From contig JAJFLY010000012.1 in NCBI GenBank assembly GCA_021772455.1, forward strand, positions 1 through 36,425: 36,425 nucleotides of DNA. The letters run 5' to 3'. The translations under genes were made by a program, and so were the position numbers. Source of the stretch: Chlamydiota bacterium. Its GTDB lineage: Bacteria > Chlamydiota > Chlamydiia > Chlamydiales > JAAKFR01. Positions 1 to 36,425 of the stretch are shown piece after piece. Numbering within the stretch: position 1 is the stretch's first letter; every line of letters begins with the position of its first letter. The notes beneath the pieces were generated by a model. That model ran no database searches, was not told the DNA's origin, and worked only from the letters and a program-made list of their open reading frames with translations.

Positions 1-102
1 GACTACAATCAGGAAAGGCCACATACAAGCCTGAAAGGACTGAGTCCCCAGCAATTTTTGAATAGCATAAATGAGCAAAACAAGTGTAAATTAATCGCGT
101 AA
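1..102 (+). CDS. IS3-family transposase OrfB, C-terminal end (partial at window edge)
   Basis: The first 33 codons read open from base 1 and stop at TAA 100-102. The translation begins DYNQERPHTSLKGLSPQQFL, which is the hallmark C-terminal end of the IS3/IS150-type DDE integrase core (YNxxRPHxxLxxLTPxxF, just after the catalytic Glu). The rest of the gene lies outside the window. An IS-like right end follows the stop directly. Whether the complete element is intact or functional cannot be seen here. Confidence 0.85.
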   Translation, partial: DYNQERPHTSLKGLSPQQFLNSINEQNKCKLIA

Positions 103-141
103 CCTCCAGTCCTTGGTGGAGCTAATCATGGGGCAAGGTCA
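1..141 (+). mobile_element. Right end of an IS3-type insertion sequence
   Basis: The transposase stop at 102 is followed by about 39 bases ending in GGGGCAAGGTCA at 141. Read on the minus strand the end is TGACCTTGCCCC, which resembles the TGACCTGCCCCC-type termini of many IS3-family elements. The terminus is placed at 141 because the similarity to a second copy at 2833-2862 stops at the same base. The left end and any target duplication are outside the window. Confidence 0.7.
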
Positions 142-293
142 CAACCTGGCAAAGAATTGGAGTGGGTTGAAAAAATCGAAAAACAATACAGCAAAAGAAT
201 TTCTTGTTTTTTCTTGATAAAAATAAGGATCCAGACATACATTGCCTGTCTTAAAGAAAAATTAATCTTTCAAGACTTATAAAGGAGCAAAGC

Positions 294-608
294 ATGTCAG
301 GAATCAAGGGTAAAATTTTTAGTTTCTGCGCTATATTAATACTATGTTTTTCAGTTTGTTATGCATCTTCACCTCAGATGGATAATCAGCTGGGACTAAC
401 CAAAGCATATGTCACGCAGGATAACATATTTTTCCAAGATGATTGTATGTTGATTGTTGATGGTCAAAACGTGTTGTGTGTGAAAACACTTCATCAAGAT
501 TCTAGCGGTGTGTATTATTACCATGCTTCCTTGTATGGAAACTGTCCAAATGGACATCCTTATACTGCTGATGGAGGCTGTTTAGGTTATAATTGCCCCT
601 ATAATTAA
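294..608 (+). CDS. Small secreted Cys-rich protein, unknown function
   Basis: A 104-residue protein with a strong Shine-Dalgarno AAAGGAG at 281-287, six bases before the ATG. Residues 1-24 form a Sec signal peptide (basic start, hydrophobic core with ILILCFSVC, likely cleavage after YAS). The mature protein is about 80 residues and has six or so cysteines. Its last 25 residues carry CPNGHPYTADGGCLGYNCP, a spacing that could bind metal or form disulfides. I do not recognise a family. It is first in an AT-rich three-gene run of signal-peptide proteins (294-2809) right after an IS end. An envelope or exported role is inferred from the signal peptide and neighbours only. Confidence 0.75.
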   Translation: MSGIKGKIFSFCAILILCFSVCYASSPQMDNQLGLTKAYVTQDNIFFQDDCMLIVDGQNVLCVKTLHQDSSGVYYYHASLYGNCPNGHPYTADGGCLGYNCPYN

Positions 609-611
609 AAT

Positions 612-1574
612 ATGAAATATTACGTTGGCTTGATGAAAAAAACTCTCTGTCTATTCCTTTTTTTTTATACAAGCTTCATTCAGGCAGAAGAAATTCTGCC
701 TGAATGGCACAAATCCCTGAATAGGCTAAATTCAGAAGAGAAACTTTATCTTGAATCTTTTTTTTACACGATGCTTACCAATTCGGAAGGGGGCTTTGTG
801 CTTACAGGATCCAAGCCTGTTTGTATGGAAGGAATCTATTCTCCAGACAAGATCAATGTTGGACAAATCGGAACAAAACCCCATCGACGCTCGGTTGATT
901 TGTGTGAAGGGTATCGTATCTGGAAAAAATACTTCAAATCCATCCCTTCTCAAAAATTAATAGTATGTTGTAAAGACCATCCGGATCACGTGTACTCTGA
1001 TTGGGTACATTTAATGTGGATCAATCCTAAAAAATTGATTGAGGTGGTTGAAAATAACCTTCCACTATTTCAATATGTGCTTGGACCTCAGGTAACACCT
1101 ACTTCCTTTTTAGATTATTTAACTGATCCTTCTCAAGACATACCGCACGATTACACATTAACCGGTATTTTTTTGGGATTTGGATGTCAAAACGCTCTTT
1201 ACTATAGGCGATTAGAATTGATTCAAAAACAAATTTTTAGCAGGGAAACTCCTCCTCTTAAGCTTAAAAATGAACGGTTAAAGATTCCCAATCTTGGCTA
1301 CTTTGGATGCGATAAGATTGAGGCATTTGATACTGAACCAGCCTTTAGCTATTCAACTCTTCGTGAGGAATACCAAAGCATAGAGGAAATGGGTACTTCT
1401 TCAATCGAAACCTTCCCCTCATCTCTTTTCAAAATTCCTCTTTTTGCTGTTTATAAAAAAGATCAAGAGACAATCGATGTTCTTTTACGCTATCAAATGG
1501 ATAAGAAAGTGATCGAAAATCTCTTATTAAAACCAGATTTCCTAGAACAAACATTAAAATGTATTTTTGAATGA
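612..1574 (+). CDS. Secreted hypothetical protein
   Basis: A 320-residue protein starting three bases after the preceding stop. A second ATG at 633 gives a more classical signal peptide (MKKTLCLFLFFYTSFIQA, then EE) and may be the true start; neither start has a clear Shine-Dalgarno. The mature part has no transmembrane segment. Two conspicuous stretches are GGFVLTGSKPVCMEG near residues 59-73 and GIFLGFGCQNALYYRR near 185-200. The arrangement looks like a conserved family, but I cannot name it. The 3' end overlaps the next gene by four bases (ATGA at 1571-1574), so translation of the FKBP protein is probably coupled to this one. Base composition is clearly more AT-rich than the housekeeping genes downstream. 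Confidence 0.75.
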   Translation: MKYYVGLMKKTLCLFLFFYTSFIQAEEILPEWHKSLNRLNSEEKLYLESFFYTMLTNSEGGFVLTGSKPVCMEGIYSPDKINVGQIGTKPHRRSVDLCEGYRIWKKYFKSIPSQKLIVCCKDHPDHVYSDWVHLMWINPKKLIEVVENNLPLFQYVLGPQVTPTSFLDYLTDPSQDIPHDYTLTGIFLGFGCQNALYYRRLELIQKQIFSRETPPLKLKNERLKIPNLGYFGCDKIEAFDTEPAFSYSTLREEYQSIEEMGTSSIETFPSSLFKIPLFAVYKKDQETIDVLLRYQMDKKVIENLLLKPDFLEQTLKCIFE

Positions 1575-2809
1575 ATTTGTTAACTTTAACTCTATTTTTT
1601 TTACTCATTTCGCCTGCTAGTATATTTTCCGAAGAGAAGATTCCTTCAGCTTATTTGATTGCTGATCAAATTAAAAAAGGGCTCGAAAATCAAGAAGATA
1701 AATATATCTCTGCCTTAATATCTGGTATAGAAGCCAGAGAAGAAGGCATCTTACTTTCCTCCAATGAGCAGCGTGTCTATGCTCTTTACATAGAAAAACA
1801 AAGAGAGTTTCTTGCTCAAAAAAATCTACGTGAAGCCGAAAAGGGTATGAAATATCTTCAATCAAAGAAAAATGTGCATTCCATTGTACCATCGAAATTG
1901 GCCTATTCTACCATCAAGCGAGGTAATGGGGCTTTATTGACTCGAGAGTCTGGAAAAGTTTCTGTCAATTATTCTATTAAACAATTAGGAGACCATTTCC
2001 CCGAAACTGCAGCAAAGGGAAAAGAGCTCGATTTAACACAGGTAATCCCTGGACTTGCTCAAGGGATGCTTTCTATGCAAGAAGGAGAAATACGCACTAT
2101 CTACATTCACCCTGAATTGGCGTATCGAACCAATAATTTTGATCCCAATGTTGTCTTGGAAGCCACTGTTGAACTTATGCAGATCCTCCCTGGTCGGGTT
2201 GAAATACCCTCTCTTGGCGAAATCCCGCGTTTTGATTCTCCTGAAATTACGCAAGATGAATTAGATAAACTTCAACTGACAAATTACTATGTTCTAGGCT
2301 GGAAGCTATGGGATCATTTGAGATGGGGATACGAACTATTTAGCAAAGAGGATGTGATCTCATTTTTACGAAAAGAACCATTACAAATCACTCATTCAGA
2401 ATATTATGAAGAAATTAATAAAATCCATTGGATAATCTACCATCAACGTATTAAGGAAGAAAATAATGCCGCTGATGTCTATTTTAAAAGCCTGTCATCT
2501 CAACCTGATATAAAATGTCTTGCACCCGGCTATCTCTATTGCAGGACAAAAAAATTGAGAGAAATACCTTCCTCAGACTCTTTGCTGAAAGCAAAAATGA
2601 TGATTAAAGATAGAGAAGGCAAAATATTGCGCAATGAACGAACAGAGACTGTGAAAGTAGAGGAAGCAATAGAAGGATTAAAGAAGAGTTTGCCCTATTT
2701 GGTCTCACAAGAACCAGCAACTTTATTTATTCATCCAAAATGGGCATATCAAAATATTGATGGTCCTATGGGAGACACTCTATTAGTCATTGATGTAATG
2801 ATGGAGTAA
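1571..2809 (+). CDS. Secreted FKBP-type peptidyl-prolyl isomerase with two FKBP-like domains (Mip/FkpA-like)
   Basis: A 412-residue exported protein. Residues 1-20 are a signal peptide (cleavage near IFS, then EE). Residues about 27-100 match the helical FKBP N-terminal domain of Mip/FkpA (AYLIADQIKKGL, then a long helix with a YIEKQREF segment). Residues about 105-206 form an FKBP fold with the VIPG motif (157-161) and IHPELAYR in the active-site strand region. Residues about 310-412 look like a second, degraded FKBP domain (SLPYLVSQEPATLFIHPKWAY) without VIPG. The likely role is prolyl cis-trans isomerisation and folding of envelope proteins. Chlamydiae normally have a single-domain Mip-like protein, so this two-domain form is a divergent paralogue. 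It shares four bases with the gene before it. Confidence 0.8.
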   Translation: MNLLTLTLFFLLISPASIFSEEKIPSAYLIADQIKKGLENQEDKYISALISGIEAREEGILLSSNEQRVYALYIEKQREFLAQKNLREAEKGMKYLQSKKNVHSIVPSKLAYSTIKRGNGALLTRESGKVSVNYSIKQLGDHFPETAAKGKELDLTQVIPGLAQGMLSMQEGEIRTIYIHPELAYRTNNFDPNVVLEATVELMQILPGRVEIPSLGEIPRFDSPEITQDELDKLQLTNYYVLGWKLWDHLRWGYELFSKEDVISFLRKEPLQITHSEYYEEINKIHWIIYHQRIKEENNAADVYFKSLSSQPDIKCLAPGYLYCRTKKLREIPSSDSLLKAKMMIKDREGKILRNERTETVKVEEAIEGLKKSLPYLVSQEPATLFIHPKWAYQNIDGPMGDTLLVIDVMME

Positions 2810-2832
2810 GTGAAGGAAAATTTAGACATCTT

Positions 2833-2862
2833 CTTAGTGGAGCTAATCTAGGGGCAAGGTCA
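2833..2862 (+). repeat. Decayed second copy of the IS3-type right end
   Basis: These 30 bases match 112-141 at 27 positions, in the same orientation, and end at the same GGGGCAAGGTCA terminus. The differences are one base near the start and the swap of CAT for CTA. No transposase remnant precedes it; the FKBP gene ends 23 bases upstream. It is therefore an isolated IS end, either a relic of an older insertion or a duplicate made during transposition. Confidence 0.65.
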
Positions 2863-2899
2863 GTTGGGTGATAAGGGATGTTCCCAAAAAAGCATGCAT

Positions 2900-3096
2900 C
2901 CTCTAGATTATGGAACCTCTGATTAACTGCTTTTCCAGAGATTGTAGCAAATTTTTTGTCAGAAGCAAGGTTTGGAGTTCGAAGCAAACATTTGTGTGTT
3001 AGCGAGAACGAAAACGAGCTTCTGGCGAAAAAGAGGCCGCAAGATTCGGGAAATGAGTTGATCTGAGGTTCCTTAAGTAGGTTCATAATCTAGAGG
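2900..3096. repeat. MITE-like inverted-repeat element upstream of preP
   Basis: The left arm starts with CCTCTAGATTAT (2900-2911) followed by GGAACCTC (2912-2919). The right arm ends with ATAATCTAGAGG (3085-3096), the exact complement of the first 12 bases, preceded by GAGGTTCC (3065-3072). On the right side an extra 12 bases (3073-3084) separate the two matching blocks. Weaker complementarity continues about 25 bases inward. The interior (about 120 bases) encodes nothing convincing. The right tip supplies AGAGG (3092-3096), which lies seven bases before the preP ATG and probably acts as its Shine-Dalgarno. No transposase is present, so mobility would have to be supplied in trans. Confidence 0.55.
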
Positions 3097-3103
3097 TTTT
3101 TTT

Positions 3104-6043
3104 ATGCCACAAAAGTTTTCTGTAGGTGATTCGCTTGGGGATTTCGTCATCACTAAAGTGTCTGATATCGATGAGATCCAAACAACGTTGATCGAGCTTG
3201 AGCATCTCCCAAGTGGTGCGCAGGTCATACAGCTGGCAAATGACGACCAGGAAAACCTATTCAACCTCTCGTTCAAGACGTGGCCAGAAAAGTCTAATGG
3301 CGTCGCCCATGTGTTGGAGCATGTAATCTTATGCGGCTCTGAAAATTTTCCAGTGCGCGATCCATTTTTCTCGATGAACCGGCGTAGCCTTAACACTTTC
3401 ATGAATGCTCTTACCGGCGCCGATTTCACCTGCTATCCGGCTGCTTCCCAGGTCGAAGGTGACTTCTATAATCTTATGAAAGTCTATCTAGACGCTGTTT
3501 TTAAGCCGAAATTGACCAAAGAGAGCTTTTTGCAAGAGGGGCACCGCCTAGAATTTCTTGAGCCCGACGACCCGAATTCGCCTCTGTTATTTAAGGGAAT
3601 CGTTTTTAATGAGATGAAAGGGGCAATGGCAACGGGTGATGCGCGTTTATCGGAGGCGCTTATGCAAGGCTTATTGCCCGATTTAACCTACGGAGTGAAC
3701 TCTGGGGGCGATCCGAAAGAAATCCCGAACTTAACGTACGAGGATTTAAAACATTTTCATGAGCGCTTTTACCACCCAAGCCGCTGCCTATTTTTCTTTT
3801 ATGGAAATATTCCTTTGGAAAAAAATCTCCAATTTATCGAAGAGCAGACGCTAAAAGGGGTGAAAAAACTCCCCCCCCTTCCTCTTTTACCCAAACAGCC
3901 GCGCTTTAAGAAAGGGGTAGAAAAAACGCTTGGCTATCCCATTTCGGATGAGGATGAGGGGGAAGATAAGGCACTTTTTGGGATGTCGTGGCTTACGTGT
4001 AATATTCTAGAGCAAGTTGAGCTGATGGCCCTATGCATCCTCGATGTGATTTTGATGGGCACCGATGCGGCTCCGCTGAAAATGGCGTTGCTAAAATCGA
4101 ATCTGTGTAAGCAAACCGATTCGATGCTCGACACTGAGATGAGTGAGATCCCGTTCACACTCGTATGTAAAGGGTGCAAAGGGGAAGATGCTCAAAAAAT
4201 CGAAGATGTGATTCGCGAGGCAATCGAAAAACTGGTCCAAGAGGGCATTCCAAGCCACTTAATCGATGGAGCAATTCATCAAATCGAAATGGCGCGCACC
4301 GAAATTACAGGCAACTCTTCTCCATACGGCCTCCACCTCTACTTCCGTTCGGCCCTTCTTAAGCAACATGGGGGAAATCCAGAGGATGGCTTGCGCGTCC
4401 ATACTTTGTTTAACCAACTGCGCGAAAAGGTGAAAGACCCAAAATATCTCACAGGTCTAATTGAGAAGCATTTGCTACAAAATCCCCACTACGTTCGCAT
4501 TGCGATGCTTCCTGAAAAAAGTCTCGCTTTGGAAGAGATGAAAGAGGAACAAGAGCACTTAGCAAAAATCTGCACCTCGCTTAAGGATCCTGACGTGAAG
4601 GAGATTCTTAAGCAGGCAAAAAACTTGCAAAAAGAGGCCGCAGCGGAGGATCTCAGCGTCTTGCCTAAAGTCACTCTCAAAGATGTAGCACCACGTGGAC
4701 AAGAGTTCCCCTTAAAAGAGGAAAAGTGTGGCCCGTTTAAGCTCTATTACCACCCTTGTTTCACCAATGATCTTGTTTATGCCGATCTCGTATTCGACCT
4801 TCCCGCAATTTCAGAGGCCGATCTCCCCTACTTACGCCTTTTCTCGCTTATCCTCCCTCAAGTTGGGTGTGGAGGGCGTGACTACCGCCAAAATCTCGAA
4901 TACCAGCTCGAACATACGGGCGGAATTGGTGTTGCACTCGACCTTGGCATCCAAGTGGATAACCCTGGAAAAACACACCCCTCCTTAAGCATTCGCGGCA
5001 AAGCACTAAATCGCAAAATGGACAAGCTATTTCCTCTCTTTCGGGATTTAGTGATCAGTGCAGATTTTCAAGATATATCCCGCATTGAAGAGGTGTTAAA
5101 ACAACATTACCTGGGATTGGAAAGCAGCATCCAAAATAGCTCTCTGCGCTATGCGGTTAACCTCGCGGCATGTGGCCTCTCTGTACCTTCAACGATTGGA
5201 AATGCGTGGTATGGACTCGACTACTTTTACGCCCTCAAAAAAATTGTCGAAACATTCGAAAAGAAGCCCGAGACACTCATCTCTAAGCTTCAAGAGCTGC
5301 AACAACTTTGCCTCGGTTTAAAGGGAAGCTGTTTGGTCTTAAGTTGTGATCAAAAGACCGTGGATAAACTCAAACAAGAAAAGTTTTACGGGCTCACGGA
5401 GATCCCCTCAAAAATATTTTCTCCTTGGAATGGAGAGTATCCAGTTAAAAAGACCGAATCTCAAGGGCGAATTACCGCCTCCCCTGTCGCCTTTACAGCG
5501 TTGCTTTTTGAATCAGTATGTTATACCCACCCCGATGCGGCGGCACTAAGCATCGCCTCGGAAATCATGGAAAACAAAGTGCTGCACAAGCGGATTCGCG
5601 AACAAGGTGGTGCTTATGGTACTGGCGCTGTGAATGGCGTGTTATCAGGGCAGTTCTATTTCTATGCTTACCGTGATCCCCATCTGAAAACCTCTATCGA
5701 AGCTTTCCACGAGTCCATTCATGTGCTTGCAAAAGGTGAGTTTAAGGACTCGGATATCGAAGAGGCACAACTCGGTCTTTTCCAAGATCTCGACTCTCCG
5801 ACTCCCCCCGGATCGCGGGCAATGACCACGTTTGGACGTTTGCGTGGAAACCGCACTCCTGAAGCACGCCAGCTGTTTCGGGAGAGACTCCTAAAATTAT
5901 CCAAAAAAGAGATCGTAGAGGCTGTGAAAGAGCACTTGATCCCAGGAATTGAAAATGGGGTTTTGGTTGCGTTTGCTGGAAAAGAGTTTCTTGAAAAAGA
6001 AAATGAGCAGCTCAATAAACCGCTTCCCCTTTATCCAATTTGA
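3104..6043 (+). CDS. preP: Presequence protease-like M16C zinc metalloprotease
   Basis: A 979-residue cytosolic-type M16 protease. The inverted zinc motif HVLEH (residues 69-73) is followed by the PreP-type segment with CGSENFPVRDPFF and the downstream glutamate region (EGDFYNLMKVYLD). The C-terminal half carries RIREQGGAYGTGA, the Arg-Tyr substrate-binding region typical of M16C. Length fits the family (about 970-1000). There is no signal peptide, so it probably degrades peptides in the cytoplasm. It corresponds to C. trachomatis CT824, next to htrA there as well. Start: ATG at 3104 with AGAGG seven bases upstream, inside the tip of a repeat element. The M20 peptidase follows immediately, suggesting joint peptide turnover. 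Confidence 0.92.
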   Translation: MPQKFSVGDSLGDFVITKVSDIDEIQTTLIELEHLPSGAQVIQLANDDQENLFNLSFKTWPEKSNGVAHVLEHVILCGSENFPVRDPFFSMNRRSLNTFMNALTGADFTCYPAASQVEGDFYNLMKVYLDAVFKPKLTKESFLQEGHRLEFLEPDDPNSPLLFKGIVFNEMKGAMATGDARLSEALMQGLLPDLTYGVNSGGDPKEIPNLTYEDLKHFHERFYHPSRCLFFFYGNIPLEKNLQFIEEQTLKGVKKLPPLPLLPKQPRFKKGVEKTLGYPISDEDEGEDKALFGMSWLTCNILEQVELMALCILDVILMGTDAAPLKMALLKSNLCKQTDSMLDTEMSEIPFTLVCKGCKGEDAQKIEDVIREAIEKLVQEGIPSHLIDGAIHQIEMARTEITGNSSPYGLHLYFRSALLKQHGGNPEDGLRVHTLFNQLREKVKDPKYLTGLIEKHLLQNPHYVRIAMLPEKSLALEEMKEEQEHLAKICTSLKDPDVKEILKQAKNLQKEAAAEDLSVLPKVTLKDVAPRGQEFPLKEEKCGPFKLYYHPCFTNDLVYADLVFDLPAISEADLPYLRLFSLILPQVGCGGRDYRQNLEYQLEHTGGIGVALDLGIQVDNPGKTHPSLSIRGKALNRKMDKLFPLFRDLVISADFQDISRIEEVLKQHYLGLESSIQNSSLRYAVNLAACGLSVPSTIGNAWYGLDYFYALKKIVETFEKKPETLISKLQELQQLCLGLKGSCLVLSCDQKTVDKLKQEKFYGLTEIPSKIFSPWNGEYPVKKTESQGRITASPVAFTALLFESVCYTHPDAAALSIASEIMENKVLHKRIREQGGAYGTGAVNGVLSGQFYFYAYRDPHLKTSIEAFHESIHVLAKGEFKDSDIEEAQLGLFQDLDSPTPPGSRAMTTFGRLRGNRTPEARQLFRERLLKLSKKEIVEAVKEHLIPGIENGVLVAFAGKEFLEKENEQLNKPLPLYPI

Positions 6044-6060
6044 ACCCCCAATTGCCTAAA

Positions 6061-7431
6061 ATGCTAGATATTTCTGTATTACAAGAGCTGTTTGCAAAAC
6101 AAAAAGACGAGGTCTTTCAAGACTTTTTCTCTTTTTTGCGCTTTAAAAGCATCGCAACAGATCCGAACTATGATGACGAGGTCGAAGCCTGTGCCGATTG
6201 GGTGAGCAGCTATCTTAAAGGTTATGGCCTTTCAGTAGAAAAGTGGGAGACGGGGAGAGCTCCTGTCATTTTTGCTTCCGATCTGAGGGCTGGACCCGAA
6301 AAAGAGACGCTCCTTCTCTACTGCCACTACGATGTTCAACCTGTCGACCCCCTCGAGGAGTGGCTATCACCCCCTTTTGAACCAACAATTCGCGATGGTG
6401 AGGTTTATGCGCGAGGAGCTGTTGATAATAAAGGACAATGCTTCTACACCCTTGTCGCCATAAAAACCCTTCTCAAACAACTCGGCCAGCTCTCTGTAAA
6501 CCTGAAGATTGTAATCGAAGGAGAAGAAGAGAGTGGTAGCGTCGGACTTTCCAAAATTCTTGAAGAGAAAAGAGAAGCTTTGAAGGCTGACTATCTGCTA
6601 ATTGTCGATAGTGGAGTCTATAAGCTAGAGGAGCCGGCAATCACTTTAGGAGCGCGTGGAATTACATGCATGGAAGTAAGCGTCCAAGAAGCCGATTATG
6701 ATCTCCACTCTGGTATGGCCGGCGGAATGGCCTACAACCCTAATCGCGCACTTGCTGAAATGCTCTCCAAGCTCCATCATGAAGATGGGAGTGTCGCAAT
6801 TCCAGGATTTAACGATGAAGTGATTGAGATCGCTCCGAGAGAAAAAGAGGCGCTCTGCTTTAAGTTCGACCCCGTGCAATTTCACACCCTCTTTGGATTT
6901 GAACCGACGGGGATGGAAACAGGCTTTACCCCAACTGAAGCGTGCAGCCTCCGTCCTACCCTTGAAATCAACGGGATGTGGGGAGGCTATACAGGCCCTG
7001 GCTTTAAAACAATCGTCCCTGCAACAGCCCATGCAAAACTCTCATGCAGACTCGTCCCAGACCAAGTTCCTGAACGGATTACTGCGCTTGTTCGTGATTT
7101 TTTAATCAGCAATACACCTAAAGGATTAAAGACCAAAGTCGAAATCTTTAAGGGGAGCGGACGTGGTTTTCGCACCAATCCAGGCTCTCGCATCGCTCAA
7201 TTGATGACAGAAAGCTACACGCAGGTTTTTCAAAAGCCGTGCAAAAAGATTCTCATGGGGGGGACCATTCCGATCGCAGTTGAACTTGCAGAAACAGCCA
7301 AAGCAGAGATGCTTTTGGTCGGACTCGCCCTTCCTGGCGATCATATCCACGCCCCTAATGAACATTTTGGCCTCGATCGCTTTGAGCAAGGTTATTTGAC
7401 AATTTGCCGAACCCTTGAACTTTTCGGGTAA
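6061..7431 (+). CDS. M20 family metallodipeptidase (CNDP-like)
   Basis: A 456-residue protein from ATG 6061. A TTG at 6040 overlapping the preP stop would add seven residues, but neither start has a clear Shine-Dalgarno. M20 metal ligands are visible: the His in LLLYCHYDVQP (about residue 89), the Asp in GAVDNKGQ (about 122), the GEEESGS pair (about 155-157), the Asp in LIVDSGVY, and the late His in PGDHIHAPNEHF. The order and length (about 455) match dinuclear-zinc dipeptidases that hydrolyse short peptides in the cytosol. It follows preP by 17 bases and probably shares its transcript, so PreP oligopeptide products could be passed on to single amino acids. The htrA promoter overlaps its last codons. 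Confidence 0.88.
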   Translation: MLDISVLQELFAKQKDEVFQDFFSFLRFKSIATDPNYDDEVEACADWVSSYLKGYGLSVEKWETGRAPVIFASDLRAGPEKETLLLYCHYDVQPVDPLEEWLSPPFEPTIRDGEVYARGAVDNKGQCFYTLVAIKTLLKQLGQLSVNLKIVIEGEEESGSVGLSKILEEKREALKADYLLIVDSGVYKLEEPAITLGARGITCMEVSVQEADYDLHSGMAGGMAYNPNRALAEMLSKLHHEDGSVAIPGFNDEVIEIAPREKEALCFKFDPVQFHTLFGFEPTGMETGFTPTEACSLRPTLEINGMWGGYTGPGFKTIVPATAHAKLSCRLVPDQVPERITALVRDFLISNTPKGLKTKVEIFKGSGRGFRTNPGSRIAQLMTESYTQVFQKPCKKILMGGTIPIAVELAETAKAEMLLVGLALPGDHIHAPNEHFGLDRFEQGYLTICRTLELFG

Positions 7432-7443
7432 TCGAGATATAGT
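7415..7443 (+). promoter_or_regulatory. Putative sigma-66/sigma-70 promoter of htrA
   Basis: TTGAAC (7415-7420), a 17-base spacer, and TATAGT (7438-7443). The predicted transcript would start near 7450, about 22 bases before the htrA ATG. The -35 box lies inside the end of the M20 gene. Matches to the consensus hexamers are 4/6 and 5/6. Confidence 0.5.
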
Positions 7444-7472
7444 TCACACATCTACACATCTTGGAGATAGCA

Positions 7473-8906
7473 ATGCAAACATCTTTTAATAAACTATTTA
7501 TGTTTTCTGTAAGTGCTTTAATGATTTTCTCGCCCGCTTATTCTGAAACCAATGAAGCGCTGCTAAAGCAAATTTCTAAAGGTTTTTCAACCGTAGCCAA
7601 AAAAGCAACACCTGCAGTTGTCTACATCGAAAGTCAAGGAGCTGAAAAAACACAGAAGCTTCCCCGCAAACAAGGACCTATTGAAAACCCATTCGACCAA
7701 TTCAACGACGATTTTTTCAACCGCTTTTTTGGTTTCCCCTATCAACAGCAACAGCCAAAGCAAAAAAAGCAGGATATGGTGCGTGGATCGGGTTTTCTTG
7801 TAAGTGAAGACGGCTATATTGTGACAAATAACCACGTTGTCGAAAACGCCACCAAAGTCACTGTTACCTTTAATAATGGCAAGAAACTTCTCGCGACGAT
7901 CATCGGCACTGATCCTAAGACAGACTTGGCTGTTATTAAGATCGAGGAGAAAAAACTTCCCTTCCTCACTTTTGCCGATTCAGAAAAGCTTGAAGTTGGT
8001 GACTGGTCGATTGCAATTGGAAATCCTTTTGGACTTCAGGCAACAGTCACAGTTGGTGTTGTCAGCGCAAAAGGGCGTAGTCAACTTCATATCGCCGATT
8101 TCGAAGACTTTATTCAGACAGATGCTGCTATTAACCCTGGCAATTCAGGTGGACCTCTGCTTGATATCGAAAGCGAAGTGATCGGTGTCAATACCGCAAT
8201 CGTTAGTGGATCAGGCGGTTACATGGGAATTGGTTTTGCCATCCCAAGCAATATGGCAAAACGTATCATCGAGCAATTGATTAGCGATGGTCAGGTTACC
8301 AGAGGCTTTTTAGGAGTCTCCCTCCAACCAATCGATAGCGATTTAGCAAGTTTTTACAAGCTTAAATCGACAAATGGAGCGCTTGTCGCCGATGTCGTCA
8401 AAGGTTCTCCGGCAGAAAAAGGAGGCTTGCAGCAAGAAGATATCATCCTTAACTATAACGGAATGGCTGTAGACAGTATCAGCTCGCTTCGCAACGACGT
8501 CTCTTTGATGGCACCCGGCACCAAACTGAAATTGCGTATCAACAGAGATGGAAAAGAGAAAGATTTGAATATCGTGATCACTTCTATTCCAGAAGAAGCA
8601 GCCCAACCAGGAAGCTCGATTCAAAAGCTCGGGCTCATTGTCGAAAATTTAACACCAGAGCTCTCTCAAAAGCTCAACTATGCTGAAAATGAGGGAGTTG
8701 TCATTACACAGGTAGAGCCTGGCAGCCCTGCTGCTGAAGCAGCTTTAAGTCCTGGCAGCCTAATCATTGCGGTTAATAGACGTAAGGTCTCCAACTTGGA
8801 AGAGCTTACAAAGGCAGTACAAGCTGCAGCAAAAGAGAAGAGGGTTCTCTTAATGGTGCGCCAGGGCGAGTCTGTACGTTTCGTCGCCCTCCATTTCGAC
8901 GAGTAG
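7473..8906 (+). CDS. htrA: Periplasmic serine protease/chaperone HtrA (DegP-like)
   Basis: A 477-residue exported S1C protease. A TTG at 7461 is in frame, but ATG 7473 is preferred because GGAG (7463-7466) sits at proper distance and the signal peptide then begins normally (ending near SPAYS). The catalytic triad is visible: His121 in VTNNHVVENA, Asp151 in DPKTDLAVIKI, Ser225 in INPGNSGGPLLD. A Q-linker-rich loop (YQQQQPKQKKQ) precedes the protease domain. Two PDZ domains follow (about 270-360 and 375-475; GFLGVSLQPI begins the first). The role is degradation or refolding of misfolded envelope proteins. It corresponds to CT823 and keeps its place between preP and sucCD. It appears to have its own promoter at 7415-7443. 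Confidence 0.95.
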   Translation: MQTSFNKLFMFSVSALMIFSPAYSETNEALLKQISKGFSTVAKKATPAVVYIESQGAEKTQKLPRKQGPIENPFDQFNDDFFNRFFGFPYQQQQPKQKKQDMVRGSGFLVSEDGYIVTNNHVVENATKVTVTFNNGKKLLATIIGTDPKTDLAVIKIEEKKLPFLTFADSEKLEVGDWSIAIGNPFGLQATVTVGVVSAKGRSQLHIADFEDFIQTDAAINPGNSGGPLLDIESEVIGVNTAIVSGSGGYMGIGFAIPSNMAKRIIEQLISDGQVTRGFLGVSLQPIDSDLASFYKLKSTNGALVADVVKGSPAEKGGLQQEDIILNYNGMAVDSISSLRNDVSLMAPGTKLKLRINRDGKEKDLNIVITSIPEEAAQPGSSIQKLGLIVENLTPELSQKLNYAENEGVVITQVEPGSPAAEAALSPGSLIIAVNRRKVSNLEELTKAVQAAAKEKRVLLMVRQGESVRFVALHFDE

Positions 8907-8951
8907 CTAGAGAGTTTTGGTAGTCTTTGGAATCTTTTTGCCTCATTCGAC

Positions 8952-8998
8952 CGATCTCGAGCGAAGATAGTGTGAGTAATACAGCGAGCGAGAGATCG
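8952..8998. terminator. Weak hairpin between convergent genes
   Basis: CGATCTC (8952-8958) can pair with GAGATCG (8992-8998) across a 33-base loop. It sits in the 113-base gap where htrA (plus) and the gene at 9020 (minus) converge. No T-run follows on either strand, so a role in termination is only suggested by position. Confidence 0.2.
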
Positions 8999-9019
8999 TT
9001 CAAGTACCGTCCACTAACC

Positions 9020-9379
9020 CTATTCCACGGAGTCGCTGAGGTGGGTGATAAGGGTTAATATTTGATCCATCACTTCTTGTGCGTGGTGGGAACATGTGGG
9101 ATGGGAGCGAATGATCGTAGAGAGCGTTTCACGCTGATCGTAGAAATATGCTAAAACCTCTTCTTGCGAATGCAATAGAGCTGCTAACTGCCCCTCCTCG
9201 ATCTTCTCGAGTTGTTCCCTGATTCTTTGGACCTCTTTTTCAGCGATCGCCTCTTCTAGTCGGAGTACGCGCGATTGGGCGTGGGTCAACTCTGTTTGAG
9301 CGTGGCTCAAATCGCGTTTTAACTCGGGAAGCCCACCGCGCAATGAAGCGTGGGCGTGCGCCCCGACTATAAGTAGCAT
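9020..9379 (-). CDS. Small exported coiled-coil protein, unknown function
   Basis: The C-terminal part is rich in heptads (LPELKRDLSHAQTELTHAQ, then VLRLEEAIAEKEVQRIREQ), followed by a less regular region ending HLSDSVE. The only in-frame ATG near the export signal is at 9379, giving 119 residues but a truncated signal (MLLIVGAHAHA). Extending the frame upstream gives IIQRFLLMLLIVGAHAHA, a complete signal peptide cut after AHA. The sequence GGGAGG lies six bases before an ATC codon at 9398-9400, so a non-AUG start (ATC 9400 or ATA 9397) is possible; in-frame TTG codons further upstream lack a Shine-Dalgarno. I do not recognise a family. It follows the M50 gene by about 60-80 bases and may have its own promoter. 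Confidence 0.6.
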   Translation of the reverse strand: MLLIVGAHAHASLRGGLPELKRDLSHAQTELTHAQSRVLRLEEAIAEKEVQRIREQLEKIEEGQLAALLHSQEEVLAYFYDQRETLSTIIRSHPTCSHHAQEVMDQILTLITHLSDSVE

Positions 9380-9424
9380 CAATAGAAAACGCTGTATGAT
9401 GGCAACCCTCCCTGTTGGAAAGAT

Positions 9425-9454
9425 TGCATAGCAAAGAAATTGCAAATATAGCAA
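9425..9454 (-). promoter_or_regulatory. Possible promoter for the coiled-coil protein gene
   Basis: On the minus strand TTGCTA (9454-9449), an 18-base spacer, and TATGCA (9430-9425). It lies just after the M50 stop and before GGGAGG. The hexamers are only partial matches. Confidence 0.3.
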
Positions 9455-9461
9455 GAAAAAA

Positions 9462-10607
9462 TTACTGCGAGTGTGTACGCTCGAAGGATTGAAAGTGGGG
9501 ATCGTTGCGAATTTGGTCAAATTCTGTGCGCCCAATCGCCTCTTTTACAGAGGTTAATCCTTCCCTTTGCGAACACTCAAGCCACCCAACTGCCGGCTCA
9601 ACACGCGACATCGCAGCAAATGCAAGTGCATTGATCAAAGCGGTGTCAGCTGAGGGGTTATCTTGAAAGCACTTGTTTCCTATCTCCGCAACGGTTTTGT
9701 AGTCACCATTCATATAGGCTAAAAAATGGAAGGTTGCAAGATTTTCGCCAGAAAGAGTTTTGCGAAGGGGGAGCAGAAGTCGATACGCCTCTTCATAACG
9801 CTCCTGACTGCGATAAATCTCGGCCATTTCCTGAGTTGCAACCGTAAAGAGGATCCCCTCATTGGTTTGCTCTTGGATCTGCCGAAGCTTTGTGAGCGCC
9901 TCTTCAGAGCGGCCCGCTTGAAAATCGGCATCGGCAGATTTCATCAACTCCTGCAAGTCGGTATCGCGATCCTTCTCGGTGAAGATTTTGTAGTAACGGA
10001 GCGAGCGGAAGCTCTCGAAAGTTAAAATCAAAAATAGAGCCCCGATTAAAAACATGCCCATGGCAAAAAAGAAAATACTGATGGCCACAGCGATCACAAG
10101 ACCAGTAATAATTGCCATCTTCACCCCTTTAAACCCAAATATGGCTTCGAGGATGATACTCAATAGATGCCCCCCATCTAGGGGAAGGACTGGAACGAGG
10201 TTGATGACTGTCCAGAAGAGATTGGCAACAAATGTGAACTTTACTAAAAATGCAATTGACTGTGATTCAATCGCTACGTTCTGATAAATGACATAGGCGA
10301 TCAGAAAAAGAAGAAATCCAGCGGCAGGACCATTCAAGACAACAAGAAACTCTTCCCATAGCTTGAGCTTGCGCCCTTCCCGATAGGTAAATCCCCCGAA
10401 AGCAGCGAGCTCAATGCGCGCCTTTTGCCCAAAAAGCATCGAAGTGAGAGCATGGCCAAACTCATGAAATATGACAGAAAACAAGATCACCGCCACACAG
10501 ATAAGCGCCCCAGTGAGGGTCGAGGTCCACATCCAGCCAATAAAAAAGGAGATCAACCAAAAAAGAGGGTGGATCGAAAGGGGAATTTTCCCAGGGATTG
10601 TGAGCAT
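9462..10607 (-). CDS. M50 (site-2 protease type) membrane metalloprotease with C-terminal TPR region
   Basis: A 381-residue membrane protein. HEFGH (residues 48-52) is the zinc motif in a transmembrane helix, and NLVPVLPLDGGH (136-147) gives the NxxPxxPLDGG motif with the third metal ligand. Several hydrophobic helices occupy residues 10-200. There is no PDZ domain and no CBS domain. Residues about 215-380 are soluble and helical with TPR-like repeats (ADFQAGRSEEALTKLRQI; YRSQERYEEAYRLLLPLRK), a probable partner-binding module. This layout fits S2P/SpoIVFB-type intramembrane proteases rather than RseP. The ATG overlaps the sucD stop by one base (TAATG at 10609-10605), so it is probably translated from the sucCD transcript. 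The substrate is unknown. Confidence 0.85.
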   Translation of the reverse strand: MLTIPGKIPLSIHPLFWLISFFIGWMWTSTLTGALICVAVILFSVIFHEFGHALTSMLFGQKARIELAAFGGFTYREGRKLKLWEEFLVVLNGPAAGFLLFLIAYVIYQNVAIESQSIAFLVKFTFVANLFWTVINLVPVLPLDGGHLLSIILEAIFGFKGVKMAIITGLVIAVAISIFFFAMGMFLIGALFLILTFESFRSLRYYKIFTEKDRDTDLQELMKSADADFQAGRSEEALTKLRQIQEQTNEGILFTVATQEMAEIYRSQERYEEAYRLLLPLRKTLSGENLATFHFLAYMNGDYKTVAEIGNKCFQDNPSADTALINALAFAAMSRVEPAVGWLECSQREGLTSVKEAIGRTEFDQIRNDPHFQSFERTHSQ

Positions 10608-11476
10608 TAAAGTACCGATTTTAACGTTTCGCCAATTATTGAAGGGGTTGAGGCTACTGCCACACCCGCTGCTTTAAGGGCGGCTATTTTGTCCTTTGCA
10701 GTCCCTTTTCCGCCAGAAATAATTGCGCCTGCGTGTCCCATTCGTCTTCCAGGAGGGGCGGTTTGGCCCGCAATAAAAGCGACAACCGGCTTTGAAGCGT
10801 GCGCCTTGATCCAGTCAGCCGCTTCCTCCTCAGCTGTCCCTCCAATCTCCCCAATCATCAACATCGCCTCTGTTTCGGGGTCATTTTCGAAAAGTTCGAG
10901 CATGTCGATGAAATTTGTCCCATTTAGAGGATCGCCCCCGATTCCCACACATGTACTTTGTCCAAATCCTTGCTGCGTCGTCTGCCAAACAGCCTCATAA
11001 GTCAATGTTCCTGAGCGCGAAACGATTCCCACCTTCCCTCTTTTGTGAATATAGCCCGGCATAATGCCGATTTTACACTCACCAGGGGTGATAATTCCCG
11101 GGCAATTAGGCCCGATCAAACGGCTTGTTTTGCTGTGCTTCATCACCTGCGAAACTTCCAACATATCGCGAACCGGAATCCCCTCAGTTATACAGATAAT
11201 CAGAGGGATATCGGAATCCTCAGCCTCTAAGATTGCCTCGGCAGCAAATGGAGCTGGTACAAAGATCAAACTCGCATCACAATCGGTTGCAAGCTTCGCC
11301 TCTTTGACCGTATCAAAAACCGGAAGACCGAGATGAGTCTGCCCTCCCTTTCCCGGAGTGACCCCACCCACATATTTAGAGCCATACGCAATCCCCTGCT
11401 CGGTATGGAATGACCCCGCTTTTCCGGTGAGTCCCTGCGTAATCACCTTTGTTTCTTTATCAACTAGGACTGCCAT
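10607..11476 (-). CDS. sucD: Succinyl-CoA synthetase alpha subunit
   Basis: A 289-residue protein of normal family length. The N-terminal CoA-binding Rossmann region carries [16 protein letters not shown], and residues 120-128 read LIGPNCPGI. The phosphorylated histidine is His248 in [15 protein letters not shown]. With SucC it interconverts succinyl-CoA and succinate with NTP formation in the partial TCA cycle. Its ATG overlaps the sucC stop by one base (TAATG), the usual arrangement for stoichiometric subunits. It corresponds to CT822. Confidence 0.97.
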
Positions 11477-12645
11477 TACCCATTCTCCTTTGCTGCTTCA
11501 ACCGCTTTGATCGCCCCATTGGCCATCGTATCGACTGTGATGATATTCAGCCCCGATTCCTTTAGAACCTTCTTTCCAATATCTACGTTGGTTCCTTCCA
11601 TTCTTACGATCAGTGGTACGCGCACCCGATCGATTTTGCTCGCCTCTACGATCCCATGGGCCAAAACACCACAGTCCATAATCCCTCCGAAGATATTCAC
11701 AAAAATTGCTTTTACCTTCGGGTCGAGCAAAATAATTTTAAACCCGTGCGCAACCACTTCTTTAGAAGCTCCCCCTCCCACATCCAAAAAATTTGCAGGC
11801 TCGCCCCCATAATGATGGATGATGTCCATCGTTGCCATTGCAAGCCCTGCCCCATTGACCAAACATCCGATCTCTCCATCCAGACCGATGTAGGCCAAGT
11901 CATATTCCTTTGCCATCACCTCATTGGGTGTCTGCTGAGAGGGATCGTACCACCCAGCAATCTCAGGCTGACGATAAAGAGCGTTGTCATCGACCGTGAA
12001 TTTCGCATCGATTGCAGACAATTTCCCCTCTTCAGTAACAACAAGAGGATTAATTTCTAAAAGAGCGGCATCGGTTTCAATAAATGCCTTCGCCAGATTG
12101 GCAACGAGGCGCATCCCTTCTTTTGCCAACTCCCCACTCCATCCCATAAACTTGGCAATGTTTTGTAAATGATAGCGCTTAACTGTCCCATCAATGCCAA
12201 AAGTAACCTTGAGAATCCTCTCCGGATTGGTCTCAGCGATCTCCTCAATTTCCATCCCCCCTTCCTGAGAGGCGATCAAAATAGGTAAACCCATTGAACG
12301 ATCGATTGTCGCCGCCAAATAGTACTCTTTTTTAATCGAGACGGGGGGAGCAATCAGCACACTATTTGCAACCACCCCAAGTGGGCCTGTCTGGTTGTTC
12401 ACAATCTTCATCCCGATCAGCTCAGACGAGACGCGCTCGATCTCTTCGGGAGATTTGGCAAACTTTACCCCACCAGCTTTTCCACGGCCGCCAGCATGTA
12501 TCTGCACTTTGACAACCGCTTCATCTGTCTTAAGCTCTTTAATCGCTGCCTTAACTTCTTCAGCATTTGAAGCAATCGCAAATGGCGGGACCGGAATGCC
12601 ATACTTTACTAATAATTTTTTAGCTTGAAACTCATGAATATTCAT
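11476..12645 (-). CDS. sucC: Succinyl-CoA synthetase beta subunit
   Basis: A 389-residue protein beginning [20 protein letters not shown], typical of the family. An ATP-grasp domain covers the first 240 residues ([17 protein letters not shown], and [12 protein letters not shown] as the metal-binding segment). The C-terminal domain carries [12 protein letters not shown] and [14 protein letters not shown]. It supplies the nucleotide site of the enzyme. AGAGG lies about seven bases before the ATG. It is first in the minus-strand operon sucC-sucD-M50, opposite ftsY. It corresponds to CT821. Confidence 0.97.
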
Positions 12646-12664
12646 TTTCTTCCTCTCTGATCCC

Positions 12665-12693
12665 CTTATGTGCTATGCTAGATTTTCATTCAA
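12665..12693 (-). promoter_or_regulatory. Putative promoter of the sucC-sucD-M50 operon
   Basis: On the minus strand TTGAAT (12693-12688), a 17-base spacer, and CATAAG (12670-12665), each 4/6 to consensus. It lies in the 64-base gap between divergent sucC and ftsY, about 20 bases before sucC. Confidence 0.4.
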
Positions 12694-12709
12694 TGACGGA
12701 AACAGAGCT

Positions 12710-13567
12710 ATGTTGAAATTCTTTGGTAAAAAACTACGCGACCTCTTCAAAGGAAAAGTCAACGAAGAGATGTTAGAAGAGCTAGAAGAGCTCTTTTATA
12801 AGGCAGATTTGGGACCTGCAACCAGCCACGCCCTTGCCGAGCATGTCCGTGTATTAGCGAAAAAAAATGCCTCCTGCGAAGAGATCCTCGACGAAATTAA
12901 GGAAGACCTTGTTCAACAACTTCTTACCCTTCCGACCTCCTCTACCGAGAGTGGCAATCCCCATATCGTCCTCATTGTCGGTGTGAACGGAAATGGGAAA
13001 ACCACCTCCGTTGCCAAACTCGCCCACCACTATCAAGCCCAAGGAAAAAAAGTGCTCATCGCCGCTGCCGACACCTTTCGTGCAGCCGCAATCGAGCAGC
13101 TTGAAAAGTGGGCAGACCAAACAGGGTGCGCGCTTGTGAAAGGGCGCCACGGGAGTGACCCTGCTGCTGTTGTGTTCGATGCCATCGAAGCTGCCAAAAG
13201 CCGCGAGTGTGATATCGTGCTCGTTGATACGGCAGGACGGCTGCACACCAAAACAGATTTAATGAAAGAACTGGAAAAGATTTGCAGAGTCTGTGGAAAA
13301 GCACTTCCTGGTGCCCCGCATGAAACACTTCTTGTGCTGGACGCCACGATCGGACAAAACGGCGTTGAGCAAGCGCTTATCTTCCATAAATTTACCCCTT
13401 TAAGTGGCCTTATCCTAACGAAACTCGATGGATCGGCAAAAGGGGGAACAGCGATTGCCATTCAAAAGAAGTTGCAACTCCCGATCAAGTACATCGGAAC
13501 AGGAGAGACCCTCGAAGCCTTCTCCCGTTTTAATCCCAAAGAGTTTGTGAACGCTTTATTTGGCTAA
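12710..13567 (+). CDS. ftsY: Signal recognition particle receptor FtsY
   Basis: A 285-residue SRP-type GTPase. The start is set at ATG 12710 (MLKFFGKKLRDLF); an in-frame ATG at 12668 would add 14 residues that overlap the promoter region of sucC. The acidic N-terminal domain of E. coli FtsY is missing, as is common in Chlamydiae. The N domain (residues 1-80) is followed by the G domain: GVNGNGKTT (91-99), DTFRAAAIEQ (121-130), DTAGR (173-177) and TKLDG (237-241). It docks ribosome-nascent chain-SRP complexes at the inner membrane. Its TAA stop overlaps the TAG stop of the convergent gene. Confidence 0.96.
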   Translation: MLKFFGKKLRDLFKGKVNEEMLEELEELFYKADLGPATSHALAEHVRVLAKKNASCEEILDEIKEDLVQQLLTLPTSSTESGNPHIVLIVGVNGNGKTTSVAKLAHHYQAQGKKVLIAAADTFRAAAIEQLEKWADQTGCALVKGRHGSDPAAVVFDAIEAAKSRECDIVLVDTAGRLHTKTDLMKELEKICRVCGKALPGAPHETLLVLDATIGQNGVEQALIFHKFTPLSGLILTKLDGSAKGGTAIAIQKKLQLPIKYIGTGETLEAFSRFNPKEFVNALFG

Positions 13568-13980
13568 ACTTGTGCTCTTCTTGAACACAATCCGATGGTG
13601 TGACAACTCGAAACTAAATATGCACACAATATCATGGAACTAAGAGCTCTACAAGAAAGATACCCTGCAACACCTAACCCCCCTAAGGTAATAGGCACAG
13701 CAAGAGTCCATAGAATTGACAACCTAAATAAGCTTCCCTCCATCCGCTCTTTTAACTTACCAGTGGTCATATTGAAAAAAAATGCTCCTCCCCCTAATCC
13801 AAGAGCAAGGTAGCCCATAGTAACATCCGAAAAAGCACTAAACATCCCAATAAGACTAACAACAAAAAGAGCGACCTCGGCAATCCTTTTCACCCCTTGC
13901 GTCATACAGCAGTGTGGTTCAACCTCTCGCAGAGCATGTTCCCCTGTCCCAAGCCTCCTGCAACAGCTTAAAAATGTCAT
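13564..13980 (-). CDS. Small multi-pass membrane protein, hypothetical
   Basis: A 138-residue protein from ATG 13980 (MTFLSCCRR), chosen because GGGGAAGAG lies three bases upstream; a start at 14007 would add nine residues. Three to four hydrophobic segments are visible: VALFVVSLIGMFSAF, YLALGLGGGAFFF, LWTLAVPITLGGLGVAGYL, and a weaker one near the end. Cysteines are frequent at both ends. The composition is AT-rich compared with ftsY and the desaturase. I do not recognise a family. TATAAC about 40 bases upstream could be a -10 box without a clear -35. The size and tandem hydrophobic segments would also suit an inclusion-membrane-type effector, but this is speculation. Confidence 0.6.
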   Translation of the reverse strand: MTFLSCCRRLGTGEHALREVEPHCCMTQGVKRIAEVALFVVSLIGMFSAFSDVTMGYLALGLGGGAFFFNMTTGKLKERMEGSLFRLSILWTLAVPITLGGLGVAGYLSCRALSSMILCAYLVSSCHTIGLCSRRAQV

Positions 13981-14080
13981 AATCTCTTCCCCTTCTAATT
14001 TAAGCATTAGTTATAGCTTATTCCTTAAAATTTCACTAGAACGGAACCTTCAGTAAAAATATTTTTGAAACATTACAAGG

Positions 14081-14146
14081 AACCTCAATCCCTTTATCAC
14101 TACAAGCAATTGGGCCTGACAAAGGCCTCAATAATAAATTGAGGTT
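14081..14146 (+). promoter_or_regulatory. Overlapping inverted repeats, possible operator of the desaturase
   Basis: AACCTCAAT (14081-14089) and ATTGAGGTT (14138-14146) are perfectly complementary. A second CCTCAAT (14126-14132) also pairs with ATTGAGG (14138-14144) around a five-base loop. The block ends 18 bases before an extended -10 element, so it is placed like a repressor or activator site. It could instead form RNA hairpins in a transcript starting further upstream. Confidence 0.35.
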
Positions 14147-14164
14147 TATATGATCGAGGCTTTC

Positions 14165-14173
14165 TGCTATACT
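14165..14173 (+). promoter_or_regulatory. Extended -10 promoter element of the desaturase gene
   Basis: TGCTATACT is an extended -10 (TGn then TATACT, 5/6 to consensus), about 29 bases before the desaturase ATG. No good -35 is present, which suits an extended -10 promoter or one needing an activator. Confidence 0.4.
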
Positions 14174-14201
14174 GACCCTTCGAAAACAATTAGGGTGTCA
14201 G

Positions 14202-15305
14202 ATGAAAAAGCCGATTGATTGGGGAATGGCGAGTTTTTTAATCTCTTACCAGCTCTTTTTACTTATCTCTCTTCCGTTTTACTTCTATTTCGCAACTACT
14301 AGCCTTGCGATGTTCGGGATCGGCGCTCTCTTGCTTTATACCGCAGGTCTTAGTGTAACGGCGGGTTACCATCGCTATTTCTCGCACCGGACCTACAAAA
14401 CGCGTCCTATTGTCGAGTCGGTCCTGTTATTTTTTGGAGCTCTCGCGCTGCAAGGAAGCGCGCTTAAATGGTCCCATGATCACCGCCTCCACCATGCCCA
14501 TGTCGATACGGATGAAGATCCCTATTCAATCAATAAGGGGTTCTGGTACGCCCACTTCCTATGGATGTTGGAAAAAGCCAAGCCGATCGAGCCAAAACTC
14601 GTCAGTGATTTAATGCAAAACCCGCGGGTCATGTTCCAACATCGCTTTATTCTTCCTCTGATGTTTGGATCAAACGCTCTTGTCTGGCTCCTTGTGGGCT
14701 GGCTAATGAATGATTATCTTGGCTCTTTCTTTATCGCAGTTGCTTTACGTATTTTTGTTCTTCACCACTTTACCTGGTTTATTAACTCTCTCGCTCATAC
14801 GTGGGGAGATAGACCTTTTTGCCAAGAACAAACGGCTGTAAATAACTACGCTCTTTGCTTCCTAACCTTCGGGGAAGGGTACCACAACTACCATCATGTT
14901 TTTGCAAAAGATTATCGAAACGGTGTGCGCTGGTTCCATTTTGATCCGACAAAGTGGCTCATTTGGACGCTATCCAGATTTGGTCTCATAAAAGATTTGC
15001 GCCGTATGGATAAGCTCACAATCAAAAAGCGTCTGGTTCTTGAGCGCAAAGCCCTTCTTCTGGAGAAGATCGAAAAGCTCCCCCACGTCAAACAGCAGCA
15101 GCTGGTTGATCAAGTCGAGTCGGCGTCTAGTAAAATGCTTGATAAGCTCGTTAGTTTCAATAATCTCTACAAAGAGCTACGCACAGTTAAGCAGCCTGCA
15201 CTCATCAAAGAATTTAAGCTGATTCAAGCGAGTCTTAAAGAGGACTGGAAAAACTGGAAGCAGCTTTCAAGAGGGATCTTGAATCAGAAAACTATTTCTA
15301 CTTAA
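14202..15305 (+). CDS. Membrane acyl-CoA (delta-9 type) fatty acid desaturase
   Basis: A 367-residue protein. The three histidine boxes of di-iron membrane desaturases are present: HRYFSH (57-62), HDHRLHH (92-98) and HNYHH (228-232), with WSHDHRLHHAHVDT matching the stearoyl-CoA desaturase/DesC family. Four hydrophobic segments lie at about 10-50, 72-88, 150-170 and 175-200. It should insert a cis double bond into acyl chains at the membrane using O2 and an electron donor that is not encoded here. Residues about 270-367 form a charged, heptad-rich tail not usual for the family. I do not recall this gene from C. trachomatis. It is transcribed alone, with a putative operator and an extended -10 upstream. 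Confidence 0.9.
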   Translation: MKKPIDWGMASFLISYQLFLLISLPFYFYFATTSLAMFGIGALLLYTAGLSVTAGYHRYFSHRTYKTRPIVESVLLFFGALALQGSALKWSHDHRLHHAHVDTDEDPYSINKGFWYAHFLWMLEKAKPIEPKLVSDLMQNPRVMFQHRFILPLMFGSNALVWLLVGWLMNDYLGSFFIAVALRIFVLHHFTWFINSLAHTWGDRPFCQEQTAVNNYALCFLTFGEGYHNYHHVFAKDYRNGVRWFHFDPTKWLIWTLSRFGLIKDLRRMDKLTIKKRLVLERKALLLEKIEKLPHVKQQQLVDQVESASSKMLDKLVSFNNLYKELRTVKQPALIKEFKLIQASLKEDWKNWKQLSRGILNQKTIST

Positions 15306-15323
15306 GACGGTTGATAAAATCGA

Positions 15324-15371
15324 GAATTGCGCTTCTGCTTGAACGACTCCCGTTCCAGCTGAGCGCAATTC
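15324..15371. terminator. Strong hairpin between convergent genes
   Basis: GAATTGCGCT (15324-15333) pairs perfectly with AGCGCAATTC (15362-15371). Inside, CTTGAACG (15338-15345) pairs with CGTTCCAG (15351-15358) at seven of eight positions around a five-base loop. It fills the 98-base gap between the desaturase (plus) and the BI-1 gene (minus). A clear T-run is lacking on both sides, so it may be a bidirectional terminator of poor type or a 3'-end stabiliser. Confidence 0.45.
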
Positions 15372-15403
15372 GTATATAAGAGCAACCGGTTTGGCTGCAA
15401 CTA

Positions 15404-16105
15404 TCACCTTCTCCCTGAAGAGAAAATTCTTAGCAGATACCAGAAGATCATGATGACGTTGATGTACATCTTCAGCGCCATGACCATCGAGAGCTTGTAA
15501 GAAGCGACCGAATTGACGTCCACTTGCATGCTATAGGCACGGATTGTCTGCGCATCATAAGCTGTTAGGCCAACAAAAATCGCGAGCCCTAAGTAGCTAA
15601 TCAAGAGGTTAGCAAATGGCATCGGGGTGAAAAAGGAGAGGATCATAAATAGAAATGTGAGCGCAATGAGGCCAATTAAACCAAATGTGAGGATGCGACC
15701 TAAGCTTGTCAGATCATTTTTTGTAAACATTCCATACCCCATCGCAAGGGCAAAAATAGCTGAAGCTGTGAGGAAGGCCGACCAAATTACCTGTCCACCA
15801 AATGCGGCGGCAAATACAGGAAGAATGGTTCCAAATATGACCCCTTCAAGGGCAGCGTAGGTGAGAAATAGTCCGATGACACCTCCGATTGAAAGGCGCT
15901 TAAGCCCTGCATTGAAGCTCATCGCAATGCCAAATGCAGCAAAGGCAAACACCCACCAAAAGGGCATCAGCTTGACGTAAAGAGCTGAGCGATACAAGAA
16001 ATAGGCGATAAAAGCTGTGACTCCAAGCCCGATAGCCATCCATCCGTATACGCGGGTGGAAAAGGTTCCAACAGCTTGCGCGTCTTGAATATGTCCTCTT
16101 TGCAT
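15404..16105 (-). CDS. Bax inhibitor-1/YccA family membrane protein
   Basis: A 233-residue protein with seven hydrophobic segments, including WMAIGLGVTAFIAYFLY near the start and YLGLAIFVGLTAYDAQTI near residues 180-197, where the family's conserved Asp follows TAY. The closing segment has INVIMIFWYLLRIF. Family members (E. coli YccA/YbhL, eukaryotic BI-1) are linked to FtsH modulation or ion leak; the chlamydial function is unknown. It corresponds to CT819 (yccA) and sits next to tyrP as there. GGAGG lies seven to eight bases before the ATG, and a promoter is visible at the end of tyrP. Confidence 0.9.
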   Translation of the reverse strand: MQRGHIQDAQAVGTFSTRVYGWMAIGLGVTAFIAYFLYRSALYVKLMPFWWVFAFAAFGIAMSFNAGLKRLSIGGVIGLFLTYAALEGVIFGTILPVFAAAFGGQVIWSAFLTASAIFALAMGYGMFTKNDLTSLGRILTFGLIGLIALTFLFMILSFFTPMPFANLLISYLGLAIFVGLTAYDAQTIRAYSMQVDVNSVASYKLSMVMALKMYINVIMIFWYLLRIFSSGRR

Positions 16106-16127
16106 AGGATTCCTCCTTTTAGACAGG

Positions 16128-16156
16128 AGTATAGCGCTTTGTTAGATTTTCACCAA
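16128..16156 (-). promoter_or_regulatory. Putative promoter of the BI-1 family gene
   Basis: On the minus strand TTGGTG (16156-16151), a 17-base spacer, and TATACT (16133-16128). The -35 and most of the spacer are inside the end of tyrP. The predicted start is about 15-20 bases before the ATG at 16105, with GGAGG in between. Confidence 0.45.
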
Positions 16157-17332
16157 CATGATGATCAGTTCAAATACGATAAATAAAATTAAAATTGTAA
16201 GGACAATGCGGCCGCCAAATATGATGCGGGGGCCTTGAAACTTCAATGTATAACGCCCGCGCCACGCCATAAGAATTGGCAGCAAACCCAAAAGCAGGGC
16301 ACATCCAAATCCTCCAGCATAGCGAAGTGCGCTCAGAAAGACGCACGGATTGATCATGGCAAAAACAAGTGGAGGGCCGTAGATCATAAGCGTAAGGAGA
16401 AAGCGGCCGCTCGGAGTTTTTTTAACTTTTAGGCCATCTGCAAGAAAGTCGAGCAGCCCGAGCGTGACCCCTAAAAAGGAAGTGACAAGGGCAAAAAAGG
16501 CAAAAAACTCGCCAACGCGGTAGAGCCAAGGGTGGAGAATAACTTTCCGTAGGGGGTAAACAGCTGATTGGCCAATCGTGCGCGCCTCTTCAAGGGCAGC
16601 AAGTGGAATCACACCAAGAATCAACCCTTCCCAAATGATGTAGCAGATAAGGGGGATGAGGCTACCGATAATAATCGCTTTTTTAACGCGCGCAGGGTTG
16701 CGGTCGAGGTAATTGGTTAGCGTCGGCACAATTCCTTGGAAGCCAAAAGAGGTAAAAACTACGGGCGTTGCTAATAGTGCCAATGGGAAATCAACCCGCT
16801 CCAATAGGTTGAGCTCGATGTGGTTAACCCCAAGTACTATAAAAACAAGGAAAGAGAGAATGAGCCCTGCCATGAGGAGAGCATTGATCTTATCAACGGC
16901 TTTGGCACCAATCGCGACAAAGGGTGCAAAAATCAAAACAAAGATGAGGGGCCCAAGCCGCAGAGGATAATCTTGTTTGCCAATTGCCTCAAAAAGATCT
17001 TTGATAAGACCTCCCCCACCAGAGAGATAGGCGATTGTAAGCGAATAAAAGAGGAAGAGATAGAGTACCCAGGCAATGATTTTACCTGGATTACCAAGTG
17101 TCATCTTGGCCATCGAGACGATGTTGACCTCTTCCTTGCTCCATAGCACGATTTCTAGAAGGAGGAGTCCGGTTGCTGTCATAAAGAGCCAGCAGAGAAC
17201 ATAGATCAAAATCGCGGGCAAAAAACCACCTGCTGCCGTGAGCACGGGAAGGGCTAACATCCCTCCACCGATCGCCGTTCCCGCGACTAAAAGAGAGCCG
17301 CCAAGAAGATGTCCACCTTTAGAAAATTCCAT
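16142..17332 (-). CDS. tyrP: Aromatic amino acid permease (tyrosine transporter)
   Basis: A 396-residue inner membrane protein of the HAAAP family. The signature LLVAGTAIGGGMLALPVLTA lies at residues 15-34, and about eleven hydrophobic helices follow through to the C terminus (VFELIIMLVKI). Family members import tyrosine or tryptophan by proton symport. C. trachomatis has tandem copies (CT817/CT818); only one copy is present here. The gene lies 29 bases after glmS on the same strand and is probably part of the glmM-glmS-tyrP unit. Confidence 0.92.
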   Translation of the reverse strand: MEFSKGGHLLGGSLLVAGTAIGGGMLALPVLTAAGGFLPAILIYVLCWLFMTATGLLLLEIVLWSKEEVNIVSMAKMTLGNPGKIIAWVLYLFLFYSLTIAYLSGGGGLIKDLFEAIGKQDYPLRLGPLIFVLIFAPFVAIGAKAVDKINALLMAGLILSFLVFIVLGVNHIELNLLERVDFPLALLATPVVFTSFGFQGIVPTLTNYLDRNPARVKKAIIIGSLIPLICYIIWEGLILGVIPLAALEEARTIGQSAVYPLRKVILHPWLYRVGEFFAFFALVTSFLGVTLGLLDFLADGLKVKKTPSGRFLLTLMIYGPPLVFAMINPCVFLSALRYAGGFGCALLLGLLPILMAWRGRYTLKFQGPRIIFGGRIVLTILILFIVFELIIMLVKI

Positions 17333-17361
17333 AGCGAACCAGGATAAACAATTGAACCGTT

Positions 17362-19188
17362 CTACTCAACTGTTACAGATTTTGCGAGGTTGCGGGGCTG
17401 ATCAATTTCGGTCCCACGCTCTTTTGCGACATAATAAGAAAAAAGCTGCCCCACAATTGTGGAGGCAACCGGGGCAAGTTCATCGAGCGTTGGGGGAACC
17501 CAGATTACATCATCGGCAATGGCAGCAATGTCGGAGGCGCCACCAGGAGCAATCGCCAAAACCTTCCCGCCGCGCGCTTTCACTTCCATCAAGTTACTGA
17601 GCATTTTTGGATAGGTGTAGGTATCAGCACAAAAAGCAACCGTCGGACACATTTCGTTAATGAGCGCGATCGGTCCGTGTTTCATCTCGCCTGCTGGATA
17701 GCCATTGGCATTGACGTAGGCAATCTCTTTGAGTTTTAAAGCCCCCTCTAGTGCCGTAGGATACATGTATCTACGGCCGAGATAGAAGAAGTTTTCATAC
17801 GCGGCATATTTTTTCGCAATCTCGATGATCTGCCCACTCCCGAGTAAAACCTGGCGAATCTGCTCAGGAAGTTTTGTCAGGGCATCAATAAACAGAACCC
17901 CCTCTTGCTGGCTCATCTGCCGCATGCGGGCAAAGTGTAGGCTCAGCAGGGAGAGGACAATTAACTGACTGGTAAAGGTTTTCGAAGCGGCAACCCCAAT
18001 TTCGGGTCCTGCACGTAAGAAGAGGCAACTATCGACCTCACGCGCCATTGTGGAGCCTTGCATATTGCAAATTCCTAAAATCCGCGCTCCTTTTTCACGA
18101 AGTTCTCGCATTGCGGCTAACGTGTCGGCAGTCTCTCCCGATTGACTAATTGCGATTGCCAATGTGTTGTCTTTCACAATGGGATTTTTGTAGCGAAACT
18201 CCGAGGATATCTCGACCTCAACGGGAATACGTGCTTTCTCCTCAAGCATGTGGGCGGCAATCATACCCGCATGGAGCGAGGTTCCGCATGCGAGGATGAC
18301 GATACGCTCGACTTTCTTGAGCTCTTCATCGGAAAAATTGAGGTTATCGAGTGTCGCAGTTCCATAATCGCGACTAAAACGGGCGAGAAGAGCATTTTGC
18401 AGAGTTTGGGGCTGCTCATGAATCTCTTTGAGCATGAAATGCTGGTAGTCCCCTTTTGAGGCCTCTTCTACAGAGTGGGATAACTCTTCACGTTTTTTTT
18501 CGATCGGGGCAAATTGAGCATCGAAGGCCTCAACTCCATGTTCGGTCAGAAGTGCAACCTCTGAAGCTCCTAAATAGATGGCTCTCCGGGTGTATTTCAA
18601 AAAGGCACCAGAATCAGAAGCGACAAACATCTCTCCCTTTCCAATTCCAATTGCCAAAGGACTTTCTTTGGCAGCGCATACAATTTCACCGGGATGAGCG
18701 TGGTGGATCACAGCGATCGCAAAGGCCCCTTTAAGAAGAGGCAGCGCACGTTGGACGGCACGTAAGAAATTCCCTTTGTAGAGATAGGCGATCAAATGTG
18801 CAATCACCTCGGTGTCGGTGTCGCTTATGCATGTGATGCCTCTTTTTTCGAGTAAATGGCGTACTGTATCGTGATTTTCGATGATGCCGTTGTGGACAAC
18901 TGCACATTTCTTTTGAGTATCTAAATGAGGATGGGCGTTGCCTTGTGTCGGCCTACCGTGTGTTGCCCAGCGGGTGTGGGCAATCGCGAGGTTTGTCTCC
19001 CAATTTTTAGCCGAGACAACCTCTTGCAACCTGGAAACTTTTCCAACCTCTTTCTCATGACAGAGGACACCATCGTTGATCATCGCAATCCCAGCGGAAT
19101 CGTATCCCCTATACTCGAGCTTCTGAATACCATCCAAGACAATAGAGGTGGCCTCGCGCGGCCCGATATATCCAAAAATCCCGCACAC
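17362..19188 (-). CDS. glmS: Glutamine-fructose-6-phosphate aminotransferase
   Basis: A 608-residue enzyme of normal length. The start is GTG at 19188-19186, overlapping the glmM TAG stop by one base. This start is decisive because Cys2 of MCGIFGYIG must become the N-terminal nucleophile after Met removal. The Ntn glutaminase domain includes AHTRWATHGRPTQGNAHPH and HNGIIENHDTVR. Two SIS domains follow (about 285-430 and 455-600), with ACGTSLHAG, ISQSGETADTLAA and the ending DQPRNLAKSVTVE. It makes glucosamine-6-phosphate for lipid A and peptidoglycan precursors. It corresponds to CT816. Confidence 0.97.
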   Translation of the reverse strand: MCGIFGYIGPREATSIVLDGIQKLEYRGYDSAGIAMINDGVLCHEKEVGKVSRLQEVVSAKNWETNLAIAHTRWATHGRPTQGNAHPHLDTQKKCAVVHNGIIENHDTVRHLLEKRGITCISDTDTEVIAHLIAYLYKGNFLRAVQRALPLLKGAFAIAVIHHAHPGEIVCAAKESPLAIGIGKGEMFVASDSGAFLKYTRRAIYLGASEVALLTEHGVEAFDAQFAPIEKKREELSHSVEEASKGDYQHFMLKEIHEQPQTLQNALLARFSRDYGTATLDNLNFSDEELKKVERIVILACGTSLHAGMIAAHMLEEKARIPVEVEISSEFRYKNPIVKDNTLAIAISQSGETADTLAAMRELREKGARILGICNMQGSTMAREVDSCLFLRAGPEIGVAASKTFTSQLIVLSLLSLHFARMRQMSQQEGVLFIDALTKLPEQIRQVLLGSGQIIEIAKKYAAYENFFYLGRRYMYPTALEGALKLKEIAYVNANGYPAGEMKHGPIALINEMCPTVAFCADTYTYPKMLSNLMEVKARGGKVLAIAPGGASDIAAIADDVIWVPPTLDELAPVASTIVGQLFSYYVAKERGTEIDQPRNLAKSVTVE

Positions 19189-20561
19189 TAGTGTTTCTTC
19201 GCTCCAATTTCTTTTTCGATCTCTTTTGCAATTTTTTGAGCTAAGAGATCAACTTGATGTTTCTTTGGCCCTTCAACCATGACACGGCATAAATCTTGTG
19301 TTCCCGAATAGCGTATCAAGACCCGCCCGTGTTCGGAAAGCTCAGCTTCGACCTCTTCGATCGCTCTTTGAACTCCCGTAAGTTTTTCCATCGGCATTTT
19401 GTTTGTAACCGGTATATTAATCAGAGTTTGAGGGAATTTTTTCACACAAGCGGTTAAATCAGAGAGGGTCGATTCGCTCTCGATCATGATTTTTAGAACT
19501 TGCATGGCACACACAATCCCGTCACCTGTTGTATTGTGCTCAAGAAAGATCATATGCCCGCTCTGCTCGCCACCTAAAAAGGCTTGATTTGCAAGCATTT
19601 CTTGAATGACATTCCGATCTCCAACTTTTGAGAGGTGGACCTCAATTCCGAGAGACTCTAGATATTTCACAACACCGTAGTTGCTCATCACAGTCGCAAC
19701 GACACAGTTATTTTTTAACTCTCCGCGCCGCTTAAGATCCGCTGCACAAATTGCAAGTATGGTATCTCCATCGATGACTTGCCCCTTTTCATCGACCATA
19801 ATGACCCGATCAGCATCACCGTCGAGTGCAATTCCCACATCAGCTTTGTGCTCGATCACCCCTTTTTGAATAATTGAAGGGTGTAGAGAGCCACACCCTT
19901 CGTTGATATTAATCCCGTCAGGTTCATTCCCCGTCACAACAACTTGGGCATCTAACTCCCAAAAAGCTGAGGGCGCAACGCGGTGCGCAGCTCCGTTGGC
20001 ACAATCTAAAAATATTTTTATTCCTTTAAGTGTTTTGCCTTTAGGAAAAGTTGCTTTCACAAATTCGATGTACCGCCCCGCTGCATCTTCGATCCGTATA
20101 TTGCGTCCCAATTCACAGTCAGGGGGTATATCTTCGAATTTCCCCGAAGCAATCATTGTTTCCATTTCGTGCTCAACTTCGTCGGGAAGCTTGATTCCAT
20201 CAGCGGTGAATATTTTGATCCCATTATCATGGTAGGGGTTGTGAGAAGCCGAAATCACGATTCCAGCGTCGGCACGGTAAGCACGCGTGATGAATGCAAC
20301 GGCAGGAGTTGGAAGGGGGCCGAGCATAAGCGTGTCGACTCCCATCGAATTCAGACCAGCGATGAGGGCATTTTCGAACATGTAACAGGAAAGACGTGTG
20401 TCCTTTCCGATCGCGACACGGTGTTTGCCATCATGGCGCCGCAAAACGACCGCAACCGCTTTTCCAAGCATCAAAGCGATCTCAACTGTCATCGGAAAGT
20501 GGTTCGCGCGCCCTCTAACCCCATCGGTACCAAAGAGTTTAAATCCAGATTGCCTATCCAT
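19188..20561 (-). CDS. glmM: Phosphoglucosamine mutase
   Basis: A 457-residue alpha-D-phosphohexomutase. LFGTDGVRGRAN (9-20) is the family start; the phosphoserine is Ser106 in ISASHNPYHDNG; the metal loop is DGDADR (247-252); GGEQSGH provides the sugar-binding loop; and RYSGTQDLCRVMVEG near residue 424 is the phosphate-binding loop, slightly different from the usual RxSGTEPxxRVMxE. It converts glucosamine-6-phosphate to glucosamine-1-phosphate for UDP-GlcNAc synthesis. It is translationally coupled to glmS through TAGTG. It corresponds to CT815 (mrsA). Confidence 0.97.
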   Translation of the reverse strand: MDRQSGFKLFGTDGVRGRANHFPMTVEIALMLGKAVAVVLRRHDGKHRVAIGKDTRLSCYMFENALIAGLNSMGVDTLMLGPLPTPAVAFITRAYRADAGIVISASHNPYHDNGIKIFTADGIKLPDEVEHEMETMIASGKFEDIPPDCELGRNIRIEDAAGRYIEFVKATFPKGKTLKGIKIFLDCANGAAHRVAPSAFWELDAQVVVTGNEPDGININEGCGSLHPSIIQKGVIEHKADVGIALDGDADRVIMVDEKGQVIDGDTILAICAADLKRRGELKNNCVVATVMSNYGVVKYLESLGIEVHLSKVGDRNVIQEMLANQAFLGGEQSGHMIFLEHNTTGDGIVCAMQVLKIMIESESTLSDLTACVKKFPQTLINIPVTNKMPMEKLTGVQRAIEEVEAELSEHGRVLIRYSGTQDLCRVMVEGPKKHQVDLLAQKIAKEIEKEIGAKKH

Positions 20562-20778
20562 CTTATTCCATGTACTTTTGTGTAAACATATAGTAGAAAG
20601 GGTTTTTTTTCCATCATGAGACTATCCAACTCCTTGAAAAACTCTCTTTTTGTGTCTTTTTCCACATCTTTTAGAGCCACTTCTTGGCCTACTAGCCTAA
20701 GTATGTTCTGCGAAGCGGTTCTAAAACCTGTGAAAAAATCCATTAAAAATCAAATTGTTCAAATAGTGGGATAGCCTC

Positions 20779-22119
20779 ATGCAAACACACAACACGACTG
20801 TTGAAGAGATTCAAAAAAAGGTGCGTATGCACTCAGGACTCCTACACTTTTCCTCAAAGGCATCCTCAAATACTTTAAGGAATCGCCCAAAAGATGGGAT
20901 AGACCTCTCAAAGCTCACCAATATCTTGGAGATTGGGCAAGAATGGGCTTACGTGGAACCAGGCGTGACCTTCGCAAATTTGTGCACAGAAACCCTGAAA
21001 CAAGGGTTGCTTCCCCCTGTGGTTCCGGAATTTATGACAATCACTGTCGGTGGAGCTGTCATGGGTGCGGCGCTAGAGAGCAGCTCCCACAGATTTGGGC
21101 AGTTTAGCGATACGTGTCTAGAGTATGAGGTCATCTTAGGAAATGGGGAGGTTGTACAGGCAAGTCCCGATAATAACGCCGATCTATTTTACGGATTATC
21201 TGGAAGTTACGGAACCTTAGGGGTTCTGAGCTCAATCAAATTACGTCTGATTAAAGCTGAAAAATACATTCAAATCTCCAGCCAAAAACTTTCTAATAAA
21301 GATCTTATCGATTTTTTGACACAGCCACAAGAAGCCGATTTTGTCGAAGGGATTGCATTGAATCGCGAATCTGGGGTGGCTCTGATTGGCAAGATGACAG
21401 CGGAGCCAAAATCCCCTCTTTTTCGTCAAAATCGCTACTGGTCTTCCTGGTACATCCAACAGGTGATAGAAAATCCAAATTTCAACTTTTGCATGACAAC
21501 CAAAGAATACCTTTTTCGACTCGATAGAGGAGCCTTTTGGATGGGGCAGTACACTCTTTCAATCCCGACCATGCTACGCTTACTTCTACATATCGGCATC
21601 CCCAAACTGAGTATGCAAGCCCTCTATCCCAAATCGATTTTTCGTTTATTATTCGGATGGATGTTGTCCAGTGGCCGTCTCTATAAAATTTGGCACCGCG
21701 TCCCCAAAAAAATCTCAGAAAATCTTTTTTTTGTGCACGATTTCTATGCGCCTGTCGCAAAAGCCCATGAAGTTTTTACCCATTTTATCGAGCAAACGGA
21801 GATTTTTCCTATTTGGCTTTGCCCGGTCAAAGGGACCTCTTCACCACAAATTTTTGCCCCACACTTTGGCAATGAGCGCTTTTTGAATATCGGGGTGTAT
21901 GGGATGCCAAAATCCTCCCTTTCTACCCCTGAATTATCGGCAAAATTAGAAAACGAAATAACCCTTTTTGGGGGACGAAAAATGTTGTATAGCTATACCT
22001 ATTATGACCGTGAAAATTTTTCAAAAATTTACGATGAAACCCACTATGACGCCTTGCGCCAGAAATTTTTTGCCGAAAAGGCCTTTCCACACATCTACAA
22101 TAAAATCGTGATGTGCTAA
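20779..22119 (+). CDS. FAD-binding oxidoreductase, DHCR24/DWF1 (delta-24 sterol reductase)-like
   Basis: A 446-residue flavoprotein with a PCMH-type FAD domain: VEPGVTFANLC (59-69), LPPVVPEFMTITVGGAV (78-94), ESSSHRFGQF (100-109) and NADLFYGLSGSYGTLGVLSS. These match the DHCR24/Diminuto pattern (EPGVTMGxL, VVPExxxxTVGGL, EgSSHxYGLFxD, DLFYAxPWSxGTLG). The C-terminal half also matches: IFPIWLCPVK, NIGVYGMPK, and KMLYSYTYYDRENF followed by AFPHIYNKI. That makes it a full-length family member rather than a generic FAD oxidase. Eukaryotic DHCR24 reduces the delta-24 side-chain bond of sterols. The N-terminal membrane anchor of those enzymes is missing. The substrate here is unknown. It leads the pcnB-hydrolase-GT2-lpxB gene run; the gap to pcnB is 12 bases. 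Confidence 0.8.
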   Translation: MQTHNTTVEEIQKKVRMHSGLLHFSSKASSNTLRNRPKDGIDLSKLTNILEIGQEWAYVEPGVTFANLCTETLKQGLLPPVVPEFMTITVGGAVMGAALESSSHRFGQFSDTCLEYEVILGNGEVVQASPDNNADLFYGLSGSYGTLGVLSSIKLRLIKAEKYIQISSQKLSNKDLIDFLTQPQEADFVEGIALNRESGVALIGKMTAEPKSPLFRQNRYWSSWYIQQVIENPNFNFCMTTKEYLFRLDRGAFWMGQYTLSIPTMLRLLLHIGIPKLSMQALYPKSIFRLLFGWMLSSGRLYKIWHRVPKKISENLFFVHDFYAPVAKAHEVFTHFIEQTEIFPIWLCPVKGTSSPQIFAPHFGNERFLNIGVYGMPKSSLSTPELSAKLENEITLFGGRKMLYSYTYYDRENFSKIYDETHYDALRQKFFAEKAFPHIYNKIVMC

Positions 22120-22131
22120 GCTATCTCGCCC

Positions 22132-23310
22132 ATGAAAGAAAAAATCTATACCGAAAAAGATCACCACATCCGCAACGACCTCATCGACCCAAGCGCGCTT
22201 ACCGTGCTCAAAAAACTCCATGAGGCAGGCTATACTGCTTATTTAGTTGGAGGGGGTGTCCGAGATCTTCTTATGCGCAAAAAACCCAAGGACTTCGATA
22301 TCTCTACGTCGGCAAAACCCGAGGAGATCAAAGCCGTTTTTCAGCGCAGTTGTCTCCTAATTGGACGCCGTTTTCGGCTCGCTCACATCCGTTTTGGACG
22401 GACGATCATTGAGGTTTCCACATTCCGTGCAGGCGATCCTACCGATGGCGAGCTTATCGTTCACGACAACATATGGGGATCTCCCGAGGAAGATGCCTTA
22501 AGGCGTGATTTCACGATCAATGGACTTTTTTACGATCCGCTTGACCATAAAATCATCGATTATGTCGGTGGCTTTGAGGATCTTAAAGAGCATTGCCTGC
22601 GAGCAATCGGCGATCCAACTTTGCGCTTTAAGCAAGACCCTGTTCGAATGATCCGGATGCTAAAATTTCGCGCACGTTTTGGCTTCAATGTTGATCCAAA
22701 AGCCCTCGAAGCATTGGATGGCTGCCGGGAAGAAATCAAGAAAAGCTCCCCTGCACGGGTGTTAGAAGAGATCTTTCGGATGCTCGAATCAGGAGCCTCG
22801 GAACCCTTTTTCCACCTCCTAGCAGAATCAAAAATCCTTAAAATCCTTTTCCCCCAGCTGAATATCTACTTTCATGAGCCCATAGCTGAGCGCATCTACG
22901 CCTATTTAAAAGCGTCCGACTCGATGAACGCCCAAGCGGGATATCGTACGCTCGACAGGTCTATTTTAACAGCAGCCATGATCTTCCCTATTTTAGATGA
23001 GGAACTTAAACGCCTGGATCCCCCTCCTCACTTCGGCGAGATCATAGATCACTCTCATGATATGATTGAAGAGTTGCTTACCGAATCATGCGCACATTTT
23101 CCCCGCAAAATCCGTTTACGCTGCCACTTTATCCTCCAGACACAATACCGCTTAACCCCCTTTGATAAGAACAAGCGACCCCGCTCGCGAATCGTGAACC
23201 AAAAAGAATTTATCTATGCCCTCACGTTTTTAAAACTGCGCGCGCTCATCCACCCCGAGTACTTTAAAACGTATGAGCATTGGAAGCGTCTATCAACCAA
23301 GAGGACTTAA
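22132..23310 (+). CDS. pcnB: Poly(A) polymerase I (class II nucleotidyltransferase)
   Basis: A 392-residue enzyme. The nucleotidyltransferase head shows YLVGGGVRDLLMRKKPKDFD (38-57) with Asp54 and Asp56 as metal ligands. LIGRRFRLAHIRF (76-88) is the signature separating bacterial poly(A) polymerases from CCA-adding enzymes. EDALRRDFTINGLFYDP and the RNA-binding RFKQDPVRMIRMLKFRARF segment follow. It adds 3' A-tails that feed mRNA decay. C. trachomatis CT410 is also adjacent to lpxB. A basic C-terminal extension as in E. coli PcnB is short here. Confidence 0.93.
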   Translation: MKEKIYTEKDHHIRNDLIDPSALTVLKKLHEAGYTAYLVGGGVRDLLMRKKPKDFDISTSAKPEEIKAVFQRSCLLIGRRFRLAHIRFGRTIIEVSTFRAGDPTDGELIVHDNIWGSPEEDALRRDFTINGLFYDPLDHKIIDYVGGFEDLKEHCLRAIGDPTLRFKQDPVRMIRMLKFRARFGFNVDPKALEALDGCREEIKKSSPARVLEEIFRMLESGASEPFFHLLAESKILKILFPQLNIYFHEPIAERIYAYLKASDSMNAQAGYRTLDRSILTAAMIFPILDEELKRLDPPPHFGEIIDHSHDMIEELLTESCAHFPRKIRLRCHFILQTQYRLTPFDKNKRPRSRIVNQKEFIYALTFLKLRALIHPEYFKTYEHWKRLSTKRT

Positions 23311-23313
23311 GGA

Positions 23314-24084
23314 TTGAAACGCCTTGACTGTGATGGCACTGAAATCTGTTACCTTGGACTCGGCCCTGAAGCCGGGCCACTGCCCGCGCTCTTCTATTTC
23401 TCCCTTTCTGGAGAGGAAAGTTTAACACTTTCTCCCTACAATTCCCCTGCAGCTTTGCTTGAAGGAGCACCTCTGCGTGTTTTTTCGATGACGATCCCTG
23501 GCCATGGCGAAGATTTTGACAAGCTTCATGCGATCAAATACTGGGCCGATCAAATGGCCGAAGAGAACTATATCCTCGAAGAATTTTTTGAAAAAATCAC
23601 CTCCTCAATCGACTGGCTGATTGAGAATGGTTATGTCGATCCAGACCACATCGCTGTGGGAGGACTTTCGCGAGGAGCCTTTGTGGCGACCCATGTCGCA
23701 GCACTCGAGAAACGAATCAAAATAATTCTAGGCTTTGCCCCCCTCACTAAATTGAGTGCTACAGAGGAATTTTCTTCTGCCGAACGGGGAGTTCGTGTTA
23801 AAGTACGTGCTGCCACTCTTGATTTAGAGCATTTAGCAGAAAAACTCACCCATATCCATAATCTTCGATTCTATATCGGGAACAGGGATGAGCGTGTGAG
23901 TACCGATGCCTGCTATTGCTTTCTTCGAAAATTGGCCAATACCGCCCATGAAATCCGAGCGCGGCACATGAATGTTGAATTAAACCTCACCCAAGCAATT
24001 GGGCATAAGGGGCACGGAACATCTCCTCAAACTTTTGAAGAGGGAACTCTTTGGGTAAAAGACCACCTACTAGGGAAAAGGTAA
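23314..24084 (+). CDS. Alpha/beta hydrolase (serine esterase/peptidase-like)
   Basis: A 256-residue cytosolic protein. The start is TTG at 23314, three bases after the pcnB stop; no in-frame ATG exists near the N terminus, and AGAGGA inside the end of pcnB serves as Shine-Dalgarno. The nucleophile elbow GGLSRGAF gives Ser119, IGNRDERV gives a probable acid Asp192, and IGHKGHGTSP gives the His (231 or 234). SMTIPGHGEDF (58-68) looks like the oxyanion or cap strand region. The fold resembles prolyl-oligopeptidase or acetyl-xylan-esterase-type hydrolases; the substrate is unknown. As I recall, this gene is not between pcnB and lpxB in C. trachomatis. Confidence 0.8.
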   Translation: MKRLDCDGTEICYLGLGPEAGPLPALFYFSLSGEESLTLSPYNSPAALLEGAPLRVFSMTIPGHGEDFDKLHAIKYWADQMAEENYILEEFFEKITSSIDWLIENGYVDPDHIAVGGLSRGAFVATHVAALEKRIKIILGFAPLTKLSATEEFSSAERGVRVKVRAATLDLEHLAEKLTHIHNLRFYIGNRDERVSTDACYCFLRKLANTAHEIRARHMNVELNLTQAIGHKGHGTSPQTFEEGTLWVKDHLLGKR

Positions 24085-24088
24085 ACAG

Positions 24089-24808
24089 ATGCGTTATTCC
24101 ATTGTTATTCCAATTAAGAACGAAGAAGAAAATATCGAAGATCTCGTTGCCGAGATCGAACCTGTAATGGAAGGGATGAAACACCCGTGGGAGTTGATCT
24201 GCATCGACGACGGCTCAACAGACAGCAGCCTTTTACTATTACAAGACCTATGCAAGCAAAAGCCCTATTTACGCGTCTTAACCTTCACACGCAACTTTGG
24301 GCAGTCGGCAGCCTTTGCCGCCGGTTTTAAAGCCGCACGGGGAGAGTTTATTATCACTCTCGATGGAGATCGCCAAAACGATCCCGCTGACATTCCAAAG
24401 CTTACAGCTGCCATGACAGATTGTGATCTTGTTGTAGGGTGGCGGGTTAACCGAAAAGATCCCTTGAAAAAACGACTCGTCTCCCGCCTCTCCAACTGGG
24501 TGCGTAGCCGCCTTTGCCGCGATGAAATGCATGACACAGGCTGCTCGCTCAAGGTCTATCGCAGTACATCGCTTAAACAGATTAAGATGTACACAGGGAT
24601 GCACCGTTTTTTACCAGCCCTGTTTAAAATTGAAGGGTTTCGCATAAAAGAGGTTCCCGTTAACCACCGTGAGCGGGCAAAAGGCGAGACAAAATACCAC
24701 TTCTTCAACCGCTCGATCGGCCCCATTGTCGATATGTTTGTCGTCCGCTGGATGCGGAGGCGCGCTCTGCATCACAAAATACGCGAAGAAATTTCTCATG
24801 AACGTTGA
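24089..24808 (+). CDS. Family 2 glycosyltransferase (dolichyl/undecaprenyl-phosphate sugar synthase-like)
   Basis: A 239-residue GT-A enzyme starting MRYSIVIPIKNEEENI. CIDDGSTD (38-45) and ITLDGDRQNDPADIP (89-103) are the nucleotide-sugar and metal-binding motifs, and NFGQSAAFAAGF (69-80) matches the DPM1/ArnC subgroup. HDTGCSLKVYR and VPVNHRERAKGETKYHFFNR are also typical. It lacks the C-terminal transmembrane helices of ArnC/GtrB, so it is probably a peripheral enzyme transferring a sugar to a polyprenyl phosphate. It overlaps lpxB by 11 bases. In other bacteria LAB_N domains such as the one at the start of LpxB here are often encoded beside such GT2 enzymes, so a role in modifying lipid A is plausible. 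Confidence 0.88.
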   Translation: MRYSIVIPIKNEEENIEDLVAEIEPVMEGMKHPWELICIDDGSTDSSLLLLQDLCKQKPYLRVLTFTRNFGQSAAFAAGFKAARGEFIITLDGDRQNDPADIPKLTAAMTDCDLVVGWRVNRKDPLKKRLVSRLSNWVRSRLCRDEMHDTGCSLKVYRSTSLKQIKMYTGMHRFLPALFKIEGFRIKEVPVNHRERAKGETKYHFFNRSIGPIVDMFVVRWMRRRALHHKIREEISHER

Positions 24809-26558
24809 TGCTTTACGCTCCTTCCTCTACCCCCTTGGGCTGATTGCGAGCCTCTTATTTGGCCTTAGATTCCTCTTTCAATGGATTCAAAGCGAGCGCA
24901 AAGGGGCGAGTACCGTCACCCACCTCTTTTGGGTCATCTCTCTTGTCGCAAATGGGATTATGTGCGTACATGCCTACATCCAACTCCAGTATCCAGTCTG
25001 CCTTCTCCAAGCCCTCAACGCCGTGATTGCCTGGCGCAATCTCAACCTAATGGGCGCACGCCCCCTCGCCAAAAAACGTGTGGTGACACTCATGGTGTTG
25101 ACAACCGCTGCAATCTCATTGCTTTTCATACGCGAAAATATCTGGATGCGCCCTCCCACAATGCCATGGAGTGGCAACCATGCGACAAACCCCGCCACTT
25201 TTTGGCATGTAATCGGATTTGGTGGGATGCTCCTCTTTGCCAGCCGTTTTTGGATCCAATGGTGGCTCGCCGAAAAACACCAAAAGAGCTTCCTAAGCAA
25301 ACCCTTTTGGTGGACAAGTCTTTTCGGCGCTCTACTCTCGCTCGCCTATTTTATCCGCTTGAACGACCCCGTCAATATCCTCGGCTATAGCGTTGGTATC
25401 ATCCCTTACATCCGCAACCTCATGCTTCTTAACAAGCCCATACAAAAAAAAGGGGAAGGATTATTCCTATTTGCAGGAGAGACAAGCGGTGATGTTTTAG
25501 GAGGAAAGTTAGTCGAAGCCCTCAAGCAGCGCGACCCCACCCTCTCCATTTCAGGAGTTGGCGGCCCCCTCATGCGAACAGCTGGCATGGAGATCACCCA
25601 TCCCATGGAACGGTTTCAGGTGATGGGCTTCTCCGATGTCCTCTTCGCCTTGCCCCGCTTACTTATGGATATGCGAAGAATCAAAAAGCGCATCCTAAAA
25701 GAGCAGCCCGCAGGTGTCGTTCTGATCGACTATGCCGATTTTAACATGCTCCTAGCAAAGGCACTACGCAAAAAAGGGTATCAAGGAAAACTCGTCCACT
25801 ACGTCTGCCCCTCTGTTTGGGCATGGCGCAAAAACCGCGTCAAATCGCTTGCAAAAACACTCGATAGCCTCCTTTCAATCCTCCCCTTTGAAGAGAACTG
25901 CTTCACAGGAACCAAACTCCCCGTCACCTATGTCGGCCATCCCCTCGTCGCCGCAATCGACACCTACACATACGATGCCACCTACGAGCTGCCAACAGAT
26001 AAACCCATCTTAGCCCTCTTTCCCGGCAGCCGCCGCCACGAAATTGCTCTAAACCTACCCATTCAATGGGAAATTGCCAAAAAATTCCCTGACTACACAC
26101 CTGTAATTTCTGTCGCCCGCCCCGAGCTGATGGAAGAAATAAAAAAGCATGTCGGTCCAGATGCACATTTTGTTCCCCAAGACAAGCGGTACGAGCTGAT
26201 GCGCGCAGCTAAACTTGCCCTTGCCACTTCCGGGACAATCGTCTTGGAGATTGGGCTTCACGCTGTTCCCACAGTCGTCACCTACCAGGTGGCCGGACTA
26301 AACTATCTACTTGGGCGCTACATCTTCCGCATCCACCTCCCCTTCTATACGCTTGTCAACATCATCTGTGAGCGCGAGGTCTATCCCGAATTTATCCACA
26401 AAGACCTCTCTGTCGATGAGATCGCGACAACGCTGCGGAACTTGGATGTAAAGAAATGCCGAGAAGCGTGCTTCGAGTTGCGCAAGAGACTACTTGGGCA
26501 AAACGCGAGCCAGGAAGCTGCCAAGACGATCGAGAATTTGATCAAAGAACCCACATAA
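24798..26558 (+). CDS. lpxB: Lipid-A-disaccharide synthase with N-terminal LAB_N membrane fusion
   Basis: A 586-residue fusion from ATG 24798 (MNVDALRSFL). Residues about 12-87 and 140-212 are two LAB_N repeats, each with a paired-helix pattern (FGLRFLFQWIQSERKG and FASRFWIQWWLAEKHQKS) and an ending of the form RNL plus hydrophobics. Residues about 221-586 are the GT19 LpxB domain: LFLFAGETSGD (222-232), LIDYADFN, YVCPSVWAWRKNR, LFPGSRRHEI and ATSGTIVLEIGLHAVP. It joins UDP-2,3-diacylglucosamine and lipid X to lipid A disaccharide-1-phosphate. Chlamydia LpxB (CT411) is also about 600 residues with this fusion. An upstream in-frame ATG at 24669 would lie inside the GT2 gene and is rejected. 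Confidence 0.95.
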   Translation: MNVDALRSFLYPLGLIASLLFGLRFLFQWIQSERKGASTVTHLFWVISLVANGIMCVHAYIQLQYPVCLLQALNAVIAWRNLNLMGARPLAKKRVVTLMVLTTAAISLLFIRENIWMRPPTMPWSGNHATNPATFWHVIGFGGMLLFASRFWIQWWLAEKHQKSFLSKPFWWTSLFGALLSLAYFIRLNDPVNILGYSVGIIPYIRNLMLLNKPIQKKGEGLFLFAGETSGDVLGGKLVEALKQRDPTLSISGVGGPLMRTAGMEITHPMERFQVMGFSDVLFALPRLLMDMRRIKKRILKEQPAGVVLIDYADFNMLLAKALRKKGYQGKLVHYVCPSVWAWRKNRVKSLAKTLDSLLSILPFEENCFTGTKLPVTYVGHPLVAAIDTYTYDATYELPTDKPILALFPGSRRHEIALNLPIQWEIAKKFPDYTPVISVARPELMEEIKKHVGPDAHFVPQDKRYELMRAAKLALATSGTIVLEIGLHAVPTVVTYQVAGLNYLLGRYIFRIHLPFYTLVNIICEREVYPEFIHKDLSVDEIATTLRNLDVKKCREACFELRKRLLGQNASQEAAKTIENLIKEPT

Positions 26559-26640
26559 TTTTTCCATGTGTTCCACCTGCAATTGGTGCAATCATGATAC
26601 AGCTACATCTGGAACACGATATACAACCTTATTGGATGCT

Positions 26641-27084
26641 ATGAAGCCTTTTTTAATTATTTGCACACTTTGCATACTCTTTTTATCGAAAGGATTTGCA
26701 ACCCCCTATGCCATACAAGATCGAACGATTGCCAAACTCGACAGGTTTGAAAAAGCTCTCGATTGGCTCGTTACACATCGTAAACAATTAACTGAAGAGC
26801 AGAGTAAAACACTTGAAGAACTTGGACTTTTAGATGAAGTAAGCAATGCTAATGAAATTATCGAGCAGGAAATGATTAAGGCTCAAGAAGCCTTTAGGCA
26901 ACTGCGTCAACATATCTACCAAATTGTCCTTGCCGCCAATGTTAGTAACCATGAAGTAAAAGAGTTGATTATTCAATCTCAAGCAGAGCTTGTGAACTGG
27001 TACACAGCGTATATGGAAAACATAGTATTCCCCGAAAATTGGGAGACTTGCTTTCAAGCATATCTTGATAAAAAAGATAGATAA
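26641..27084 (+). CDS. Small secreted helical protein, hypothetical
   Basis: A 147-residue protein from ATG 26641, chosen because residues 1-20 then form a clean signal peptide (MKPFLIICTLCILFLSKGFA, then TP). An upstream in-frame ATG at 26566 would add 25 Cys-rich residues and bury the signal. The mature part is predominantly helical and acidic (ALDWLVTHRKQLTEEQSKTL; EIIEQEMIKAQEAFRQLRQ), with no motif I recognise. It is AT-rich compared with lpxB and plsX on either side. A weak inverted repeat GTGTTCCA/TGGAACAC (26568-26575 and 26610-26617) precedes it. It stands between lpxB and the convergent plsX, six bases from the plsX stop. Confidence 0.65.
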   Translation: MKPFLIICTLCILFLSKGFATPYAIQDRTIAKLDRFEKALDWLVTHRKQLTEEQSKTLEELGLLDEVSNANEIIEQEMIKAQEAFRQLRQHIYQIVLAANVSNHEVKELIIQSQAELVNWYTAYMENIVFPENWETCFQAYLDKKDR

Positions 27085-27090
27085 AGAAGC

Positions 27091-28050
27091 TCAGAGACTC
27101 TTTCTGATTTTTTGGATGATACCCTTGCGAGCCAGATCGGCCGCGCCGTGGATCCCGTTGATTAGCGCTTGCTGGTCAGAGTAGCCATGACACTTAACCA
27201 CAAGCGCGTCGAGACCACACAACATAGCACCAGGATGTTCCGAGTAGTTAAACCGTTGGTTGAGATGAGAAACAATCTCAGGAACCTCAAAGTGCTTTTC
27301 AAGGTAATCGACTAAAAAGCTTGAAATCCCCTCAGATGTTTTTAAGAAGACGTTTCCAGTAAAGCCATCGGTCACGAGGATATCGACCTTCCCCTGAAAG
27401 ACAGCGCGCCCCTCGGCATTCCCCAAAAAACGGTTTTGAAACGCCTCTTGCAAAAGAGAATAGGTCTCCTTCATCTCTTTTGTCCCTTTCTGCTCTTCAG
27501 TTCCAATATTTAGAAGACCAATCGAAGGTTTCTCCAGGCCGTGGTAATAGGTACGGAAAAGGGAACCTAATCTTGCATAGGAAACAAGTTGATGAGGCTT
27601 TGGCATCACATTTGCCCCCACATCCAGCACGACAACTTCTCCATTCGCCGTCGGCATAGTCACTAAGAGAGCCGGTCTTTCGACACCTGGAAGTGTTTCC
27701 AAATGGTGCATCGCTGTCGCGACAAGTGCTCCTGTACTCCCAGTGGAGATGAACGCATCAAGCTCCTTTTCCTTAAGAAGGCGCATCCCGGCCGCCATCG
27801 AAGAATTTTTCTTGCGACGTACGGCAAGCAGAGGCGGTTCATCCATTTCGATGAACTCTTCTGTTGTGATGAATTCGATTTGGGGATGAGATTTTTCAGA
27901 AAGCGACGAATAAAGCGCATGCGTAGCCAACACAACTAACTGATCAGATGTTGTATTGGCTACGTGTAAGACCGCTTCGAAAATCGCTTCAGGAGGTTGC
28001 TCCCCTCCCATTAAATCTACGCCGATGCGAAGTAGATTTGAAGAAGCCAA
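27091..28050 (-). CDS. plsX: Phosphate acyltransferase PlsX
   Basis: A 319-residue soluble enzyme. The start is TTG at 28050, one base after the rpmF stop; it places the family motif GVDLMGGEQPPEAI at residues 9-22 as expected, whereas the internal ATG in DLMGG would remove the first strand. Other family segments are MAAGMRLLKEKELDAFISTG (85-104), LLVTMPTANGEVVVLDVGAN and VTDGFTGNVFLKTSEG. It makes acyl-phosphate from acyl-ACP for glycerolipid synthesis. It corresponds to CT811. rpmF-plsX linkage is widespread in bacteria, and yceD-rpmF-plsX are contiguous here. Confidence 0.95.
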   Translation of the reverse strand: MASSNLLRIGVDLMGGEQPPEAIFEAVLHVANTTSDQLVVLATHALYSSLSEKSHPQIEFITTEEFIEMDEPPLLAVRRKKNSSMAAGMRLLKEKELDAFISTGSTGALVATAMHHLETLPGVERPALLVTMPTANGEVVVLDVGANVMPKPHQLVSYARLGSLFRTYYHGLEKPSIGLLNIGTEEQKGTKEMKETYSLLQEAFQNRFLGNAEGRAVFQGKVDILVTDGFTGNVFLKTSEGISSFLVDYLEKHFEVPEIVSHLNQRFNYSEHPGAMLCGLDALVVKCHGYSDQQALINGIHGAADLARKGIIQKIRKSL

Positions 28051-28051
28051 C

Positions 28052-28234
28052 TTATGTTTCTTCCTTCTTCACGACTAAGCGGTTGTTATAATACCCGCAA
28101 GAGGGGCAAACACGGTGAGAAAGGCGCGGACTTGCACAATTTGAGCAAGCTGTTGCCATTTTTGGTTTTTTTGCATGGTGAGCGCGTCTTGAATTTTTAC
28201 GCTGATTGCTCACACGACTTCGTGGGACTGCCAT
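28052..28234 (-). CDS. rpmF: 50S ribosomal protein L32
   Basis: A 60-residue protein with the family start MAVPRSRVSNQRKNSRRAHH and a zinc ribbon formed by Cys30, Cys33, Cys43 and Cys46 (CSNC and CPSC). It belongs to the large ribosomal subunit near the peptidyl transferase region. It is encoded between yceD (gap 5 bases) and plsX (gap 1 base). It corresponds to CT810. Confidence 0.97.
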   Translation of the reverse strand: MAVPRSRVSNQRKNSRRAHHAKKPKMATACSNCASPRLSHRVCPSCGYYNNRLVVKKEET

Positions 28235-28239
28235 TGTTC

Positions 28240-28653
28240 TTAACTCCTAAAAAAGTATCGTGCTATATCCTCTCGCCGGGGGCACTTTCCATCGGCACAC
28301 TCCGCGCGGGAGGGAAGTTCAAGTAAGATTGCTTCTCTCAAGATATCTTTAAAATTAAAGACATCTCCTTTAATATTTTTCAACTCTTCAGTGTGGCAAA
28401 GGCCTGACACCTCTACCTTCACCTGTACATCTTCATTGCAGACGGCGCAGGGCATGGTCGCTTCTGTTTCGACATCAAGCCGAAGCAGCAAGGCTTGATC
28501 CACAAACTCAGCCTCTCCATGAACTTTGACCGGCACTGAAAATGCAAGGTCTTCTTCATGGATCTCCATAAAATCTGAAGAGAATGTCTCTTCAATTATT
28601 TCTTTTTGCCCATCCTTCAGCCTGTGGACATAAATCTTAAATTCATCACCCAT
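28240..28653 (-). CDS. DUF177/YceD family protein
   Basis: A 137-residue acidic protein. ATG 28653 (MGDEFKIYVHRL) is preferred over an in-frame TTG at 28665. The YceD pattern is present: a small CxxC (MPCAVCNEDV) in the middle and a C-terminal PSRAECADGKCPRRED segment with the second Cys pair, followed by a short tail. Family members are encoded with rpmF throughout bacteria and are linked to 23S rRNA accumulation in plants and bacteria. It corresponds to CT809. It is the first gene of the yceD-rpmF-plsX unit, divergent from rne. Confidence 0.88.
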   Translation of the reverse strand: MGDEFKIYVHRLKDGQKEIIEETFSSDFMEIHEEDLAFSVPVKVHGEAEFVDQALLLRLDVETEATMPCAVCNEDVQVKVEVSGLCHTEELKNIKGDVFNFKDILREAILLELPSRAECADGKCPRREDIARYFFRS

Positions 28654-28700
28654 TTGGCAGATCAATTTAGGGGAAAATGGGTTTTAAAGCTAGTTTTTTC

Positions 28701-28729
28701 TGGAAAAGTTCGCCCGCTTGCCCTATACT
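28701..28729 (+). promoter_or_regulatory. Putative promoter of the rne-plsB-M16-proS chain
   Basis: TGGAAA (28701-28706), a 17-base spacer, and TATACT (28724-28729), 4/6 and 5/6 to consensus. The predicted start near 28736 leaves a leader of about 180 bases before the rne ATG. Confidence 0.4.
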
Positions 28730-28735
28730 TGTGGA

Positions 28736-28917
28736 CAACGTAAACGAAATATTTATTCAATGCGCGGATTAGAAGAGTTACTTACGAAGTTATTTTCCCC
28801 GAAAGGGTCTCATTTATTTAAATTATTTTTTGCGTCCTTTTTCCTCGAAACTATGAAAAAGTTATTGCTGTTTTCCTTTCCAACACTTCTTCTTCCGCCA
28901 AGACTTAAGGTAAACCG
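28736..28917 (+). other. Long untranslated leader of rne
   Basis: About 180 bases between the putative start site and the rne ATG hold no convincing gene. An AT-rich stretch (28796-28838) and a possible hairpin CTTTTTC/GAAAAAG (about 28837-28861) are visible. A short open frame MKKLLLFSFPTLLLPP starts at ATG 28853 and runs into rne out of frame, without a Shine-Dalgarno. In E. coli the rne leader mediates autoregulation; whether this one does is inference. Confidence 0.3.
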
Positions 28918-30462
28918 ATGGACAACGATATTCTTCTCAATGTGGAATCTAAAGAGATTCGCTATGCACACCTAAGAAATGGCCAGCTCCGAGATCTGAT
29001 CTTGGAAAGAAAAAAAGCGCGCCAGCTCACAGGTAACATTTACCGTGGCCGAGTCACGAATACCCTACAAAACATTCAATCTGCCTTCATCGATGTCGGT
29101 GAGGGGGAGAATGGCTTTATCCATATGTCGGATATTCTCGAAAATACGAAAAAATTCGAGCAAATGTTCGACATGGACTTCGATTTGGATTACGACATCC
29201 AAACAGTTGACGTGCGGAAACAAAAAAAACTCAATATTGAAGAGGTGATGAAAATCGACCAGCCCGTCCTGGTCCAAGTCGTTAAAGAACCAATCGGCTC
29301 TAAGGGAGCGCGCCTCACTTCCAATATATCGATTGCGGGGCGTTACCTTGTCCTTCTGCCCAACTCCCCTCACCGTGGTGTTTCACGTAAAATCGAAGAT
29401 CGCGGCGCTAGGGAACGGTTAAAAAAACTAATTCGCGCCTTTGAAATGCCTCATGATATGGGATTAATTTGCCGCACGGCGAGCAGCCAAGCAACAACGG
29501 ATATGTTAATCAGCGAGGCGCACGAACTGCTCGAAGGCTGGCAGCAAATTATGGAAAAATTCAACGATTCTACCAACCCTACGCTTCTTTTTGAAGAATC
29601 TGATATCCTGAAACGCTCCGTGATGACGTGTGTCGACAAAAAATACGATAGGCTCCTTGTCGATGACTATAACACCTACTTAAAATGTAAGAGATACCAT
29701 AAAAAATTCAGCCTCGAACACCCACTTCGTATCGAATATTATCGAGATAAAACCCCCATGTTCGAACGCTTCAATGTCGAGCGGGAAATTGAAAAGGCGC
29801 TGAGGAGAAAAATTTGGCTTCCAAGCGGCGGCTATCTCTTTTTTGATCGAACCGAGGCTATGTTCACAATCGATGTCAACTCAGGACGCAGCACTACAAC
29901 TGAAGGGAATGTGGAAGAGACACTTGTACGCATTAACCTTGAGGCGGCCGATGAGATTGCCCGCCAGCTTCGGTTGCGTAACGTCGGAGGACTTGTAATT
30001 GTCGACTTTATCGACATGCGCGTACGGAAAAATCAAAGGCGCGTTCTTGAACGTCTCAAAGAGTTTATGAAGGAAGATCCAGCAAAATGCACGATCCTTA
30101 GCATGAGTGAATTTGGACTTGTTGAGATGACACGCCAAAGAAACCGTGAATCACTGGTCCAAACGCTATTCACCTCCTGCCCTTACTGCAGTGGAAGTGG
30201 CTTGATTAAAACTCATGAGAGTGTTGTGATCGAAATCGAGCGGGCAATAAAAAAAGCGACACACAAGTTCGAACAATTTGGTTTGCTACTAACTGTCCAC
30301 CCTGATCTATACAAATACATGAAAAATGAAGGGGATCTTTCCTATCTGGAGTCTTTTGCAAAAAAACTAAAAGCGAAAATCGAATTCGAAGAGTCCGATC
30401 GCCTCCACTTGAATGATTTCCGATTAATTTCCACCGTAACCCACGAATTGCTTGAAGTATGA
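28918..30462 (+). CDS. rne: Ribonuclease E/G
   Basis: A 514-residue catalytic-core-only enzyme, the size of RNase G. An S1 RNA-binding domain spans about 37-125 (IYRGRVTNTLQNIQSAFIDV, GFIHMSDI). The DNase I-like catalytic region carries FTIDVNSGRST with Asp319 and GGLVIVDFIDM with Asp363 as metal ligands. CPYCSGSG (421-428) supplies the zinc-link cysteines used for dimer formation. The long C-terminal scaffold for the degradosome is missing. It cleaves single-stranded RNA in mRNA decay and rRNA processing. AAGG lies seven bases before the ATG. It corresponds to CT808. Its stop overlaps plsB by four bases. Confidence 0.95.
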   Translation: MDNDILLNVESKEIRYAHLRNGQLRDLILERKKARQLTGNIYRGRVTNTLQNIQSAFIDVGEGENGFIHMSDILENTKKFEQMFDMDFDLDYDIQTVDVRKQKKLNIEEVMKIDQPVLVQVVKEPIGSKGARLTSNISIAGRYLVLLPNSPHRGVSRKIEDRGARERLKKLIRAFEMPHDMGLICRTASSQATTDMLISEAHELLEGWQQIMEKFNDSTNPTLLFEESDILKRSVMTCVDKKYDRLLVDDYNTYLKCKRYHKKFSLEHPLRIEYYRDKTPMFERFNVEREIEKALRRKIWLPSGGYLFFDRTEAMFTIDVNSGRSTTTEGNVEETLVRINLEAADEIARQLRLRNVGGLVIVDFIDMRVRKNQRRVLERLKEFMKEDPAKCTILSMSEFGLVEMTRQRNRESLVQTLFTSCPYCSGSGLIKTHESVVIEIERAIKKATHKFEQFGLLLTVHPDLYKYMKNEGDLSYLESFAKKLKAKIEFEESDRLHLNDFRLISTVTHELLEV

Positions 30463-31466
30463 TATTTCTAGATAGGCTCAAACAAGCCCTCCATGAGGGA
30501 AAAATTGATGAGAGAAACAGCGAGATTATTACTAGCCTCTATGAGAGTTATGCGCTGTCGCTGAAAGTGTGTGGACTCGATATGTCCCCACATGATCCTG
30601 TTTTCATCTCCCTTTTACAACTTGTCTGCAAGCAAATTGCTAATCCTTATCAATTTGAGTCGTACCACCATAAGATCACTCAACCATATAACTACTACGA
30701 ATTTGGTTTAAAGTTCCTCCGCCCCCTTGTTGATAAAGGGCGGAGCCGAGTCTTTCATCTTGAAAACGTCAAAAAGATGAATGAGCAAGTTCAAAGGGGT
30801 GAAAATGTCATCCTCTTTGCTAATCATCAAACCGAGGTCGATCCTCTGTTGCTGAGCCTAGCTCTTGAAGAGACTTATCTCGATTTTGCCTCAGAGGTGA
30901 TCTCTGTTGCCGGCGACCGAGTTGTCACAGATCCATTAGCCGTTCCCTTTAGTATGGGGCTGAATTTGCTATGCATCTACTCTAAACGCCATATCGACAA
31001 CCCACCTGAGCTTAAAGCTGAAAAGCAACACCACAACCAACGTACGATGAAACGAATGAGAGAACTTCTCTCCGAGGGTGGCAAATGCATCTATGTTGCT
31101 CCCAGCGGTGGTCGCGACCGTCCAAATGCCCAGGGGGAAGTCGTTGTCTCTCCCTTTGACCCACAGAGTATTGAAATGTTTCGCCTAATGGGGAAACAAG
31201 CCAAAAAGCCCGTCCATTTTTACCCCCTTGCTCTCGCAACTTTTGACATCCTTCCCCCACCCCAAGCTATTGAAACTGAGATTGGTGAGGAAAGGCGCAC
31301 AAAACGGGAAGGGATTCTTCTCTCTTTTGGAAGCGAGATCGACCTCGATCAATTCCCAGGCTCTGAGATGCAAGATCGCCATGCAAAACGGAGCGCCCGG
31401 GCGATGCATATCTGGAATCTCGTTAAAACAGATTACGCAATGATCAAGCAAGGACTCTCATCATGA
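30459..31466 (+). CDS. plsB: Glycerol-3-phosphate acyltransferase, plastid type
   Basis: A 335-residue soluble acyltransferase. The catalytic block ILFANHQTEVD (118-128) gives the NHxxxxD motif, and YVAPSGGRDRPN is the glycerol-phosphate binding segment typical of plant chloroplast ATS1 and chlamydial PlsB rather than the large E. coli membrane PlsB. It acylates sn-1 of glycerol-3-phosphate. It corresponds to CT807. ATGA overlaps at both ends (30459-30462 and 31463-31466) indicate translational coupling to rne and the M16 protease. Together with plsX in this window it covers the first committed step of phospholipid synthesis. Confidence 0.94.
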   Translation: MIFLDRLKQALHEGKIDERNSEIITSLYESYALSLKVCGLDMSPHDPVFISLLQLVCKQIANPYQFESYHHKITQPYNYYEFGLKFLRPLVDKGRSRVFHLENVKKMNEQVQRGENVILFANHQTEVDPLLLSLALEETYLDFASEVISVAGDRVVTDPLAVPFSMGLNLLCIYSKRHIDNPPELKAEKQHHNQRTMKRMRELLSEGGKCIYVAPSGGRDRPNAQGEVVVSPFDPQSIEMFRLMGKQAKKPVHFYPLALATFDILPPPQAIETEIGEERRTKREGILLSFGSEIDLDQFPGSEMQDRHAKRSARAMHIWNLVKTDYAMIKQGLSS

Positions 31467-34339
31467 AAAAAATGCTTCTAGCTACCCTTCTATGCACTTC
31501 GGGTTTCAGTGTTGAAGTGATCGAAGACAAGTCAAATTTAACGATCGAGACACCCGCCTTAGCTCAAAGAGAGACGCGAAAATTGCGTTTGGAAAACGGA
31601 CTTGAAGTTTTTTTGATCTCCGACCCTGAAACCAAAGAATCGGGAGCTGCACTTGCTGTTGCTGTCGGAAGTTGGGATGATCCTACTGATCGCCCAGGTA
31701 TGGCCCATTTCGTCGAACACTTGCTTTTTCTTGGTACAAGCAAATATCCCGAAGAGGAAGGGTACACCCGTTTCTTAGATGAACATGGAGGCTCACGCAA
31801 TGCCTTCACTATGGCTGATCGCACAGTTTATATGTTCTCCGTCAATAACGAAGGATTTTCAGGCGCGCTCGATCGGTTCGGACAATTTTTTATCGAGCCT
31901 CTCTTCACCCCTTCAGGAGTCGATCGGGAATGCAAGGCGATTCATCAAGAATTTTGTAAAGATGTCCCCTTAGATCCTTGGCGTGTACTTCATGTGAAAA
32001 AGGAACTAGCTAATATCAACCACCCCTTTCACCGGTTTAGCATCGGAAATAGCGATACGCTTCGCTATATTTCTCAAGATGAGCTGAAAGATTGGTATAG
32101 AGCCCATTACAGCGCCGATTTGATGCACCTGGTCGTCTACTCTTCAGAAGATCTCGATACCCTGGAAGAAGAAGTCTCGACCCTCTTTTCAAGCGTCAAA
32201 GACAAACAACGCACCCCTTCTCGTAGCTCCGAATCACTTTTCATATCTGAAAATTTCGGGAAAATGGTCGCAGTTACCCCCCTTCAAGACCTTCAAATCC
32301 TTGAAATGAGTTGGGAGCTTCCTCGCCCTTTTGGAAGAGATCTTGAGGTCCATGCAAACCAGCTTGTCAGCCATATTCTTGGACATGAAGGCTCTTCGAG
32401 CTTGTTAGCTCAGCTCAAGCGAGAAAATTTAGCAACATCCCTAAGTTCTGGGAGTTTTAACGCAGGAAACGACCAAAGTCTTTTTACTCTTTCGATCCAA
32501 TTAACCTCGAAAGGGGTCAAAGAGTATGAAACTGTCATAGAGCGCTGTTTTCAGGCTATTGCCTCTTTGCGCTCCTCTAGCATTCCTCGCTATTTATTTG
32601 ATGAGGTCGTTGAGATTGAAGAGATCAAATACCGCTTCCAATCGCGTAGAGAAGTGTTTGATGTTGTCACAGATCTTGCAGTTAACCTTGTCGACGAGCC
32701 GATTGAGACATTTCCAAACCAAACCCTTATTCCGACAACTTATGCCCCAGAAAAAGTCGATAGTCTCGTTGAAAATCTGACACCTTATACGTGTCATTTT
32801 ACCCTCATAGCCCATCCTGAGGTGACCAAACGCAAGCCAACTGCAAATGAAACGTGGATGGGGGTGGAATATAGCGTAGGGACGATCACAAAAGATAAAC
32901 TCGACAAGTGGGCAGCACTGGGACCCCATTTCCACATCTCAATTCCACGCCCCAATCCCTTTTTACCAGACTCGATTTCAGTTGTTGGAACCCCTTCTGA
33001 TGAAAAAACCCTACCAACACCCACTCTCCTAGTAGATACGCCAAAAGGCAAGCTCTATACATGCAAAGACGATCGCTTCCTCGTTCCTGAAGTTTGCTGG
33101 TCATTTACCATTAAAACGCCTGCCATCTCTGCTGCAAATCCAAAAAGCGTCGCTTTAGCAGACCTCTACTGCCAATCAGTAAACGAAGAGCTCAATAACA
33201 CCGCATACGAAGCGATGATTGCAGGCCTCTCCTACTCGCTTAAACCCACCCAAAATGGGATTGAGCTCAAACTAATCGGCTATAGCGACAAGGCAAACGC
33301 CTTTTTAGAAACGATTCTAGCGGCGATGAAAACCGCGCATCCGACGCAAGAGCAGTTTGCTATTTACCAAGACCAGCAACTCCGCGACTATTTCAACCAA
33401 GCCAACGTCACCCCTCTTAAACAAGGTGGAGAGCTCCTCTGGACAATCCTTTACAAAGACTTTGCCAGCTTAGATGCTCGCAGCGCAGCTTTGAAAAAAA
33501 TCCGCCCCTCTCACTATGACGCATTTTGCAAAACTCTTTTTGAGGAGTCGTACGTCGAAGGGATGCTTTATGGAAATGGCCCCACAGCTGACGTATGGAA
33601 TACTTTTGAGAAAACCCTTACCGGTCGCCCCTTTCCTCTGAGCAAACACCCAAAGAAAGAGCTTGCTTCCCTTCCCGACCAAAACCATTCAACCTTCCTT
33701 AAGCTCGATAGCGAGCATCCCGCAAATGCTCTGATTCTAACAGCTGATTGCGGCCCTTTCACATTTAAGCGAAGAGCTGCACAGGAAATTCTTTCCAAAG
33801 GCCTTGAGGAGCCCTTCTTCTCAGAGCTACGTACACGCCAACAAACAGCTTACATCGTCTCAAATTGGTCACAAGAGCTCGAGCGCCACCTCTACAGTTT
33901 TTTTGCGATCCAATCGAGCTCCCACGACACGCGCGATTTGCTCGCACGCTTTGAGCTCTTTTTAGAATCAAGTGTCCAACATTTACAAGAGAGCGTGATT
34001 CCTCAAGACCGTTTCGAAGCGATTCAGGCCGCTCTTGTCTACAAGCTTGAGCATCCAGCCGAAAATCTTCCCAAAATGGGAGGGGTTCTCCATATGCTCG
34101 CTTTTGACTATGATGGCGATTTTGAATGGATGGAGAAGCGAAAAGCAGCGATCAGCGCGCTTACCTATAACGAATTCCTTGAGTATGCACATGAGTTTCT
34201 CGGAAAGCAAAACCCCCGCAGGTTAGCCCTCTTTATAAACGGAGCCCTTCCAAATAAGGGGCGCCTCTCCTACAAAGAGACCACTAATCCGAAAAAGATT
34301 CGCAACAAAATCTCTTACCAGGGAAGAGAAAATCAATGA
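31463..34339 (+). CDS. Exported pitrilysin/insulinase-like M16A protease
   Basis: A 958-residue M16 protease with a signal peptide (MKKMLLATLLCTSGFS, then VEVIEDK), so it is likely periplasmic. The inverted zinc motif is HFVEH (82-86), followed by the family's SKYPEEEGYTRFLDEHGGS and RNAFT segment and DRFGQFFIEPLF. The C-terminal half carries ELRTRQQTAYIVSNW, a pitrilysin-type substrate-binding region. Length fits pitrilysin (about 960). It corresponds to CT806 (ptr). The gene overlaps plsB and proS by four bases each. Confidence 0.93.
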   Translation: MKKMLLATLLCTSGFSVEVIEDKSNLTIETPALAQRETRKLRLENGLEVFLISDPETKESGAALAVAVGSWDDPTDRPGMAHFVEHLLFLGTSKYPEEEGYTRFLDEHGGSRNAFTMADRTVYMFSVNNEGFSGALDRFGQFFIEPLFTPSGVDRECKAIHQEFCKDVPLDPWRVLHVKKELANINHPFHRFSIGNSDTLRYISQDELKDWYRAHYSADLMHLVVYSSEDLDTLEEEVSTLFSSVKDKQRTPSRSSESLFISENFGKMVAVTPLQDLQILEMSWELPRPFGRDLEVHANQLVSHILGHEGSSSLLAQLKRENLATSLSSGSFNAGNDQSLFTLSIQLTSKGVKEYETVIERCFQAIASLRSSSIPRYLFDEVVEIEEIKYRFQSRREVFDVVTDLAVNLVDEPIETFPNQTLIPTTYAPEKVDSLVENLTPYTCHFTLIAHPEVTKRKPTANETWMGVEYSVGTITKDKLDKWAALGPHFHISIPRPNPFLPDSISVVGTPSDEKTLPTPTLLVDTPKGKLYTCKDDRFLVPEVCWSFTIKTPAISAANPKSVALADLYCQSVNEELNNTAYEAMIAGLSYSLKPTQNGIELKLIGYSDKANAFLETILAAMKTAHPTQEQFAIYQDQQLRDYFNQANVTPLKQGGELLWTILYKDFASLDARSAALKKIRPSHYDAFCKTLFEESYVEGMLYGNGPTADVWNTFEKTLTGRPFPLSKHPKKELASLPDQNHSTFLKLDSEHPANALILTADCGPFTFKRRAAQEILSKGLEEPFFSELRTRQQTAYIVSNWSQELERHLYSFFAIQSSSHDTRDLLARFELFLESSVQHLQESVIPQDRFEAIQAALVYKLEHPAENLPKMGGVLHMLAFDYDGDFEWMEKRKAAISALTYNEFLEYAHEFLGKQNPRRLALFINGALPNKGRLSYKETTNPKKIRNKISYQGRENQ

Positions 34340-36042
34340 GAACGACCCAACTCTTTTTCCAGACGTTTAAAGAGGCTCCTTCCGACGCTGATATCATCTC
34401 CCATCAGCTCTTAGAGCGAGGTGGCTACATCAAGCGCCTTGGAAGAGGTATTTACTCTTACACCCCCCTCATGATGCGCGTCTTCAAGAAGATGCTCACA
34501 ATTGTCCGCGAGGAGCTTGAGAATGCTGGCGCTCAAGAGATCTCTCTCCCCTTTCTCCACCCAGCTCAACTTTGGAAAGAGAGTGGAAGGTGGGATGATT
34601 TCACCGCCGAAAAACTCCTCTACACCCTCGAAGACCGTGAAGGGCACTCCTACTGCCTCGCCCCTACTCACGAAGAGGTCGTCGTTTCGCTTGTAACCAA
34701 CTGGGTCACAAGCTACAAACAATTCCCCTTCAACCTCTACCAGATAGGCAACAAATTTCGCGATGAGATCCGTCCCCGTTTTGGCCTCATGCGTGGAAAA
34801 GAATTTCTCATGAAGGATGGCTACTCCTTTTGCCGCAACGAGCAAGAGATGGATGCGCAATATAAAGCGATGCGCACCGCCTACTCCAATATTTTCAGAC
34901 GCCTTGGCCTAGAGTTTGTTCTCGTCGAGGCGCATGGTGGAAAGATTGGCAAAGGGAAATCCGAAGAGTTTCAAGTGATTGCCGATGTTGGAGAAGATGC
35001 TGTGATGGTGTGTGGCGAATATGCCGCCAACGTCGAAGCGACCAAATCGATTCCCCCCTCTTACACCTATGAGAATTCCCTTAAAAGTATGGAGCAAGTC
35101 GCGACCCCTGAAACAAAGACCATCGAAGAGCTATCAGTTTTTTTAAAAGTCGATCCACAGCAGATTTTAAAGACCCTTGTGTTCAAATTGATTTACGCCG
35201 ATCGCAAGGAGTTTGTCGCCATTGGGATCCGAGGAGATCGACAAATCAACCTCTTAAAGGTCGAAGAAAAGTTTGGCCCAATTGAGACCCTCCAAGCTTC
35301 TGAGGATGAGGTGAAACGTTTGACAGGAGCCAACGTTGGCTTCATCGGCCCCCTCAACACAAAGCTCACATTCCATGCGGACAAAAGCACAGAGCCTATG
35401 ACCAACTTTGTGTGCGCAAGTAACGAAGACGATCTCCACACTATCAACGTTAACTGGGAACGCGATCTACCTAAACCAGAATTCGATGACTTTTTGCTTG
35501 CAGAAGAGGGAGATAGCTGCCCCCATATCCCTGATGGTACCTACAAAGTGCAGCGCGGTATTGAGGTAGGACATATCTTCAACATCGGAACCAAATACAC
35601 CGAAAAGCTCGGCGCCCATTTTCAAGATGAGAATGGCAAAATGAAGCCGATCTGGATGGGAACATACGGGATTGGGATTGGACGAACAGCTGCCGCTTGC
35701 ATCGAGCAGAGCCATGATGAAAGAGGGATTATCTGGCCCAAGATTCTCGCCCCTTTCCGCATCATGATTACCGCAGCTTCCTCGAAGGATCCGGCACTCG
35801 TTGAAACAGCTGAGAAGCTCTATAAGGAGCTCGCCTCATACGAGCCGCTTATGGATGATCGCAATGAACGTCTAGGATTTAAACTTAGAGATAGCGATCT
35901 GATTGGCATCCCCTTCAAACTCATTGTTGGAAAGAGTTTCACAAATGAAGGAAAAGTAGAGATCGAATCGCGCGTGGGAGAAAAGCACCTTATTGCGCCT
36001 GAGGATATTGGCTCGTGGGCTCAGAAGCACTTAGCCTTATAA
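34336..36042 (+). CDS. proS: Prolyl-tRNA synthetase, bacterial type
   Basis: A 568-residue class II synthetase. Motif 1 lies near SLPFLHPAQLW, motif 2 is FRDEIRPRFGLMRGKEF, and motif 3 is GTYGIGIGRTAAACIEQ. Between motifs 2 and 3 (about residues 225-385) is the INS editing domain (VFKLIYADRKEFVAIGIRGD; PMTNFVCASNEDDLHT) that clears Ala-tRNA(Pro). The C-terminal anticodon-binding domain ends AQKHLAL. It overlaps the preceding gene by four bases (ATGA). In C. trachomatis proS is CT393, far from CT806, so its attachment to this chain is a local rearrangement. Confidence 0.96.
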   Translation: MRTTQLFFQTFKEAPSDADIISHQLLERGGYIKRLGRGIYSYTPLMMRVFKKMLTIVREELENAGAQEISLPFLHPAQLWKESGRWDDFTAEKLLYTLEDREGHSYCLAPTHEEVVVSLVTNWVTSYKQFPFNLYQIGNKFRDEIRPRFGLMRGKEFLMKDGYSFCRNEQEMDAQYKAMRTAYSNIFRRLGLEFVLVEAHGGKIGKGKSEEFQVIADVGEDAVMVCGEYAANVEATKSIPPSYTYENSLKSMEQVATPETKTIEELSVFLKVDPQQILKTLVFKLIYADRKEFVAIGIRGDRQINLLKVEEKFGPIETLQASEDEVKRLTGANVGFIGPLNTKLTFHADKSTEPMTNFVCASNEDDLHTINVNWERDLPKPEFDDFLLAEEGDSCPHIPDGTYKVQRGIEVGHIFNIGTKYTEKLGAHFQDENGKMKPIWMGTYGIGIGRTAAACIEQSHDERGIIWPKILAPFRIMITAASSKDPALVETAEKLYKELASYEPLMDDRNERLGFKLRDSDLIGIPFKLIVGKSFTNEGKVEIESRVGEKHLIAPEDIGSWAQKHLAL

Positions 36043-36291
36043 GAGCCTTTTTAGCAAATGTATCTCCCTGAGCTTCAGAAAGGCCGTAAAGCTTCTTGGC
36101 TTCCTCATAAGATGGCTCGGTTACCCCAACCCCTTTCTCATAGCACAGGCCAAGATTGTACTGAGCTGGCGCATACCCCTGATTAGCAGCATGTGATAAA
36201 AGTCTAATTGCTTCTTTAGGTTTTTTGGGTACCCCATCTCCCTTTATATAACAAATTGCTAGATTGCTAAGACCCTGATTGCTGCCTAAAC
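35990..36291 (-). pseudogene. Sel1-repeat protein gene remnant, 5' part lost at a palindrome
   Basis: The minus strand reads open from the edge of the palindrome to TAA at 35992-35990. The translation contains GLSNLAICYIKGDGV, then AIRLLSHAANQGYAPAQYNL and GLCYEKGVGV, then a last AQGD segment. These are two to three Sel1-like repeats (AxxLGxxYxxGxGVxxD). No ATG, GTG or TTG occurs in frame, the first repeat starts in the middle, and a TAG interrupts the frame inside the outer palindrome arm. It therefore looks like a truncated remnant. The last 53 bases overlap the end of proS on the other strand. Sel1 proteins are common in environmental Chlamydiae as protein-interaction scaffolds. Confidence 0.65.
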
Positions 36292-36409
36292 CTCGTCTAG
36301 AAACCGTTTGGGTGCGACAGATACAACTGCATCGCCAAAGGCAAGGGTTCCTCCCTTGCCTTTGGCGATGCAGGCAGTAGATGGCGTGCTCAAACGGTTT
36401 CTAGACGAG
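36292..36409. repeat. Nested perfect palindrome (MITE-like or hairpin element)
   Basis: Outer arms of 19 bases are exact complements (36292-36310 and 36391-36409, ending in CAAACGGTTTCTAGACGAG). Inner arms of 21 bases are also exact complements (36327-36347 and 36353-36373), around the loop TTCCT. The 16-17 bases between outer and inner arms on each side match only partly. The whole 118 bases could fold into one long hairpin or cruciform. It encodes no plausible protein. Confidence 0.75.
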
Positions 36410-36425
36410 TGAAGGGTTGCAAATA

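Follow-up and report, generated by a model that had tools for sequence, protein, structure and literature searches.

A protein referred to here as X, a working label for the DHCR24-like open reading frame (ORF) at positions 20779–22119 (+) of the window (the whole 36,425-nucleotide stretch of chlamydial DNA that was analyzed), belongs to the DHCR24 superfamily, with homology that spans both a PCMH/VAO-type FAD domain and the C-terminal domain. Within that superfamily, X falls in a bacterial subfamily that is distinct from the eukaryotic sterol enzymes and from BfaA, a fatty-acyl reductase. We slightly favor the view that X works in the cytoplasm as an FAD-dependent ene-reductase of the DHCR24/BfaA type, reducing an isolated C=C close to the terminus of a lipid tail, likely in a terminal isoprene. 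This reaction class is likely, and a sterol is one of several possible substrates.

X heads a tight co-directional run of genes. Features of the locus are listed below in window coordinates, where "family" denotes Ca. Sororchlamydiaceae, the family of the window.

17362..19188, minus strand: glmS (TIGR01135, 791 bits); conserved in the family
19188..20561, minus strand: glmM, divergent upstream neighbor of X (TIGR01455, 631 bits); conserved in the family
20562..20778, no strand: predicted promoter region of the X run, the 217-bp gap between divergent glmM and X
20779..22119, plus strand: X, DHCR24-like FAD-dependent reductase, 446 aa (blastp, Pfam, tree, AlphaFold model)
22132..23310, plus strand: pcnB, polynucleotide adenylyltransferase (TIGR01942, 368.9 bits, over cut-off); adjoins X in 8/8 family loci
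23314..24084, plus strand: alpha/beta hydrolase with a TTG start (PF00326, 25.4 bits, just over cut-off); kept in 7/8 family loci
24089..24808, plus strand: GT2 glycosyltransferase, polyprenyl-phosphate-glycosyltransferase-like (PF00535, 100 bits; best NCBIfam match, NF007986 (ArnC), below cut-off)
24798..26558, plus strand: lpxB with an N-terminal LAB_N domain (PF02684, 324.7 bits; PF07578, 153.7 bits)

The ORF of X occupies exactly 20779–22119 from ATG to stop. A first-pass annotation of this DNA had described a whole-length match to the delta-24 sterol reductase family, and the alignment bears this out: against human DHCR24, represented by a non-database sequence, blastp gives 30% identity over 477 columns (E 8e-61) with both ends covered. 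All of the motifs it named are present as well, namely EPGVT (residues 60–64), TVGG (within ITVGG, 88–92), SSSHRFGQF (101–109), IWLCPVK (345–351), and AFPHIYNKI near the end. The human DHCR24 and Arabidopsis DWF1 sequences (EC 1.3.1.72, K09828) used throughout were not taken from database records, and every identity or tree position derived from them should be read with this in mind. Among the residues that we take to be affected in human desmosterolosis (R103, E191, Y471, N294, K306, and R94), the first three are kept in X as R34, E117, and Y404; N294 and K306 are changed, and R94 is without alignment. X differs further from DHCR24/DWF1 around residues 246–250, where HRHTR is replaced by FRLDR, in an extra segment after residue 256, and in the lack of an N-terminal membrane anchor. 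The 19-residue hydropathy maximum of X lies at residues 76–99, within the FAD domain, and no N-terminal anchor was indicated by this measure.

The sole Pfam match in X is FAD_binding_4 (PF01565; residues 41–128, E 4.6e-15), and it begins at profile position 48, with the first 47 positions missing. In many oxidases, the N-terminal loop of the FAD domain is the carrier of covalently bound FAD, so the lack of this loop (PF01565 positions 1–47) in X fits a reductase. Built from an alignment of 55 sequences, the AlphaFold model has high confidence (pLDDT 93.7, pTM 0.92) and displays a VAO/PCMH-type fold. Its best PDB matches by Foldseek are cytokinin oxidase and DprE1 (TM about 0.6), and there is no solved DHCR24 structure among the PDB matches listed for X. 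These two enzymes resemble X in fold and in FAD-domain sequence, but they oxidize their substrates and their sequence similarity to X is mainly in the FAD part.

DHCR24 reduces a C=C bond in the lipid tail of sterols, the side-chain C24=C25. In BfaA/BfaB, methylation is followed by reduction to yield 10-methyl stearate, with BfaA acting as the 10-methylene-stearate reductase (PMC5660069, PMC7791843). The two characterized branches of the superfamily thus both act as reductases on a C=C of a lipid tail, which counts in favor of an ene-reductase role for X. The analysis establishes the family, fold, gene order, conservation, and missing pathways, whereas the direction of the reaction, the cofactor, and the substrate are inferred. 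The reaction likely runs from NADPH through FAD to the alkene, with NADPH use carried over from DHCR24 and BfaA. A nicotinamide nucleotide would reduce the FAD bound to X, the flavin N5 would then deliver a hydride to one carbon of the alkene, and the other carbon would be protonated by an acidic residue of X. The candidate proton donor is Glu84 of the PEF motif, which aligned in the PDB sequence search with an Asp of cytokinin oxidase, presumably the catalytic Asp169 of maize CKX1.

The substrate class would most likely be a terminal isoprene unit ((CH3)2C=CH-). Its source would be either the side chain of a host sterol, which is the foremost single candidate, or the terminus of the bacterium's own polyprenyl or quinone tail, since the genome is devoid of a squalene, sterol, hopanoid, or C30/C40 carotenoid pathway. 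The first-pass annotation had suggested a search for other sterol genes, and this came back negative: family searches of the genome found no squalene/phytoene synthase (PF00494), no squalene-hopene/oxidosqualene cyclase (PF13243), and no ERG4/ERG24 (PF01222), the last being absent from all 10 family genomes. Given the lack of sterol-pathway genes, any sterol could come only from a host.

X is a real, conserved, and selected gene. At E<=1e-20, relatives occur in 40 of 234 Chlamydiota genomes; within its own family, 9 of the 10 genomes have the gene, the tenth being 61% complete. Substitutions relative to the nearest relative are mostly synonymous (pN 0.18, pS 0.76), although pS is near saturation and no ratio is given. 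A congeneric species has a second, intact copy next to a DEAD helicase gene (L148:4911-6362). At the corresponding site in the window's genome (G000:C19:5999-6297, L149), all that is left is a disrupted fragment, about 130 codons long and split between two frames. One copy has thus decayed, and X has been retained. The X proteins of two MAGs labeled Verrucomicrobia (L037 and L050) fall within the chlamydial clade, so the labels of these MAGs may be wrong.

The family includes the marine-sediment MAGs K940_chlam_9 and KR126_chlam_2 as well as the sponge MAGs O_S4, and a published listing places the two sediment MAGs in Chlamydiae Clade IV. This clade has been named Ca. Sororchlamydiaceae and is sister to the Chlamydiaceae, with relatives from sponges, which are eukaryotic hosts (PMC9666466). 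Sterol reductases across the family are already in print, with trees for K00223/K00213 and K09828 (PMC9666466). Since ERG4/ERG24 is found in none of the 10 family genomes, the sterol reductase reported there is most likely X.

The usual gene order in the family is glmS-glmM (divergent) followed by X-pcnB-hydrolase-GT2-lpxB. In the window, the gaps that follow X are 12, 3, and 4 bp (pcnB, alpha/beta hydrolase, and GT2), ending in an overlap into lpxB, whose ORF is open from 24669 and likely starts at the ATG at 24798. X therefore leads a run containing lpxB and a GT2 enzyme, as first described, but the term "lipid operon" was an overstatement: the second gene is pcnB, a poly(A) polymerase. It counts against the ene-reductase reading that pcnB and lpxB are housekeeping genes and that no lipid-uptake or isoprenoid genes lie alongside. 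A 172-aa protein 3′ of lpxB (window 26566-27084) is without a Pfam or NCBIfam match. In another chlamydial lineage, a SIS-domain gene and lpxK lie immediately downstream of the X-type gene (L042:5881-9347, L044:5980-9286), an adjacency to lipid A genes that is possibly due to chance.

When 84,980 species were scanned, each represented by one genome, relatives turned up in Chlamydiota, Patescibacteria, a Woesearchaeon, Blastochloris, Actinomycetota, and other Proteobacteria. In the best tree, BfaA forms one side of a long branch (support 100/100), the Patescibacteria-type proteins group with Blastochloris (98/92), and the chlamydial proteins form a single, weakly supported group (75/48). The bacterial relatives form clades of their own. 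The eukaryotic pair, consisting of the two non-database sequences, is a separate long branch that lies beside the chlamydial clade, but weakly (75/54). About 40 columns share the same majority residue in the chlamydial, Patescibacteria-type, BfaA, and eukaryotic groups. Other conserved columns favor a eukaryotic link for the chlamydial proteins, as judged from sequence: His104 and Tyr374 are common to the chlamydial and eukaryotic enzymes and are mostly Phe and Trp in the other two groups. The Patescibacteria-type loci were searched for a shared gene neighbor that would name a substrate, and none was found. In a Saccharibacteria genome (L065:7282-8855), the X gene is followed by an ORF of no known function and a weak, below-cut-off lycopene-cyclase match, a hint of an isoprenoid context. 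A search of viral contigs with the non-database DWF1 sequence found no eukaryote-type relatives. The single "viral" relative (IMG/VR contig L103) was set aside as a case of a viral gene, as it matches a Blastochloris chromosome without a difference across 6335 bp and is probably a misclassified bacterial piece.

Tentatively, X could be a true sterol C24 reductase that saturates the side chain of host sterols and so modifies them within the membrane of the bacterium or of the inclusion. The whole-length match to DHCR24, the shared His104 and Tyr374, the position of the eukaryotic enzymes in the best tree, and the occurrence of relatives in sponges all point this way, and a precedent exists in Coxiella, where Stmp1/CBU1206 is a functional sterol reductase of the ERG4/ERG24 type in an intracellular bacterium (PMC8787468, PMC5418226). 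That enzyme is, however, a multi-pass membrane protein with nine predicted TM segments and is unrelated to the flavoprotein X. An ERG4-type identity for X itself was rejected as the wrong family, X not being a PF01222 membrane protein. The placement in the tree is also weak: by AU tests, neither a grouping of the eukaryotic enzymes with BfaA (p 0.48) nor one with the Patescibacteria-type proteins (p 0.40) was rejected. In addition, related enzymes occur in bacteria not known to meet sterols. Among Chlamydiota outside the family, X and ERG4/ERG24 co-occur in 16 genomes versus 9.4 expected (p 0.006; by genera, p 0.04), but this modest excess is similar to that of a control pair, ERG4 and CMAS, and it was dropped as support for a sterol function. 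Of the two substrates first envisaged, a host-derived sterol or an isoprenoid chain, the latter fits the terminal isoprene proposed here, while the former is only partly supported.

A rather doubtful reading is that X saturates the bacterium's own polyprenyl-phosphate (or quinone) tail, for example, the last isoprene unit of a lipid carrier that serves the GT2 enzyme of the run. This bond and sterol C24=C25 sit in the same chemical group, and the GT2 resembles polyprenyl-phosphate glycosyltransferases and keeps its position in 7 of 8 family loci. Set against this, the conserved gene order takes in pcnB too, and in other chlamydial clades the X-type gene sits in other locations.

A role for X as a BfaA-type enzyme that reduces methylene fatty acyl chains is quite unlikely, despite membership in the same superfamily, 28% identity, a soluble nature, and probably the same chemistry. 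The two fall in separate clades (100/100), and gene context divides them: a CMAS methyltransferase is adjacent in 36/36 BfaA-clade loci (Actinomycetota and Beta/Gammaproteobacteria; L067-L102) but in none of the chlamydial and Patescibacteria-type loci, and family search found no CMAS anywhere in the X genome. Two other chlamydiae (G144 and G066) carry a CMAS-linked BfaA-type protein plus an X-type protein, so the two types probably do different jobs. Without the methyltransferase, a BfaA-type pathway for X was rejected and is largely refuted. The paired CMAS and BfaA-type genes in these chlamydiae (L162:4143-6696, G144:C28; L163:2534-5034, G066:C115) constitute an apparent 10-methyl fatty acid pathway in Chlamydiota. 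As for the earlier remark that bacterial relatives are poorly characterized, it applies to a large bacterial group but not to the BfaA branch, which is known to reduce a fatty-acyl methylene (PMC5660069). Bsr, CruI, and TmpA are further FAD enzymes with a known or proposed reductase activity on the C=C of a lipid tail or terminal isoprene (PMC12004948, PMC6166724, PMC7791843); they are of the geranylgeranyl-reductase family, to which X has no match in Pfam or NCBIfam.

Finally, a generic FAD-linked alditol, lactone, or alcohol oxidase is a most improbable identity for X and is refuted by sequence placement, in agreement with the first-pass annotation: the FAD_binding_4 domain is common to X and such oxidases, but their family matches, including those to lactone oxidases, DprE1, and cytokinin oxidases among PDB sequences, are mainly confined to the N-terminal FAD part and end after about residue 185–240, the NCBIfam scores are far below cut-off (alditol/lactone oxidase models TIGR01679, 28.8 of 292 bits; TIGR01678, 26.9 of 397 bits), and the C-terminal half is DHCR24-like.

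The preferred reading of X as a lipid-tail ene-reductase is extended by its relatives in Blastochloris, the sole free-living photosynthetic genus met with an X-type protein. A DHCR24-superfamily protein is present in 3/3 Blastochloris genomes (L051, L171, L172; G234, G632, G633), with 72–100% identity to each other's reference, and in 0 of 396 other genomes sampled from the same order (E<=1e-40). The carotenoid C1=C2 bond and the sterol C24=C25 bond both sit in this kind of terminal isoprene group. In Blastochloris viridis, which is without cruI, 1,2-dihydrocarotenoids are produced and are still made without bchP, from which it was deduced in 2018 that a second, unrelated 1,2-reductase must exist (PMC6166724). 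We propose that the Blastochloris DHCR24-like protein may be this missing carotenoid 1,2-reductase. The two Blastochloris lineages have no shared neighbors of the gene, and a literature search found no paper that links a DHCR24-type protein to this activity. A broader notion, possible but not one we would lean on, is that the chlamydial, Patescibacteria-type, and Blastochloris proteins are one soluble flavin group that saturates terminal isoprenes, acting on host sterols in chlamydiae and on carotenoids in Blastochloris as the missing 1,2-reductase.

The presence of X in the family was already known; what adds interest is the subfamily split and the link to Blastochloris. A single sterol-reductase label now covers the eukaryotic sterol enzymes, the BfaA methylene reductases, and a large uncharacterized bacterial group, and these are separated here. 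For Blastochloris, the analysis puts forward a specific protein that may be the carotenoid 1,2-reductase deduced but not named in the 2018 study (PMC6166724). Among the chlamydiae, the family sister to the animal pathogens keeps an enzyme that could alter a host membrane lipid.
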